Below, one piece after another: positions 1 to 64,000 of a stretch of DNA of 64,000 nucleotides. The position numbers were made by a program, and so were the translations under genes. Source of the DNA: Streptosporangium album. GTDB lineage: Bacteria; Actinomycetota; Actinomycetes; Streptosporangiales; Streptosporangiaceae. Every line of letters starts with the position of its first letter. Position 1 is the first letter of the stretch. The DNA is taken from contig NZ_JACHJU010000002.1 of assembly GCF_014203795.1 (NCBI RefSeq), positions 310,001 to 374,000 of the forward strand. The letters run 5' to 3'. Under the pieces are notes generated by a model. It worked only from the letters and a program-made list of their open reading frames with translations. It was not told where the DNA came from and searched no databases.

Positions 1-1
1 G

Positions 2-1801
2 GTGATGCTGGTACGGGGACCACCGCGAGTGCTGGGCGAGCCCTCGTGGGTGCAGCGCACAGCGGCAACGCTCCGTTCGGGGCTGCGGGAGGCCGCCGGG
101 GTGCTGCCACCGCTCCAGCGTGGCCTGCTGCCGGGACTCGTGGTCGGCGACGTCTCCCACCTGGACAGACAGGTAAAAGCAGATTTCAAGGCGGCCGGGC
201 TCAGCCATCTCACCGCGGTCTCCGGTGCCAACCTGGCGATCGTGGCGGGAGCGGCGGTCGCGCTGGCCCGGACCGCAGGACTGCCTCTCGCGGCCCGGGC
301 GGTGCTGGCGGCGTTCGCCATGCTCGCCTTCGCGATCGTCGCCCGTCCGTCACCCAGTGTGCTCCGCGCCCTTCTGATGGGCACCGTCGCCGCGGTGGCG
401 CTCGGCACAGGCCGTTCGCGTGACGGTGTCGCGGCCCTGTCGGCGACCGTTCTGGGCCTGATCCTCTTCGACCCCGCCCTCGCCCGGTCCTATGGCTTCG
501 CCCTGTCGGTCTGCGCCACCGGCGGCATCCTGGTCATCGCACCCCGCTGGCGGGACCGGCTGGAGAGGCGGATGCCCCGCTGGGCCGCCGAGGCGATCGC
601 CGTGCCCGCAGCGGCCCAGGCAGCCGTCACCCCGGTGCTGGTCCTGATGTCCGGGCAGCTCGCCCCGGTGGCGATCCCCGCCAATCTGCTCGCGGGCCCG
701 GCCGTCGCGCCCGCCACCCTGCTCGGCTCCGTCGCGGCACTGGTCGCCCCCCTGCACATGGGGTTCGCCCAGGTGCTGGTCCGCCCCGCGGGACTCGCCA
801 CCGGATGGATCATCGCGGTGGCGGAACGCGCCGCCGGGCTCCCGCTCGCGGTGATCCCATGGCCCGGGGGCGTCATCGGCCTGGTCATCCTGGCCGTCAC
901 GGCCCCGATCATTCTCCTGGCGCTGCGCCACCGGTGGTTGCGCCGGGCCGTCCTGGCCGCGGCGGCAGGGGTGGTCGTCGCCGCCACCGTGGCCGTGCCG
1001 ATCGTGGCTCGCTGGCCGCCCAGGGGCTGGCTGCTGGTCGCGTGCGACGTCGGTCAGGGAGACGCGCTGCTGGTCGCCGCGGGACCAGGCCGTGCGGTGG
1101 TGGTCGACACGGGGCCCGATCCGGTGCTGATGGACCGGTGCCTGCGGTCCATGGGCGTCAGTGAGGTGCCGTTGGTCGTTCTCACCCATCCGCACTTCGA
1201 CCACGTCGGTGGACTGGACGGAGTCTTCCGGGATCGCAGGGTGGGAGCGGTGGTGGTCACTCCGCACCGGGTCGCGGAACGGGAGAGTGCCAGGCTGAGC
1301 AACGATCTCGCCCGCCGCGGGGTCGTCGAGTGGGGGGCGCTGCCGGGTGCGAGTTGGCGCTTCGGCCCCTCCGAGCTCACGGTCGTCGCCCCGTCGGCCG
1401 AGGCGCCCCCGGCGGGAGGAGGGGAGGGGGCGGTCGTCAACAACGCCAGTGTCGTGCTCTACGTGCGCTGGGCGGCCGGCACGGCCCTGCTCAGCGGAGA
1501 CATCGAGACCGAGGCCCAAGCGGAGCTGTTGCGGCGGGGTCTCCCGCCGGTCGATATTTTGAAGATCCCCCATCACGGATCAGGTGGGCACGATCCCGGC
1601 TTCTTCGCGGCGGCCGGCGCCCGCGCCGCGCTGATCAGCGTCGGAGCCGGCAACGACTACGGTCATCCCGCTCCGTCCACCCTCGCCCGGCTGAACATGC
1701 TCGGCGTCCGGGTCTACAGGACCGACCTGTCAGGAGACCTCGCCGTGGTGGCCCGCGAAGGAGGCCTGGCCATCATCGCCCGCGGTCCTGCCGGCCGGTG
1801 A
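2..1801 (+). CDS. comEC: ComEC/Rec2-family DNA uptake channel, 5'-partial
   Basis: The visible 599 residues carry the Competence (ComEC) membrane domain, including GLSHLTAVSGANLA near residues 65-78 and many hydrophobic helices up to about residue 340. A metallo-beta-lactamase-like domain follows, with HPHFDHVGG near residue 395, IPHHGSGG near 523 and NDYGHP near 552. Family members form the inner-membrane channel for single-stranded DNA during transformation; the C-terminal domain is thought to process DNA. Homologues usually run 700-850 residues and begin with more membrane helices and an OB-like domain, so the real start most likely lies before the window. holA downstream is the usual actinobacterial partner. 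Natural competence in this organism is not shown by the sequence. Confidence 0.93.
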   Translation: MMLVRGPPRVLGEPSWVQRTAATLRSGLREAAGVLPPLQRGLLPGLVVGDVSHLDRQVKADFKAAGLSHLTAVSGANLAIVAGAAVALARTAGLPLAARAVLAAFAMLAFAIVARPSPSVLRALLMGTVAAVALGTGRSRDGVAALSATVLGLILFDPALARSYGFALSVCATGGILVIAPRWRDRLERRMPRWAAEAIAVPAAAQAAVTPVLVLMSGQLAPVAIPANLLAGPAVAPATLLGSVAALVAPLHMGFAQVLVRPAGLATGWIIAVAERAAGLPLAVIPWPGGVIGLVILAVTAPIILLALRHRWLRRAVLAAAAGVVVAATVAVPIVARWPPRGWLLVACDVGQGDALLVAAGPGRAVVVDTGPDPVLMDRCLRSMGVSEVPLVVLTHPHFDHVGGLDGVFRDRRVGAVVVTPHRVAERESARLSNDLARRGVVEWGALPGASWRFGPSELTVVAPSAEAPPAGGGEGAVVNNASVVLYVRWAAGTALLSGDIETEAQAELLRRGLPPVDILKIPHHGSGGHDPGFFAAAGARAALISVGAGNDYGHPAPSTLARLNMLGVRVYRTDLSGDLAVVAREGGLAIIARGPAGR

Positions 1802-1937
1802 ACAGGCCTCAGGGGCCATGGCGACAGGCGATGTCGGTCAGGCCGAGAGCGACGAGGTGAGGAGGAGCGGCCGGCGCGAGCCGAGCGACGGCAGGGGCGC
1901 ACGGCCGTCCGATTCCCATATCCGCCCAGGCGGTTGT

Positions 1938-1980
1938 TTGGACAGTTATACCGTACGCTGTACCGTACGCCATACGGTTC
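1938..1980 (+). promoter_or_regulatory. Putative promoter with overlapping operator upstream of the NTF2-like gene
   Basis: TTGGAC (1938-1943) and TACCGT (1961-1966) are separated by 17 bases, a good SigA-type promoter. The -10 lies in an inverted repeat ACCGTA (1962-1967) / TACGGT (1973-1978), and TACCGTACGC occurs twice (1949-1958 and 1961-1970). Repeats over a -10 suggest repressor control. No regulator gene is adjacent, so the factor is unknown. Confidence 0.5.
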
Positions 1981-2076
1981 ATGTCGGCCTGCCGGGGCCG
2001 GGCTCTCGTGCTTCTCCGCGCGAGGACACCGGACCGGCGGGTCGGCCGGCGCGTGCCAACAACGGAGGAGCGGACA

Positions 2077-2544
2077 GTGACGGAAACCCAGAAAAGCCCA
2101 TTCGGCAACGGCGCCTTCATTCCGACTGCCGAGGATCGGCGGAGCGTCGAGGCATGGTTCGCCGAATACGACGCCCACAGCGCGAAGGTCGACGTCGAGC
2201 GCATGGCCGACATGGCGATGTTCCCTCTCAACGTGGTGACCGACAGCGCCGACGGCGAGGGCCTGGTGGCCCAGTGGACGCGTGAGCGGTTCATGCGCAC
2301 GATGGCCGGAGTGATGGGCGGCGGCGAGCAGGGCGACATCCAGATGGAGTCCACCCGTACACCGCATTTCCTGACCGAGCATCTGGTCGTCGTGGTCACC
2401 GACGCGACGGTGACGATGAACGGCGAGCCGTACAGCATGCGCTACGCGGATCTGCTGGTGAGGGCCGGTGGCCGATGGGTCTTCCAGACCATGGTGCAGG
2501 GAGGATGGGCCGAGGCGTGGAAGGAGGCCCCGCAGGACGCCTGA
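2077..2544 (+). CDS. NTF2-like (SnoaL-like) fold protein of unknown function
   Basis: This 155-residue protein shows the alternating alpha/beta pattern of NTF2-like proteins: an N-terminal helix (EDRRSVEAWFAEYDAH), a middle segment with a conserved-looking RFMRTMAGVM helix, and a C-terminal sheet ending in GGRWVFQTMVQGGW. Such folds bind small hydrophobic ligands or act as isomerases or hydrolases; no catalytic set can be assigned here. GTG at 2077 is chosen because GGAGGAG ends six bases before it; an in-frame ATG at 1981 lies inside the operator repeat. The gene sits alone between comEC and holA behind an apparently repressor-controlled promoter. A short GC hairpin at 2648-2664 may end its transcript. 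Confidence 0.7.
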   Translation: MTETQKSPFGNGAFIPTAEDRRSVEAWFAEYDAHSAKVDVERMADMAMFPLNVVTDSADGEGLVAQWTRERFMRTMAGVMGGGEQGDIQMESTRTPHFLTEHLVVVVTDATVTMNGEPYSMRYADLLVRAGGRWVFQTMVQGGWAEAWKEAPQDA

Positions 2545-2717
2545 CGCCCTGAGCGCTCTCGTCACGGTCTCTCCGCAGACGGGTCTCATGGCGTGAGTCC
2601 TCACGCCGGCCACCACGATGACGTCTTCCTGCCGGGAGTCTCCCGACGCGGCCTGTTGGGCCGCTGAGAGGTTCCCGGTGTCTCATCCCCCTCGTTCCGT
2701 GGTCTCCCGGGCGAAGG

Positions 2718-2873
2718 TCAGGCCGTGGTCGTGGCCGGGCTACGGAACTCGGTGTCCAGGTCGGCGGCATAGACCGACCGGCTGCAGCGTGCGCAGCGAT
2801 ACATGACGGGACCCTCGTCGAGAACCGTTCCGCAGCGCGGGCAGGCATGGCGGCAGCTAGTGAAGTTCGTCAT
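2718..2873 (-). CDS. Small zinc-ribbon protein (51 aa)
   Basis: A 51-residue protein begins MTNFTSCRHACPRCGTVL and has two CxxC knuckles (CPRC near residue 11 and CARC near residue 30), the minimal arrangement for one structural zinc ribbon. GGGGAG lies 7-13 bases upstream of the ATG at 2873, supporting translation. Its role is unknown; small zinc ribbons often bind nucleic acid or protein partners. It is divergent from holA with about 108 bases between starts, so the two may share a promoter region. It is also short enough to be missed by gene callers. Confidence 0.65.
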   Translation of the reverse strand: MTNFTSCRHACPRCGTVLDEGPVMYRCARCSRSVYAADLDTEFRSPATTTA

Positions 2874-2981
2874 GGTCTCGTCTCCCCTGATTGCTCCAAG
2901 GGTGCCTCGTGATGCCTGCAGTCGGATTGCGAACGGCTTGCTGATGGCGATCCGGTCGCCGGCACGTGGCATGCTGCTGGC

Positions 2982-3953
2982 ATGGTGGCAACCGATCCGG
3001 CATCCGTGACCTTGGTAATCGGCGACGAGGAGTTGCTGGCCGACCGTGCCGTGGGTGAGGTGATCGCGGCGGCGCGTGCGGCGGACCCGGGCACCGAGGT
3101 GCACGACCTGATCGGTGGGAAGGTCGAGCCGGGGGAGCTGACCCGGCTGACCTCGCCCTCGCTGTTCGGGGACAGGTCGGTGGTGGCGATCCGCTCGGCC
3201 CAGGATCTGGCCAAGGAGGTCATCGCCGAGATCGTCTCCTATGCCGCGCATCCGGCCGAGGAGACCGTGATGGTTCTCGTCCACCCCGGCGGGGTCAAGG
3301 GGAAGGCCCTGGTCGACGGGGTCAAGAAGGCCGGTGCCCGGGTGGTCGCCGTCACCAAGCTGACCAAACCGGCCGAGCGGCTCGCGTTCGTCAAGGCCGA
3401 ACTGAAGCGGGCGGGGCGGAGCATCGGGGCGGACGCGGCCGTCGCCCTGCTCGACGCGGTGGGCAACGATCTGCGGGAGCTGGCCGCCGCCTGCAGCCAG
3501 CTCGCCTTCGACACCCCGGGCAAGACCATCGACGAGGCGGCCGTCGCCCGCTACCACCGTGGCCGGGCCGAGGTCAGCGGGTTCACCGTGGCCGACTCGG
3601 CCGTCGAAGGCCGCCTGGGCGACGCTCTTGAGCAGCTCCGCTGGGCGCTTGCCACCGGGACGGCGCCCGTCCTGCTGGTGAGCGCGCTCGCCGGGGGCCT
3701 GCGGTCGCTGGCCAAGGTGGGCGGCGCCCCGCGTAACCTGCGCGGGGGACAGCTCGCCAGCCATCTCGGCATGCCGCCCTGGAAGATCGACCGGGTCCAG
3801 CGGCAGCTCAACGGCTGGGGCCCCGATGGCATCGCCCGTGCGATCCAGGCCGCCGCCACCGCGGACGAGCAGGTAAAAGGGGGCGGCGCGGATCCCGCCT
3901 ATGCCCTGGAGCACATGATTCAGACCGTTGTCGCCAGCCGTACGGGCCGTTAG
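2982..3953 (+). CDS. holA: DNA polymerase III delta subunit
   Basis: HolA is the wrench of the clamp loader, opening the beta sliding clamp. The 323-residue length matches the family. The N-terminal domain begins with VTLVIGDEELLADRAVGEVI and contains the LFGDRSVVAIR segment (about residues 62-72) typical of HolA; the C-terminal helical collar domain ends AYALEHMIQTVVASRTGR. It lies after comEC as in many actinobacteria. An inverted repeat 35 bases past the stop probably terminates the transcript. Confidence 0.96.
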   Translation: MVATDPASVTLVIGDEELLADRAVGEVIAAARAADPGTEVHDLIGGKVEPGELTRLTSPSLFGDRSVVAIRSAQDLAKEVIAEIVSYAAHPAEETVMVLVHPGGVKGKALVDGVKKAGARVVAVTKLTKPAERLAFVKAELKRAGRSIGADAAVALLDAVGNDLRELAAACSQLAFDTPGKTIDEAAVARYHRGRAEVSGFTVADSAVEGRLGDALEQLRWALATGTAPVLLVSALAGGLRSLAKVGGAPRNLRGGQLASHLGMPPWKIDRVQRQLNGWGPDGIARAIQAAATADEQVKGGGADPAYALEHMIQTVVASRTGR

Positions 3954-3987
3954 GCGGGTTACGGACTCGCCGAGCGCAGCCGCAGGG

Positions 3988-4015
3988 GCCTTGAGCACCC
4001 CGGCCTGCTCAAGGC
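3988..4015 (+). terminator. Stem-loop after holA
   Basis: GCCTTGAGCA (3988-3997) pairs perfectly with TGCTCAAGGC (4006-4015) around an 8-base loop. It follows the holA stop codon by 35 bases. There is no clear T tract, which is common for high-GC actinobacterial terminators. Confidence 0.6.
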
Positions 4016-4142
4016 GCCGCCGCCGGGTGCTCTGGAGTCCGGGGGCGGAGCGGTCCGGCGGGGAAGGGCATGTCCCCGAGGGGCCTGCCCGGCGGTGAGC
4101 AAGGACGGCGATCCGGGGACCCGCCTGACGGGAACGCCAGAA

Positions 4143-4171
4143 CGCCGCACCCCCGCTGGGAGGGTGCGGCG
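4143..4171 (-). terminator. Stem-loop after rpsT
   Basis: CGCCGCACCC (4143-4152) pairs with GGGTGCGGCG (4162-4171) over a 9-base loop, 17 bases downstream of the rpsT stop on the minus strand. The position fits a terminator for this monocistronic gene. Confidence 0.65.
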
Positions 4172-4187
4172 TCCGGAAGAGCCTGGA

Positions 4188-4460
4188 TTACTTGGCGGCC
4201 GACAGCTCGCCGACGCGCTGGGCGATGGCCGACTTGCGGTTGGCGGCCTGGTTCTTGTGAATCACGCCCTTGCTGGCGGCCTTGTCCAGCTGACGGGAGG
4301 CGACGCGCTGCAGCGCGACGGCCTCGTCGACGTTGCCCTGGTCGGCGGCCTCGCGGAACTTACGGACGGCCGTCTTCAGGGAAGACTTGACAGCCTTGTT
4401 ACGCAGCCGGGCCTTTTCGTTCTGCCGGTTGCGCTTGATCTGGGACTTGATGTTCGCCAC
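4188..4460 (-). CDS. rpsT: 30S ribosomal protein S20
   Basis: The 90-residue basic protein starting [20 protein letters not shown] is S20, which binds the 5' domain of 16S rRNA. GTG at 4460 is preferred over the in-frame ATG at 4520 because [10 protein letters not shown] is the universal S20 N-terminus and an AGGC-type ribosome site sits just upstream. It is convergent with holA, as in other actinobacteria. Confidence 0.97.
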
Positions 4461-4608
4461 GAAGAAGCCTCGGTGAATGTCGTCGGAGTGGGGCGCGCGG
4501 GCAGAGAGGGCGCGCCACACGCAGTTGAACAGGCTACCGTCTGCCCGGACGGTCGCTCAAATCGACTGCCTGGACAGAGGGATGCGGGATTAGTTTACCG
4601 TGCCGCTC

Positions 4609-5610
4609 TCATGGGTGCGACCAGAAACGCTCGTATTCGGACCAGTCTTCCGCCGTCGCCGCGAAGTCGACGTACAGCGCCAGCCCGAACCGCTCGCGGG
4701 GCCGGCCATGGGCGGTCAGTGCCAGCCGTGCGCCCTCTGCGGCGGTCGCGACGCTCTCCGCCGCGTCGGACCATGTCACACCGTGATCATGATAGGCCGG
4801 GGCGCCGATCAGCAGGGACTTGCCCGGCGGCACGAGATCCAGTGCGATGGTGCCCTGCCGTACGACGTGGCCTCCGTAGAGGAGTTCGGAGGGGAGGAAG
4901 GAGTCATAGGTCATGATCGCCACCTGGTCGGTGCGGGCCACGACCTCCTTGAAGTAGTCGGGCGACCAGTACTTGTCGTGGCCGATGACGGCGCGGACGG
5001 CCGGGCGCATCAGCGGGAACGGTTCGATCTGCGGGGTCGAACTGGAGATCAGGCCGTCACCCACGATCGCGCGCGTCCGGGTCAGCAGGTCCAGGAAGTC
5101 GGTGTCACCGCTGCCGATCGGCTCGAAGTTGTAGTGCACGCCGTCGAAGCCCAGCGCCATGATGTGGCTCACACTGTCCAGCACGCGCTGCCTGGAGGCC
5201 GGGTCGTCGAGGTTCAGGACGCCGTCGACCTTCTGGCCGAGCCAGGCCGACACCCGGATGCCGGGCAGCGCCGCGTGCCACCACTTCAGGAAATCTCCGG
5301 CCTTGGTGTATTTCGCCGCGGGCAGCGTCCCATCGGAGTCGAAGGGCCCCGAGTGGACGTACACGTCCTTGATCCCCGTCGTGCGCAGCCGTACGGCGAG
5401 GCCCTTCACATCGGCGGCGTCCTTGCGGCCGTCGACCCACGCGTGGCCGAGCCAGAGGGCGTCGTGGCCGGTGGTTTTCGCCCATGGGGCGGGTGTCCCG
5501 GTAAACTGGAGAGTGAGAGTGGCCGCGGCCACTCCTGGCAGCACAAGGAGCACGGCGGCCACCATCGCGAGAAACCGCAGGCTGCGCCGTGCTCTGGTCC
5601 GGGCAATCAC
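4609..5610 (-). CDS. Secreted GH18-like TIM-barrel protein with altered catalytic motif
   Basis: The 333-residue protein starts with a signal-peptide or anchor-like segment (basic [13 protein letters not shown], then a hydrophobic core ending near VAAA at 30). The mature part looks like a TIM barrel of the GH18 chitinase/ENGase group, with [31 protein letters not shown] and [12 protein letters not shown] in order. In GH18 the strand-4 motif is DGxDxDxE; here D156, H159, N161 and E163 occupy those places, so the acid E163 remains but two aspartates are replaced. It could be a weak or non-canonical glycosidase or a binding protein. It is divergent from lepA, with which it overlaps only if lepA used a far upstream start. 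Confidence 0.7.
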
Positions 5611-5684
5611 CCGGACATGTCACCATGGAAGACGGCTGGTATGCCAGTCGTCGATCGTCATCAATCCCGTCGAAACGGACACCG

Positions 5685-7523
5685 GTGCGTATTCAGCCTG
5701 GCCAGACCGATCCCGCGGTGATCCGCAACTTCTGCATCATCGCGCACATCGACCATGGCAAGTCGACGCTTGCCGACCGCATGCTGCAGATCACCGGTGT
5801 GGTCGACGATCGCTCCATGCGCGCCCAGTACCTCGACCGCATGGACATCGAGCGCGAGCGCGGGATCACCATCAAGTCGCAGGCGGTCCGGCTGCCGTGG
5901 CAGATGGACGGCACCGACTACGTCCTCAACATGATCGACACTCCTGGGCACGTCGACTTCACCTACGAGGTGTCCCGCTCGCTCCAGGCCTGTGAGGGCG
6001 CGATCCTGCTGGTCGACGCCGCGCAGGGCATCGAGGCGCAGACCCTGGCGAACCTCTACCTGGCCATGAACAACGACATGACGATCATCCCGGTGCTCAA
6101 CAAGATCGACCTGCCGGCCGCGCAGCCGGAGAAGTACGCCGCGGAGATCGCCCACCTCATCGGCTGCGAGCCGGAGGACGTGCTCAAGGTCTCCGGCAAG
6201 ACCGGCGTGGGCGTCCGGGAGCTGCTCGACCACGTGGTGCGGAACATCCCGGCCCCGGTCGGCGACGCCGACGCGCCCGCCCGTGCGCTGATCTTCGACT
6301 CCGTCTACGACACCTACCGCGGCGTCATCACCTACGTCCGGGTCATGGACGGTCACCTGGGCAAGCGCGAGCGCATCCTGATGATGTCCACCGCCGCGGC
6401 CCACGAGACCCTGGAGATCGGCGTCATCTCGCCGGAGCCGAAGATCGCCGACAAGGGGCTCGGCGTCGGTGAGGTGGGCTACCTCATCACCGGCGTGAAG
6501 GACGTCCGCCAGTCGCGGGTCGGCGACACCGTCACCGCCGTCGCGCGCCCGGCCGCCGAGGCGCTCAGCGGCTACGAGCACCCCAAGCCGATGGTCTTCT
6601 CGGGCCTCTACCCGATCGACGGCGACGACTACCCCGAACTCCGCGAGGCCCTGGACAAGCTCCAGCTCAACGACGCCGCCCTGGTCTACGAGCCGGAGAC
6701 CTCCGCGGCCCTGGGCTTCGGCTTCCGCTGCGGCTTCCTCGGCCTGCTCCACATGGAGATCGTCCGCGAGCGGCTGGAACGCGAGTTCAACCTCTCGCTC
6801 ATCTCCACCGCGCCCAACGTCATCTACCGAGTGATCATGGAGGACGGCAAGGAGGTCACCGTCACCAACCCGTCGGAGTTCCCGACGGGCAAGGTCGACA
6901 AGGTCTTCGAGCCCATGGTGAAGTCCACGGTGCTGGTCCCCTCGGAGTTCATCGGCACCATCATGGAGCTCTGTCAGAACCGCCGGGGAAACCTGCAGGG
7001 CATGGACTACCTGTCCGAGGACCGCGTCGAGATCCGCTACACCATGCCGCTCGGCGAGATCATCTTCGACTTCTTCGACCAGCTCAAGTCCCGCACCCGC
7101 GGTTACGCCTCACTGGACTACGAGCCCTCGGGCGAGCAGGAGTCCGACCTGGTGAAGGTCGACATCCTGCTCCAGGGGGAGGCCGTGGACGCCTTCAGCG
7201 CCATCGTTCACCGGGAGAAGTCCTACGGCTACGGCGTCGAGATGGCCAAGAAGCTCCGCGAGCTCATCCCGAGGCAGCAGTTCGAGGTCCCGATCCAGGC
7301 CGCCATCGGCGCCCGCGTCATCGCCCGCGAGAACATCCGCGCCATCCGCAAGGACGTCCTCGCCAAGTGCTACGGCGGTGACATCTCCCGTAAGCGCAAG
7401 CTGCTGGAGAAGCAGAAGGAAGGCAAGAAGCGGATGAAGATGGTCGGCCGCGTCGAGGTGCCCCAGGAGGCCTTCGTCGCCGCGCTGTCCACCGAATCCT
7501 CCACCGACAAGTCCAAGAAGTAG
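5685..7523 (+). CDS. lepA: Elongation factor 4 (LepA) back-translocating GTPase
   Basis: LepA is a ribosome-bound GTPase acting on stalled or mistranslocated ribosomes. The G1 motif AHIDHGKS, the DTPGHVDF G3 motif and NKID G4 motif are all present, followed by the EF-G-like domains and the LepA-specific C-terminal domain ([19 protein letters not shown]). GTG at 5685 gives 612 residues and an N-terminus of normal length; in-frame ATGs at 5589 and 5625 would add 32 or 20 residues and run into the divergent upstream gene. The ribosome site is weak for each choice, so the start is uncertain. Confidence 0.96.
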
Positions 7524-7564
7524 CCGTCGTCCCGGCTCGGGGGCGGCCCGAGCCGGAACGACGG
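7524..7564 (+). terminator. lepA terminator
   Basis: An 18-bp stem (7524-7541 with 7547-7564, one mismatch) and a 5-base loop begin right after the lepA stop codon. The strong stem between convergent genes supports termination. Confidence 0.75.
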
Positions 7565-7570
7565 ACGTGT

Positions 7571-7612
7571 GGGCGGGGCCGCCGGTGACCCGGAACCTGT
7601 ACGGCCCCGCCC
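7571..7612 (-). terminator. Stem-loop after the chitinase pseudogene
   Basis: GGGCGGGGCCG (7571-7581) pairs with CGGCCCCGCCC (7602-7612), 20 bases beyond the chitinase stop on the minus strand. It is the counterpart of the lepA terminator in the convergent interval. Confidence 0.55.
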
Positions 7613-7632
7613 TGCTCTCGGGGGAAAACGCC

Positions 7633-8654
7633 TCAGCGCAGGACGCCGTAGAGCGCCGAGGTCAGTGACGCCTTGGCGTCGTCCTGGTCGATGGACCACA
7701 TCATGGAGCCGCCGAGCCCTCTGAGGCGGATGTAGGCCGCCTTCTGGAGCAGCGTGGCGGGATCGTCGTAGGACCAGAACTCGTTTCCGTCGTAGATCCA
7801 GACGCTGCCGGTCAGCAGGTCGCGGTAGCGCCTGCCCGGCTTGTTCACCAGGTTCTTGTAGTCGTCGCTACCGGCCGCCCAGGTGCCGTACAGGCCGTTC
7901 CTGCCGCCGGTGACGCCGGTCCAGCCCTGCCCGTACGCCGGGACGCCGACCACGAGCTTCCTGGCCGGGGCGCCGCGGGACAGGTAGTCGCGGACGGTCT
8001 GGTCCACGCTGTACTTCACCGGGTTGGGGTCGCGCCGGTCGGTGAGCAGGTTGGCGTTGTGACCTGTGCGGTTCTCCCACGAGCCGTGCAGGTCATAGCC
8101 CTGGACGGTGGCGAAGGTGAGCTGCTTGAAGACGTCGCGGACCTCGAAGCCCGCGTCGATCTTCGCTACCGCGGCGGGCAGGAAGGCGGTCAGCTCGCTC
8201 CGCCGGTCCAGCTCGTCCATCTGGCGGCGGAGTTCGGTGACGAAGAGGGTGAAGTTCCGCCGGTCCTCGGGCCGGATGACGTTGCCGTCGTTGCCGGAGG
8301 AGCCCGGCCACTCCCAGTCCAGGTCGATGCCGTCGAAGACGCCGGCCCCGGTGCCGGGCGCTGCCAGTCCGCCCACGCGTCGGCGGAGACACAGTCTCCC
8401 TGGGCGCCGACGGAACCGAAGGCGTAGTTGATGTGCGTCAGCTTGGCGGCGGCACCGCTGGCATCCAGGTCCTTGACGTGGTAGTTGCGGGCGTAGATCC
8501 CCCACTGGATGAAGTACGCGACCCGTTTGAAGCGGTCGCCGTGGTCCGGGGCGGTCTGCGCCTGAGCCGGGGCCGGCAGGGCTGTCGCCGTGAGGCCGGC
8601 GGCAAGGGCCACCGCGAGCATGTGCCGGAGGAGTCTCCGCACGGGCTTCTCCAC
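7633..8654 (-). pseudogene. Secreted GH18 chitinase disrupted by internal deletion and frameshift
   Basis: The N-terminus (from 8654) has a signal peptide ending in PAQAQT and the first GH18 strand RVAYFIQWGIYARNY, running to DAWADWQRPA. The reading frame then shifts near 8345-8365 into GAGVFDGIDLDWEWPGSSG, the catalytic DxxDxDxE strand, and continues to the proper C-terminus (SMMWSIDQDDAKASLTSALYGVLR at 7633). In intact relatives about 80-100 residues separate these two parts, including the strand-3 SxGGW motif; here they are nearly adjacent. So one deletion whose length is not a multiple of three removed part of the barrel. Even with the frame restored, the fold would lack essential strands. 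An AT-rich, repeat-bearing promoter region upstream is still present. Confidence 0.85.
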
Positions 8655-8675
8655 TTGCTTGGAGTAGTAACTTAT

Positions 8676-8688
8676 AGGAAACTTTCCT
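8676..8688. promoter_or_regulatory. Palindrome upstream of the chitinase pseudogene
   Basis: AGGAAA-C-TTTCCT is a perfect palindrome 22 bases upstream of the chitinase start within an AT-rich stretch (about 8660-8700). Its position fits an operator for a sugar-responsive repressor. A similar GGAAA-N2-TTTCC site occurs at 61804-61815. Confidence 0.4.
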
Positions 8689-8823
8689 TTAAGTTTTCAC
8701 GGATCGTAGACCTGGGTGATCTACGCGTCAACGGTCTGCCGGAGATTCGCCGTCCCGGACGGCGCCGGGCGGTTTCCGGACCCGTGTCCCGGGCATCGCG
8801 GCCGGAGCGGCAGACTTGGTGTC

Positions 8824-10035
8824 GTGCCATCCACACTTCCCGACGGTGACCCCGTACCGGCCTCGGGCCGGCTCCCCGACAGCGCGCTCCACGGGCTCGG
8901 CGGGCGGCCCTTCGGCTTCTACGTCCACGTGCCCTTCTGTGTGACCCGCTGCGGCTACTGCGACTTCAACACCTACACGGCGTCCGAGCTGGGCCCGGGC
9001 GCCTCGCACAAGGACTACGCCGACACCGCCGTGGACGAGGTACGGCGGGCACGTGCCAACCTCGGCGACGTGGACCTGCCGGTCGAGACCGTGTTCTTCG
9101 GCGGGGGCACCCCCACCCTGCTGCCCGCGGCGGACCTGGTCCGGATCCTGGGCGCGATCGAGGAGGAGTTCGGGCTCGCTCCCGGCGCCGAGGTGACCAC
9201 CGAGGCCAACCCCGAGTCCGTGGACCCGTCCTACCTGGCCGAGCTCCGGGCCGGTGGGTTCACCCGGATGAGCTTCGGCATGCAGAGCGCCCGCGAGCAC
9301 GTGCTCGCGGTGCTGGACCGCCGGCACACGCCCGGCCGCCCGGCGCGCGCCGTACAGGAGGCCAGGGAGGCCGGGTTCGACCACGTCAACCTCGACCTGA
9401 TCTACAGCACGCCGGGGGAGAGCGACGACGACTGGCGCGCCTCGCTGGCGGCGGCGATCGAGGCCGGGCCCGACCACGTGTCGGCCTACTCGCTGATCGT
9501 CGAGGACGGCACCAGGCTGGCCGCCAGAATCCGGCGCGGTGAGCTGCCGATGCCCGACGACGACGTGGCCGCCGACCGTTACCTCATCGCCGACGCCATG
9601 CTCGCCGAGGCCGGGTTCGAATGGTATGAGGTGTCCAACTGGGCGACCTCGGAGGCCGGACGCTGCCGTCACAACCTGCTCTACTGGACCGGCGGCGACT
9701 GGTGGGGGGTCGGCCCCGGCGCGCACAGCCACGTCGGGGGCACCCGGTGGTGGAACGTCAAGCATCCGGCGGCCTACGCCCAGCGCCTGTCCTCCGGCGT
9801 CTCGCCCGCGCACGCGCGCGAGGTGCTCACTCCGCAGGACAGGGCGGTGGAGCGGCTGATGCTGGAGCTCAGGCTCGCCCAGGGCTTCCCGCTCAAGGAG
9901 ATCGAACGGCCGCCGGTGGTCGCCCGGGCGCTGGCCGACGGCCTGCTGGAGGCGGAGCCGTTCAAGACGGGCCGCGCGGTGCTGACACTGCGCGGCCGTC
10001 TCCTGGCCGATGCCCTGGTCCGCGATCTGACATGA
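8824..10035 (+). CDS. hemW: Radical SAM heme chaperone HemW
   Basis: The protein carries CVTRCGYC, the radical SAM CxxxCxxC cluster motif plus the Cys typical of the HemW/HemN group, followed by ETVFFGGGTPTLL and the HemW_C-like domain (about residues 310-400, LMLELRLAQGFPL). HemW binds heme and is thought to insert it into haemoproteins rather than oxidise coproporphyrinogen. GTG at 8824 gives 403 residues; in-frame sequence before it is not HemW-like. It follows lepA as in many actinobacteria and Firmicutes, here separated by the chitinase remnant. Confidence 0.94.
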   Translation: MPSTLPDGDPVPASGRLPDSALHGLGGRPFGFYVHVPFCVTRCGYCDFNTYTASELGPGASHKDYADTAVDEVRRARANLGDVDLPVETVFFGGGTPTLLPAADLVRILGAIEEEFGLAPGAEVTTEANPESVDPSYLAELRAGGFTRMSFGMQSAREHVLAVLDRRHTPGRPARAVQEAREAGFDHVNLDLIYSTPGESDDDWRASLAAAIEAGPDHVSAYSLIVEDGTRLAARIRRGELPMPDDDVAADRYLIADAMLAEAGFEWYEVSNWATSEAGRCRHNLLYWTGGDWWGVGPGAHSHVGGTRWWNVKHPAAYAQRLSSGVSPAHAREVLTPQDRAVERLMLELRLAQGFPLKEIERPPVVARALADGLLEAEPFKTGRAVLTLRGRLLADALVRDLT

Positions 10036-10047
10036 GATCGTCCGCGT

Positions 10048-10659
10048 TCAGCTGACGAATCGGATGCTCAGCGGGTAGCGGTAGTTCTCGCCCCGGTTGG
10101 CCGAGACAGCAGCGATGATCATGAAGATGAGCGACCCGATCCAGACCACCGGCATCAGGAGGAATCCGATCAGCACGAAGGCCAGGACCCAGGAGACCAT
10201 GTAGGCGATCACCAGGGTGAGCTGGAAGTTGAGTGCCTCGGCCGCCTGGTCGCGCACGTAGGGGGACTCGTCCTTCTTCACGAGATACATCACCAGAGGG
10301 CCGGCGAACCACGTCAGCAGGCCCAGCAGATGGGCGAGCATCGCCATAGTGGTGTCGTCGCCGCCGGGTCGGGGGCCGTACGTCCCCGGCGGTGCCGGGT
10401 GCCCGTACCCGGGCGGTGGCCCGTACCCGCCGTACGGCCCGGGCGGCTGGTAGGCGTCCTGGTAGCCGTAACCCCCTGTTCCGTACGGCGGGGCGGCGGG
10501 AGGCGGGTAGCCCTGGCCGCTCTGTCCGTACGGCGAGGCGGGAGGCGGCGGGTTGCCTTGACCGGGCTGGGTGTGACCGGATCGAGGCGGCTGATCGATG
10601 TGTCCGGTGTGCTCGTCGTCCGCGGATTCCTGTCGCGGGCCGTCGGGACTGTCACTCAT
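10048..10659 (-). CDS. DUF4870 membrane protein with Pro/Gly/Tyr-rich N-terminus
   Basis: Residues 1-100 are low-complexity, dominated by P, G, Y and Q (GYGPPPGYGHPAPPG and similar). From about residue 105 a DUF4870 domain follows: a helix MAMLAHLLGLLTWFAGPLVMYLV, the DESPYVRDQAAEALNFQ signature and two further membrane helices before ENYRYPLSIRFV. DUF4870 proteins are widespread small membrane proteins of unknown function. It converges on hemW with 12 bases between stops, and DUF3097 begins 27 bases beyond its own start, on the same strand. Confidence 0.85.
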   Translation of the reverse strand: MSDSPDGPRQESADDEHTGHIDQPPRSGHTQPGQGNPPPPASPYGQSGQGYPPPAAPPYGTGGYGYQDAYQPPGPYGGYGPPPGYGHPAPPGTYGPRPGGDDTTMAMLAHLLGLLTWFAGPLVMYLVKKDESPYVRDQAAEALNFQLTLVIAYMVSWVLAFVLIGFLLMPVVWIGSLIFMIIAAVSANRGENYRYPLSIRFVS

Positions 10660-10686
10660 GACCCCTCCTGATGGGGTGTGGCGGGG

Positions 10687-11502
10687 TTAGTCGTCTTCGC
10701 TCGGAGCGGTCACGAAGTCGATCAGCTCCTCGACCGGGCCGAGGAGCTCCGGCTCCAGATCGGCGTAGGTGGTGACCGATCCGAGAATACGGCGCCAGGC
10801 GTCTCTGGGCTCCAGATCCCAGCCCAGGGCGGCGATGACCCCCTCTTTCCAGGGGAGACCACGCGGGACCGCCGGCCAGGAGGCGATCTTCAGCACCGAG
10901 GGCCTGACCGCCTGCCAGACGTCCACGAACGGGTGCCCGACGATCAGCACGTGCGGTGAGGAGACCTGGGAGGCGATCCGGCTCTCCTTCGATCCGGGGA
11001 TCAGGTGGTCGACGAGCACGCCCAGACGGCGGTCCGGACCGGGACCGAACTCCGCCACGATCGAGGGCAGGTGGTCGATCCCCTCCAGATACTCCACGAC
11101 CACGCCCTCGACCCGGAGGTCGTGGCCCCAGACCTTCTCCACGAGCGCCGCGTCGTGCACGCCCTCCACGTAGATCCGGCTCTCCTTGGCCACCCTGGCC
11201 CGCAGGCCCTCCACCGCGATGGAGCCCGAGGCGCTCCGCCGGGGAGCCTGCGGCGCGGTGGCGGGCCGTACCAGCGTCACCACCTTGCCCTCCAGGAGGA
11301 AGGCGGCGGGCTCCAGCGGGAACAGCCGCCGTCGCCCGAACCGGTCCTCCAGCGTGACGGCTTCCTTGTCGCAGGCCACCACGGCGCCGCAGAAGCCGCC
11401 GTCGACGTCCTCCACGACCAGGTCGAGCTCGGCGGGGACCTGGGGGATCTTTCCCTTGAGAGGGCGCCGCCAGTTCTCCGCAAGCACGTCACGCTCGTAC
11501 AT
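10687..11502 (-). CDS. DUF3097 family protein
   Basis: The 271-residue protein begins MYERDVLAENWRRP and contains ESRIYVEGVHDAALVEKVWG (about residues 108-127) and HPFVDVWQAVRP, which are characteristic of actinobacterial DUF3097 proteins. The ExVHDxxLxEKVWG block resembles the conserved acidic part of a Toprim domain, but its function is not known. It lies between hemW and hrcA, a conserved location, and is followed by the DUF4870 gene on the same strand. Confidence 0.88.
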   Translation of the reverse strand: MYERDVLAENWRRPLKGKIPQVPAELDLVVEDVDGGFCGAVVACDKEAVTLEDRFGRRRLFPLEPAAFLLEGKVVTLVRPATAPQAPRRSASGSIAVEGLRARVAKESRIYVEGVHDAALVEKVWGHDLRVEGVVVEYLEGIDHLPSIVAEFGPGPDRRLGVLVDHLIPGSKESRIASQVSSPHVLIVGHPFVDVWQAVRPSVLKIASWPAVPRGLPWKEGVIAALGWDLEPRDAWRRILGSVTTYADLEPELLGPVEELIDFVTAPSEDD

Positions 11503-11557
11503 CAGCCACCGCCCACTCTCTCGCCATGGATCAAGGGGACGGTAGCAAAAGCCACGA

Positions 11558-12274
11558 TCACCCGCTGTACGGTCCGGGAGGTCCCCACTGCGAGACCGCC
11601 GCCTGGCGCTTGCGGGCGCCGCTCCGCCTCACCAGTACGACGATCGTGACGACGACCGCCAGCAGGAAGCCTGCGCTCGGCACCGCGACCAGCGCGACCG
11701 TTCCGCCCATCAGAGAGCCGGTGACGAGTTCCCTGCCCACGCCGAACCTGGCGCTCGACGCCTCGGGGGTGGTGCACGTGAGCTGGTAGTCGCCCTTCTT
11801 GTCCACCCCCACCCGCAGAGCCATCTCCCAGATGACGCCGTCCGCGGTCACGGTCTGCTGGACGCTCGGCCGCTGGAGCCTGACCGTTCCCGGATCGCCC
11901 TGGATCTGGCACTCGTACGTGGTGCCCGCCACGGCCGAGACGTAGATGGCGGGCCTGTCCGCCGGATCGAGCGGGACCGTCACGGTCTTGCCCGCGTCGA
12001 ACGAGCCGGTGGGCGCGGCGTCGGTGATGGCGCCGACGAGGCCGCCGGCGAAGCCGGCGACCCCGACGATCACGCTGAGCACGAAGACGAGCCAGGCGCC
12101 GACGATCCATCCGACACTGGGCTTGATCTTCGCCTTCGGTCCGGGTCCCTGAGGCGCGCCGTAGCCGGGGGGCGCGTAGCCGTAGGAGGGGGCGCCCTGC
12201 TGCTGCGGGCCATAGGGCTGCTGAGGCGCGCCGTAACCTGGTGCGCCCGATGGGGGTACAAAATCATGGGACAT
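11558..12274 (-). CDS. Two-helix membrane protein of unknown function
   Basis: The 238-residue protein has a cytoplasmic proline/glycine/glutamine-rich N-terminus (GAPGYGAPQQPYGPQQQGAP), a first membrane helix near residues 50-75, an extracytoplasmic beta-rich domain with one Cys pair (YECQIQGD and YQLTCTTPE), and a second helix near 205-225 ending in RRSGARKR. The start at ATG 12274 is chosen because the upstream in-frame extension is basic, unlike the mature protein, and would overlap the hrcA promoter zone. The domain type is not recognised. It is divergent from hrcA. Confidence 0.7.
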   Translation of the reverse strand: MSHDFVPPSGAPGYGAPQQPYGPQQQGAPSYGYAPPGYGAPQGPGPKAKIKPSVGWIVGAWLVFVLSVIVGVAGFAGGLVGAITDAAPTGSFDAGKTVTVPLDPADRPAIYVSAVAGTTYECQIQGDPGTVRLQRPSVQQTVTADGVIWEMALRVGVDKKGDYQLTCTTPEASSARFGVGRELVTGSLMGGTVALVAVPSAGFLLAVVVTIVVLVRRSGARKRQAAVSQWGPPGPYSG

Positions 12275-12387
12275 GTCATAAATTGTGGGTCTTGCCGCTT
12301 GTATAGCGATAGCAGTCGGCTTGACGACTACTTGGCTCTGCCATCCTGACGTCGTGTCATCGCACCCCGCGAGCAGGGGCCGTACAC

Positions 12388-12414
12388 TTGGCACTCGGGA
12401 ACACAGAGTGCCAG
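12388..12414 (+). promoter_or_regulatory. CIRCE element (HrcA operator)
   Basis: TTGGCACTC, nine bases, then GAGTGCCAG matches the CIRCE inverted repeat TTAGCACTC-N9-GAGTGCTAA in 15 of 18 arm positions. It lies 43 bases upstream of the hrcA start, so HrcA probably represses its own hrcA-dnaJ operon. Confidence 0.88.
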
Positions 12415-12457
12415 ACCTGGCGTTTCACGTTCGGGTGTGGGCAGGGAGGTGAGCGCG

Positions 12458-13471
12458 TTGGTCGACGACCGTAAGTTGGCGGTGCTCCGCGCCATCGTCG
12501 AGGACTACGTGTCCACCAACGAGCCGGTGGGCTCCAAGGCCCTCGTCGAACGGCACAACCTGGGTGTCTCGCCCGCGACCATCCGTAACGACATGGCGGT
12601 GCTGGAGGAGCAGGGCTACATCGCCCAGCCCCACACCAGCGCCGGCCGGGTCCCCACCGACAAGGGCTACAGGCTGTTCGTCGACCGGCTTTCGCGGGTG
12701 AAGCCGCTGTCGAGCGCGGAGAAGAAGGCCATCGAGACCTTCCTCGCCGGCGCCGTGGACATCGACGACGTCGTCATGCGCACGGTGCGGCTGCTGGCAC
12801 AGCTCACCCGTCAGGTCGCCGTCGTGCAATACCCCACGCTGACCAACTCCACGGTCCGCCACGTCGAGCTGGTCCCGCTGAGCGAGCGCCGGCTGATGTT
12901 CGTGCTCATCACCAACACGGGACGGGTCGAGCAGCGCGTGGTCGAGCTGCCCGACGTGGTCGACGAGAACCGGGTCGCCCATCTGCGCGCGACTCTCAAC
13001 GCCTGCCTGGACGGGTGCGGGCTGGCCTGTGTCCCGGACATGGTCGCCGATCTGCCCGCCCGGCTTCCGGCGGAGGACCGGCCGCTCGCGGCCACGGTTC
13101 TGTCGGTGCTGCTGGAGTCCCTGGTGGACCGGCATGATGAAAAGATTGTCTTCGCCGGGGCCGCCAACCTCGCGGGAGCCGACTTCACCGTCGGACTCCG
13201 CGATGTGCTGGAGGCTCTGGAAGAGCAGGTCGTGCTCATGCGCCTGCTCGGTGAGACCTCCGACGTGTCGGCGCTGACGGTGCGGATCGGCTCGGAGAAC
13301 CCCTACACGGGTCTCCAGGGCACATCGATCGTCGCCGCCGGATACGGTTCGGGGGACAAGCAACTGGCCCGGCTCGGTGTGCTGGGTCCGACGCGAATGG
13401 ACTACCCGGTCACGATGGGCGCGGTGCGCGCGGTGGCACGCTACGTCAGCCAGATCCTGGCTGCATCCTAA
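12458..13471 (+). CDS. hrcA: Heat-inducible transcription repressor HrcA
   Basis: HrcA binds CIRCE operators and represses chaperone genes. The N-terminal winged helix contains [20 protein letters not shown] and the [16 protein letters not shown] signature near residues 60-75; the GAF-like dimerisation domain follows. TTG at 12458 is preferred: GGGAGG (12444-12449) sits 8 bases before it, and the resulting N-terminus ([18 protein letters not shown]) and 337-residue length match relatives. GTG at 12449 overlaps the ribosome site. dnaJ starts 12 bases after the stop, so they form one operon. Confidence 0.95.
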
Positions 13472-13483
13472 GAGGTCAACTAA

Positions 13484-14620
13484 GTGGCTAAGAGCGACTA
13501 CTACGGCACCCTCGGGGTGCGCCGCGACGCCAGTGCGGAAGAGATCAAGAAGGCGTACCGCCGCCTGGCGCGAGAGCTGCATCCCGACGTGAACCCCGAT
13601 CCTGAGACCCAGGAGCGGTTCAAGGACATCACGCAGGCCTACGAGGTGCTGTCCGATCCCAACAAGCGCCAGATGTACGACATGGGAGCCGATCCGTTCG
13701 CCTCGGGTGCCGGCGCGCAAGGTTTCGGGGCGGGCTTCCCGTTCAGCGACATCATGGACGCCTTCTTCGGAGCGGCCGGCGGCGGCGGTGGTCGCGGTCC
13801 CCGGTCACGTGCCCGCCGGGGCCGCAACGCCACCATCCGGGTGGAGCTCGACCTGAGCGAGTCGGCCTTCGGCACCACCCGTGAACTGGTGGTCGACACC
13901 GCCGTGCTCTGCGAGGTCTGCACGGGCTCCGGCGCCGCAGCCGGCACCCACCCCGACACCTGTGACATGTGCCATGGCCGCGGCGAGGTCTCCCAGGTCA
14001 CACGGTCCTTCCTGGGGCAGGTCATGACCTCCCGTCCCTGCCCCCAGTGCGGTGGATTCGGTTCGATCATCCGCAACCCCTGCCAGGAGTGCTCCGGCGA
14101 CGGCCGGGTCCGCACGCGGCGGACCATCAAGGTCCGCATCCCGGCAGGAGTGGAGGACGGCACCCACATCCAGCTCGCCGGCGAAGGCGAGATCGGTCCC
14201 GGTGGCGGCCCGCCCGGCGACCTGTTCCTGGAGATCGTCGAGCGTCCGCACGAGATCTTCGAACGCCGGGGCGACGATCTGCACTGCACCGTGCAGATCC
14301 CCATGACCGCCGCCTCGCTGGGCACCATCCTGACCATGGAGACGCTCGACGGCGCGGAGGAGCTCGACATCCGGCCGGGCACCCAGTCCGGGCAGACCAT
14401 CCCGCTCTACGGCCGGGGCGTCCAGCACCTCAACGAGACCGGCCGCGGCGATCTGCTGATCCACGTCAATGTGGAGACGCCCGCCCGCCTCGACCCGGCC
14501 CAGGAGGAGCTCATGCGCGAGCTCGCCAAGCTCCGTGGCGAGGAGCGCCCGCCCGGCAAGTTCGCCCCCGGCCAGCAGGGATTCTTCTCCCGGCTACGGG
14601 ACGCTTTCAATGGCCGCTGA
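13484..14620 (+). CDS. dnaJ: Chaperone DnaJ
   Basis: A complete type I J-protein: J domain with the HPD tripeptide ([10 protein letters not shown] near residue 33), a Gly/Phe-rich linker (about 70-105), a zinc-binding cysteine-rich region with four CxxCxGxG-type repeats ([32 protein letters not shown]), and the C-terminal substrate-binding domains. It delivers clients to DnaK and stimulates its ATPase. It is the hrcA-linked copy, likely under CIRCE control, and rsmE follows. Confidence 0.95.
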
Positions 14621-14653
14621 CAGAGGCGCCCGTCGGCACGCCTCCAACGGCCG

Positions 14654-15385
14654 ATGACGGTCCCGGTCTTCCTGGCCGAGGCGGCCGATCTGGCCCGTGC
14701 GGAGTTCACGTTCGGCGGTCCGGAAGGCCGTCACGCCGCGGCTGTACGGCGGTTGCGGGCCGGGGAACGGCTCGACCTGACCGATGGTGCGGGCGCCGTG
14801 GCCGAGTGCGTGGTCCGCGAGGCGGGCAAGGACTCCCTCCGCGTCGAGGTACTGCGCCGTTACGATGTGCCGGCTCCGCACCCCCGTCTGGTCGTGGTGC
14901 AGGGGCTGCCCAAGGGAGACCGGGGCGAGCTGGCCGTGGAGATGATGACCGAGGCGGGGGTCGACGTGATCGTCCCCTGGGCCGCAGCCCGGTCCGTGAC
15001 CCAGTGGAAGGGCGAGCGGGCGGTCAAGTCGCTCAGTCGCTGGCGTTCCACGGCGAGGGAGGCGGGCAAGCAGTCTCGCCGCTTCCACCTGCCCGAGGTG
15101 ACCGGGCCCGCCACCACCGCCGGGGTCGCCGCGCTCCTGTCGGAGGCCGCCCTGGGGATCGTGCTGCACGAGGAGGCGGCCTCCCCGCTCTCCACCATGG
15201 AGCTCCCCGGCACCGGAGACATCGTCGTGGTGGTCGGACCTGAGGGCGGGGTCGCCGATGAGGAGATCGCCGCGTTCCGGGAGGCGGGAGCCGTGCCGGC
15301 GCTGCTCGGGCCGACGGTGCTGCGCACTTCGACGGCGGGGGTCGCCGCGGCGGCCGTGTTGCAGGCGCGCACCGGCCGCTGGTGA
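14654..15385 (+). CDS. rsmE: 16S rRNA (uracil-1498-N3)-methyltransferase
   Basis: RsmE methylates U1498 of 16S rRNA using SAM. The N-terminal PUA-like domain is followed by a SPOUT/trefoil-knot domain, with VVVVGPEGGVADEEIAAF near residue 195 and LRTSTAGVAAAAVLQ near the end, both typical RsmE knot motifs. The 243-residue length fits. It lies 33 bases after dnaJ, the usual actinobacterial order. Confidence 0.95.
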   Translation: MTVPVFLAEAADLARAEFTFGGPEGRHAAAVRRLRAGERLDLTDGAGAVAECVVREAGKDSLRVEVLRRYDVPAPHPRLVVVQGLPKGDRGELAVEMMTEAGVDVIVPWAAARSVTQWKGERAVKSLSRWRSTAREAGKQSRRFHLPEVTGPATTAGVAALLSEAALGIVLHEEAASPLSTMELPGTGDIVVVVGPEGGVADEEIAAFREAGAVPALLGPTVLRTSTAGVAAAAVLQARTGRW

Positions 15386-15389
15386 TCTC

Positions 15390-16052
15390 CTAGCGGCCGG
15401 AGGAGATGGTGGTCGGCGCCTCCGTCGGCATCGGAGGTGCCGTTTCGTCGGGCGGCGGGCACTCCTCGACCAGGCAGGGGCTCTCCGAGGGGGCGGTGGA
15501 ATGGGAGGGCTTCGACGTCGGGGTCTCCCTGCACTCCTCCGGAAGCCCCTCCGGCTCGACCACCGTGCCGTCGGGGAGTGTCGTGGGACAGGTGGCGGAC
15601 GGCGTGGGCTTCGGAGTCGGCTTCGAGGTCGGCTTCGGCGTGGGCCTGGGAGTCGGTCCGGTGCTCCTGGAGTGGGTGGGGAGCGGCGCGGGCGCCGTGG
15701 TTTCCGACCCCGGCCGGGTGACGGCCGGGAGCTGGTCGTCATCGTTCGAGGGAGCCCGCGAGGTGGCGGACAGATCGGGCGAGGTCGACTGAGTGTAGGT
15801 GACCTCCCCGCTGTTCACCGTCTGGCTCACCTGTTCGCGGAATTCCGGCACCACCATGACGACGGTGGCCGCGACCAGGACGGCTCCGGCGACAGAGGCT
15901 CCGGCGCGCCACCACACCAGGCCGCGGAGCCCACGTCTTTCCACGCGGGCGCGGATGATCTCCAGACCGTCAGGGGAGGGAACGACCGAGTTCGCCTCCG
16001 CACTGAGGACACGGCGGAGCAGCTCGCCGTACTCGTCCGGGGAGTCGGTCAT
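15390..16052 (-). CDS. Single-span membrane protein, putative anti-sigma factor
   Basis: The 220-residue protein has a short cytoplasmic N-terminus (to about residue 45), one membrane helix (GASVAGAVLVAATVVMVV) and a long extracytoplasmic Pro/Thr/Ser-rich tail with PTPKPTSKPTPKPTP repeats and two short Cys-bearing segments. Its ATG overlaps the stop of the upstream SigE-family sigma gene by 4 bases, the arrangement expected for a cognate anti-sigma factor. No zinc-binding HxxxCxxC anti-sigma motif is present, so this role is inferred from context. It converges on rsmE with 4 bases between stops. Confidence 0.65.
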   Translation of the reverse strand: MTDSPDEYGELLRRVLSAEANSVVPSPDGLEIIRARVERRGLRGLVWWRAGASVAGAVLVAATVVMVVPEFREQVSQTVNSGEVTYTQSTSPDLSATSRAPSNDDDQLPAVTRPGSETTAPAPLPTHSRSTGPTPRPTPKPTSKPTPKPTPSATCPTTLPDGTVVEPEGLPEECRETPTSKPSHSTAPSESPCLVEECPPPDETAPPMPTEAPTTISSGR

Positions 16053-16654
16053 GACAGTTGCTCCAGTGAGGTTCGTAGGGCGGCCATACCGCGAGCCGTG
16101 TGGCTCTTGACCGCGCCCTTGCTGATGCCCATGGCGTGGGCGATCTGCGCTTCTGACAGGTCACCGTAATAGCGCAGGACCAGTGCCTCGCGCTGACGTG
16201 CGGGCAGGCCACGAAGCGCCTCGATGACGGCAGACCGCTCGAACTCCCCGATCGCGCCGTTCTCGGCGCTCGGCGCGTCCGGCATGCCCTTGGGAGCGTA
16301 CTTCTCCACGACCGCCCGGTGCCGAAGCACCGAACGGGATCGATTGACGACCGATTGGCGCAGGTAGGCGAGTGCCTTGTCGGTGTCACGCAGGCGACGC
16401 CAGGCGCCATGGATGGCGACGAACGCGTCCTGCACGACCTCCTCCGCGGTAGCCATATCGCGGACGAGTAACACGGCGAGACGCACAAGCGACCGATAGT
16501 GCGCGCTGTACAGCGCGGTAACGGCCATGTCGGCATCCCATCCGACGGGCACCGCCCCCAGCGACCTGTCGGCCACGAGGGTCTCGGTGGTCACATCAGT
16601 GGGACGCTCGGCCTTCCCAGAGGGTTTACGCTCTTCCGGTTCATTAGGGGGCAT
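16049..16654 (-). CDS. SigE-family (ECF) RNA polymerase sigma factor
   Basis: Region 2 is seen in YSAHYRSLVRLAVLLVRDMATAEE and EEVVQDAFVAIHGAWRRL; region 4 in ALRGLPARQREALVLRYYGD and the helix-turn-helix LSEAQIAHAMGISKGAVKSH. This matches the SigE-type group of actinobacterial extracytoplasmic-function sigma factors. ATG at 16654 gives 201 residues; an in-frame ATG at 16774 would add a poorly conserved 40-residue extension. The stop overlaps the start of the putative anti-sigma gene by 4 bases, implying translational coupling. Confidence 0.88.
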   Translation of the reverse strand: MPPNEPEERKPSGKAERPTDVTTETLVADRSLGAVPVGWDADMAVTALYSAHYRSLVRLAVLLVRDMATAEEVVQDAFVAIHGAWRRLRDTDKALAYLRQSVVNRSRSVLRHRAVVEKYAPKGMPDAPSAENGAIGEFERSAVIEALRGLPARQREALVLRYYGDLSEAQIAHAMGISKGAVKSHTARGMAALRTSLEQLS

Positions 16655-16809
16655 GACCCAGTCGTGTCCTCGCCAGGCGGCCATATCGTGCGAATCGCAA
16701 TGGTCTGTAGTTGTTGAAGTTTGCACACCCACCATATCCGGGTGGATCTTTCTTTGCTGGCGATGCGCCATCACCGATTGGCAACGCCAGGGGAGGATAG
16801 GGTGCCTGC

Positions 16810-17163
16810 ATGGTGAGCGAAGCCGACTGCCTGTTCTGCAAGATCGTGGCCGGGGAGATCCCCGCGAAGATCGTTCATGAGACCGATCGCACGCTGGCCT
16901 TCCGCGACGTCAACCCGCAGGCGCCCACGCACGTGCTCGTGGTCCCCAAGGACCACTACCCGGACGCGGCCGCGCTGGCCGCCGCCGACCACGGACTCGC
17001 CGACGACGTGCTCAAGGCCGCGCACGCGGTCGCCGAGCAGGAGGGTGTCGCCGGCTCGGGATACCGCCTGGTCTTCAACACCGGGGCCGAGGCGGGCCAG
17101 ACCGTCTTCCACGTGCACGGACATGTGCTGGGCGGGCGTGGTCTGACCTGGCCGCCCGGATAA
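16810..17163 (+). CDS. HIT family protein (HinT-like nucleotide hydrolase)
   Basis: The 117-residue protein begins with CLFCKIVAGEIPAKIVHE and ends with the histidine triad HVHGHVLGG. HinT proteins hydrolyse AMP-lysine and related phosphoramidates. It precedes phoH in the conserved HIT-phoH-ybeY order. Confidence 0.93.
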   Translation: MVSEADCLFCKIVAGEIPAKIVHETDRTLAFRDVNPQAPTHVLVVPKDHYPDAAALAAADHGLADDVLKAAHAVAEQEGVAGSGYRLVFNTGAEAGQTVFHVHGHVLGGRGLTWPPG

Positions 17164-17254
17164 AACCGGTAAGCGCGACGGCGTCGATCACGGATACGAT
17201 GGCGGAGAAGTTCCACGCCGATATCTGGAGGCGAACAGGCCGAAAGGCCCGCCT

Positions 17255-18322
<1,068 letters not shown>

Positions 18323-18362
18323 GCGGCGGGCCGCGTAGTGAGCGAGAAGCGGTGAGCGACCA

Positions 18363-18845
18363 GTGAGCATCGAGGTCAACAACGAATCCGGCGTCGAGGT
18401 CGACGAAGGGCTCATCGTCTCCCTGGCCGGATACGTGCTGGGGCGGATGGGCATCAACCCGCTCGCCGAGCTGTCGATCCTGATCGTGGACGAAGAGGCC
18501 ATGTCGGTGCTGCACGAGCAGTGGATGGGGGAGCCCGGTCCGACGGACGTGCTCTCCTTCCCGATGGACGAGCTGCGTCCCGGGCCGGGCTCCGGAGCCC
18601 GGCAGGAAGGCGACGCCCCCACCGACCCCGCGCTCCTGGGTGATGTGGTGCTCTGTCCGCAGGTGGCCGCCAAGCAGGCCTCCGAGGCCGGGCACAGCGC
18701 CGAGGCGGAGTTGGAGCTGCTGTGCACGCACGGCATCCTCCACCTGCTCGGTTACGACCACGCCGAGCCCGATGAGCACAAGGAGATGTTCGGCCTGCAG
18801 GGCGAGCTCCTGGAATCGTGGCGGGAGGTGCGCACCCAACGGTGA
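18363..18845 (+). CDS. ybeY: rRNA maturation endoribonuclease YbeY
   Basis: YbeY is a zinc-dependent RNase for 16S rRNA 3'-end maturation and ribosome quality control. The metal motif [11 protein letters not shown] is near residue 122, and [10 protein letters not shown] lies near residue 60. At 160 residues it is of normal length. Its stop codon overlaps the GTG of the next gene. Confidence 0.95.
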
Positions 18846-20146
18846 ACTTCGCCAACGGGTGGTTGTTCTCAGCCATCGTCCTCGTCGTGATCGGCGGTCT
18901 GATAGCCAGCGCGGAGACGGCTCTGGCCCGCATCTCACGCGTGCGCGCTGAGGAGTTCGTCCGTGACGGACGCCGGGGCGCGGGGCGCCTGCAGGCGATC
19001 GTCGCCGATCCACCGCGCTACCTCAACCTGCTGCTTCTGCTCAGGCTGAGCTGTGAGCTGATCGCCACGGTGATCGCCACGCTGCTCTTCATCGACTGGC
19101 TCGACGACCAGGGTTGGGCCTATGCCGCCGCGGCGGCGGTCATGATCGTGGTCAGTTATGTGATCGTCGGCGTCTCCCCGCGCACACTGGGCCGCCAGCA
19201 CGCCGAGCCGATCGCGCTCGCCAGCGCCCCTCTCGTGTACGGCCTGACCCGTATCTTCGGCCCGCTCCCCAAGCTGCTCATCCTGCTCGGCAACGCGGTG
19301 ACGCCCGGCAAGGGTTTCAGGGAGGGGCCGTTCACCTCCGAGGCCGAGCTGCGCGACCTGGTCGACCTGGCCGAGGAGCGCAGGGTCATCGAGCCGGACG
19401 AGCGGGAGATGATCCACTCGGTCTTCGAGCTCGGGGACACCCTGGTCCGCGAGGTCATGGTGCCCCGTACCGACATGGTGTTCATCGAACGCGGCAAGAC
19501 GTTGAACCAGTCCCTGTCGCTCGCCCTGCGCAGCGGCTTCTCCCGGATCCCCGTGGTCGGTGAGAACGAGGACGACGTCATCGGCATCGCCTACCTCAAG
19601 GACATCGTGCGCCGGGTGCAGGAGACGGGTGACGACGGCCGTGCCGAGCAGGTCGAGACGATCATGCGTCCGGCCACCTACGTGCCGGAGAGCAAGCCCA
19701 TCGACCAGCTCCTCCGTGAGATGCAGGCCCGCCAGATCCACCAGGCCATCGTCATCGACGAGTACGGCGGGACCGCCGGTCTGGTCACCATCGAGGACGT
19801 CCTCGAGGAGATCGTCGGTGAGATCACCGACGAGTACGACCAGGAGGCTCCCCGGGTGGAGCCGCTGGACGACGGATCGGTCCGGGTGACGGCCAGGCTT
19901 CCCGTGGGGGATCTGGCGGACCTGTTCGGCATCGAGCTTGAGGTGGACGACGTCGAGACCGTCGGCGGTCTGCTGGCGCACGCGCTGGGCCGGGTGCCGA
20001 TCGCGGGTTCCCAGGCCGTGGTGGAGGGACTCAGCCTGACAGCGGAGAGCCTCGCCGGACGCCGTAACCGGATCGGCACGGTTCTCGTCAGGCGGACCGC
20101 CCCCGCCGAGCCCGACTCGGTCGGGGCCTCGTCGGAACACGATTAA
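18842..20146 (+). CDS. CNNM/CorC-family transporter-associated CBS protein (hemolysin family)
   Basis: The protein has a CNNM (DUF21) membrane domain of three to four helices up to about residue 150, two CBS domains ([19 protein letters not shown] and [18 protein letters not shown] with [22 protein letters not shown]), and a C-terminal CorC_HlyC domain ([20 protein letters not shown]). Such proteins are linked to Mg2+ or Na+ transport. GTG at 18842 overlaps the ybeY stop; GGGAGG is about a dozen bases upstream. In many actinobacteria the next genes are the cdd-like gene and era, but here about 4.6 kb intervenes. Confidence 0.92.
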
Positions 20147-20548
20147 CCTCGGGCGGTGGTGAACGGCGCCGATTGATAAACCGGTCGTAGGGTTGTGGCG
20201 GGACCGGTGAAAAGCCGGGTCGGCGCTGATGCGTTCCAAACATTCCGCAACCGTTCTGCAAGCGGCGCCTGTCATTCTCAACTCACGGCACCCGGTCGCG
20301 CGGGAGCCGGTGGAGATTGTCCTCGATGCCGGGAGGGGTCTGTGGCATCAGGGGCGACTCCGCGGGGGGAAGAGCGCCAAGGTGGCCGTCACCTGGTCCC
20401 CGCGTCGCTCACTTAAGGGTGTTCTCGGCCGCATTATGCGGCCGAGAACACCCTTAAGCGTTTCTCGATGATTGCTGCTTTTGCCGATGGGGAAGAAAGT
20501 GGAGCGGCGGGGACAGTATTCCTCGCACGTGACATCGGGGGAATAGTC
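20147..20548. other. Non-coding interval between the CNNM gene and a lipoprotein gene
   Basis: No reading frame here has recognisable content. It holds a 47-bp perfect palindrome at 20412-20458 and, just before the lipoprotein gene, GGGGGAA as ribosome site. The relatively AT-rich part from about 20455 to 20545 probably contains the lipoprotein promoter. Confidence 0.6.
20412..20458. repeat. 47-bp perfect palindrome, strong stem-loop
   Basis: The 22-base arm at 20412-20433 (begins CTTAAGGGTGTTCTCGG) is exactly complementary to 20437-20458, leaving only TTA as loop. It could be a very strong terminator. However, it is 266 bases past the CNNM stop and no T run follows immediately (CGTTTCTCG). 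Symmetry and the CTTAAG ends also fit a mobile-element or replication-associated hairpin. Confidence 0.75.
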
Positions 20549-21214
20549 ATGACGCGAGGGATCCGAACCGCCATTGCGGTGGGCGCCTGTGGGATTCTGG
20601 CCGGCGCGTTGGCGGCGTGCGGCACAGGGACGGGCTACACCGGAAAGACCGGAAAAGACGCAGGCACGGAGCTGGCGCGGCTGCGGGGGTTGTTACCGAA
20701 GGCACAGGAGTTACCGGACGGATTCTCCACCCGTCCCGGTGAGGCGTGGAAGTCTCCTTTCCGCCCGGCCGGCCGCGACTGCCGGCTCGTCTTCGCCATG
20801 GCGGGTGGCCGCACGCCGCAGCGGGCGCCCGGGGTCAGGGTGGACGCGACCTACGCGGGCGACGAGCTGGGTGAGCTGGCCGGGGTCGGCCTGGCGTCCT
20901 ATACCGGCGACGACGCCGAGCAGCGCTTCGAGGAGCTGACCGAGGCCCTGGACGGTTGCCCTGTCGCCCGGAGTACCCGGCCGGGCATGGGCACCTCCCT
21001 GAGGGTGTCCAGCCTGAAGCTGGACACCCTCGGCGACGACGTGCAGGCCAAGCGGCTGCGGGGCAGGCTGGACGGATATCCCTACGAGATGCACGTGGTC
21101 TTCGCCCGTGTCGGAGGCACCCTGGTCTCGCTGGTGCACACCGGTCTGGCGGACGTCGATGTCAGACGCACCCAGCAGCTCGCCCAGTTCCTCGTCGAAC
21201 GGGCGGCCCCCTGA
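20549..21214 (+). CDS. Predicted lipoprotein of unknown function
   Basis: ATG at 20549 follows GGGGGAA by about six bases. The 221-residue product has a lipoprotein signal with lipobox LAAC at about residue 24, then a linker TGTGYTGKTGKD and a globular domain with ELPDGFSTRPGEAW, RDCRLVF, EALDGCPV and FARVGGTLVSLVH. The general shape resembles actinobacterial sensor-type lipoproteins of the PknH-extracellular-domain or LpqN kind, but I cannot assign a family. It converges on a membrane-protein gene belonging to the two-component operon. Confidence 0.7.
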   Translation: MTRGIRTAIAVGACGILAGALAACGTGTGYTGKTGKDAGTELARLRGLLPKAQELPDGFSTRPGEAWKSPFRPAGRDCRLVFAMAGGRTPQRAPGVRVDATYAGDELGELAGVGLASYTGDDAEQRFEELTEALDGCPVARSTRPGMGTSLRVSSLKLDTLGDDVQAKRLRGRLDGYPYEMHVVFARVGGTLVSLVHTGLADVDVRRTQQLAQFLVERAAP

Positions 21215-21227
21215 CCGCGGCCGGCGC

Positions 21228-21767
21228 TCATCCCTGCCGCCGGCGGTACGGGAGGATCCGCAGTTCGCCCTGGGCGGTGCGGCCGGACACGGTTCCGGAG
21301 TCGGTCGTCGCCGTGACGTCGGTGGTCACGGGCACACTCAGGGTGTAGCGACCCTGGCAGGCGGGGTCGCCCGGCTCATCCCTGCCATGGCAGTCCACGT
21401 GGATCCGCAGGGTTCTGCCGTTCCACGACTCGGACAGGTCAGGCCTGCCCGAGGAGGGGCCGGGCCCGCCCTCGGTCCAGACGAGCTCCCGCTTCAGGGA
21501 GAGCTGCCCCGTCCGGCCGGGGACGACGGTGACGTCGGCCTGCCCGCTCGCGAGCACGACGAGGTCCGGCGGCAGGAACGTGTAGTCCCGCACGGAGGTC
21601 TCGGACAGCCGGGCGGGGGCGAGCAGGGAGCTGTCGTAGGAGGGGTCGTCCGCCTGCGTCCGGCTCACCTCGGGCCACACGGCCAGGGCTATACCGGACA
21701 CGGTCAGCGCGGTGAGCGTCCCGCCCACGGCGATCCAGGCGGTCCGGACGTTGCTACGCATCGACAT
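21228..21767 (-). CDS. Membrane-anchored DUF4097-like protein
   Basis: The 179-residue protein has one N-terminal membrane helix (AWIAVGGTLTALTVSGIALAVW) and an extracytoplasmic part with a Cys pair (VDCHG and ACQGR) and a tail LSVPVTTDVTATTDSGTVSGRTAQGE resembling the beta-repeat DUF4097 'adhesin' domain. It starts 11 bases beyond the stop of the response-regulator gene, so it is probably the third gene of that operon and may be its target or accessory sensor. Confidence 0.6.
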   Translation of the reverse strand: MSMRSNVRTAWIAVGGTLTALTVSGIALAVWPEVSRTQADDPSYDSSLLAPARLSETSVRDYTFLPPDLVVLASGQADVTVVPGRTGQLSLKRELVWTEGGPGPSSGRPDLSESWNGRTLRIHVDCHGRDEPGDPACQGRYTLSVPVTTDVTATTDSGTVSGRTAQGELRILPYRRRQG

Positions 21768-21777
21768 GTCTCTCTCT

Positions 21778-22419
21778 TCAGACCTTGAGGAATCGCAGTA
21801 CGGCGAGCACCCGGCGGTGATCCTTGTCGGCGCCCGAGAGGCCGAGTTTGGTGAAGATGTTGTTGATGTGCTTGCCGACGGCGCCCTCGCTGACCACCAG
21901 GGCTTCGGCGATCCCCGCGTTGGACCGGCCCTCCGCGATCAGCGCCAGCACCTCGTGCTCCCTGCGGGTCAGCAGGTCCAGCGGGTCGCTGTGCCTGCGG
22001 ATCAGGAGCTGGGCCACCACTTCCGGGTCCAGGGCCGTGCCGCCGGAGGCGACCCGGCGCAGGGCGTCCAGGAACTCGGTGACGTCGGCCACCCGGTCCT
22101 TGAGCAGGTATCCGATGCCGCTGGTCTCGGTGGACAGAAGCTGGGTGGCGTAGCGTTCCTCGACGTACTGCGAGAGCACGAGGATCGCCAGGCCCGGTCG
22201 CTGGCGGCGGAGCACCAGCGCCGCGCGCAGGCCCTCGTCGGTGTGCGAGGGCGGCATCCGCACGTCGGTGACGACGAGGTCGGGCTCGTGTTCGTCCACG
22301 GCGCGCAGCAGGCCCTCGGCGTCGGCCACCGCCGCCACGACCTCCATGCCCGCCGAGCCGAGCAGCCAGACGAGCCCCTCCCGCAGGAGGACGGAGTCCT
22401 CGGCGAGCACTACACGCAT
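21778..22419 (-). CDS. NarL/FixJ-family response regulator
   Basis: The receiver domain (residues 1-120) has acidic E7/D8 and phosphoacceptor D52 in VVTDVRMPP. The C-terminal LuxR-type helix-turn-helix is LTRREHEVLALIAEGRSNAG through VGKHINNIFTKLGL. It overlaps the upstream kinase gene by 10 bases, so the two are co-translated and almost certainly a cognate pair. Confidence 0.93.
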   Translation of the reverse strand: MRVVLAEDSVLLREGLVWLLGSAGMEVVAAVADAEGLLRAVDEHEPDLVVTDVRMPPSHTDEGLRAALVLRRQRPGLAILVLSQYVEERYATQLLSTETSGIGYLLKDRVADVTEFLDALRRVASGGTALDPEVVAQLLIRRHSDPLDLLTRREHEVLALIAEGRSNAGIAEALVVSEGAVGKHINNIFTKLGLSGADKDHRRVLAVLRFLKV

Positions 22420-23648
22420 GGCAGCTCCACCCTGATCGCCGTCGGACCACCCGGTGGGCTGTCGACGTCCAGTGTCCCGTCCACCGAGCCGACCCGCTGG
22501 GCCAGGCCGCGCAGCCCGGTTCCTCCGCCGAGGCGGGCGCCTCCCCGGCCGTCGTCCACGACGGCCAGGCGGAGCCTGTCGCCGGCGCGCCGGACCGTGA
22601 CCTCGGCGGTGGAGGCCCCGGCGTGCTTGGAGACGTTGGTCAGCGCCTCCGAGACCACGAAGAAGGCGACCGCTTCGATCGTCGGCGACGCCCGCTCCGG
22701 CACGTCGACGCGGAGCCGTACGGGGAACGGGGCCCGCGCGGCGATGCCGGACAGCGCCGCGTCCAGGCCCTGATCGTTGAGCACGGCCGGGTGGAGGCCG
22801 CGTACGAAGTCGCGCAGCTCCTTCAGGGCCTGTTTGGACTCCTCGTGGGCCTGGGCGATGGCCTGCCGCGCGGGCTCGGGCACGTCGGTGAGCATGGTCC
22901 GGGCCATCCCCAGGCTCATCGCGAGCGAGACCAGCCGCTGCTGGGTGCCGTCGTGCAGATCCCGTTCGATGCGGCGGCGCTCGGCGTCGGCGGCGTCCAC
23001 CACCTCGGCGCGGCTCTCCTGCAGGGTCTCGACCCGCTGGACGAGCTGGTCACTGAGACTGGGACCGAGCAGGGCCTCAGCGGCGATCACGTCCAGTGCG
23101 GTGACCCCGCGCGCCACCCACGGTCCGGCGATGAGCAGGGCCGACGCGAGCAGGGTGAACACCGTTATCATCCAGCCCTCCGCCAGGACCCACCCCCGGA
23201 CGGCGAACTCGGCCGCGACCAGGCCACCCGCCCATGCCCCGATGACCATGACGCCCCCGATCACGTTGATCAGCGGTGCCAGCAGATGGTAGGCGAGCTG
23301 CCGCCAGGTGCTCCTCGCCCGCGCCTCCCGGTACAGCAGCTTCAGCGGGTTGCGCTCCCTGGGGCGTCGGGGTGCCTCGGGGATGTCCACGTCCAGGAAG
23401 GCGAGGAACCGGGCCCGCTGCAACCGGGTGAACAACGGCACGGACCAGAAGAGCAGCAGCAGCGCGATCAACGGGACCACCACGGTCCACGCCAATAGCA
23501 CCGACAGCACGGTCAGCCCGGCGACCACCGCCAGGGCCAGCAGGGCCATCGGGACACCCGTCACCACGTGCGCGGTGCGGAGCCAGGTCCGCGCCGACCA
23601 GTGGGCGCGGATCCTGTCCCAGGGAGTGATCAGTCCGGTGGTGGTCAT
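22410..23648 (-). CDS. NarL-type sensor histidine kinase
   Basis: The 412-residue kinase has four to five N-terminal membrane helices (residues 25-190), a HisKA_3 dimerisation segment with ERDLHDGTQQRLVSLAMSLG (phospho-His in LHDG) and an HATPase domain with N-box EALTNVSKHAGA and VVDDGRGGARLGGGTGLRGL. Its sensor region is mostly membrane-embedded, as in the LiaS/DesK group that senses envelope or lipid state. ATG at 23648 is preferred; upstream in-frame sequence is not kinase-like. Signal unknown. Confidence 0.9.
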   Translation of the reverse strand: MTTTGLITPWDRIRAHWSARTWLRTAHVVTGVPMALLALAVVAGLTVLSVLLAWTVVVPLIALLLLFWSVPLFTRLQRARFLAFLDVDIPEAPRRPRERNPLKLLYREARARSTWRQLAYHLLAPLINVIGGVMVIGAWAGGLVAAEFAVRGWVLAEGWMITVFTLLASALLIAGPWVARGVTALDVIAAEALLGPSLSDQLVQRVETLQESRAEVVDAADAERRRIERDLHDGTQQRLVSLAMSLGMARTMLTDVPEPARQAIAQAHEESKQALKELRDFVRGLHPAVLNDQGLDAALSGIAARAPFPVRLRVDVPERASPTIEAVAFFVVSEALTNVSKHAGASTAEVTVRRAGDRLRLAVVDDGRGGARLGGGTGLRGLAQRVGSVDGTLDVDSPPGGPTAIRVELPCV

Positions 23649-23977
23649 ACGACCACCGTAGAGACCGGGACCGCCTGGCGACATGGGCGAGATATCCCGG
23701 AAAAGGGTGAGGAAAACTCCACCCCGCGAGGGGGCCCGGGTCGTTCGGGGCAACCGAGCCGCCTGCCGCACCCGCTGGGACGCTCATCGGCTGGACCGTC
23801 GGCGCACGGCCTCTGACCGGCAGGTCCCATCGGACCGGTCGAAACGGCGGGACTAGCATGAAAGGTGATTCCCTGCGATGTCCGGAAGCGGGAGCGGGGT
23901 CTGCCGCTCCTTCTCCGCCGATGCGGCGCCCGTCCGGGCGCCACGGCATGTACGCCAACCAGTGCGGGAGGGAACAC

Positions 23978-24541
23978 ATGGCACAGGAACTCAAGGGTAA
24001 GAAGATTGCGATCTTGGCGACCGACGGTGTCGAGCGGGTAGAACTCGAACAGCCGCGCGGAGCGCTGCACGGGGCCGGAGCGAGAACCGAGATCCTGTCG
24101 ATTCACCCCGGCGAGATCCAGGCCCGTCAGTGGGACATGAACCCGGCCGGGACCTTCGCCGTCGACCGGCTGGTCTCCGATGCCTCTACCGGCGATTACG
24201 ACGCGCTGCTCCTGCCCGGGGGCACCATGAACCCGGACCAGCTCCGGATGAACCGGGACGCTGTCGGCTTCGTCAAGGCGTTCGTGGCGACGGGCAAGCC
24301 CATCGGCACGATCTGCCACGGCCCGTGGACGCTGGTGGAGGCCGACGCCGTGCGAGGGCGCCGGATCACCTCCTGGCCGAGTATCCGCACGGACCTGCGT
24401 AACGCCGGGGCGACCGTGGTCGACGAGGAGGTCGTCATCGACCGGCAGATCATCTCCAGTCGCTCGCCGGCTGACCTGCCGGCCTTCTGCGCCGCGATCG
24501 TCGAGCAGTTCGCCAAGGCCGGGCAGCAGGTTCCCGGCTGA
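23978..24541 (+). CDS. DJ-1/PfpI family class I glutamine-amidotransferase-like protein
   Basis: ATG at 23978 is preceded by GGGAGGG. The 187-residue product has the PfpI fold, with LKGKKIAILATDGVERVEL at the start, LLLPGGTMNPDQLR and the nucleophile elbow TICHGPW (C113). PfpI-type proteins include proteases, glyoxalases and deglycases; this one most resembles the stress-associated YhbO/PfpI group. It precedes a TnpB remnant, within a block that separates the CNNM gene from the cdd-like gene. Confidence 0.88.
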   Translation: MAQELKGKKIAILATDGVERVELEQPRGALHGAGARTEILSIHPGEIQARQWDMNPAGTFAVDRLVSDASTGDYDALLLPGGTMNPDQLRMNRDAVGFVKAFVATGKPIGTICHGPWTLVEADAVRGRRITSWPSIRTDLRNAGATVVDEEVVIDRQIISSRSPADLPAFCAAIVEQFAKAGQQVPG

Positions 24542-24570
24542 CCTGCGCGGCGGGTGACAGCGCCGCGGGG

Positions 24571-24749
24571 GCCGACCGTAACCGGCTGGGCCGCGCGCAG
24601 CGCGCCCTGGCCCGCGCCGTCTCCGACGCCTCCTGGCGGGAGTTGCGCTCCATGCTGGAGTACAAGACGGATTGGTATGGGCGGAAGTCGGTGGTCGTGG
24701 ACCGGTGGTTTCCCTCCTCCAAGCTGTGCTCGGCGTGCGGCGTGATCGC
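24571..24749 (+). pseudogene. Remnant of an IS200/IS605-type TnpB gene
   Basis: Frame-2 translation gives NRLGRAQRALARAVSDASW, ELRSMLEYKTDWYGR, VVVDRWFPSSKLCSACG, the stretch leading to the first CxxC of the TnpB zinc ribbon. The homology stops after CSACGVI; the second CxxC, the last RuvC aspartate and the whole N-terminal two-thirds are absent. No start codon or element ends were found. It is unrelated in sequence to the intact TnpB at 48797-50065, whose equivalent region is different, so it records a separate old insertion. Confidence 0.75.
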
Positions 24750-24814
24750 TCCGTGTGTGAGACGGCGGGCAGGTCGATGGGGACCGGACGCCGCGCGCTG
24801 GCTACCCTTGCGCT

Positions 24815-25147
24815 GTGAGTGACGCGACCCTCGACCCCGAGGACAACAAGATCATCGTTCTGGCGCGTTCCGCCCGCGCCCGCAACGGCGCCGCCGAGGG
24901 CGCCGCCGTGCGCGACGAGACCGGCCGGACCTACGCGGCGACGAACGTGGCACTGCCGTCGCTGACGCTCTCGGCGCTGCAGGTCGCCGTGGCGATGGCC
25001 GTCTCCAGCGGTGCGGAGTCCCTGGAGGCGGCGGCGCTGGTCACCGCGGGGGACGGACCGGCCGACGCGGACGCGCGGGCGGTCCGCGAAATGGGCGGCA
25101 CGACACTGCTCGTGGCCGATCCCGGCGGGACCGTGCGTCCGAGCTGA
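24815..25147 (+). CDS. Cytidine deaminase-like protein lacking zinc ligands
   Basis: The 110-residue protein sits directly before era, where actinobacteria often carry a gene annotated as cytidine deaminase. The fold segments are visible (KIIVLARSARARNG and LSALQVAVAMAVSSGAE). Where true deaminases have CAE or HAE, this protein has S53-A54-L55, and no PCxxC follows. It therefore cannot hold the catalytic zinc and is probably not a deaminase. The GTG at 24815 is 17 bases before era's upstream spacer ends; era starts 17 bases after its stop. Confidence 0.8.
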   Translation: MSDATLDPEDNKIIVLARSARARNGAAEGAAVRDETGRTYAATNVALPSLTLSALQVAVAMAVSSGAESLEAAALVTAGDGPADADARAVREMGGTTLLVADPGGTVRPS

Positions 25148-25164
25148 GGCCGGCATCGGCGACA

Positions 25165-26085
25165 ATGGTTGACGTGAGTTCCTCAGCTGCTGATTTCCAT
25201 GCCGGTTTCGCCTGCTTCGTCGGCCGGCCCAATGTCGGTAAATCCACGCTGATGAACGCGTTGGTCGGCACGAAGGTGGCGATCACCTCCTCCAAGCCCC
25301 AGACCACCCGCCGGGTCATCCGCGGCATCGTGCACCGCCCGGACGCCCAGCTCATCATCGTCGACACCCCCGGCCTGCACCGGCCCCGCACCCTGCTGGG
25401 CGAGCGGCTGGACAGCCTGGTGCTGTCCACGCTCACCGAGGTCGACGTGATCGGGTTCTGCGTGCCCGCCAACGAGCCCATCGGCAAGGGCGACCGGTTC
25501 ATCGCCGAGAAGCTCGCCGCGGTCAAGAAGACCCCCGTCGTCGCCGTGGTGACAAAGTGTGACCTGGCCACCCGTGAGCAGATCGCCGCCCAGCTCCTGG
25601 CGCTCTCCCAGCTCGCCGACTTCGATGAGATCGTCCCCGTCTCGGCGCAGTCGGGTGACCAGCTCGACGTGCTGGCCGGCGTGCTGATCGACCGGCTCCC
25701 CGAGAGCCCTCCGCTGTACGAGGGCGGCCGGCTCACCGACGAGCCGGAGCAGGTGCTGGTGGGCGAGTTGATCCGCGAGGCGGCGCTGGAGGGCGTCCGG
25801 GACGAGCTGCCGCACTCGATCGCGGTCGTCGTCGACGAGATGCTGCCCCGGGAGGGCCGAGACGACCTGCTCGACATCTACGCGCACATGTTCGTCGAGC
25901 GGCCGTCGCAGAAGGCCATCGTGATCGGGCACAAGGGCAGCCGCCTCAAGGACGTCGGCAGCCGCGCACGCCAGCAGATCGAGGCGTTGCTCGGCACCCG
26001 GGTCTATCTCGACCTGCGGATCAGCGTCGCCAAGGACTGGCAGCGCGATCCCAAGCAGCTCCGCCGCCTGGGCTTCTACGACTGA
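25165..26085 (+). CDS. era: GTPase Era
   Basis: Era binds the 3' end of 16S rRNA and assists 30S assembly. GTPase motifs are GRPNVGKS (G1), VDTPGLH (G3) and TKCD (G4); the KH domain lies at the end, with KAIVIGHKGSRLKDVGSRARQQIE. ATG at 25165 or GTG at 25174 could start translation. Length (306) is typical. It is the last gene of the conserved block before the urease cluster, which converges on it. Confidence 0.96.
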   Translation: MVDVSSSAADFHAGFACFVGRPNVGKSTLMNALVGTKVAITSSKPQTTRRVIRGIVHRPDAQLIIVDTPGLHRPRTLLGERLDSLVLSTLTEVDVIGFCVPANEPIGKGDRFIAEKLAAVKKTPVVAVVTKCDLATREQIAAQLLALSQLADFDEIVPVSAQSGDQLDVLAGVLIDRLPESPPLYEGGRLTDEPEQVLVGELIREAALEGVRDELPHSIAVVVDEMLPREGRDDLLDIYAHMFVERPSQKAIVIGHKGSRLKDVGSRARQQIEALLGTRVYLDLRISVAKDWQRDPKQLRRLGFYD

Positions 26086-26196
26086 GCCCGGGCCGGCCAC
26101 GCCCGATCGGCCGCATTCGAGCCTGCCGACCCGGCCGCGCCCGATCGGCTGAGCCCGTCCACGTGCCGCCGGCCCGGACCCCGCCGTCCGGTGCCC

Positions 26197-26979
26197 CTAC
26201 GACCCGGCCCAGACCGGCGTGATGCCGGCGTCCAGGTGGGACGCGCCCTCTGTCAGGCGCTGCCGCAGTTCGACGGCGTCCCCGCCGAGGGCCGACACCA
26301 GGGTGCCGGGCCCGGCCAGGGGGAGCAGCGCCCAGCCGTCCCCGACCATCGAGGCGGGCGCCCGTCCGGTGGTCAGGACGGTGCCGACGCACCGGGCGCC
26401 GCCGTACACGGCGGGGCCGTCGTCGATCGCCGGGTCACCCACGACGAACTCCTGCCGGAGCAGCGGGCCGTCTCCGGCCGTGGCGTCGAAACGGGAGTGG
26501 CAGCGGCCGGGACGCTCGCCGTACCTGCCGAAGACGATCTCCTCGCGCCAGAACACCCGGGCGTCCTCGGCGAGCGACAGCCGTACCATCATGCGGTGCA
26601 GGCAGCCCGCCGCCAGCACCGTCGGCTCGGGGGCGAACCGGAGCGACGCCCCCGCGCCCACCCTGGCCGTGACAGTCATCAGCGACTCGGCCGGTCCGGA
26701 GCCGGGGAGCACCAGTGTGCTCGCGACCGACCGCACATCCAGCGTGCTGCCCGCCCCCACCTCGATGTCGAGGGCGAGATCGTCACCGCCGAGCGGTCCG
26801 GCGGCGGTGGACACCAGGTGCACCTGGCCCGGCGCGGTCGCGCGTAGCGTGAGCGGCGGGTCCGACCGTATCGTGGTGAGCACGGTCCGCCCGCCGGGGG
26901 CGCGCTCGGTGACGATCGCGGCCCGGGCGGTCATCGAGCGCCGGGATGCCGGTCGCTCCAGCCGGTCGGCCACCGTCAT
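26197..26979 (-). CDS. ureD: Urease accessory protein UreD
   Basis: UreD (UreH) forms the scaffold for UreF and UreG that activates apo-urease with nickel. The protein has LDIEVGAGSTLDVRSVAST, PEPTVLAAGCLHRM and FGRYGERPG, typical UreD features. ATG at 26979 lies 5 bases past the ureG stop; an in-frame start at 27036 would overlap ureG. It is the last gene of the minus-strand operon and converges on era. Confidence 0.92.
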   Translation of the reverse strand: MTVADRLERPASRRSMTARAAIVTERAPGGRTVLTTIRSDPPLTLRATAPGQVHLVSTAAGPLGGDDLALDIEVGAGSTLDVRSVASTLVLPGSGPAESLMTVTARVGAGASLRFAPEPTVLAAGCLHRMMVRLSLAEDARVFWREEIVFGRYGERPGRCHSRFDATAGDGPLLRQEFVVGDPAIDDGPAVYGGARCVGTVLTTGRAPASMVGDGWALLPLAGPGTLVSALGGDAVELRQRLTEGASHLDAGITPVWAGS

Positions 26980-26984
26980 GGGCG

Positions 26985-27653
26985 TCAGGCGTGCGTGTGG
27001 TCGTGGGTCCAGGACTGGACGAGCCCGAGGACCCATTCGGCGACGGCGTGCGCTGCCGGTTCCTCTCTGACGGAGGTGAACAGCACGGGCCTGCCGTCCC
27101 GTACGGTCGCCGCGTCGCGGGACATGACCGTGAGATCGGCGCCGACCATGGGTGCCAGGTCGGTCTTGTTGATCACGAGCAGGTCGGCCGCCGTCACACC
27201 GGGACCACCCTTGCGGGGCACCTTGTCACCGCCTGACACGTCCAGCACGAAGATCTGGCTGTCGGCCAGGCCCCTGCTGAAGGTGGCGGTGAGGTTGTCG
27301 CCTCCGCTCTCCACGATCACCAGGTCGAGCGGGCCGAACCGCTCCTCCAGGGTCTCCACCGCGTCGAGGTTGGCGGCGATGTCGTCGCGGATGGCGGTGT
27401 GCGGGCAGCATCCGGTCTGCACGGCGGCGATCCGGTCCGGATCGAGCACGCCCGCCGCGCGCAGGAACTCGGCGTCCTCGGTGGTGTAGATGTCGTTGGT
27501 CACCACGCCCAGGCGCAGCGTCTGGCCGAGGGTGCGGCACAGGGCCGCGGTCAGCGCGGTCTTGCCGCTGCCGACCGGCCCGCCGATGCCCAGGCGCAGT
27601 GCCCGGCCGTGCGGGTCGGCCGCCTGGTGGTGGTCGTCGTGGGTGGCGCCCAT
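26985..27653 (-). CDS. ureG: Urease accessory GTPase UreG
   Basis: UreG is the GTPase that powers nickel delivery to urease. P-loop GPVGSGKT (about residues 25-32), the CPH metal motif in [11 protein letters not shown], and NKTDLAP are present. His-rich ends (HDDHH near the N-terminus, THDHTHA at the C-terminus) may bind nickel. Confidence 0.96.
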
Positions 27654-27695
27654 GGGCGTTACCGTCCTTTCAGGTGCTGGGGTGACGTCGGGTGT

Positions 27696-28445
27696 TCAGG
27701 AGACGAACAACCTCAGCTCGGCGCGGACATGTCCTTCGGCGAGCAGGTCGAGTGCGGGGGCGGCGTGCGCCGGCAGCGACTCCCACCCGGCCGGAGCGCC
27801 CGCGGCGATCCGCTCCATCTGCTGGGTGAGGTCGGCGAGGAGCCGGTGGACCGGGACCGGATCGAGGCCCAGCAGCCGGACCGCCGCCGTGGCCGGTCCG
27901 GTGACGGCGGTGTAGGCCGCCGCGAGGGCGGCCTCCCCGGGGGCGCATCCGGCCGCCGCGGCTGCCGCGCCGAGCGCGATCGGGTGATGGGTGCCCTGCG
28001 GCACGGCTCCGGCCAGGTCGTCGAGCACCGGTGACGGCCAGATCCGCCGGGCGGTGCGCAACAGCAGCCTGCCCTGGGTGCGCCCGGCCTCGCGCTGGGC
28101 GGGGGAGGCGGTCCTGGCGTCGGCCTCCGCGTCCAGCCGGGCCCAGGATCCGGTACGGCCGGCGGGTGTCCAGCCGTCTCCCTCCTCGGTGCCCCCTGCC
28201 CCGGGATGACGCGCCGGAGATGGGGAGAGGCGGTCGCCGGCGCAGACGGTGCCGAACTCGCAGGCGGCCGCCGCGAGGGCCGCCGCCACCAGGCCCGCGG
28301 TGGCCAGCCGCCCCCGCAGGAAGGAGTCGAGGCTGGGCAGGTCGTGGACCGCCCCGGTCCTGACCGCCTCCTCGGCGCCTCCTGAGTGTCCGTGACCTCC
28401 GGCGGGCAGCCGGGAGTCGGCCAGCAGCAGCAGTGCGGCCCGCAT
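27696..28445 (-). CDS. ureF: Urease accessory protein UreF
   Basis: The protein begins [23 protein letters not shown], the UreF N-terminal signature, and continues as an all-helical protein. UreF binds UreD and regulates UreG GTP hydrolysis. Its ATG overlaps the ureC stop by one base. A poorly conserved insertion (about residues 75-110, RHPGAGGTEEGDGWTPAGRT) makes it somewhat longer than usual at 249 residues. Confidence 0.92.
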   Translation of the reverse strand: MRAALLLLADSRLPAGGHGHSGGAEEAVRTGAVHDLPSLDSFLRGRLATAGLVAAALAAAACEFGTVCAGDRLSPSPARHPGAGGTEEGDGWTPAGRTGSWARLDAEADARTASPAQREAGRTQGRLLLRTARRIWPSPVLDDLAGAVPQGTHHPIALGAAAAAAGCAPGEAALAAAYTAVTGPATAAVRLLGLDPVPVHRLLADLTQQMERIAAGAPAGWESLPAHAAPALDLLAEGHVRAELRLFVS

Positions 28446-30160
28446 CAGAACAGGAAGTAGCGCTGGGTCATGGGCAGGGACGCGACGGGGGCGGGCTCGA
28501 TCAGCTCGCCGTCCACGCGGACGGCGAAGGTGTCGGGGTCCACCTCGATCCGGGGCATGGCGTCGTTGAGCGGCATGCTCTCCTTGCCCCGGCGCCGTAC
28601 GTCGGCCACCGGCAGCAGTCGCCGCCGTACGGCCAGCCGGTCGGCGAGGCCGTCCTCGATCGCCAGAGGGGCGACGAAGTGGACCGAGGTGGCGGCCGCG
28701 GTGACCGGGGCGGCGCCGAACATGGGGCGGGGCATGACTGGCTGGGGGGTGGGGATGGAGGCGTTGGCGTCGCCCATCTGGGCGTAGGCGATGACACCGC
28801 CCTTGACCACCAGGTCGGGTTTGATCCCGAAGAAGGCCGGGTTCCACAGGACCAGGTCGGCCAGCTTGCCCGTCTCGACCGAGCCGACCTCTCCGTCCAG
28901 GCCGTGGGCCACGGCCGGGCAGATCGTGTACTTGGCGACGTAGCGCCGGGCCCGGAGGTTGTCGGCGGGGCCGTCGCCCGGCAGCGCCCCCCGGCGGCGT
29001 TTCATCACGTGCGCGGTCTGCCAGGTCCGGATGATCGTCTCGCCCACCCGGCCCATCGCCTGCGAGTCCGAACCGATCATGGAGATCGCGCCCATGTCGT
29101 GCAGGATGTCCTCGGCCGCCATCGTGGACGGCCGGATCCGGGACTCGGCGAACGCCAGGTCCTCGGGGATCGTGGGGTTGAGGTGGTGGCAGACCATCAG
29201 CATGTCGAGATGCTCGTGCAGCGTGTTGACGGTGTGCGGGCGGGTCGGGTTGGTCGAGGAGGGCAGGATGTTGCCGTAGGAGGCGACCCGGATGATGTCC
29301 GGCGCGTGACCGCCGCCCGCCCCCTCGGTGTGGTAGGCGTGGATCATCCGGTCGCCGATCGCCGCCAGCGTCGACTCCACGAACCCGGCCTCGTTGAGGG
29401 TGTCGGTGTGGATCGTGACCTGGGTGCCGGTGGCGTCGGCCACCGACAGGCAGGCGTCGATGGCGGCCGGGGTGGTGCCCCAGTCCTCGTGCAGCTTGAA
29501 ACCGGAGGCCCCGGCGCGGAGCTGTTCCAGCAGGCCCTCGGCGCTGACCGTGTTTCCCTTGCCGAGCAGCGCGACGTTGACCGGGTAGGAGTCGAGCGAC
29601 TCCAGCATCCGCGCGAGATACCAGGTGCCGGTCACCGTGGTGGCCTTGGTGCCCTCGGCGGGGCCGGTGCCACCGCCGACGATCGTCGTCACCCCCGCGG
29701 CCAGGGCCTCGTCCAGGATCTGCGGGCAGATCAGGTGGACGTGGGAGTCGATCGCCCCCGCGGTCAGGATCTTCCCGTTGCCCGCGAGGATCTCGGTGGA
29801 CGGGCCGATCACCAGGTCGGGATGGACGCCGTCCATGGTGTCGGGGTTGCCGGCCTTGCCGATCGCGACGATCCGGCCGTCCCGGACACCGATGTCGGCC
29901 TTGACCACGCCCCAGTGGTCGAGGACCACCGCGCCGGTGATCACCAGGTCGGGCGCGCCGTCGGCCCGGGTGGTCCTGGCCTGGCCCATCGACTCGCGGA
30001 TGACCTTGCCGCCGCCGAACACGGCCTCGTCGCCCGCCCCCGCGGGGCCCATCGCCAGGTCTTCGGTGACCTCGATGAACAGGTCGGTGTCGGCGAGCCT
30101 GATCCGGTCGCCGGTGGTGGGGCCGTACAGCGCGGCGTAACGGGACCGTTCAACGGACAT
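28445..30160 (-). CDS. ureC: Urease subunit alpha
   Basis: The catalytic subunit hydrolyses urea to ammonia and carbamate. Nickel ligands are seen in SHVHLICP and [10 protein letters not shown]; the carbamylated lysine lies in GFKLHEDWG, and the active-site flap histidine in [14 protein letters not shown]. At 571 residues it is full length and shows no lesions. It overlaps ureB by 11 bases. Confidence 0.98.
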
Positions 30161-30476
30161 GGGGGCTCCCGTCGAGAGGGCCGGCCCACTCGGGGCGCAG
30201 TCCGGGGACGATCCGGTGTCCGGCGATCGGCACGAGGGTCACGTCGCGCTCGACGCCGGGCTCGAACCGCACCGCGGTCCCCGCCGGCACGTCGAGGCGG
30301 GTGCCCCAGGCCGCCTGGCGGTCGAACTCCAGGCCGGGGTTGGCGGCGGCGAAGTGGTAGTGCGATCCGACCTGGATCGGCCGGTCGGCGGTGTTGACGA
30401 CGCGGACGGTGACGCGCTCGCGGCCCGGGTTGAGCGGGATGGGCGCCTCGCCGTACTGGATCTCACCGGGTCTCAT
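30150..30476 (-). CDS. ureB: Urease subunit beta
   Basis: The 108-residue beta subunit begins [20 protein letters not shown] and has the core [21 protein letters not shown] at 30476 follows GAGGAAGG by several bases; a GTG at 30497 overlapping the ureA stop is the alternative and would add seven residues. It helps hold the alpha subunit's active-site flap. Confidence 0.95.
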
Positions 30477-30493
30477 CGCTCGCCCTTCCTCGG

Positions 30494-30796
<303 letters not shown>

Positions 30797-30880
30797 CACC
30801 AGACCATAGGAACCGGCGGTTTCCATGGTGTTGCACGGCGATGTCGAGCCGGTTTCCGGGTGCCACGAGACACATAAAAC

Positions 30881-30911
30881 GGAAAAGGGCGGCGCGGGGC
30901 CGCCCTTTTCC
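30881..30911 (-). terminator. Rho-independent terminator after the EEP-family gene
   Basis: GGAAAAGGGCGGC (30881-30893) pairs perfectly with 30899-30911 over a 5-base loop. On the minus strand the stem is followed by GTTTTATGT, a reasonable U tract, and it lies about 70 bases past the stop at 30982. It insulates the urease operon. Confidence 0.85.
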
Positions 30912-30981
30912 CTTGAGCGGTTTTCTTGAGCAGGCCGGCGAATGCTCTCACCGGCAGGTAGGCGTATCGGGAAGGTGGGGG

Positions 30982-32526
30982 TCAGTCCACCCGGAAGGTG
31001 GTGAGAACCGCGGCGTGATCGGAGGTCCAGGCGTTGTCCGCGTGGTTGGGGATGGCGGTGGGAGTGCCCTCGACCAGGGTGCGGGAGTCCTTGACGCGGA
31101 GCCCGCCCGCGTAGTGCACGAAGTCGATCCGGTCCTGCGGCTCGGGCTCGCCCGTGTGGCCGTCGTGGCCGTAGCCGCCGGTGAAGGTCGGGTAGATCGG
31201 CGACCAGGTGATGCCGGGGGCGGTGACCGGGTTCGGGTTGGCGACCCGGAAGGAGTCCTTCAGGCCGGCCTTCTCCGGCAGGACCGAGGCGGGCCAGGGC
31301 ACCGAGTCGTAGCCGCACCGCTTGGTCGCGGACGTCCAGTCCAGGTGGGAGGGGGCGTTGAAGTCGCCGGTCAGCAGGACAGGGGTCCGTTTCACGGCCT
31401 TCAGGTCGGGCCCCATCGCCGCCAGGATCGCGGTGATCTGCGGCGTGCGGCCGGACTTCACCTCGTTGGCCAGGAGCTGCTCCTGGGTCATCTTGCCGAA
31501 GCAGGCGTCGTAGGGGCCGTAAGGCGTGTAGCCGAGGTGGACGTTCCAGACGACGACGTCCTGCTTCCGCTGCTCGTCCACCCGGACCCGGGCGCTGATC
31601 CCGGCCAGGCCGGACGCGGACGGCAGCGGGCCGCGCGAGGTGATCGGGTAGCGGCTGATGATGCCCAGGTCGGAGCCGGCCTGGAAGTAGTCCCAGCCCA
31701 GCGCTTCGGCGAGTTCCTCGGCGGCGACGGAGGAGGTCTCCTGCATGCCCACCACGTCCACGTCGTGGTCGAGCAGGAACTTCAGCTGCTTCTCACGGGA
31801 GCCCTTCACCTGGCTGCCGCCGTGCCAGAGGTTCCAGCTCATCGCCTTGAGTTCGGGCACGAGTTTGAGGCCCGGGACCCTGACCTCGATTTTGGCGGTC
31901 GTCGACGCGGTCTGGCCGGCGGCGTTGCGCGCCTCGATCTTCACGGCCGCCGGCCGGAGCGCGTCGAGGAGACGGGGCTTGCCGGAGATCGTGCCGTCCG
32001 CGCCGACCGTGGCCCAGCGCGGTCCGTCGGTCTTCCGGAAGGTCAGGTCCTTGGTGTCGCCGCGCAGCAGACCCTTGACCGTCGCGGTGTACGGCTTCAG
32101 CGCCCGGGCGTTGCGCAGGGGCATGGTGTCGCTGACGAAGTGCAGCGGTCCGTCGCTCACGATCTGCAGTTTGACCGGCTGGGCGAGCCAGGCGTAGCCG
32201 TCCTTGGCCAGGGAGTAGACGACGTAGCCGCCGGGTTCGAGGCCATCGGTGGGCAGCGTCGCGGTGCCGCTGCCCGCAGGGATGTAGGCCCACTTCAGTG
32301 ACGGGCCCACGTAGGTCTCGTTGACGGGGCCGTCACCCGGGTCGGCGTACAGGCCGAGCCAGTTCTTCGGGTCCGGGCGGGGAGTGGAGTAGGTCAGGCT
32401 GATCGGCTCGCCGGCCTTCACCGACGTCGAGGCGACGCTCAGCGTGCCGTCGGCTTCGGCCGTGGCCGGAGTGCTTGTCAGGCCGAGTGCCAGTACGGCT
32501 GTCACCGCTATGAGTAACCGGCGCAT
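30982..32526 (-). CDS. Secreted endonuclease/exonuclease/phosphatase (EEP) family protein
   Basis: A signal peptide ([25 protein letters not shown]) is followed by two beta-rich domains (about 28-125 and 130-215, the second with Ig-like PGLKL), then an EEP catalytic domain from residue 230. Its motifs are [32 protein letters not shown] and the final [12 protein letters not shown], covering the Asn, Glu, Asp-Asn and Asp-His residues needed for catalysis. Relatives are extracellular DNases, sphingomyelinases or phosphodiesterases; the substrate cannot be decided. A strong terminator follows. Confidence 0.88.
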
Positions 32527-32824
32527 TCGAACTCCTTATGCATACATCTGGGAGAAATTAGCGTGAAGCGTCCCGGTAAATGCCAGATGTACGGAGATCG
32601 TCGGCTAGCTTGCGCGCATCGAAAACTCATATCCGCTGCTCAGCATCATGAAATCTGCAGATTTGTCTGTACAAGTGTGCGCATCTTGGCTGTGCTGTGG
32701 CGTCCTGTCACGGCGGTGATATCCCAGTAAATCGCAATTAACAATCGTCCCGGTCGGGACGGTTCTTCTTCTCGCAGTGCCCGCACCGATGGCACATGCG
32801 GGACGTGTCACGCGGGTCCACCGC

Positions 32825-32914
32825 ATCGAGATCGAGAAGGCGATCGAGAGCCTGCACGGTTCGGGGCTCGCCGTACTGCTGGTCGAGCAGTACGTGGACG
32901 TGGCCCTGCGCCTG
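32825..32914 (+). pseudogene. Fragment of a LivF/UrtE-type ABC transporter ATPase
   Basis: Thirty codons read IEIEKAIESLHGSGLAVLLV followed by EQYVDVALRL, which match the segment after the Walker B region of LivF/UrtE ATPases, including the H-loop-proximal LLVEQ motif. Nothing else of the gene is present: upstream is AT-rich non-coding DNA, and 12 bases downstream the kinase gene ends on the other strand. Given the nearby urease operon, a lost urea transporter (UrtE) is a reasonable source, but LivF is equally possible. Confidence 0.7.
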
Positions 32915-32925
32915 CGGTCACCGGA

Positions 32926-34653
32926 TCAGGGAAGCGCCTCGAAGGAGTTGAAGCTGACGTCCACACCGGAGCCGTCGCGCGAGGCGTGGGCGAACATGCC
33001 GATGGAGCCGGAGGCGAGTGGCCCCTTCCTGTCGATCCGGGAGACGACCTGCCTGCCGTTGACGCGCAGGCTCAGGCTGGTCCCCGCCGTGCCGCCCCGG
33101 CAGGTCGCCTGCAGGCTGACGAGCCGGGCGGGGTCGTAACCGGGCACGCGGACGCGTTTCACCGTGGCGGGCGCCTCGCCGCTCTTGACGATGGAGGCGT
33201 CACCGTCGCTGGTGATCGAGAACTCGTAGCGGCGGGAACCCTTGTCCATGCCACGGCAGAAGACGCCGAAGGTGCCCTTGCCGCCCAGCATCTGGAGCTT
33301 CGCGGTGATGGTCGTGTTCCCCACCGGTGTGCTCACGGGGGCGATGACCGGGAGGTAGTCGTCCGAGGAGGCGACGAGCCGGTAGGCGCCGCGGACCGGC
33401 CGGTGCTTTCCCCTGCCCCGCGCCGCCACGGTCCAGCCGCTGTTGGGGCCGGTGAAGTCGTCCAGGAACGGCAGGGTCCGCGCCGACGTGGGCTTGGCCG
33501 TCGCCGGGGTGGAGGACGGTGACGGTGACGGGGTCGTCGGGGCGGAGGGGGAGCCCGTGGGCTGGGCCGTGCCGCTCACGTCGACGGCCGGTGGCGTCGG
33601 GGGCCTGCGGTCGCCGGCGGCGCCGTCGTCCGGCAGGAAGAAGGAGATACCGGCGACGACCAGCGCGACCGCCACCCCTCCGGCGAGGGGAAGGGCGACC
33701 GACCGCCTCCACTGCGTCGCGGGGGTGTCCGCCGCCGGGGTCGGCGGCCGGGGCGCGGGGCGTTCCACCACGGCGGGCAGGGCGGGGGGCCGTACCTCCT
33801 GCGGGTTCGGCGGGGCGGGTCTCGAGGCGAGAGACGTGGCGGGGTCGGCCGCGCCGGTGAGGATCCTGAGGATGTCCTGCACGCTCGGGCGGTGGGCCGG
33901 GTCCCAGGCGAGGGCGCGCCCGGCCAGCTCGCGGAGCGGACCGTGCAGCCCGGTCAGATCCGGCTCGACGCTGCCACCTGGCGGCTCTGCCGGGCCGGGC
34001 TCGGCGCCGTGCAGTCCGGTCAGGCCGGGTCCGACACGGTCACCGTACAGCCCCGTGCCGCCGCCGGACGGGGTGCGGCCGGTCGCCGCGTAGAGGACGA
34101 TCCCGCCCCAGGCGAACACGTCCGACGCGGTGCCGACCTCCTCTCCGCGCGCCTCCTCCGGCGACACGTACCCGGGGGCGCCCGCCTGGCCGGTGAGATG
34201 GGCCACGCCGAAGCCGATCACCCTCGGGCCGAGCGGACCCAGCAGGACGGTGGACGGCTTCAGATTCCGGTGCACGACCCCGGCGGCGTGGACGGCCTGC
34301 AGGGCGACCGCGGTGGACACGGCCAGCGTGTCCAGGGCCGATCCGGCGAGAGGGCCCTCGCCTTCGACCCGTCGGCGCAGGTCCGGGCCGTCGACGTACT
34401 CGGTGACCAGGTAGGCCTGGTCACCGTCGAGCCTGGTGTCCACAACCGGGGCAATACAGGACCTGGCGGTGCGGGAGGCGGCTTCCGCCTCCTGCTGGAA
34501 CCGCTGCCGGAACGCCGGTCCGGCGGCCAGGTGAGGGTGGATGAGCTTGACGACGACCTGACGGCCGTCGGGGTCACGGGCGAGGAACACCTCGCCCGTG
34601 CCTCCCTGCCCGAGCCCGCGCACCACGCGGTACGGCCCAATGACACGATCCAT
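32926..34653 (-). CDS. Membrane Ser/Thr kinase-like protein with degenerate catalytic motifs (pseudokinase)
   Basis: The N-terminal 270 residues form a Hanks-type kinase domain. The Gly loop GQGGTGEVF (15-23), the ATP lysine K36 and αC glutamate are kept. The catalytic loop, however, reads HRNLKPST (N130 instead of D, T135 instead of N) and the DFG motif reads GFG (G147). Catalytic base and Mg-binding aspartate are therefore both absent. A proline-rich linker, one membrane helix (VALPLAGGVAVALVVAGISFFL, about 315-335) and a Thr/Pro-rich stretch lead to an extracellular domain (about 400-575, FLDDFTGPNSGWTV, FGVFCRGMD) resembling laminin-G/concanavalin folds. It is divergent from a solute-binding protein gene, 151 bases away. 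Confidence 0.85.
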   Translation of the reverse strand: MDRVIGPYRVVRGLGQGGTGEVFLARDPDGRQVVVKLIHPHLAAGPAFRQRFQQEAEAASRTARSCIAPVVDTRLDGDQAYLVTEYVDGPDLRRRVEGEGPLAGSALDTLAVSTAVALQAVHAAGVVHRNLKPSTVLLGPLGPRVIGFGVAHLTGQAGAPGYVSPEEARGEEVGTASDVFAWGGIVLYAATGRTPSGGGTGLYGDRVGPGLTGLHGAEPGPAEPPGGSVEPDLTGLHGPLRELAGRALAWDPAHRPSVQDILRILTGAADPATSLASRPAPPNPQEVRPPALPAVVERPAPRPPTPAADTPATQWRRSVALPLAGGVAVALVVAGISFFLPDDGAAGDRRPPTPPAVDVSGTAQPTGSPSAPTTPSPSPSSTPATAKPTSARTLPFLDDFTGPNSGWTVAARGRGKHRPVRGAYRLVASSDDYLPVIAPVSTPVGNTTITAKLQMLGGKGTFGVFCRGMDKGSRRYEFSITSDGDASIVKSGEAPATVKRVRVPGYDPARLVSLQATCRGGTAGTSLSLRVNGRQVVSRIDRKGPLASGSIGMFAHASRDGSGVDVSFNSFEALP

Positions 34654-34804
34654 CGTCCCCTGCTTCCAGAGATCTGATAGTGGATCTTAAGGGGTATTTC
34701 GGTCATCGGACCGGTAAGACGTTTGATCTCGTCTTGATGAAGAAGCGCCCGATTCCGGTGGCGGCCGCATAGCCTGCCAGACAGACGGGGATCCCGGAGG
34801 TGTC

Positions 34805-35962
34805 ATGGGCAAAGAGCCTGCGGACGCGGCAAGGCCGGCGGAGGATCCACCGGCACCCTCCGAAGATCATGATGCCCGGCCCGGCCCGGAGCCCGGTCCG
34901 CCGCCCGCTCACGATATGCCGCCCGCTCTCGGCATGCCGTCCGGACCTGTCCGGCCACGACGGATGAGACGGTTCCGGCTCGCGGCGTGGGTCGCCCTGA
35001 TCCTGGCCGCACTCGTGGTCGGGGCGTCCGTCGTGTGGGTGAACGGGCCGCCCACCGAGGCCGAGCTGCGGGAGCAGGCCGGGCTGTTCACCAAGGACAG
35101 GCTCCGGATCGGGGTGAAGGCCGACACCCCGGGCATCGCCCTCCAGGAGAAGACCGGCAGGCGTGCCTTCACCGGGTTCGACATCCAGATCGCCTACATG
35201 ATCGCCGCGGAGCTGGGTTACCCGCCGGACAAGGTCGACTTCCTGGCCATCGAGACCGAGGACCGGGCACGCATGCAGGCACTGGACGACAGGGGCCGGT
35301 CCGTCAGGGTGGACCTCGTGGTCGCCAGCTTCAGCGTGACACGCGCCCGGCAGGACGATTCCGCCGTCGGCTTCTCCACGCCGTATCTCTACACCGAGCA
35401 GTCCGTGGTGACCAGGTCCGACTACCCCGGAAGCGTCACCTCGCTGGGGCAGCTGACCGGCAAGAAGGTCTGCACGCTCGGCACCTCCACCTCCGAGAAG
35501 GAGCTGGAGAGCGTGACCGGGGCCACCGTCACCGGCAAGAACCTGATCAGCGACTGCATGGCCGGTCTGAAAGAGTACACGTTCGACGCGGTGACCGGTC
35601 GGAAAGAGTACACGTTCGACGCGGTGACCACCGACGCGGCCATCCTGGCCGGGTTCGTCACCGAGTCCCCCAAAGAGCTGCGCCATCACGACATCGCACT
35701 GGAGAAGACCGAGATGTGGGCCGTCAACGCCGGCTCCAACCGTGCGCTGCGGACCCTGGTCGACCTCGCGCTCTACCGTTCCTACGCCGACCCCCAGGAC
35801 CAGAGGTGGGAGCAGGCCTACCAGACCTACATCGACCCGCTGCTGGCGGCCAGCCCCGGCATGAACGTCGCCCTGGCGGAGCAGCCCTGCGCGCCGCCCC
35901 CGCCGGTGCGCAGGTGGCCGTGGGAGCGTACGCTCCCCGTCCAGGAGTGCCCGTCCCGTTGA
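34805..35962 (+). CDS. Membrane-anchored solute-binding protein (SBP_bac_3, GlnH-like)
   Basis: A cytoplasmic Pro-rich N-terminus (about 60 residues, PGPEPGPPPAHDMPPALGMP) precedes one membrane helix (LAAWVALILAALVVGASVVWV) and then a polar-amino-acid-type binding domain: DRLRIGVKADTPGIAL, FTGFDIQIAYMIAAELGY, VDLVVASFSVTRARQDD. It lacks a lipobox, and no ABC permease or ATPase genes are near, so transport is doubtful; a sensory role is more likely. A 33-bp tandem duplication lies inside the second lobe (35564-35629). The next gene overlaps its 3' end, encoding a membrane protein. Confidence 0.82.
   Translation: MGKEPADAARPAEDPPAPSEDHDARPGPEPGPPPAHDMPPALGMPSGPVRPRRMRRFRLAAWVALILAALVVGASVVWVNGPPTEAELREQAGLFTKDRLRIGVKADTPGIALQEKTGRRAFTGFDIQIAYMIAAELGYPPDKVDFLAIETEDRARMQALDDRGRSVRVDLVVASFSVTRARQDDSAVGFSTPYLYTEQSVVTRSDYPGSVTSLGQLTGKKVCTLGTSTSEKELESVTGATVTGKNLISDCMAGLKEYTFDAVTGRKEYTFDAVTTDAAILAGFVTESPKELRHHDIALEKTEMWAVNAGSNRALRTLVDLALYRSYADPQDQRWEQAYQTYIDPLLAASPGMNVALAEQPCAPPPPVRRWPWERTLPVQECPSR
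35564..35629 (+). repeat. 33-bp in-frame tandem duplication
   Basis: Units 35564-35596 and 35597-35629 are identical except for CTG versus CGG in the second codon. They encode GLKEYTFDAVT then GRKEYTFDAVT within the binding-protein gene. The near identity shows a recent event. Confidence 0.92.
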
Positions 35963-36945
35963 AAAGCACCGCGCGGGTCAAGGACGCGCCGAGGAACCAG
36001 GAGTGGTTGCTCACACTTCTCCCGATCTTCCCCCTCGTCCTGCTGGTGATGCGGCTGTGGTACGCCAGCCGGCAGGACACCCAGACGCTGCTCCTGCTCC
36101 TGCAGAACATCAGCCCGCTGGGCCTGCTCAGCGCGGTCCTGCTGACCACCCTCTGGGTGCTGCCCGCCCTCATCCTCGGCGGCCGGGTGCTCGGCACCCT
36201 GTACTGGATCAGCACGGGCCGCTCCTCCTGGCTGGTGCGCGCCGCCGAGCGACTGCCCGGCTGGGTGGTGGCCCTGGCCGTCGTGGTGGGTCTGTTCACC
36301 TGGCAGTTGCGGTTCCTGCCGACCCTGGCGATGCTGTCGCTGACCGTGCTGGGGCTGACGGTGCGCGACCGGTTCCCCCGCAACGAGGGGCTGTGGGCCG
36401 TCGTCTGCTACGCGCTGCCCGTGACGGTCGCGGTGCTCTCCTACATCGTGCTCTGGCCGGCCATCGGTACGGCGTTCGCGGCACACGACGTGGCCACCTC
36501 GCTGCTTCTCACGCTCCCGCAGGGGCTCGCGGTGTTGCTGACCGGCCCCGTCCCCCGGGTGCCTGCCCGGGGACTCACCCACGGCATCGCGGCCGCGATG
36601 GCGGTGCTCACGCCGTTCCTGGTGGGTGCGGTCGTGATGAAGGCGCCGATCCTCCCGCTGATGGCGCTGCAGCTGAGCGAGGACGAGAGGCCGCGGGTGC
36701 TCGTGGGCTACCTGGTCGCCAGTGACGACCAGATGTCCACCGTCCTGGGGCGCGACGGTGTCGTCAGCTTCGTCAGGAACGACCGGCTGGAGTCGAAGGT
36801 GCTCTGTCCGGACTTCGGCGAGGTGCCCAGGACCTGGGCGAACCTGTACGGCTGGTATGTCGAGCAGAGCGTGGTCTCCTGGCTCGCCCCGGCCCCGCCG
36901 CCGACCCCGGTCGACCCGCGCTGTCAGGGCCGCCCCAAGGACTAG
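35947..36945 (+). CDS. Polytopic membrane protein of unknown function
   Basis: The roughly 332-residue protein has about seven hydrophobic helices (LLTLLPIFPLVLLVM, ISPLGLLSAVLLTTLWVLP, WVVALAVVVGLFTW, AVVCYALPVTVAVLSYIVLW and others) and a C-terminal soluble part with two Cys (KVLCPDFGEVP, VDPRCQGRP). GTG at 35947 or TTG at 35959 may start it; both overlap the end of the binding-protein gene, implying co-translation. No family is recognised. Pairing with an SBP and a kinase-like gene recalls GlnX-GlnH-PknG, but sequence similarity to GlnX is not evident. Confidence 0.75.
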   Translation: MPVPLKSTARVKDAPRNQEWLLTLLPIFPLVLLVMRLWYASRQDTQTLLLLLQNISPLGLLSAVLLTTLWVLPALILGGRVLGTLYWISTGRSSWLVRAAERLPGWVVALAVVVGLFTWQLRFLPTLAMLSLTVLGLTVRDRFPRNEGLWAVVCYALPVTVAVLSYIVLWPAIGTAFAAHDVATSLLLTLPQGLAVLLTGPVPRVPARGLTHGIAAAMAVLTPFLVGAVVMKAPILPLMALQLSEDERPRVLVGYLVASDDQMSTVLGRDGVVSFVRNDRLESKVLCPDFGEVPRTWANLYGWYVEQSVVSWLAPAPPPTPVDPRCQGRPKD

Positions 36946-37106
36946 GAGATCGGTTCCGCGAGCGGCCGGAGAGCGCTGGATCGACCCGTCGCCTCGGGCT
37001 CCACACGCCGGTGGGCACGGGGACGGCCCCGCCCAGCGCGCTGCCGGCGGACATGCCCGGGTAGCGCCGATGGCGAGGATGAACAGGGGACGGGACATGC
37101 GACTCC

Positions 37107-37352
37107 TTACTGGCGATACTCCTCGACCTCGTCGATCGGGCGCGGCGCCGCCGAGTCGGGGTCCTCCCCGAACTCACGGCGCGCCCGGCGCTGCCTGAGC
37201 AGGTCCCAGGCCTGGTCGAGGGCCTCCTCCAACTGCATGATCCGGTTGTTCTCCTCGTGGGAGGAGATCCCGCCGGAGGCCAGTCGCTGCCGGAGCCCAT
37301 GCTCCTCGGCGATGAGCTCGTGGATATGGGTGAGGATGTCGTCGTCCTTCAT
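37107..37352 (-). CDS. DUF2630 family protein
   Basis: The 81-residue, helical, charged protein MKDDDILTHIHELIAEEHGL, with EENNRIMQLEEALDQAWDLL and the RRARREFGEDPDSA tail, matches DUF2630, a small actinobacterial family of unknown function. The heptad-like hydrophobic spacing suggests a coiled coil. Its start overlaps the end of a putative small upstream gene. Confidence 0.85.
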   Translation of the reverse strand: MKDDDILTHIHELIAEEHGLRQRLASGGISSHEENNRIMQLEEALDQAWDLLRQRRARREFGEDPDSAAPRPIDEVEEYRQ

Positions 37353-37546
37353 CGAGTTCTCCCGTCATGGCTTTTTTCGGACTGTATCCGATCAGCAGAA
37401 GGCCACTCCATGACGCGCTGGGCGGCTTGGCCGAAGGCCGGGGCGAGATCTGGGTCGATGAAGCCGGTGGGGAGCCCGGTGACGGACCAGGTCGCCTCCT
37501 CCGGCTGCCGCACCGCCTCGGTGCGCCGGTCCGAGGCATGCGGCAC
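37349..37546 (-). CDS. Possible small protein between DeoR and DUF2630 genes
   Basis: A 65-codon frame starts at GTG 37546, overlapping the DeoR stop codon, and ends at 37349, overlapping the DUF2630 ATG. Codons are GC-rich at the third position. The product (WSVTGLPTGFIDPDLAPAFG and so on) resembles nothing I know. The double overlap favours real translation; the absence of a clear ribosome site argues against it. Confidence 0.35.
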   Translation of the reverse strand: MPHASDRRTEAVRQPEEATWSVTGLPTGFIDPDLAPAFGQAAQRVMEWPSADRIQSEKSHDGRTR

Positions 37547-38316
37547 TAGACCTGGAAGACGGTGATGTCGTGGGCGCGGAGCGCCGTCACCGCCTCCTCG
37601 GGCGCGCCATGGTCGGTGATCACGGTGTCGACGCTGGATACCGGTGCGATGCGTATCGCGCTGCGCCGGCTGAACTTGCTGTGATCGGCCAGTACCACCA
37701 GGCGCCGGGCGGTCGCGATCATGTTGCGGTCCGTCTCGGCCTCGGCGAGGTGGGCGCCGAGCATGCCGTACCCGGGATCGAGCCCGTAGGCGCTGAAGAA
37801 GGCCTGGTCGATGTGGATGTCGGTGAGCGCCTGGGTGGTCAGGTGGCCGAGCAGGGAGAGCTCGGCGTTGCGCATGAGTCCACCGAGCACCAGCACCTGC
37901 ACGTCTCCGGTGGCCGTGCCGATCTCGTAGGCGATCGCGATCGAGTTGGTGACCACGGTGATGCCGGGCACCGCACTCAGATGCGGCACCATCTGGGCGG
38001 TGGTGGAGCCGCCGGTGAGCAGGATCGTGCCGCCCGGGGTGATGAGCTCGACCGCCTTCGCGGCGATCCGCCGCTTCTCCTCGAGGTTGTGGACGGCCCG
38101 CTCCGGCATCGAGGTCTCAGCCGGTGCCGGGGAGCCGTCGACGGCCAGCGCGCCACCGTGCACCCGCCGCAGCAGTCCGCGCTCGTCCATGTCGTCGAGG
38201 TCGCGACGGACCGTCGAGACACTCACGTTCAACAGCTCGGCGAGGTCTTCCACGCTGACTGATCCGTTGCTCCGGACATGACGCAGCAGCGTGCTTCTCC
38301 GCTTCTCGCTCAGCAT
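37546..38316 (-). CDS. DeoR/GlpR-family sugar-phosphate repressor
   Basis: The N-terminal helix-turn-helix is MLSEKRRSTLLRHVRSNGSV through SVEDLAELLNVSVSTVRRDL, followed by a DeoR C-terminal isomerase-like sensor with TILLTGGSTTAQM and ADHSKFSRRSAIRI. ATG at 38316 gives a standard 256 residues. It is divergent from the SIS-kinase-aldolase operon and is probably its repressor, responding to a sugar phosphate. Confidence 0.92.
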   Translation of the reverse strand: MLSEKRRSTLLRHVRSNGSVSVEDLAELLNVSVSTVRRDLDDMDERGLLRRVHGGALAVDGSPAPAETSMPERAVHNLEEKRRIAAKAVELITPGGTILLTGGSTTAQMVPHLSAVPGITVVTNSIAIAYEIGTATGDVQVLVLGGLMRNAELSLLGHLTTQALTDIHIDQAFFSAYGLDPGYGMLGAHLAEAETDRNMIATARRLVVLADHSKFSRRSAIRIAPVSSVDTVITDHGAPEEAVTALRAHDITVFQV

Positions 38317-38721
38317 CGGTGACCGGCCTTTCTGTCCACCAGATTCAAGAAGAGGCTCCTCCGCGATCAGACGGCGCGGGTTGAACGGCCCGCGGACCTG
38401 ATCGTGATAGCCGGGGCCGCATCTTGCCACGGTTGAGTCGCATGACGCCTCCGCGCGGCTCCGGCCGGTGTCACCGGTCCTATCAATTTCAAGCAGAAGG
38501 CGTCAACTTCTCTCGTTCTCCCGCTCCGGCCGCCATTTTAACGCGACGGAAGGGGCGGGAATCGTCCGCCCCTCGCATGTTGACAGTCTGGGAGGGGCTG
38601 CGTACCGTCCCGAAGTGAAAGATTTGGATGTTTTTGAGAGATATTGATTGATGTGATCTACGGGAGTCCGCCGGGCGCCTGCCCGGACTCTCACCGTCAC
38701 CGAGCCACAGGAGGTCCCGCA
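38317..38721. other. Divergent regulatory region, DeoR and sugar-phosphate operon
   Basis: No gene is seen. The region contains the operon promoter at 38580-38608 and, just downstream of it, an AT-rich stretch (38610-38655) with GTGAAAG and TTTTTGAGAG that could bind DeoR. Confidence 0.5.
38580..38608 (+). promoter_or_regulatory. SigA-type promoter for the SIS-kinase-aldolase operon
   Basis: TTGACA (38580-38585) and TACCGT (38603-38608) are separated by exactly 17 bases. Transcription would start near 38615, about 108 bases before the SIS gene, leaving an AT-rich leader where a repressor could bind. Confidence 0.65.
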
Positions 38722-39627
38722 GTGACCACCACGACCGAATCCCCGCTCGCCCGCCACACACAGGCCGAGGTCGACAGCCAGCCGGAGGTCTGGCACCGGG
38801 TCGTCGACGCCGCCCAGAGCCTGAGCGCCGCCCTGCCCCAGCCCGGAGCCAACGTGCTCGGGGTCGGCTGCGGCACCTCCTACTACATCCTCGACTCCTA
38901 CGCCCACCTGCGGCAGCGCCTCGGCCAGGGCAGGACCCGCGCGTCGATCGCCACCGAGCTCGACGACGCCGACCCCTACGACGTGGCCGTCCTGCTGTCC
39001 CGCTCCGGCACGACCAGCGACCTCGTACGGCTGGCACGGGAGCTGTCGGAGCGCATGACCACGGTCGCCCTGACCGGCACCCCCGGCTCCCCGATCACCG
39101 AGGTCACCCACCGGCACGTCCTGCTCGACTTCGCCGACGAGCGCTCCGTGGTGCAGACCCGCTTCGCCACCTCCGCCCTCACCCTGCTGCGGGCCTCGGC
39201 GGGCGACGAGGTGGCCGCGCTGCCCGCCCAGGCCGCCGCGGCGCTCGGCGAGCCGCCGGTCGCCGATCCGGCGGACTACGACCACCTGGTCTTCCTCGGC
39301 ACCGGCTGGAGCCGGGGCCTGGCCGACGAGGCCGCGCTCAAGTGCCGGGAGGCCGCCCGTCTGTGGACCGAGTCCTACGCCACGCTGGAATACCGCCACG
39401 GTCCCATCGCGTGCGCGGGCCCGCGCAGCCTGGTCTGGTCGCTCGCCCCGCTGCCCGCCGACGTCGTCGACGCGATCGCGGCCACCGGGGCGACCCTGCG
39501 CGTGGCCGCCGCCGACCCGCAGGTCGAGCTGGTCCGGGTGCATCGCCTCGCGATCGCCTATGCCCGCGCCCGCGGGCTGGAGTGCGACACGCCCGAGCAC
39601 CTGTCCCGCGCGGTCGTCGTCGAGTAG
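38722..39627 (+). CDS. SIS-domain sugar isomerase/deaminase (AgaS-like)
   Basis: GTG at 38722 follows AGGAGG by seven bases. The 301-residue protein has two SIS domains: the first with VLGVGCGTSYYILDSYA and AVLLSRSGTTSDLVRLA, the second with LVFLGTGWSRGLADEAALKC and TLEYRHGPIA. This pattern matches AgaS, the galactosamine-6-phosphate deaminase/isomerase, and glucosamine synthase SIS halves. With the kinase and aldolase that follow, it would turn an amino-sugar phosphate into tagatose- or fructose-6-phosphate. Confidence 0.88.
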   Translation: MTTTTESPLARHTQAEVDSQPEVWHRVVDAAQSLSAALPQPGANVLGVGCGTSYYILDSYAHLRQRLGQGRTRASIATELDDADPYDVAVLLSRSGTTSDLVRLARELSERMTTVALTGTPGSPITEVTHRHVLLDFADERSVVQTRFATSALTLLRASAGDEVAALPAQAAAALGEPPVADPADYDHLVFLGTGWSRGLADEAALKCREAARLWTESYATLEYRHGPIACAGPRSLVWSLAPLPADVVDAIAATGATLRVAAADPQVELVRVHRLAIAYARARGLECDTPEHLSRAVVVE

Positions 39628-39666
39628 CTCTCGCCCCCTCCGCCCTCGATCACCGAGTGAGCCGCC

Positions 39667-39765
39667 ATGCCCTTCCCCCCGTCCGTCACCGAGGAGCTCG
39701 ACCCGGTGTCCGTGCCGTGGCCCGATCCGGGCGCCGCGGCCACCGGCACGCGGGTGCCGACGTGA
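39667..39765 (+). CDS. Possible 32-residue ORF coupled to the kinase gene
   Basis: ATG at 39667 opens a frame (MPFPPSVTEELDPVSVPWPD...) whose TGA overlaps the kinase GTG at 39762. It is Pro-rich and has no recognisable homology. It may only serve to bring ribosomes to the kinase start, which lacks a good ribosome site of its own. Confidence 0.3.
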   Translation: MPFPPSVTEELDPVSVPWPDPGAAATGTRVPT

Positions 39766-40775
39766 TCGTCACCGTCACCCCCAACCCCGCGCTCGACGTC
39801 ACCTACCGTCTCGACGCCCTGACCGTCGACGCCACCAACCGGGTCGCCGAGGTGTCCTGCCGCGCCGGCGGAAAAGGCGTCAACGTCGCCCGGCTGTTGC
39901 ACGGACTCTCCGGCGGGTCCGTGGGGCCGGTGGCCGGGGGAGTGGAGGTCGTGGCCGTCGGACTGGCCGGGGGAGCGGCCGGGACGGCGCTCCTGGCCGA
40001 TCTCGACGAGGCCGGGCTCGCATACGCGTTCGTGCCGTGTGCGGCGGAGACCCGCCGCACGGTCGCCGTCGTCGACAGCGGCGCCGCGACGGTGACCATG
40101 CTCAACGAACCGGGGCCGGTCGTCACCCCGGCGGAGTGGAAGGCGCTGTGCCGGCGGCTGGAGGGGCTGCTGCCCGAGGCCACGGTCGTCGTCCTGAGCG
40201 GCAGCCTGCCCCCCGGACTGCCCCCGGACGCCTACGCCGCGCTTGTCAGGCAGGCGGAGCGGCACGGCGTGCCCGCCGTCCTCGACGCGGACGGCGGCGC
40301 GCTCCTCGCGGCCCTCTCCGCCGGTCCCGAGGTCGTGAAGCCCAACATCTCCGAGCTGGGCCGGGCCATGACCGCTCGGAACGGCACGTCCGGCCCCACC
40401 GGGTCCGCGAACTCACCGGACCCGGCCGGAGGAGCGGCGTGGATGCGGCGGGAAGGGGCGCGCGCGGTGGTGGTGTCGGACGGTCCACGCGGCCTGTACG
40501 CCGACACCCCCGACGGGCGGTGGCGGGCCGTGCCACCGGAGGTGCGGGGAGGCAACCCCACCGGGGCGGGCGACGCGGCCGTGGCCGCCCTGGCACTCGG
40601 CCTCGCCGCGGGCTGGGACTGGCCCCGCACGCTCGTCCAGGCCGCCGCCCTGTCGGCCGCCGCCGTCCGTCACCCCCTGGCGGGACAGATCGACCAGGCG
40701 GCCTATCTCGACCACGTGGGCCGCGTCCGCCTGGAACGCGCCCGGAGCGAAAGTGAGGACAGTCAGTGCCGTTGA
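39762..40775 (+). CDS. 1-phosphofructokinase-family hexose kinase (PfkB/LacC-like)
   Basis: The protein starts VIVTVTPNPALDVTYRLDAL, the FruK/LacC signature, with RAGGKGVNVARLL near residue 40 and the ATP/anion-hole motif GGNPTGAGDAAVAAL near residue 265. It should phosphorylate tagatose-6-phosphate or fructose-1- or -6-phosphate to a bisphosphate for the aldolase. It overlaps the aldolase gene by 10 bases. An insertion (about residues 205-225, TARNGTSGPTGSANSPD) is not typical of the family. Confidence 0.88.
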   Translation: MIVTVTPNPALDVTYRLDALTVDATNRVAEVSCRAGGKGVNVARLLHGLSGGSVGPVAGGVEVVAVGLAGGAAGTALLADLDEAGLAYAFVPCAAETRRTVAVVDSGAATVTMLNEPGPVVTPAEWKALCRRLEGLLPEATVVVLSGSLPPGLPPDAYAALVRQAERHGVPAVLDADGGALLAALSAGPEVVKPNISELGRAMTARNGTSGPTGSANSPDPAGGAAWMRREGARAVVVSDGPRGLYADTPDGRWRAVPPEVRGGNPTGAGDAAVAALALGLAAGWDWPRTLVQAAALSAAAVRHPLAGQIDQAAYLDHVGRVRLERARSESEDSQCR

Positions 40776-41620
40776 CACCGACCGGCGAGCTGGTCACCGA
40801 GGCCGCGCGGGCCGGGCGAGGGGTGGGGGCGTTCAACGTCATCCAGATCGAGCACGCCGAGGGCATCGTCTCCGGCGCGCAGGACGCGGGGATGCCGGTG
40901 ATCCTGCAGATCAGCGAGAACACCGTCGCCTACCACGGCGCGCTGGCGCCGATCGGGGCCGCGTGCCTGGCCATCGCGCGGGCGGCCGCCGTACCGGTCG
41001 CGGTCCATCTCGACCACGCGACCCGCGCCGACCTGGTCGACGAGGCGGTCGAGCTGGGCTTCGGGTCGGTCATGTTCGACGCCTCCGCGCTGCCCTACGG
41101 GGCGAACGTGTCGGCGACGGCGGAGGTGGCCGCACGGACGCGGCGGCGCGGGGTCTTCGTGGAGGCCGAGCTCGGAGAGGTCGGCGGCAAGGACGGCGTG
41201 CACGCGCCCGGAGCGCGCACCGAGCCGGGGCAGGCCGCCGTCTACGTGGAGACCACGGGTGTGGACGCGCTCGCGGTGGCGGTCGGCTCCTCACACGCGA
41301 TGCTCACCCGCGACGCCGTGCTCGACCTCGGCCTCATCGCCGAGCTCCGCGACGCCGTGCCGGTCCCGCTCGTGCTGCACGGCTCCTCGGGAGTGCCCGA
41401 CGACGGTCTCGCGCGGGCCGTACGGCACGGCATGACGAAGGTCAACATCGCCACCCACCTCAACAAGGCGTTCACCGCGGCCGTCCGGGACAGGCTCGCC
41501 GAACGGCGGGAGAGGGTCGACCCGCGCGACTATCTCGGGGCCGGCCGCGACGCGGTCGCCGCCCAGGTCGCCCACCTGTTGCGCGTTCTGAACCCGGCAC
41601 ACCGGGGAGACGGCGCCTGA
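40766..41620 (+). CDS. Class II fructose/tagatose-bisphosphate aldolase
   Basis: Zinc-dependent aldolase features are HLDHAT near residue 77, VEAELGEVGGKDG near 134, and VLHGSSGVPDDG near 209. The protein (284 residues) is closest in style to KbaY/GatY tagatose-1,6-bisphosphate aldolases. It should split the kinase product into DHAP and glyceraldehyde-3-phosphate. The GTG start overlaps the kinase 3' end. Confidence 0.9.
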   Translation: MPLTPTGELVTEAARAGRGVGAFNVIQIEHAEGIVSGAQDAGMPVILQISENTVAYHGALAPIGAACLAIARAAAVPVAVHLDHATRADLVDEAVELGFGSVMFDASALPYGANVSATAEVAARTRRRGVFVEAELGEVGGKDGVHAPGARTEPGQAAVYVETTGVDALAVAVGSSHAMLTRDAVLDLGLIAELRDAVPVPLVLHGSSGVPDDGLARAVRHGMTKVNIATHLNKAFTAAVRDRLAERRERVDPRDYLGAGRDAVAAQVAHLLRVLNPAHRGDGA

Positions 41621-41622
41621 GC

Positions 41623-41647
41623 GGGAACCAGACCGCCCAGGGTTCCC
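41623..41647 (+). terminator. Stem-loop after the aldolase gene
   Basis: GGGAACC (41623-41629) pairs with GGTTCCC (41641-41647), two bases after the aldolase stop. A modest stem, but well placed to separate the sugar operon from leuA. Confidence 0.45.
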
Positions 41648-41729
41648 ACGCCGGCCCGCGGCGAGGCGAAGATCTCACAATGTGGGCCCGTGTCCCAGAT
41701 ATTTGCAGCCGTCTGCTAGCGTGCTAGTC

Positions 41730-43558
<1,829 letters not shown>

Positions 43559-43606
43559 GGCGTTCCGCGGGCCTTCCCGCAGAGCACACCCGGTACGGCT
43601 CACGCG

Positions 43607-43629
43607 GCCCCGGCACGACCTGCCGGGGC
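43607..43629 (+). terminator. leuA terminator
   Basis: GCCCCGGCA (43607-43615), loop CGACC, and TGCCGGGGC (43621-43629) form a 9-bp GC stem about 50 bases past the leuA stop. Confidence 0.6.
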
Positions 43630-43783
43630 GACGCGTCCGGTAGCAGCCCACAAGGCGGCACGCCGTCCATTCGACCGCGCCTTCCGCGTGACCCGCGGAC
43701 GCGCGGTCGAGTCATGTCCGGCGGTGGCCGCAACCTTATATACTTTATGGGTAAAACACTTGATAAACATGTGAACGGGGATC

Positions 43784-44170
43784 ATGAGCGGGCGACCGGG
43801 CATGCCCGTGCGCCGGCTGCCGTTGAAGGGGACGTTCCGGCTCGGCCGGTTCGGTGACATCTGGCACAAGCCCGCGCTCAGCGCGGTCATCGCCTTGGCG
43901 GTCCCCGATCTGACCCTCCTCGCGCTGGGCCGCCTGGACCTGGCGGCCTACACCTCTCCCGGACCCGGTGACATCTCCCGGGCCCGCGGCCTGCTCACCG
44001 CCGCCCTGGTGGAGCTCCGCGAGGCCGCCGAGGTCGCCGCCGGCGAGTGGTGGCAGCGCGCACTGCCGGAGGAGCGGATCGCCGGAGCCGAGCAGCGGGG
44101 CCACCGGACGCTCGCACGACTGGCCGGGCCCGTCCGGGATAGAGTCTGCTGTGGATCAACAGACGGCTGA
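43784..44170 (+). pseudogene. FUSC-family membrane protein with most of the middle deleted in frame
   Basis: The first 57 residues (GDIWHKPALSAVIALAVPDL, LLALGRLDLAAYT) look like the start of a FUSC/aromatic-acid exporter membrane domain. The sequence then jumps to SPGPGDISRARGLLTAALVE and WWQRALPEERIAGAEQRGH, which resembles the extreme C-terminal cytoplasmic helices. FUSC proteins normally have several hundred residues and six to twelve helices between these parts. The frame is still open (128 codons), so a short protein could be made, but not a transporter. Upstream (43735-43783) is a well-preserved AT-rich promoter-like region. The MarR gene overlaps its end. Confidence 0.65.
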
Positions 44171-44687
44171 GGGAAGCGGGGGCGTGGAGGACATCGTCGC
44201 GCAGGTGATGCGTCAGTGGCAGCGCGTCAACCCGGAGCTGGACACCGCGCCGATGGCCGTGATCGGACGCCTCAACCGCTGTTTCCTGCTGATCCAGCAG
44301 GCCACCGACGCGCCGCTGCGCGGGCACGGCCTGACCCGGCCCGAGTTCGACATCCTCGGCACGCTGAGACGGCTTGACCAGGAACTCACCCCCAGCCAGA
44401 TCGCCAGAGAGACCTTCGCCTCCGGGGCCGCCGTCACCAAGCGGCTGCGGTTCCTCCAGGAGCGCGGACTGGTGATCCGCCGCCCCGACGACCGCGATCG
44501 GCGGGTCTCCCACCTCTCACTCACCGAGCAGGGCCGTACGATCATCGATCAGATGCTTCCCGAGCAGGTCGGATACGACGCGTCGTTGCTGGCGGGCCTG
44601 GACGCGGAGCGGCAGCGGGAGCTGGCCGGGCTCCTCGGCGAGCTGCTGCTCCTGCTGGAAGGACGGCTGGGCACCCGCCAGCCCTGA
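44151..44687 (+). CDS. MarR-family transcriptional regulator
   Basis: The winged-helix region is seen in GLTRPEFDILGTLRRLDQEL, TPSQIARETFASGAAVTKRL and IRRPDDRDRRVSHLSLTEQG. GTG at 44151 overlaps the FUSC remnant by 20 bases; GTG at 44184 is an alternative start. FUSC exporters are often controlled by adjacent MarR proteins, so this regulator has probably outlived its target. Confidence 0.9.
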   Translation: MDQQTAEGSGGVEDIVAQVMRQWQRVNPELDTAPMAVIGRLNRCFLLIQQATDAPLRGHGLTRPEFDILGTLRRLDQELTPSQIARETFASGAAVTKRLRFLQERGLVIRRPDDRDRRVSHLSLTEQGRTIIDQMLPEQVGYDASLLAGLDAERQRELAGLLGELLLLLEGRLGTRQP

Positions 44688-44869
44688 CCGCTGTTATCCG
44701 GCCTAGCCCCAACCTTCATCGCGATACGCCCATATACCATCAAATCCCATGCCGGTCCCCACAGTCGGCCTGATGAGCCCGGCGCGACCGTGAGCGGTCC
44801 CGGTGACGGTCATCCCACCGTCACCGGGGCCGCATGCACGCCGGTGCCAGGTGTAGAGAGGACATACCG

Positions 44870-46153
44870 GTGAGCGGACGGCAGACGAACTGGGCGGGCA
44901 ACGTCACCTACGGCGCGGCACGGCTCCACCGCCCCGGCAGCGTCGAGCGGCTGCAGGACGTGGTCGCCGGTAGCGGCCGGCTGCGAGCGCTCGGCACACG
45001 TCACTCCTTCAACCACATCGCCGACTGCCCCGACGGCGACCTCGTCTCGCTGGAGAACCTTCCGGCCTCGATGGATCTGGACACCGTACGCCGCACGGTC
45101 ACGGTCTCCGCCGGAGTCCGGTACGGCGAGCTGGCCCGGTGGCTGCACGGTAAGGGCTATGCCCTGCACAACCTCGGCTCGTTGCCGCACATCTCGGTCG
45201 CCGGGGCCTGCGCCACGGCCACGCACGGTTCGGGAGACTCCAACGGGAACCTGCCGACCGCGGTGGCGGGCATCGAGATGGTCACCGCCGACGGTGAGAT
45301 CACCGTCCTCACCCGGGAGCGGGACGGTGACCGCTTCCGTGGGGCGGTGGTCGGACTCGGCGCGCTGGGGATCGTCACCCGGGTCACCCTCGAGGTCCTC
45401 CCGGCGTTCGAGGTGCGGCAGGACCTGTACGAGAACCTTCCCTGGGCCGGCCTGGAAGACCACTTCGAGGAGATCTTCTCCGCGGCGTACAGCGTGAGCC
45501 TGTTCACCGGCTGGCGGGGCCCGCAGATCGACCAGGTGTGGTTGAAACGGCGCGTCGACGGCCTCGGCGACGGCTGGGAGGCGGAACCGCGGTGGCTGGG
45601 TGCCACCCTGGCGGAGACCGAGCTGCATCCCCTGCCGGGGATGCCGGCCGTCAACTGCACCCGGCAGCGGGGCGTGCCCGGCCCGTGGCACGAACGGCTG
45701 CCGCACTTCCGCCTGGACTTCACGCCCAGCAGCGGGGAGGAACTGCAGTCGGAATACCTGGTGCCGCGCCGGGACACGATCGGCGTGCTCCGCGCGCTGG
45801 ACCGGATCAGGGACAGCGTGGCCCCCGTCCTGCAGGTGTCGGAGATCCGGACCGTCGCGGCGGACGATCTGTGGATGAGCCCCTGCTACGGACAGGGGGC
45901 GGTCGCCCTCCACTTCACCTGGAAGAAGGACTGGCCGGCGGTGAGCCGGGTGCTCGCTCTGGTCGAGGAGGCACTGGAGCCCTTCGAGGCACGGCCGCAC
46001 TGGGGCAAGCTCTTCGTCGCGCGCCCGGAACGCGTGCGGTCCCTGTACGAGCGGCTGCCGGACTTCCAGCGGCTGCTCGGCGCCTACGACCCCGCGGGCA
46101 AGTTCCGCAACGCGTTCGTCGACGACTACGTCTTCGGTGAGGACCCTCGGTGA
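44870..46153 (+). CDS. Alditol oxidase (AldO-like FAD protein)
   Basis: The 427-residue protein resembles Streptomyces coelicolor alditol oxidase throughout, starting NWAGNVTYGAARLHRPGSVE. The covalent FAD histidine is H45 in LGTRHSFNHI; FAD-domain motifs LPHISVAGACATATHGSG and the C-terminal PHWGKLF and DPAGKFRNAF are present. AldO oxidises xylitol, sorbitol and similar polyols with O2, giving H2O2. GTG at 44870 follows GAGAGGA by about seven bases. Confidence 0.9.
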   Translation: MSGRQTNWAGNVTYGAARLHRPGSVERLQDVVAGSGRLRALGTRHSFNHIADCPDGDLVSLENLPASMDLDTVRRTVTVSAGVRYGELARWLHGKGYALHNLGSLPHISVAGACATATHGSGDSNGNLPTAVAGIEMVTADGEITVLTRERDGDRFRGAVVGLGALGIVTRVTLEVLPAFEVRQDLYENLPWAGLEDHFEEIFSAAYSVSLFTGWRGPQIDQVWLKRRVDGLGDGWEAEPRWLGATLAETELHPLPGMPAVNCTRQRGVPGPWHERLPHFRLDFTPSSGEELQSEYLVPRRDTIGVLRALDRIRDSVAPVLQVSEIRTVAADDLWMSPCYGQGAVALHFTWKKDWPAVSRVLALVEEALEPFEARPHWGKLFVARPERVRSLYERLPDFQRLLGAYDPAGKFRNAFVDDYVFGEDPR

Positions 46154-46224
46154 CGAGCCCGCGCCCGGCCTCGTCAACAAGAAGCTGATCCGTACCTTCG
46201 AGACAACCGCGCCGATCGGCTTCG

Positions 46225-46243
46225 CCTCCGGCTGAGCCGGAGG
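46225..46243 (+). terminator. Stem-loop after the alditol oxidase gene
   Basis: CCTCCGGCT (46225-46233) and AGCCGGAGG (46235-46243) form a 9-bp perfect inverted repeat with a single-base centre about 70 bases past the stop. The tiny loop means it must open to four bases in RNA. Confidence 0.45.
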
Positions 46244-46414
46244 ACGGAGCGGCCATCATGTGATCTTGATTTGTCCGCGCCTCTGAACGATCATGTGATG
46301 GCCAGGTCTGCACATCCTCAACCGGGGGACAGGCATCCGTTTCCAGGCGTTGGTCGACCGGCCGTATCCCTCGGATGCCGGCCCCCGCCCCTTCCGACCT
46401 CTGGAGGCAGTCCC

Positions 46415-47260
46415 ATGATCAACGGTGCGCCCGCTCCGGGAAACCCCGCCGAGCCGGACTCCTCCGCCGGCTTTCCGCCGGAAGTCGATCCGAACACCCC
46501 CAGCACCGCCCGGATGTACGACTACTACCTCGGCGGGAAGGACAACTTCGCCTCCGACCGCGAGGCGGCGGAGAGGATCATCCAGCTGGTGCCCGGCACA
46601 CGCGAGGTCGCACTGGCCAACCGCGCCTTCCTCGGCCGGACGGTGCGGCACCTCGCGGAGGCGGGGATCCGGCAGTTCATCGACATCGGCACCGGTCTGC
46701 CCACGCAGGACAACGTGCACCAGGTGGCCGGCCGCGAGGCGCCCGGCTCCCGGGTGGTCTACGTCGACAACGACCCGATCGTCCTGTCCCATGCCCGCGC
46801 GCTGCTCGCCGACAACCCGGACACGATCGTCGTCGAGGGCGACGCGCGTGAGCCCGAGGCCATCCTCGGCGATGACGAGGTCCGGGCCCATGTCGACTTC
46901 GGCAGGCCGGTCGCGGTCCTGCTCGTCGCGATCCTGCACTTCATCCCCGACGACGAGCAGGTCGCCGGGATCGTCGCGAGCCTGTTGCGCCCGCTGGCCC
47001 CCGGCAGCCACCTGGTCATCTCCCACATCTACGCCGGTGACCACGACGACGTGACCATCAAGAGGGGCGCGGACGTCTACGCCAGGACCAACGCGGGATC
47101 CATCGCCGCGCGCGGCCCCGAGCACCTGCGCCGCTACTTCGACGGGCTGGACCTCGTGGAGCCGGGAATCGTCCAGGTGCAGGCCTGGCGCCCTGAGGAG
47201 GACGTGGAGGTCGACCTCGTCAAGCCCGGCATCCTCGGGGTCGTCGGCCGGGTGCGATGA
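46415..47260 (+). CDS. SAM-dependent methyltransferase, DUF574/Methyltransf_19 type
   Basis: ATG at 46415 follows CTGGAGG. The 281-residue protein has STARMYDYYLGGKDNFASDR, the hallmark of this actinobacterial family, then the SAM-binding FIDIGTGLPTQDNVHQVAG and VVYVDNDPIVLSHARALL. Streptosporangiales and Streptomyces carry dozens of paralogues; substrates are mostly unknown. Confidence 0.9.
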   Translation: MINGAPAPGNPAEPDSSAGFPPEVDPNTPSTARMYDYYLGGKDNFASDREAAERIIQLVPGTREVALANRAFLGRTVRHLAEAGIRQFIDIGTGLPTQDNVHQVAGREAPGSRVVYVDNDPIVLSHARALLADNPDTIVVEGDAREPEAILGDDEVRAHVDFGRPVAVLLVAILHFIPDDEQVAGIVASLLRPLAPGSHLVISHIYAGDHDDVTIKRGADVYARTNAGSIAARGPEHLRRYFDGLDLVEPGIVQVQAWRPEEDVEVDLVKPGILGVVGRVR

Positions 47261-48254
47261 CCTCTCCCTCATCGGACAGTGATCAGCCGTTTCTCTATTG
47301 TCTGGGGGCAATTGATGCCAAAAAGTATATTAAGTATTTTTTGTTGCAAATCGTCTATCGTTCACAAAAACGTGTGAGACCGACGTTACGGTCTGGTTGA
47401 GTTGGGCCTCGTGTCGCTCTTGTTGGGTAAAAATTGACTATGGCCAATGAATCTCTTAGCCCAAACGAGAACGAAACCCGACGATCCCTCGTGGAGCGCC
47501 AGCTCGATCGGGCGGGGTGGAGCCGAGATCAGTTGGTCGACGAGTACGTCATCACGGATGGCAGGATCCTCGCTGCTGGCGGCAGGCCGAGGCGAGGGAT
47601 GAACCTACGTGCTGACTACGTGCTCGAATACCGGCCGGGCGTGCCTGTCGCGGTCGTCGAGGTCAAGCGGACGTCCATCAAGGCGGACGACGGCATCGAG
47701 CAGGCGAAGCGGTATGCGAAAAAGCTGGAGCTGCCCGTCGCCTATGCCACGAACGGCGTGAAGATCTACGAGATCGACCTCAACGTGGGCACGCTCATCG
47801 AGATCGATGACTATCCCTCGCCCGAAGAGCTTTGGGCCCGTTTTCGTCATGCCAAGGGACTCGACGATGAGGCCATCACCGATCTTCTGACCACCCCGTT
47901 CGACCATTCCGTGAAAAATTGGGACAATACTCCAAAAATTCCCCGCTATTATCAGCGGCTCGCTGTAAACAAAGCGGTCGAAGCCATCGGCAGAGGGCAG
48001 GACCGGGTCCTTCTCGTCCTGGCAACCGGCACGGGAAAGACCCTGGTGGCCTACCAGATCGTCAAGAAACTCTGGCAGGCGCGCTGGCCGGAGGGCCGTC
48101 TGCCACGGGTGCTTTATCTGGCCGATCGGAACATCCTTGTAGACCAGCCGAAAGACGAATACTTCGTCAAGGGGTTCGGCGAAGCCGTTCACAAGCTGGG
48201 ACGCGGGATCGCCCAGTCTGGCAGGCATATCTACCCGGTTTCGTCCGTAGTGCT

Positions 48255-48270
48255 CCGGCCTTCAGGCCGG
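48255..48270. repeat. Left-end hairpin of the IS element
   Basis: Six-bp arms CCGGCC/GGCCGG with TTCA loop, 20 bases inside the inferred left end. In this family such hairpins are recognised by TnpA. Confidence 0.7.
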
Positions 48271-48345
48271 GGGTGAAGCGGACTGTCCCGCGTAGCGGGG
48301 CAAGAACAGCCGATTCGCCGCCAGGCGAATCGGCGTCCACCCCGA

Positions 48346-48773
48346 TCAGACCGGCCGTTTCTGCTGCTCGATGTACTGCTTGAGCACGGTCAGGGGTGTC
48401 CCGCGAACCGACCCGGCGAAGTAGGAGCCGGACCAGAAATGCCCGCCCCACAGGTACGTGCGGACGTGGGCGCTGAACTCCTTGCACAGCATCCGCGCCG
48501 AGACCCCCTTCAGCGAGTTGACCAGCTTGGACAGGGCGACCTTGGGTGGGTAGCGGACCAGCGGGTGGACGTGGTCGTCCTCGCCGCTGAACTCGCGAAG
48601 TTCGACCTCGAAGTCGGCACAGACCTCCCGCATGATCTGTTCGCATCGGACCAGCATCGGGTCGGTGAAGGCCCCCTCCGGTACTTGGTGACGAACACCA
48701 AATGGGCGTGGAGGTGGTAGACGACGTGCCGTCCGGTGTACACATCGGGGTTCGGTTTCCATCTCGGTGACAT
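48346..48773 (-). pseudogene. tnpA: Y1 (HUH) transposase TnpA, frameshifted
   Basis: Translation from ATG 48773 gives RHVVYHLHAHLVFVTKYRRG, including the HUH histidines (HAH). The frame breaks in a G run (48672-48676) and continues in another frame as GAFTDPMLVRCEQIMREVCA, DHVHPLVRYPPKVALSKLVN and the catalytic tyrosine in QYIEQQK, ending at 48346. One extra G would restore a normal protein of about 142 residues. The element may thus be immobile without another TnpA, unless the missing base is a sequencing error. Confidence 0.82.
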
Positions 48774-48796
48774 AAACCAAATGATACGATCAGGGT

Positions 48797-50065
48797 GTGG
48801 AGAAGGTGAAGCAGACGCGGGCGCATGTGGCCCGCCTGGAGTTGAGCACAGCCCAGGTGGCGGTGCTGGACGGCCAGGCGCACACCGCCCGCACGCTGTG
48901 GAACCTGCTACACGAGTACTTCACCTTCCGGCAGGGCCGGTTCGCGACGTTGAAGGACTGCGACACCGCGATCCGGGCGGCTCGTCATGAGATCGACTGG
49001 ATAGGCCAACTGCCCGCCCAGGCGGCTCAGGCCGTGCTGAAGACCTACCGGCAGGCGTGGGCGAACTTCTTCAACCCTGATCACCCCGCTAAACGCCCGA
49101 CGTTCAAGGCCCGGTTCGGTTCCCGACCGGCCGTCGATGTGCCTCAGGCTCGCGACCTGCAGATCAAGCGAATCAACCGGCGGTGGGGTGCGGTCAACCT
49201 GCCCAAGGTCGGGCGGGTGCGGTTTCGGTGGACCAAGGACCTGCCCGGCCTCACCAGGGGCGGCCCCGCCGGGCGGATCACGGGAGCGCGGCTGGTCAAG
49301 GATGCTCACGGCTGGCAGGTGGTGTTCCGCACCCAAATTCTCCTCGCGCCGGTCCCTACCGTGCACCCGGGCCACACGGTGGGGATCGACCGGGGGGTCA
49401 CCGTCGCGCTGGCCCTGTCGGACGGCACGATGCGTGAGCACGCCCCCTGGCTCACGCCTGGGGAGAAAGAACACCTGCGCCGGCTGGAGAAGACGTCGGC
49501 TCGCCGGCGTGCGGCCCGGCCGAAGAGGACCCGCCCTTCGGGGCGGGAGCGGCGCACCTACGATCAGATCGCCCGGCTGCGCGCGAAAGCCAAGCGCCGA
49601 GCCGTCGACTGGCAGCACCAGACCACCACCGAACTCGCCGACACGTTCGCTGTGATCAAGGTGGAGAAACTCTCCATTCTCAACATGGTCAAATCCGCCA
49701 AGGGCACGATCGAAGCCCCGGGCAGGAACGTCGCCCAAAAGGCGGGGCTGAATCGGTCGATCAGCGGCGAGGCGTGGGGCCGGACCGTCACCCTGCTCGA
49801 ATACAAGAGTGCCGACCGGGGCGGACAGGTCGTCAAGGTTCCCGCCCCGGGCACCTCACAGACGTGCCACCGATGCGGTCACCGTGATGCGGCCGGCCGC
49901 GACAGAACCGTGTTCGCTTGTACCGACCCCGCGTGCGGTTGGGTCGGCCATGCCGATACCAATGCCGCGATCAATATCAAGAACGCCGTCGGAACGCCGG
50001 TGTCAGGGCGTGGAGACCTCGGGGTTACCCGGTCGGTGAAGCGTCAACCCCCGCGCGCCGCTTAA
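48797..50065 (+). CDS. tnpB: TnpB RNA-guided nuclease (IS605 OrfB)
   Basis: The 422-residue protein has all three RuvC acidic residues: D198 in GIDRGV, E290 in IKVEKLS and D387 in GHADTNAAINI, plus a zinc ribbon (C357, C360, C375, C380). Helix-turn-helix and wedge regions are expected in residues 1-190. TnpB proteins of this kind cut DNA next to a short motif, guided by a transcript from the element's right end, which keeps the element in the population. No lesion is visible, so it could be active although its TnpA is broken. GTG at 48797 is the likely start. Confidence 0.93.
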   Translation: MEKVKQTRAHVARLELSTAQVAVLDGQAHTARTLWNLLHEYFTFRQGRFATLKDCDTAIRAARHEIDWIGQLPAQAAQAVLKTYRQAWANFFNPDHPAKRPTFKARFGSRPAVDVPQARDLQIKRINRRWGAVNLPKVGRVRFRWTKDLPGLTRGGPAGRITGARLVKDAHGWQVVFRTQILLAPVPTVHPGHTVGIDRGVTVALALSDGTMREHAPWLTPGEKEHLRRLEKTSARRRAARPKRTRPSGRERRTYDQIARLRAKAKRRAVDWQHQTTTELADTFAVIKVEKLSILNMVKSAKGTIEAPGRNVAQKAGLNRSISGEAWGRTVTLLEYKSADRGGQVVKVPAPGTSQTCHRCGHRDAAGRDRTVFACTDPACGWVGHADTNAAINIKNAVGTPVSGRGDLGVTRSVKRQPPRAA

Positions 50066-50115
50066 CCGCGACGCGACGGGAGAGTCTCCGGCCCCCAGGC
50101 CGGGGAGGAGTTCAA
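49950..50115 (+). ncRNA. Predicted right-end guide RNA (omega/reRNA) scaffold of TnpB
   Basis: In characterised elements the scaffold overlaps the tnpB 3' end and runs to the right boundary; the following bases act as guide. Here the tnpB tail, the 50-base spacer and the CCGGCC hairpin (50088-50103) fit. If the boundary is 50115, the guide starts CAGTCACTCGACAGGCAGG, copied from hsdR itself. Only the hairpin is directly visible; the 5' end of the RNA is a guess. Confidence 0.4.
50088..50103. repeat. Right-end hairpin of the IS element
   Basis: Six-bp arms CCGGCC/GGCCGG with CCCA loop, about 12 bases inside the inferred right end; same arms as the left-end hairpin. Confidence 0.7.
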
Positions 50116-51777
50116 CAGTCACTCGACAGGCAGGGCAGGCAGACCTCCGGTGACACCACCGCGCTCTTCGAGAAGTTCTCCAAGGACTTCTTCGACCTCA
50201 TCGTCGTTGACGAGTGTCACCGGGGCAGTGCGAAGGACAACTCGAACTGGCGGAAGATCCTGGACCACTTCGACTCCGCAGTCAAGATCGGCCTCACGGC
50301 GACGCCTATCAGCGAGAAGGACGCCGACACTTACGAGTACTTCGGCAGGCCGGTCTACGAGTACTCCCTGCGGAACGGGATCGACGACGGGTTCCTCGCC
50401 CCCTACCGGGTACGCCGGGTGAACATCAACATCGATGTCGAGGGCTGGGAGCCACAGCCGGGCCAGCTCGACAACTACGGCAACCTCATCCCAGAACGGG
50501 AGTACAACCAGCCTGACTTTGAGAAGACCATGCTGATCAAGGAGCGCACCGAGGTCGCGGCCCAGTATCTGACGGACCTGCTGCACGAGACCGGCCGGAT
50601 GAACAAGACCGTCGTCTTCTGCGTCGACTCCGACCATGCCAGCCGGATGCGCATTGCGCTGCACAACCTCAACCGGGACCTGTCCCGGCAGTACGGCGGT
50701 GACTACGTCGTCCGGGTCACCTCCAGGGACGGCGACCCTGGCCTCGCGCATCTCGACGAGTTCAAGAAGGTCGACTCCGACGCACCGGTGATCGCCGTGA
50801 CGTCGAGGCTGCTCTCGACCGGGGTGGACATGCCGATGGTCCGCAACGTTGTGATCTTCCGGCCCATCGGTTCCACGACCGAGTTCAAACAGATCGTGGG
50901 ACGCGGCACGAGGCTGTTCCCCGACAAGGACAAGTTCAGCTTCGACATCATCGACTTCGTGTACGCCACCAGGAAGTTCAACGATCCGGAGTTCGACGGC
51001 CCTCCTGTTCGCCGCTATGAGGTCAAGATCGACGACGATGGACACGCGGTCGAGAACGCCGAAGACGACCTCACCGACGAGCACTCGCATGTCGCCGAGC
51101 CTCACGTCGACTACGAGGAGCAGGAAGGCGGCATCCTCGACCCTGCCGAGGAAATGAGCGACGACGAGCTGATCTCGACCTTGACCACGCGGGCACGCAA
51201 ATACTATGTCGACGGCCAAGACGTGTTCATCTGGAACGACACCCTCTACGTCATGGACGACGACAGCGGCCGGCCCAAGATGATCGAATACCGTGTGTTC
51301 GCCGGTGACCGGGTCCGCAAGCTGAACCTCAGCCCGATGGAGTTGCGAGGCCAGTGGGCACGCGCCGGTTCGCGGTCGACGATCCTTCGGACGCTTGAAG
51401 AACAGGGCGTCGACTTCAAGGTGCTGGCTGAGCAGATGAGCGACCATGACGCCGACCCGCTCGATCTGCTGCTCGCTGCGGCGTGGGAGTTTCCCGCCAT
51501 GACGCGTAGGGAGCGGGCACGCCGGGTGCGCCGAGAGCACCGGGAGTTCCTCGAATCCTTCGCGGAGGACGCCCGGGAGATCCTGGAGCTCATCTTGGAC
51601 AAGTACATCGAGCACGGTCCGGTCGAGTTGAGGCCCACGGTGCTGACTCTCCCGCCGCTCAGAGATCTGGGCAGCCCGTCGGAGCTGGCGGTCCGTTTCG
51701 GTGGAGGAGAGAAGCTCCGGGAGATCCTGGACAGGCTGGGAGAACACGTCTACGACGCAGCTTAACTATAATTCACT

Positions 51778-51812
51778 TTTAGTTTCACGTATGATCAACA
51801 CGTGAAACTAAA
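51778..51812. repeat. 13-bp inverted repeat between hsdR and abiEi
   Basis: TTTAGTTTCACGT (51778-51790) is perfectly complementary to 51800-51812 across a 9-base loop. It is 12 bases past the hsdR stop and 35 bases before the abiEi start. It can be the hsdR terminator or an operator for AbiEi, which binds inverted repeats in its own promoter. Its low GC content is unlike the host. Confidence 0.75.
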
Positions 51813-51847
51813 GGCGACTTATAGCTAATGTTGGTTAGGGTGAGGGC

Positions 51848-52465
51848 ATGCTGATCGAGCGGGAGCTGTGGCCGCAGAACAGGCGCCGTGACAAGCTTTG
51901 GGAGCTCGCCGCAGGCCAGAGGGGTTATTTCACCGCCGCCCAGGCCGTTGAGGCGGGCTACTCCCATCAGGCTCAGCGTTTCCACGCTCAGCGAGGCAAC
52001 TGGCTGCACATCGATCGGGGGCTCTACCGGCTCCGCGAGTTCTCCGTGCTGCCCGGTGACGATCATGACTATCTCGTCCGATGGTGGCTCTGGAGCAAGA
52101 GGCGGGCTGTAGTCTCACACGTCAGTGCGCTGGCCGTCCATGATCTCGGGATCGCGAACCCGGAGGAGATTCATCTGACGGTCGGACCGGGATTCCGGCA
52201 GAAAAACCAGCAGATCGTGCTTCACCACGCCGAGCTGCGGCCAGAGGAGATCGAGGATCGCGAGGGTTTCAGAGTGACCACGCCACTTCGGGCGATCGCC
52301 GAATCAGCCGCCGACGCGGTGGACCAGGACATGATCGATTCCGCTGTCGCCGAGCTTCTGGAGCGTGGCGAGACCACCCGTGGCTGGCTTCTTCGCGCGG
52401 CTCAGTATCTCGGAGAACGCGCCGAGCTGGGCGTCGAGCGCGCTCTGAGGGCGGAGAAGGCGTGA
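51848..52465 (+). CDS. AbiEi-family antitoxin/transcriptional regulator
   Basis: The 205-residue protein has an N-terminal winged helix (GYFTAAQAVEAGYSHQAQRF, GNWLHIDRGLYRL) and the AbiEi C-terminal domain (VSHVSALAVHDLGIANPEEI, TTPLRAIAE). AbiEi proteins repress the abiE operon and neutralise AbiEii by a non-contact (type IV) mechanism. Its stop overlaps the abiEii GTG by four bases. It is intact although its toxin partner is not. Confidence 0.85.
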   Translation: MLIERELWPQNRRRDKLWELAAGQRGYFTAAQAVEAGYSHQAQRFHAQRGNWLHIDRGLYRLREFSVLPGDDHDYLVRWWLWSKRRAVVSHVSALAVHDLGIANPEEIHLTVGPGFRQKNQQIVLHHAELRPEEIEDREGFRVTTPLRAIAESAADAVDQDMIDSAVAELLERGETTRGWLLRAAQYLGERAELGVERALRAEKA

Positions 52466-52740
52466 CCCGATACCGCAGTGCGGTCTCGCTACGCCAGGCA
52501 CTGGAGAGCAGGCTCAAGGATCAGGCCGACACCAACGGCACCGACCTCGGCAGGCTCCGCCGCAGGGTTCTCTTCGAGCGTGTGGCGGCTCGCCTGTCCA
52601 CGTTCCGGCCCGGCCGCTGGGTCCTCAAGGGCGGCGCGGTCATGGAGTTCCGGCTTCTGGACCGCGCGAGGGCCACCAAGGATCTCGACCTGGCGATCCG
52701 ATCGAAGACCTCGACCAAAATGGCGAGCTGGGTGTCGTAA
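52462..52740 (+). pseudogene. AbiEii nucleotidyltransferase toxin, 3'-truncated
   Basis: The frame contains the AbiEii N-terminus and the nucleotidyltransferase core: WVLKGGAVMEFRLLDRARAT and KDLDLAIRSK, giving GG and DxD residues. Homology stops near 52700-52712, where the sequence becomes the antisense of a DUF262 gene; a stop follows at 52738. Normal AbiEii proteins are 250-300 residues, so two thirds are missing, including the third catalytic aspartate/lysine region. The toxin should be inactive. Confidence 0.85.
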
Positions 52741-53789
52741 GGCAGTGTCCTGGACGAGGGGGTCCTGATCTCCGTCACCAGGAAGTCGACCGCACGGCTG
52801 GCGGCCTCCTTCGTCTTCTCGATCGCCTCTTTCAGCTTGGGCTTGGGCAGCTTTCGGATCTGCTCGGTATCGCCGCGCGAGTAACCGAATCCGGCGGTGG
52901 CGGCTATGGCGCGCAGCATCACCTTGGGGTCGAGGTCCCCGTAGCGTTTCCGGCGCAGGACCTCCTTGATCTCGTCGATCGAGTCCAGCAGGTCGAAGTC
53001 CGGCGTCCAGGTGGCGGCTCTCATGAACTCCACGAGGGTCAGGTCCGTCCCCGTGGTGTTGATGCGCTCGAAGACGAGGCCGATCTCCTCGATCGACATG
53101 TCCCGTAGCGTCACGGTCGCGATCTGGTAGTTCGCGAACCGGTTGTAGAGCAGCCTCGCTCGCTGTTTCAGCTCTTCGTCGGCGACCCGCTCCAGCCGTA
53201 CGACGAACTCCGCTCCGTCGAGAAGGAACCGCAGCGGGAACTGCGTCGGCGGGGGTTCCTCGAAGTCGTCCCGGTGGTGGAAGGTGCCCTCGGTGAGGTC
53301 GTAGACGATGTTCCACGGACTCTTCGGGTCGCCGTCGGGCTCCCAGTAGAGCGCGCCGCAGATTGTGGACAGTCGTTGCTGGCCGTCGAGCAGGTAGTTG
53401 ACGTGGCGGCCACTCGGCAACGAGTCGACTTCCAGGTCCGCGATCGCTCTTTCACTGGCCAGTTCCTGGTCGCTCTCCCACAGCAGGATGCTGCCGATCG
53501 GATAGTTCCTCGCCACGGAGTCGAGCAGGTTCAGGATCTGCTGGCGCGACCAGACGAACTCTCGTTGGAACTTGGGCAGCACGATGCGGCCCGCGAGAAT
53601 GTCGTCGGCGACGGTGACAAGCCTTGGTGTCGAAGGCTCGGGATCGCGGGGAAGCTGCCTGCGAGGAGATGAACGCTGCACTGGTTCTCCGGGAAGACGA
53701 CGTCGAGGGGATGAATGTGACAAAGAGGGAGGGGCGTGTCCAGGCGTTGGTGATCGCGCTGCCAGGATCGCGCCTCCCCCGTCGGTCAT
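52521..53789 (-). pseudogene. DUF262 (GmrSD N-terminal-like) protein, 3'-truncated
   Basis: The DUF262 core is clear: LPKFQREFVWSRQQILNLLD, DGQQR in YLLDGQQRLSTICGALYW, and FERINTTGTDLTLVEFMRAA. Homology runs to about LPYDTQLAILVEVFD near 52705; the remaining frame to 52521 is antisense AbiEii sequence, so the natural C-terminus is lost. DUF262 proteins of this length usually stand alone or pair with DUF1524; this one has no HNH part. ATG at 53789 is a tentative start, as no good ribosome site is seen and the first 55 residues are low-complexity. It lies directly after the longer DUF262 gene, probably in one operon. Confidence 0.75.
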
Positions 53790-53796
53790 TTGAACA

Positions 53797-56004
53797 TCAT
53801 GAGCCGGCCTTCGGCAGACCACGGTTGAGGACCTCGTCGCGGAGACGCTTCAGCGCGACCGCGACACCGTCGCGTTCGATCCGCCAGACATCCCAGCCCG
53901 CACACGCCTTCGTCCCGGCGACCGCGGCCCCGGCGGCGGACAGGGAGTGGAAGGCCTCGCCCGTCTCCAGCCTGATCGCTCCGTCCGCCTCGACGGTGGC
54001 GAAGTGGACCACGCCTCTGACCGTCCGGAAGATCTTGGCGTCCGGTTTCATCAAGCCGTTCCTGATCAGGTCGAGAAGCTCGACGCCGTAGCGCGTGGAA
54101 CGGCGCCGGGACGCGGCCGGCTCGGGGACGACGACAGTGATCTTCGGCAGCCGGAAGCCGAGCCTGGCCGGGCTCCAGACCTCCTCGCAGAGGAGCCGGT
54201 AGAGGTTCTGCCGCTGCTCGATCTCCTGGACGCCGAACTCCTGGCAGGGCCGGAACGCCAGGTCGAGGCCGGCGGCTCTGAGGTAGTGGGTGAACGGGGT
54301 GTTGCGCAGGCGGCTCTTGGGGTGCAGGGAGGCCGCGAGCCGGTTCTCGGCGTAGTAGTGCTCAAGCTTCTGCCCGTAGGGGTCGTCCCGGAAGCTCGCG
54401 TTGACAGACTTGGGCAGGAGCAGCAGGGCGCCGAGGCGGTTGCGCCAGAGGTCGAACTCCGCGGGGGTCCTGACGGCGTCCGTGTGCCGCTCGAAACGGT
54501 TGGCCCAGATGTGCTCGATCTCGTAGTCGCGGGGTCCCCGGAGGAACTCGTAATCGTGCTCTCCCCCCTCGCACGCGCGCTGGACGTGGGCGGTCATGCG
54601 CGAGAGCAGGTAGCGGATCAGGCGGCGGTTGTTCGCCCGGAGGCCGAAGGACGCGATCTCGCGGAAGTCGTGCTCCAGCAGGGAGGCCTCCCGGCCGAGG
54701 ACGGTGGCGACCGCCTCGGCCGTCCGGCAGATCCGCAGGACCGGGATCAGCCGGTGGATGATCTCGTCAAGGTCGCGGCGCTGCACGGGCAGGTTGTTGA
54801 CGCACCGCCGTACGTAGACGAGGTCGAGGAACGCCGCGGCCATCGAGCACTTCTCGGTGAACGCCTGGTCGGTGTCCTCGGGGGAGACGACGGAGAGCAG
54901 GAGCGTGAACTGGTTGTCGATGCCGTTGTAGCCGTTGAAGAAGACGGCGGCGAGCTCGGGCCTGAACTCCCGGCAGGCCCGGAGCAGGACGCGGTAGCGC
55001 TCGGACGCGTCCGTGAGCTTCCCGATGAACTCCCGCGCGCCGGCTGGCCGGTCGATCCCCAGCTGGATCTCGTTGCGCAGGATCCACTCGTGAACGGCCC
55101 GCCCGATCTCGGCGGCGTCGGTGGACGTCTCGTCGAAGTGCGCGTACTGCGCCAGGAGGAAGGAGCGGACGTAGGCGCTGGGCGTGCTGGCCTCGGGAGA
55201 GTCCGTCTCCGCGGAGGTGAGACGGGCCAGCATGTCGGCCCACGACCTGCCCAGCTCCTCGCGCGTCTGCGGGTTGACCCGCCGGAACAGGTGGCCTTTC
55301 AGCAGGTCGACGTGGCTCAGCCGGAGTCCCCGGTCGTTCATGGACACGAAGATCTCGCGTCCGTTCTCCTGGTCGAGGGCCTGGATGCCGACCAGGCACA
55401 CGCGGTCGAGCAGCCACCGGACGAAGGGCACCAGGGCCTCGCCGCGCAACACCTCGGGGAAGTCGCCGTCGATCTCCCTGCTCCGGTCGTGGAGATTTCT
55501 CACGGAGACATGGGCGTCGTCGGACAGCGTGAATCCCTTGAGGTCGTTCCAGTCGGTGACCAGGGCGTTGAGAAGCTGCGCGCGGGCCAGCTCCTCGGAG
55601 CTGCCGACCTTGAAGCTCCGTCTGCCGTGCCGGGCCGTGTAGGTGAGCCCCTCCAGCTCATCGGCGTAGATCCACTTCTCCTGGTCGATCAGCAGCTGCC
55701 GGAGGTAGATCAGCAGGAGGTGGAGCGTGGTGACGCGCTGCTGGCCGTCGACGAGGAAGGTACGGCCGTCGCTCTCGTGGTAGACGTAGGGACCGAGGAA
55801 GTAGGGGGCGTAGCCGTTGACCTCGTCGCGTTCGTGCAGGGGGTTCCACTGGCTCAGGAACCGGTGGCTGAGGTCGTCGATCAGAGTGCGGACCTCGTCA
55901 CGGGTCCAGGTGTACTCCCGCTGGTAGTAGTCCAGTGCGAAGGAGTTCTTCCTGAAGAGGTTGTGGACCGTTACACCTTCGCTGTGAATGGGACTGTCCG
56001 CCAT
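53797..56004 (-). CDS. GmrSD-like DUF262-DUF1524 restriction protein with C-terminal RAMA-like domain
   Basis: The 735-residue protein begins with a DUF262 ParB-like NTPase domain: FALDYYQREYTWTRDE, D86-G-Q-Q-R90 and IFVSMNDRGLRLSHVDLLKG. DUF1524 with an HNH-like nuclease core is at about residues 440-600: RDYEIEHIWANRF, NRLGALLLLPKSVNASF. Residues 635-720 (GVELLDLIRNGLMKPDAKIF, GVVHFATVEADGAIRLETGE, HSLSAAGAAVAGTKACAGWD) resemble RAMA, a domain found in restriction and methyltransferase proteins. GmrSD and BrxU are type IV restriction enzymes that cut modified DNA. All key residues appear intact, so this may be the only working defence gene of the island besides AbiEi. Confidence 0.85.
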   Translation of the reverse strand: MADSPIHSEGVTVHNLFRKNSFALDYYQREYTWTRDEVRTLIDDLSHRFLSQWNPLHERDEVNGYAPYFLGPYVYHESDGRTFLVDGQQRVTTLHLLLIYLRQLLIDQEKWIYADELEGLTYTARHGRRSFKVGSSEELARAQLLNALVTDWNDLKGFTLSDDAHVSVRNLHDRSREIDGDFPEVLRGEALVPFVRWLLDRVCLVGIQALDQENGREIFVSMNDRGLRLSHVDLLKGHLFRRVNPQTREELGRSWADMLARLTSAETDSPEASTPSAYVRSFLLAQYAHFDETSTDAAEIGRAVHEWILRNEIQLGIDRPAGAREFIGKLTDASERYRVLLRACREFRPELAAVFFNGYNGIDNQFTLLLSVVSPEDTDQAFTEKCSMAAAFLDLVYVRRCVNNLPVQRRDLDEIIHRLIPVLRICRTAEAVATVLGREASLLEHDFREIASFGLRANNRRLIRYLLSRMTAHVQRACEGGEHDYEFLRGPRDYEIEHIWANRFERHTDAVRTPAEFDLWRNRLGALLLLPKSVNASFRDDPYGQKLEHYYAENRLAASLHPKSRLRNTPFTHYLRAAGLDLAFRPCQEFGVQEIEQRQNLYRLLCEEVWSPARLGFRLPKITVVVPEPAASRRRSTRYGVELLDLIRNGLMKPDAKIFRTVRGVVHFATVEADGAIRLETGEAFHSLSAAGAAVAGTKACAGWDVWRIERDGVAVALKRLRDEVLNRGLPKAGS

Positions 56005-56217
56005 GAACTCGGGAGCGCCTCTCGCCTGCGGGGGTGTGGCTCGTCGAGAGCCCGCTAACTCTCATTTATCACGCCGAAAGTGGCATCGTTACCGATCCTG
56101 CCGAAGTCGTGACCCCGGCCTCGGCCTTGCGTGATCTTGAGTCGGCCTTTCCCTTTCGGAGGACCCGGTCGTGGGGCTCGGAGGACCTCCTCCGTGCCGG
56201 AGGTCGCTTCCGGAAGG

Positions 56218-56916
56218 TCAGGCGGGCAGGCCGAGGAAGGCGGCCTGGCAGCGCATGGAGTGGTCGAAGGCCGTGGTGCGGTCGAGGATCGTGTTGTTGA
56301 ACTGGCCGAACAGCTCGAAGTTGAGCCAGCCGAACAGACCCGTCCAGACGATCAGGGCGCGGACGATCACGTCGTCGGAGACGCCCGGGATGAGCTCTCG
56401 GACACGATCGGCGTCCTCGCTGAACGAGGCCGGGACGGACGGGCAGATGTCCGGAGGGTTCAGGGCTCCGGCCTGGTGGGCGTCGGAGATGATCCGGCCG
56501 TAGACGACGGTGTCGCGGACCGCCGCGGCGATGGTGTCCTCCGGCGCATGGTAGCCGGGCACGGGCGAGCCGTACAGCAGGGCGTATTCGTGCGGATGGG
56601 CCAGCGCCCAGTCCCGTACGGCATGGCACACCGCCAGCCACCGGCCGGTGTGGTCCCCGGGCGGACAGGCCGCGTCGGCGTTCTCCACGGCCTCGCCGAT
56701 GGCGTTGTAGCCATCGATGATCAGAGCGGTGAGCAGGTCGTCCCGGGAGGGGAAGTAGCGGTAGATCGCTGAGGAGACCATGCCCATCTCGCGGGCGACC
56801 GCGCGCAGGGAGAGGCCGCCCGCGCCCTCGGTGGCCAGGTGTCTGCGGGCGATGTCGGTGATCTCGCGAGTCAGTTCGGCGCGGACCCGTTCCCGTGCTG
56901 TGCGGCTTGAACTCAT
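56218..56916 (-). CDS. TetR/AcrR-family repressor
   Basis: The N-terminal helix-turn-helix is ELTREITDIARRHLATEGAG and LRAVAREMGMVSSAIYRYFP. The C-terminal ligand domain is of the TetR_C_13/WHG type (FGWLNFELFGQFNNTI). ATG at 56916 is preferred over GTG 56925. Palindromic sites at 56951-56999 lie between it and the divergent epimerase genes, so it likely represses both. Confidence 0.92.
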   Translation of the reverse strand: MSSSRTARERVRAELTREITDIARRHLATEGAGGLSLRAVAREMGMVSSAIYRYFPSRDDLLTALIIDGYNAIGEAVENADAACPPGDHTGRWLAVCHAVRDWALAHPHEYALLYGSPVPGYHAPEDTIAAAVRDTVVYGRIISDAHQAGALNPPDICPSVPASFSEDADRVRELIPGVSDDVIVRALIVWTGLFGWLNFELFGQFNNTILDRTTAFDHSMRCQAAFLGLPA

Positions 56917-56950
56917 GCCAGGCACCTTACCAGAGCACTAAAAATAAAAG

Positions 56951-56999
56951 AGAGCACTGCTCTTGACGGGCAATGCTCTTTTGCGAGAGCATTGCTCTC
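56951..56999. promoter_or_regulatory. Palindromic TetR operators
   Basis: AGAGCA-C-TGCTCT (56951-56963) and GAGAGCA-T-TGCTCTC (56985-56999) are perfect palindromes. A longer pair CAATGCTCT/AGAGCATTG (56971-56979, 56986-56994) overlaps the second. TTGACG at 56963-56968 could be the -35 of the forward promoter. Confidence 0.75.
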
Positions 57000-57031
57000 A
57001 GAACGGAACGACCCTCTCCGAGGAGCCCCTG

Positions 57032-57115
57032 ATGCTGAGCCTGGCCAAGAACACCGATCTCCTCGTCGCCGTCTATCTCGTCAACGCCGTCCTCCGGCTC
57101 GTCTGGAACCAGTGA
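57032..57115 (+). CDS. Possible 27-residue membrane peptide
   Basis: ATG at 57032 follows AGGAG by seven bases and encodes MLSLAKNTDLLVAVYLVNAV LRLVWNQ, one hydrophobic span. It lies just after the TetR operators and before the epimerase gene. It could be a true small membrane protein, the relic of a larger one, or only a leader ORF. Confidence 0.4.
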   Translation: MLSLAKNTDLLVAVYLVNAVLRLVWNQ

Positions 57116-57198
57116 GCCCCATGGAGCCGGTGAGTTCCGCGCAACCGGCAGACCGAGCAGGGGTGAAACGGATGAGATCAGTGAAAGGAAGAATGACC

Positions 57199-58143
57199 AT
57201 GACCAAGCACGTCGTCGTCGGATCCGGTCAGATCGGCTCCGAGGTGGCCCGGCTGCTGGCGGGCCAGGGACACGAGGTCGTCCTCGTCAGCCGCTCGGGC
57301 TCCGGCCCCGATCTGCCGGGAGTCCGCAAGGTGGCGGCGGACGCCTCCGACCGGGAACGGCTGATCGCCCTGACCGAGGGGGCCGACGCGCTCTACAACT
57401 GCGTCAACCCGCTCTACCACCGCTGGATGCAGGACTGGCCGCCGATCGCGGCCTCCCTGCTGGCGACCGCCGAGGCCACCGGCGCGGGATACGTCATGCT
57501 CGGCAACCTCTACGTCTACGCTCCTCCCAGCGGGCCGATGCGGGAGAACGACCCGCTCCGGCCGGCCAGCGAGAAGGCGGAAGTGCGGGTCCGGATGTGG
57601 CGCGACGCCCTGGCCTCGCACGAGGCCGGGCGGGTCCGGGTGACCGAGGTGCGGGGATCGGACTACTTCGGCCCCGGCTGCCTCGACCAGTCGCACCTGG
57701 GGGAACGGTTCGTCCCCCGGCTCCTGGCCGGCAAGCCCGTCCGTTTCATCGGAGACCCGGCCCAGCCGCACAGCTGGACCTACGTGCCCGACGTGGCCCG
57801 TGCCCTGGTGACGGCCGCCACCGACGACCGGTCGTGGGGCCGGGCCTGGCACGTCCCGACCGCTCCCGCCATGACGGCCCGGCAGGTCGCAGACCGTCTC
57901 TGCGCGCTCGCCGGCGTCCCGAACCCGGGGGTCAAGGTCATGCCGCGCTGGTTCGTCCGCGCGGCGGGCACCGTCTCGCCGATGCTCGGCGAGCTGGAGC
58001 ACGTCCGCTACCAGTTCGTCAGGCCCTTCGTCGTCGACTCCGCCGACTTCCAGGCCACCTTCGGCGTGGCGCCGACCCCGGTGGACGAGGCGCTGACCAC
58101 GACCATCGCCTGGTGGCGGGAGCGCCTGGCCGCGGCGGCGTAG
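57199..58143 (+). CDS. NAD-dependent epimerase/dehydratase (extended SDR)
   Basis: The Rossmann motif VVVGSGQIGSEVARLLAGQG is at the N-terminus, with ADASDRERLIALTEGADALY and the atypical active-site region MLGNLYVYAPPSG, where YxxxK is not clear. ATG at 57199 has AAGGAA eight bases upstream. Such atypical SDRs act as NmrA-like sensors or reductases. It is the first full gene divergent from TetR and is followed by the Gfo/Idh gene after 16 bases. Confidence 0.85.
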   Translation: MTKHVVVGSGQIGSEVARLLAGQGHEVVLVSRSGSGPDLPGVRKVAADASDRERLIALTEGADALYNCVNPLYHRWMQDWPPIAASLLATAEATGAGYVMLGNLYVYAPPSGPMRENDPLRPASEKAEVRVRMWRDALASHEAGRVRVTEVRGSDYFGPGCLDQSHLGERFVPRLLAGKPVRFIGDPAQPHSWTYVPDVARALVTAATDDRSWGRAWHVPTAPAMTARQVADRLCALAGVPNPGVKVMPRWFVRAAGTVSPMLGELEHVRYQFVRPFVVDSADFQATFGVAPTPVDEALTTTIAWWRERLAAAA

Positions 58144-58159
58144 GCCGTACGCTTCCACC

Positions 58160-59059
58160 ATGAAGACCGCTGTGATCGGCCTCGGGGACATCGCGGAGAA
58201 GGCGTATCTGCCCGTCCTTTCCGCGATGCCCGGCCTCGATCTCCACCTGTGCACCCGCAACCCCGCCACTCTCGACCGTCTGGGCGACGCCTACCGGGTC
58301 GAGCGCCGTTTCACCTCGGTGGACGAGCTGATCGAGGCCGGGGTCGAGGTGGCGTTCGTGCACGCGGCCACGGCTGCCCACGTGAAGATCGTCGAACCGC
58401 TGCTCCGGGCGGGCGTCCATGTCTACCTGGACAAGCCCATCGCCTACACCCTCGACGAGTCCGAACGTCTGGTACGGCTGGCACGGGAGATGGAGCGGTC
58501 GCTGCTCGTCGGTTTCAACCGCCGCCGGGCCCCCTCCTACGCGGCGCTGCTGGAGCTGCCCCGCCACCTGGTGGTGATGCAGAAGAACCGCAGGGGCCTG
58601 GCCGAGGACCCGCGGACCGCGATCTTCGACGACTTCGTCCACGTCGTCGACACGCTCCGGTTCCTGGCACCCGGGACGGTCGAACACACCGGGATCCGGA
58701 CCCGGGTCAGGGACGGGCTGCTGGAGCACGTGACGCTGGAGCTGTCCGGGGACGGCTTCACCGCGTTCGGGATCATGAACAGGGTGAGCGGGGCGGTCGA
58801 GGAGACCGTGGAGGTCATGGGGGACGACGTCAAGCGCCGGGTGGTCAACATCGCCGACGTGATCGACTACACCGGGACGGAGACACTGACCCGGCGCGGC
58901 GACTGGGCGCCGGTCTCCCGCCAGCGCGGCATCGAGCAGGTCTGCCTGGAGTTCCTGGACGCGGTCCGCTCCGGTGTCCTGCTCGGCGCCGACGACGCCC
59001 TGGCCACCCACCGGATCTGCGAGGACATCGTCCGGGAGGCGAGCCGGTCGGCCGGATGA
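58160..59059 (+). CDS. Gfo/Idh/MocA-family oxidoreductase
   Basis: The N-terminal Rossmann fold starts MKTAVIGLGDIAEKAYLPVL; the family EKP-type motif is YLDKPIAYTL (K94), and the C-terminal domain contains DDFVHVVDTLRFL with the HxxD catalytic pair. It should oxidise or reduce a sugar-like substrate with NAD(P). Operon partner of the upstream epimerase. Confidence 0.88.
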   Translation: MKTAVIGLGDIAEKAYLPVLSAMPGLDLHLCTRNPATLDRLGDAYRVERRFTSVDELIEAGVEVAFVHAATAAHVKIVEPLLRAGVHVYLDKPIAYTLDESERLVRLAREMERSLLVGFNRRRAPSYAALLELPRHLVVMQKNRRGLAEDPRTAIFDDFVHVVDTLRFLAPGTVEHTGIRTRVRDGLLEHVTLELSGDGFTAFGIMNRVSGAVEETVEVMGDDVKRRVVNIADVIDYTGTETLTRRGDWAPVSRQRGIEQVCLEFLDAVRSGVLLGADDALATHRICEDIVREASRSAG

Positions 59060-59064
59060 CCTGA

Positions 59065-59129
59065 GACCTCATCCGGGAGGCCATCCGGGCCGCGTCGCAG
59101 TGCGGTCCGGATGGCCCCCGGATGAGGTC
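59065..59129. terminator. Large bidirectional stem-loop
   Basis: Arms of about 28 bases, from GACCTCATCCGG (59065) to CCGGATGAGGTC (59129), pair with a few mismatches. They lie between the convergent Gfo/Idh and acetamidase genes, serving both. Confidence 0.75.
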
Positions 59130-59180
59130 GCCGCAGCCGTCCCGGGCCGCCGGCTCCGGACCGTGGCCGTCCCCGAGCCG

Positions 59181-60191
59181 TCAGCGCTCGGCCAGGTAGC
59201 GCCGTCCGAGGTCGCGCAGCCGCCCGTGGGCCGACTCGTAGACGTCGGGCCTGCCGAGATAGGCCTTGGGGACCTTGGCGAGCATCGTGTAGTTGGTGTC
59301 GCAGACGTTGCCGACCGGGGCCTCGCCGATCTGGCTGACCAGCTGGTAGGCGTCCAGGGTGTCCAGGCCGGTGAGGTCGGCGGCCCAGGTGACCAGGTCG
59401 TGCTGGCTGATCCGGAAGGCGTCCTCCAGCGGGCGCGCGGAACCGGTCGACATCAGGTGCTCGTCGTCCTCCAGGCGGGGCCACGGGGTGCTCACACCCT
59501 TGATCAGCTCCACCGCGACCACGGTGTTCATCGCCGCCTCGACGGCGGTGCCGCACACCTCGCCGTGTCCCTGGCGGGCGTGCCCGTCACCCACCGCGAA
59601 CAGTCCGCCCTCGACGTTGACACCCAGGTAGACGGTCACCCCGGCGCGCAGTTCGGGGGTGTCCATGTTGCCGCCGTGGGCGTCCGGAGTGATCGTCATT
59701 CGGGCCTCGGACGCACCGGGCGCGACACCGACGGTGCCGTGCATGGGGTCCAGCGGGAGTTCCATCGTGAAGTCACCCCGGCGGGCGTGGTAGCGGGCCA
59801 CACCCTTCTCCACGTCGATGTCGTAGCGCCAGACGACCTCGTCCAGCGGCGGGGTGAGCATGGCGGTGGTGTGCGTGCCGGTCAACGCGCCGAAGTGCGG
59901 GAACGTCGCGGACACCGCCCAGTCCCTGGCCGGCTCGATGGAGACGAAGTGCAGCGCGAGCGTGTCACCGGGCTCGGCCCCCTCGACGTGGAAGGGCCCG
60001 GTGACCGGGTTCAGGTAGGGAAAGTCGCAGACGCTCGACGGCAGGTCGTCGACCGAGCGCACCCGGCCGCCGAAGCAGTCCTCGGTGTACATCTCGACGA
60101 TCGTGCCGGGCTGGATCCTGCCGACGGCCGGGCGCCCGCCGAAGGTGTAGCTCAGCTCTTCGAGAGCGGGCCGGTAGGAGACGACGTTCAT
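59181..60191 (-). CDS. Acetamidase/formamidase (FmdA/AmdA family)
   Basis: The 336-residue protein matches the family through HVEGAEPGDTLALHFVSIEP, FPHFGALTGT, PHGG-like PDAHGGNMDTPELRAGVTVY and GLFAVGDGHARQGHGEVCGT. It hydrolyses acetamide or formamide to the acid and ammonia. It is flanked by an amino-acid-type permease and an AmiC-like protein, a coherent amide-use cluster. Its ATG overlaps the stop of a 29-codon ORF. Confidence 0.93.
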   Translation of the reverse strand: MNVVSYRPALEELSYTFGGRPAVGRIQPGTIVEMYTEDCFGGRVRSVDDLPSSVCDFPYLNPVTGPFHVEGAEPGDTLALHFVSIEPARDWAVSATFPHFGALTGTHTTAMLTPPLDEVVWRYDIDVEKGVARYHARRGDFTMELPLDPMHGTVGVAPGASEARMTITPDAHGGNMDTPELRAGVTVYLGVNVEGGLFAVGDGHARQGHGEVCGTAVEAAMNTVVAVELIKGVSTPWPRLEDDEHLMSTGSARPLEDAFRISQHDLVTWAADLTGLDTLDAYQLVSQIGEAPVGNVCDTNYTMLAKVPKAYLGRPDVYESAHGRLRDLGRRYLAER

Positions 60192-60277
60192 CGTGCCTCC
60201 GCCCGGCCGGGGCCCGTCGCCGGGGTGGGCCGTGAAGAGGTGAACCCCTCCTCGGTCTCGAGGAAAATATCGAACAT
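60188..60277 (-). CDS. Possible 29-residue ORF coupled to the acetamidase gene
   Basis: ATG at 60277 follows AAGGACGG and encodes MFDIFLETEEGFTSSRPTPA and nine further residues. Its TGA overlaps the acetamidase ATG (ATGA). FmdB-like regulators in some clusters are longer and Cys-rich, so this is not one. It may be a coupling leader. Confidence 0.4.
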   Translation of the reverse strand: MFDIFLETEEGFTSSRPTPATGPGRAEAR

Positions 60278-60324
60278 GCGGTCCGTCCTTGTGTGATCGG
60301 AACAGTGGAGGCGAGGGAGGGCCG

Positions 60325-61725
60325 CTACGGTTTCGCGGCGGTCTCCGGCGTGTCCTGAATACCCGCCAGCGTGGGGCGCCGCCCCCGGGCGTAGGAGACG
60401 CCGAGCAGCACCAGGCCGATGGCGAGCCAGATGATCCCGAGCGTCTGAGCCGCGATGCTCGCGTTGATGACGACGTAGACCAGGATCGCGAAGCCGATCA
60501 CCGGGGCGATCAGGTGCCGCCACCAGTCGCGGCTGCCCTTGCGGACGACGTAGTGGACGACCACCGAGATGTGCAGCGCGAGGAAGGCGGTCATGGCGCC
60601 GAAGTTGACCAGCCCGCTGATCAGGGTGATGCCGTCGTCGCGGCTGGCCAGGTAGAGCCCGACGACGAGGGAGATGGCGGCCACGAGCAGGGTGGCGTTG
60701 ACCGGCACCTTGTGCTTGGGGTGGATCTTGGCCAGGAAGGAGGGGAGCTGCCGGTCGCGGGCCATCGCGTACAGCAGGCGCGAGGTGGCGGCCTGGGCGA
60801 CCAGGGAGTTGGCGAAGCCCCAGGCGATGGCGGTGGCGACGGCGGTCAGCACGCTGAGCCAGTGGCCTCCGGCGAACTCGGCCATGTCGTAGAACGCGCT
60901 GCCCGCGGGGTCGCCGTTGGCGAGCAGTTCGGCCCGGTTGGGGGTGAGCAGCGCGGCCACCCAGGTCTGTGCGATGAACAGCGCGCCCGCCAGGCCGAGT
61001 GCGGCGACCATGGACTTGCCCAGCCTGCGGCTGTCCACCTTGCTCTCCTCGGCCAGCATCGAGATGCCGTCGAAGCCGAGGAAGGACAGCACCGCGATCG
61101 AGACGGCGCCGAAGACCAGCGGCCAGGAGAACGTCGAGGAGTCGAACAGCGGACTGAGCGCGCTCACCTGGGCCTTGCCCTGGGCCAGCGCGACCAGGCC
61201 GACGACGATGAAGATCGCCAGCACGATGAGCTCACCGACCAGCATGATCTTCGTGATCCGGGCGGTCATCTGGATGCCGCTGTAGTTCACGACCGTGTTG
61301 AGCACCACGAACACGATGAGCCAGCCCCAGATCGGGATGGCGGGGATGAACGAGGCCATCGCCGCGCTCGCGATGAGGTAGAGCAGGGCGGGTACCAGCA
61401 CGTAGTCGAGCAGGATCACCCAGCCCGACAGGAAACCGACCGGAGCGGCGATGCCACGGCCCGCGTAGGTGTAGACCGACCCGGCCATCGGGAAGGCCTG
61501 GGCCATCTGCGCGTAGGACAGCGCGGTGAAGGCCATCGCCACCATGCCGATGACGTAGGCGAGCGCCACCATGCCGCCGGAGCCCTGGTAGACGCTGCCG
61601 AAGATGCCGAAGGGCGCGATCGGCACCATGAAGATCAGGCCGTAGACGAGCAGGTCGGTGAAGGTCAGGGACCTGCGGAGTTCCTGCTGGTAGCCGAATT
61701 GCTCCAGGGAGGGCTCAGTGGCCAT
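60325..61725 (-). CDS. APC-superfamily amino acid/amide permease
   Basis: About twelve membrane helices fill 466 residues. Typical APC features are LLVYGLIFMVPIAPFGIFGS, GSVYTYAGRGIAAPVGFLSG and FDGISMLAEESKVDSRRLGK. ATG at 61725 has AGAGGAA upstream. Position between acetamidase and the AmiC-like gene suggests import of an amide or related amine. Confidence 0.9.
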   Translation of the reverse strand: MATEPSLEQFGYQQELRRSLTFTDLLVYGLIFMVPIAPFGIFGSVYQGSGGMVALAYVIGMVAMAFTALSYAQMAQAFPMAGSVYTYAGRGIAAPVGFLSGWVILLDYVLVPALLYLIASAAMASFIPAIPIWGWLIVFVVLNTVVNYSGIQMTARITKIMLVGELIVLAIFIVVGLVALAQGKAQVSALSPLFDSSTFSWPLVFGAVSIAVLSFLGFDGISMLAEESKVDSRRLGKSMVAALGLAGALFIAQTWVAALLTPNRAELLANGDPAGSAFYDMAEFAGGHWLSVLTAVATAIAWGFANSLVAQAATSRLLYAMARDRQLPSFLAKIHPKHKVPVNATLLVAAISLVVGLYLASRDDGITLISGLVNFGAMTAFLALHISVVVHYVVRKGSRDWWRHLIAPVIGFAILVYVVINASIAAQTLGIIWLAIGLVLLGVSYARGRRPTLAGIQDTPETAAKP

Positions 61726-61803
61726 GGACGGTTCCTCTATGTGGGTGCAGCCGTAACAGCAGAGAAGGGGGGCAACCGTCACAATAGGACCATTTATTGA
61801 AAA

Positions 61804-61815
61804 GGAAAAGTTTCC
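61804..61815. promoter_or_regulatory. Putative operator upstream of the permease gene
   Basis: GGAAA-AG-TTTCC is a perfect palindrome apart from its centre, in an AT-rich gap between the permease start and the AmiC-like gene stop. It resembles the site at 8676-8688. Confidence 0.35.
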
Positions 61816-61827
61816 AATCGAAAGCTT

Positions 61828-62916
61828 TCAGTGGACGATGTCGAAGTCCAGACCGTCCGCCCGCCCGATGTGCGCGTGCCGCCGTACTCCCCGGCCCTGA
61901 AGCGTCAGCCGCCCCCGCGCGGTGACGATGGAGGTGCCGTCGGCGATGGCGTCCACCGCGGGTACGGCGAGCGTCCCGGCGCGCGAGCCGAGCGCGGCGA
62001 GCATCAGCACCGCTTCGTAGCAGCCCTGCCCGTGCCCGTTGAGCAGGGGCGCGCTGCTGCCGAAGCGGCGGATGTAGCGCTCGCCGAGGCTCAGGCTGTC
62101 GTCGGTGACCATGCTGGCGAAGTAGCCCATCGCCCCGTAGAGCTCGCCGGTCGCATCCCCGCCGATGCCGAGCAGGCCGTGCTCCTCCAGCGCTCCGCAG
62201 AGTCTCGGGCACGACAGTCCGGCCGCGGTGAAGGCCCGGTTGAAGGTGACGAGGTCACTGCCGATCAGGCTGAGCAGTACGGCGTCGGCCCGGCTGGTGG
62301 CGAGCCGTTCCAGGATCCGGGGGAGATCGCGCATGCCGTACGGCACGAACCGCTCGCCGACGACCGTGACGTTGCGGGCGGCGAGGTGGCGGCGGGCCGC
62401 CTCGTGGACCAGACGCGGCCAGATGTAGTCGTTGCCGAGCAGGAACCACCTGCGGGCGCGCCGGCGCTCGATGAGCCAGTCGATACCCGGCCGGAGCTGG
62501 CGGTCAGGCGTCTCGCCCAGGAAGTAGACCCCGGGCGTGTGACCGCCCCCCTCGTACGGCGGGGCGTAGACGAACGGCGCCCGCCCGGCCAGCGCCCGGA
62601 CCACCGCGATCCGCACGTCACTGCCGTGGGTGCCGACCACCGCGTCGATCGCTCCGCTGTCCGCGAGCATCCCGACCTCGGCGGACACCCGCCGCGCGGG
62701 GCGGCCACCGTCGATCAGAACCAGCTCGATCGGCCTGCCGAGCATCCCGCCCGCGAGGTTGACCTCGTCGGCGGCGAGGATCGCACAGTTGATCGCACAT
62801 GGTCCCACCAGGCCGAGGACCCCGGAGACCGGCACCACAAGTCCAACGCGCAGGGCGTCGCTCTGGATGAGCTGGGCTTCCAGAGGATCGATGACCGGTG
62901 TGACGGCTTCTGCCAC
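61828..62916 (-). CDS. AmiC/UrtA-like amide-binding protein, apparently cytoplasmic
   Basis: A Peripla_BP_5 domain fills the 362 residues: LRVGLVVPVSGVLGLVGPCA, AADEVNLAGGMLGRPIELVL, AIDAVVGTHGSDVRIAVVRA. There is no signal peptide or lipobox before it; the GTG at 62916 follows GGGAGGA. Soluble members such as AmiC sense amides and control amidase operons rather than transport. The linked acetamidase and permease support an amide sensor, but no AmiR-type antiterminator is seen; the divergent MarR may be the partner. Confidence 0.82.
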   Translation of the reverse strand: MAEAVTPVIDPLEAQLIQSDALRVGLVVPVSGVLGLVGPCAINCAILAADEVNLAGGMLGRPIELVLIDGGRPARRVSAEVGMLADSGAIDAVVGTHGSDVRIAVVRALAGRAPFVYAPPYEGGGHTPGVYFLGETPDRQLRPGIDWLIERRRARRWFLLGNDYIWPRLVHEAARRHLAARNVTVVGERFVPYGMRDLPRILERLATSRADAVLLSLIGSDLVTFNRAFTAAGLSCPRLCGALEEHGLLGIGGDATGELYGAMGYFASMVTDDSLSLGERYIRRFGSSAPLLNGHGQGCYEAVLMLAALGSRAGTLAVPAVDAIADGTSIVTARGRLTLQGRGVRRHAHIGRADGLDFDIVH

Positions 62917-62988
62917 ACAGACGAGTATCCTCCCAAAAGAAGCCTTGGCAGACCTTTTATGCAACTGGGATAAAGGCGGGAGCCTCAC

Positions 62989-63468
62989 GTGGTGACGACC
63001 GGACTGGGATCCTCGCTCGCCTACCTGCTCAGCAGGGCAGAGCGCAGCGTCAACCGCGGTCTCGCCGCCGCGGTGACCGCCGAGGATGTCACGGTCGAAC
63101 AGTGGCGCATCCTGCGTGCCCTGGCCGACGGGCGGGGGCACTCGATGGGCGATCTCGCCGAGGCCGTGCTGATGCCGCATCCGACGCTGACCAAGGCGAT
63201 CGACCGGTTCATCGACCGCTCGCTCGTCTACCGGGGGCACGATCCGGCCGACCGGCGCAAGGTCGCGGTCTTCCTGTCCGACCGGGGGGCCGAGCTGCTC
63301 GCCCGGGTGGAGGGCGGGGTGGCCGGCCACCACCGGCTGATCGAGGCCGCCTACGGCACCGAGCGCACCGAGCAGCTGATGCATGACCTGCACAGGCTGG
63401 TCGTGGCCCTGGACGAGCCCTCCCGATCCGTCGCGGGGCCGGAGCCGGCCGATCCCGCCCGTTCGTGA
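62989..63468 (+). CDS. MarR-family transcriptional regulator
   Basis: The winged-helix region runs TAEDVTVEQWRILRALADGR, MPHPTLTKAIDRFIDRSLVY and GHDPADRRKVAVFLSDRG. GTG at 62989 starts 159 residues. It is divergent from the AmiC-like gene with 72 bases between starts, so it probably controls the amide cluster. Confidence 0.9.
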   Translation: MVTTGLGSSLAYLLSRAERSVNRGLAAAVTAEDVTVEQWRILRALADGRGHSMGDLAEAVLMPHPTLTKAIDRFIDRSLVYRGHDPADRRKVAVFLSDRGAELLARVEGGVAGHHRLIEAAYGTERTEQLMHDLHRLVVALDEPSRSVAGPEPADPARS

Positions 63469-63548
63469 CGCGCCCGGCATGGCCGGAGCGTCTTCCGCCG
63501 GTGGAGGGCCCGGCCTCCCGGGTCCGCCGGGGAGACCGGGCCGGTCCG

Positions 63549-64000
63549 TCAGGGGTGGAGACCGCGCAACCGGTGGGCCTCGGCGACCCTGCCCACGCCG
63601 ATGAGGTGGGCCGCCTGGCGCAGGCTGATCCCGCGCTCGGCGGACATCGCCGTGACCGCGTCGAAGGAGTCCTCCATGAGCTCGCGGAGCCTGGTGTCGA
63701 CCTTGGCCGCGCTCCAGGAGCAGGCCTGCAGGTTCTGCACCCACTCGAGGTAGGAGACGATCACACCGCCCGCGTTGGCCAGGATGTCCGGGACCACCGT
63801 GGTCCCGGCGTCGCCCAGGATCCGGTCCGCCTCCGGGGTGGTCGGGCCGTTGGCGCCCTCCACGATCAGGCGGGCCCTGACCTTGGGCGCGTTCTCCGCC
63901 GTGATCACGCCCTCCAGCGCGGCGGGGACGAGCACGTCCACGTCGAGCTCCAGCAGGTCGGAGTGGGACAGGGCGTCGGCGTGGCGATAGCCGTACACGC
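63549..64000 (-). CDS. Glu/Leu/Phe/Val dehydrogenase, C-terminal part
   Basis: The gene continues beyond the window; only its last 150 codons are present. [36 protein letters not shown] and [20 protein letters not shown] are the NAD(P)-domain motifs of glutamate dehydrogenase. It links 2-oxoglutarate and ammonia to glutamate, which would follow ammonia release by the amidase. Confidence 0.93.

Follow-up and report, generated by a model that had tools for sequence, protein, structure and literature searches.

Elements of the IS200/IS605 family usually insert at no cost of target DNA. One of the closest described systems is ISDra2/TnpB of Deinococcus radiodurans, which combines tnpA and tnpB, with an RNA region at the right end, an insertion motif (TTGAT) that acts as the TAM and a guide taken from the flank (PMC8612924). 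For TnpB elements in general, insertion motif and TAM are reported to coincide and the right flank to provide the guide, so that the donor joint is cut (PMC8612924; PMC11870625). IS608 of Helicobacter pylori inserts 3' of the tetranucleotide TTAC, which shares its final TAC with the motif found here, and possesses the right cleavage motif TCAA; its TnpA is reported to prefer C at position +1 (PMC5934647). On the side of the target gene, the solved type I HsdR 3h1t, which contains EcoEI_R_C, displays the same HSDR_N and helicase domains as the gene described here, and matches HsdR of Streptosporangium subroseum, a species of the same genus as the host of the element, with an E-value of 1.5e-173.

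The window, i.e. the whole stretch of 64,000 nucleotides that was analysed, contains what is very probably an ordinary IS200/IS605 element (tnpA plus tnpB), inserted 3' of TCTAC in a partnerless type I restriction gene and expected to encode a TnpB of the homing type. In contrast to 3h1t, hsdR of the window is split by the element, falls four residues short at the joint and is not adjoined by hsdM and hsdS. The locus is composed of the following features:

47440..48234, plus strand: 5' part of hsdR, with Pfam matches to PF04313 (HSDR_N), PF13588 and PF04851 (ResIII), the latter being the start of the helicase domain.
48230..48234, plus strand: left flank TCTAC, which is predicted to be the target of TnpA as well as the TAM of TnpB; the motif is also present at the left ends of sister copies.
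48235..50115, plus strand: IS200/IS605-type element of 1,881 bp; two more full-length relatives in the same genome are 89% identical and share its ends.
48346..48780, minus strand: tnpA (Y1 transposase), frameshifted around 48672-48678; PF01797 is matched from profile position 19 on, with the N-terminus in another frame.
48797..50065, plus strand: tnpB, 422 codons, with PF07282 and PF01385; catalytic residues and zinc ribbon are kept.
49229..49267, no strand: recombination breakpoint zone inside tnpB, resembling copy L010 to the left and copies L012 and L013 to the right.
49966..50115, plus strand: right end, predicted omega-RNA scaffold with the terminus TTCAA; 18 sequences with a mean column identity of 89%, a common fold and weak covariation.
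50116..50135, plus strand: predicted guide, consisting of hsdR codons and adjoining the right end.
50116..51765, plus strand: 3' part of hsdR, with Pfam matches to PF08463 (EcoEI_R_C), PF04851 (ResIII) and PF00271 (Helicase_C).

Assignment to the IS200/IS605 family is based on a Y1 (HUH) transposase gene (PF01797, 112 bits), present though frameshifted, on a TnpB with the RuvC D-E-D residues and a zinc ribbon, and on a constant short motif 5' of the insertion without target duplication, no flank being repeated at the joint. The proposed flank pair CTAC/TCAA was confirmed: CTAC precedes the element and TCAA ends it, the right end reading GAGTTCAA and TCTAC adjoining the left side. Among 34 loci examined, 21 lacked an alignment from element base 1 and were excluded; the remaining 13 left ends are all preceded by CTAC and nine of them by TCTAC. 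In 11 of these 13 copies, all from other genomes (the two others being L010 and L011), the left boundary is uncertain by one base, since C is the first aligned base. L012 and L013, which possess a different left end, likewise sit behind TCTAC. At the opposite end, 35 loci were examined; 17 of them could be aligned as far as the right terminus, a selection that leans towards conservation, and all 17 end in TCAA. The motif thus differs from that of either described element, with TCTAC in place of TTGAT of ISDra2 and CTAC or TCTAC in place of TTAC of IS608.

The element had been called intact, which holds for tnpB but not for tnpA. As predicted, TnpB retains Asp198, Glu290 and Asp387 together with the zinc ribbon (Cys357, Cys360, Cys375 and Cys380). 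Its relatives in the PDB are 9j09 (E-value 2.3e-25) and, with E-values of only about 2e-21, 8h1j and 8bf8, which we take to be ISDra2 TnpB chains. A further difference to ISDra2 is the frameshift in tnpA. The underlying one-base gap is common to the window element, L010 and L011, and absent from L012, L013 and L014. Since its own tnpA is frameshifted, the element would probably need a transposase from another copy for movement; judged by its open reading frame of 191 codons, tnpA of L014 could act in trans.

Identity between the window element and L010 amounts to 99% over the left 1,006 bp and to 89% over the whole element. At informative sites, defined as ungapped positions where L012 equals L013 and both differ from L010, the window element follows L010 at 207 of 215 sites up to 49228, and L012/L013 at 172 of 179 sites from 49250 onwards. 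Judged from these sites, it is a mosaic: two lineages resident in the genome have contributed to it, and the crossover lies within tnpB. Single-flank searches for the empty sites of two resident copies found none: for L010, the matches listed outside its own place are paralogues of at most 79% identity that stop short of the junction, and for L013 one match of 142 bases (74%) begins 8 bases from the junction, at a locus where the left flank is missing. PF07282 is matched 31 times in the genome. Seven of the TnpB matches (L001 to L007), with frames of 383 codons and near-equal scores, apparently constitute a separate high-copy family. A short TnpB fragment (PF07282 positions 1-38) is located at about 24634-24762 of the window.

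Removal of 48235-50115 joins the hsdR flanks into a single open frame of 814 codons with zero internal stops, as the original prediction had stated. The accompanying claim of a gene free of any further lesion proved wrong. Uninterrupted hsdR alleles were compared from S. subroseum, Nonomuraea antri, Planomonospora sp. and N. glycinis (L066); the scan comprised five loci, with the joint covered by L063 to L066 and not by L067. Each of these four alleles, three of them with TCTAC next to the target, carries 12 bp more at the joint. Where the joined window gene encodes IYQSL, all four relatives have IYFALYQSL spanning the joint and 3h1t has IYFAIYQSI; in the wider context, HIYQSL of the window stands against HIY or DIY followed by FALYQSL in L063 to L066. 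In an alignment of five rows, the window row shows three gaps, one at the start, one of the four joint residues and one of two residues in common with L064 and L066, so that the gap at the joint is the sole internal gap private to the window. A clean, lesion-free insertion is ruled out by the relatives' alleles, this alignment and 3h1t. Among 15 other genomes of the genus examined, a full-length hsdR relative was found in one, that of S. subroseum (79%). The allele of N. glycinis may itself be broken, because the open stretch around the joint there comprises 341 codons only. That the insertion is recent, as originally proposed, is plausible.

At the DNA level, the 12 bp in L064, L065 and L066 follow one TCTAC, end in a second TCTAC and are succeeded by CAGTC, as is the joint in the window. 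The allele of S. subroseum has TTTAT in place of the second TCTAC. To judge by these alleles, the ancestor probably had two TCTAC motifs, of which one is now found in the window. Measured against four relatives of other species, 12 bp of target are absent at this joint of an IS200/IS605 element.

Several routes could have led to this loss. TnpA may have used both motifs, attaching the left end of the element to the first TCTAC while its right end was joined to the DNA that follows the second; the piece may have been lost by slippage between the two TCTAC repeats; or the element may have been excised from the upstream motif and then reinserted. Because TnpA of IS608 prefers C, the second TCTAC, which is followed by C, fits the +1 preference better than the first, which is followed by T. 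It is rather unlikely, though conceivable, that TnpA of this family can bridge two nearby target motifs and delete the DNA in between in a single event, which would give rise to small, exact, motif-bounded deletions while keeping TAM and guide register in working order. Loss by slippage prior to insertion, with the element subsequently hitting the remaining motif, is a tentative but serious alternative. The missing piece corresponds to one repeat plus spacer, and with six TCTAC motifs in the joined hsdR, both strands counted, coincidence of the two events by chance would be expected in about one of six cases. However, the loss is the sole window-only internal indel and is situated exactly at the insertion, and the missing residues are conserved, 3h1t deviating by a single change. 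A search of the literature on TnpB/hsdR insertion, IS605/IS608 deletion and TnpB homing, covering titles and abstract openings, yielded no report of such a case, which does not prove its absence.

The element lies 3' of TCTAC within hsdR. By analogy to the published systems, the stretch past its right end would supply the guide portion of the RNA of TnpB, and TnpB would cut the joint left by excision, so that the element could be copied back (homing). In the common fold of the right end, 3 of 41 pairs show two-sided changes, and comparison with Rfam gave zero matches at the gathering score; two matches below threshold were taken as chance. The first 16 bases of the predicted guide have one perfect match in the genome, namely the flank from which the guide derives. 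On the model of the published elements, excision would leave a joint that represents a TAM-bearing guide match.

From the identity of the guide with hsdR codons, the original prediction concluded that the TnpB of a cleanly inserted element would cut uninterrupted hsdR alleles and thereby maintain the disruption of this restriction gene. The identity itself holds, and of the four relatives' alleles three have TCTAC adjoining the target. Nevertheless, this reading is improbable. The 20-base guide has five mismatches to L063, four to L064, three to L065 and four to L066, position 6 being mismatched in each of them, and the allele of S. subroseum lacks the TAM at this site; moreover, a second perfect guide match is absent from the genome, 12 bp are missing at the joint, and hsdM and hsdS are not located beside hsdR. 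A guide aimed at hsdR is nothing special, because by the published model TnpB guides match their own flank. The idea of an hsdR-specific guide was therefore rejected in favour of the general homing model, which covers such a match.

The description of hsdR as an orphan is correct for the locus, which lacks cognate hsdM and hsdS. N6_Mtase and Methylase_S matches are absent from its contig (C2); the six N6_Mtase and two Methylase_S matches of the genome all lie elsewhere, both Methylase_S loci being situated on contig C3 near N6_Mtase matches. Within this genome, HsdM of S. subroseum is matched at best with 32% identity, over residues 155-389. In S. subroseum, hsdR is followed by hsdM (N6_Mtase, HsdM_N) and hsdS (Methylase_S). 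L064 and L065 have an HsdM-type frame after hsdR, and the next frame of L064 appears hsdS-like by eye, with no Pfam match. Downstream of hsdR in the window are an AbiEi-like gene (below the Pfam cut-off), an AbiEii-like gene and a GmrSD-like gene. The AbiEii-like frame (52462-52740) comprises 92 codons only and covers profile positions 13-42 of 238; the GmrSD_N gene (52521-53822) is convergent, overlaps this frame and lacks GmrSD_C. Both genes look truncated, which suggests a worn defence island.

R subunits are expected to be inactive in the absence of M and S, and the insertion may therefore have no phenotype. Since hsdM and hsdS do not adjoin hsdR and the joint is four residues short, a role in restriction is doubtful. 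There is close to an even chance that loss of hsdM and hsdS had rendered the hsdR module useless beforehand, and that the element struck neutral DNA. Such a history would agree with the gene order, as LeuA-type genes are found upstream of hsdR both in the window and in S. subroseum, followed downstream by hsdM and hsdS in the latter and by AbiE-like and GmrSD-like genes here. On the other hand, the M and S loci on contig C3 might serve this HsdR in trans, and long decay is not seen in the codon changes: the window-only changes (60 synonymous, 27 non-synonymous) are not clearly different from those of the relatives (58∶15, 64∶23 and 27∶24).

The insertion is thus an ordinary one for its family, apart from a few hsdR bases missing exactly at the landing point. 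A story of hsdR-specific control is unnecessary. An insertion that looks clean from one sequence, being in frame and free of stops, can hide a loss which becomes visible only via relatives. If the deletion between two motifs were the doing of TnpA, it would represent a small new outcome for single-strand transposition.
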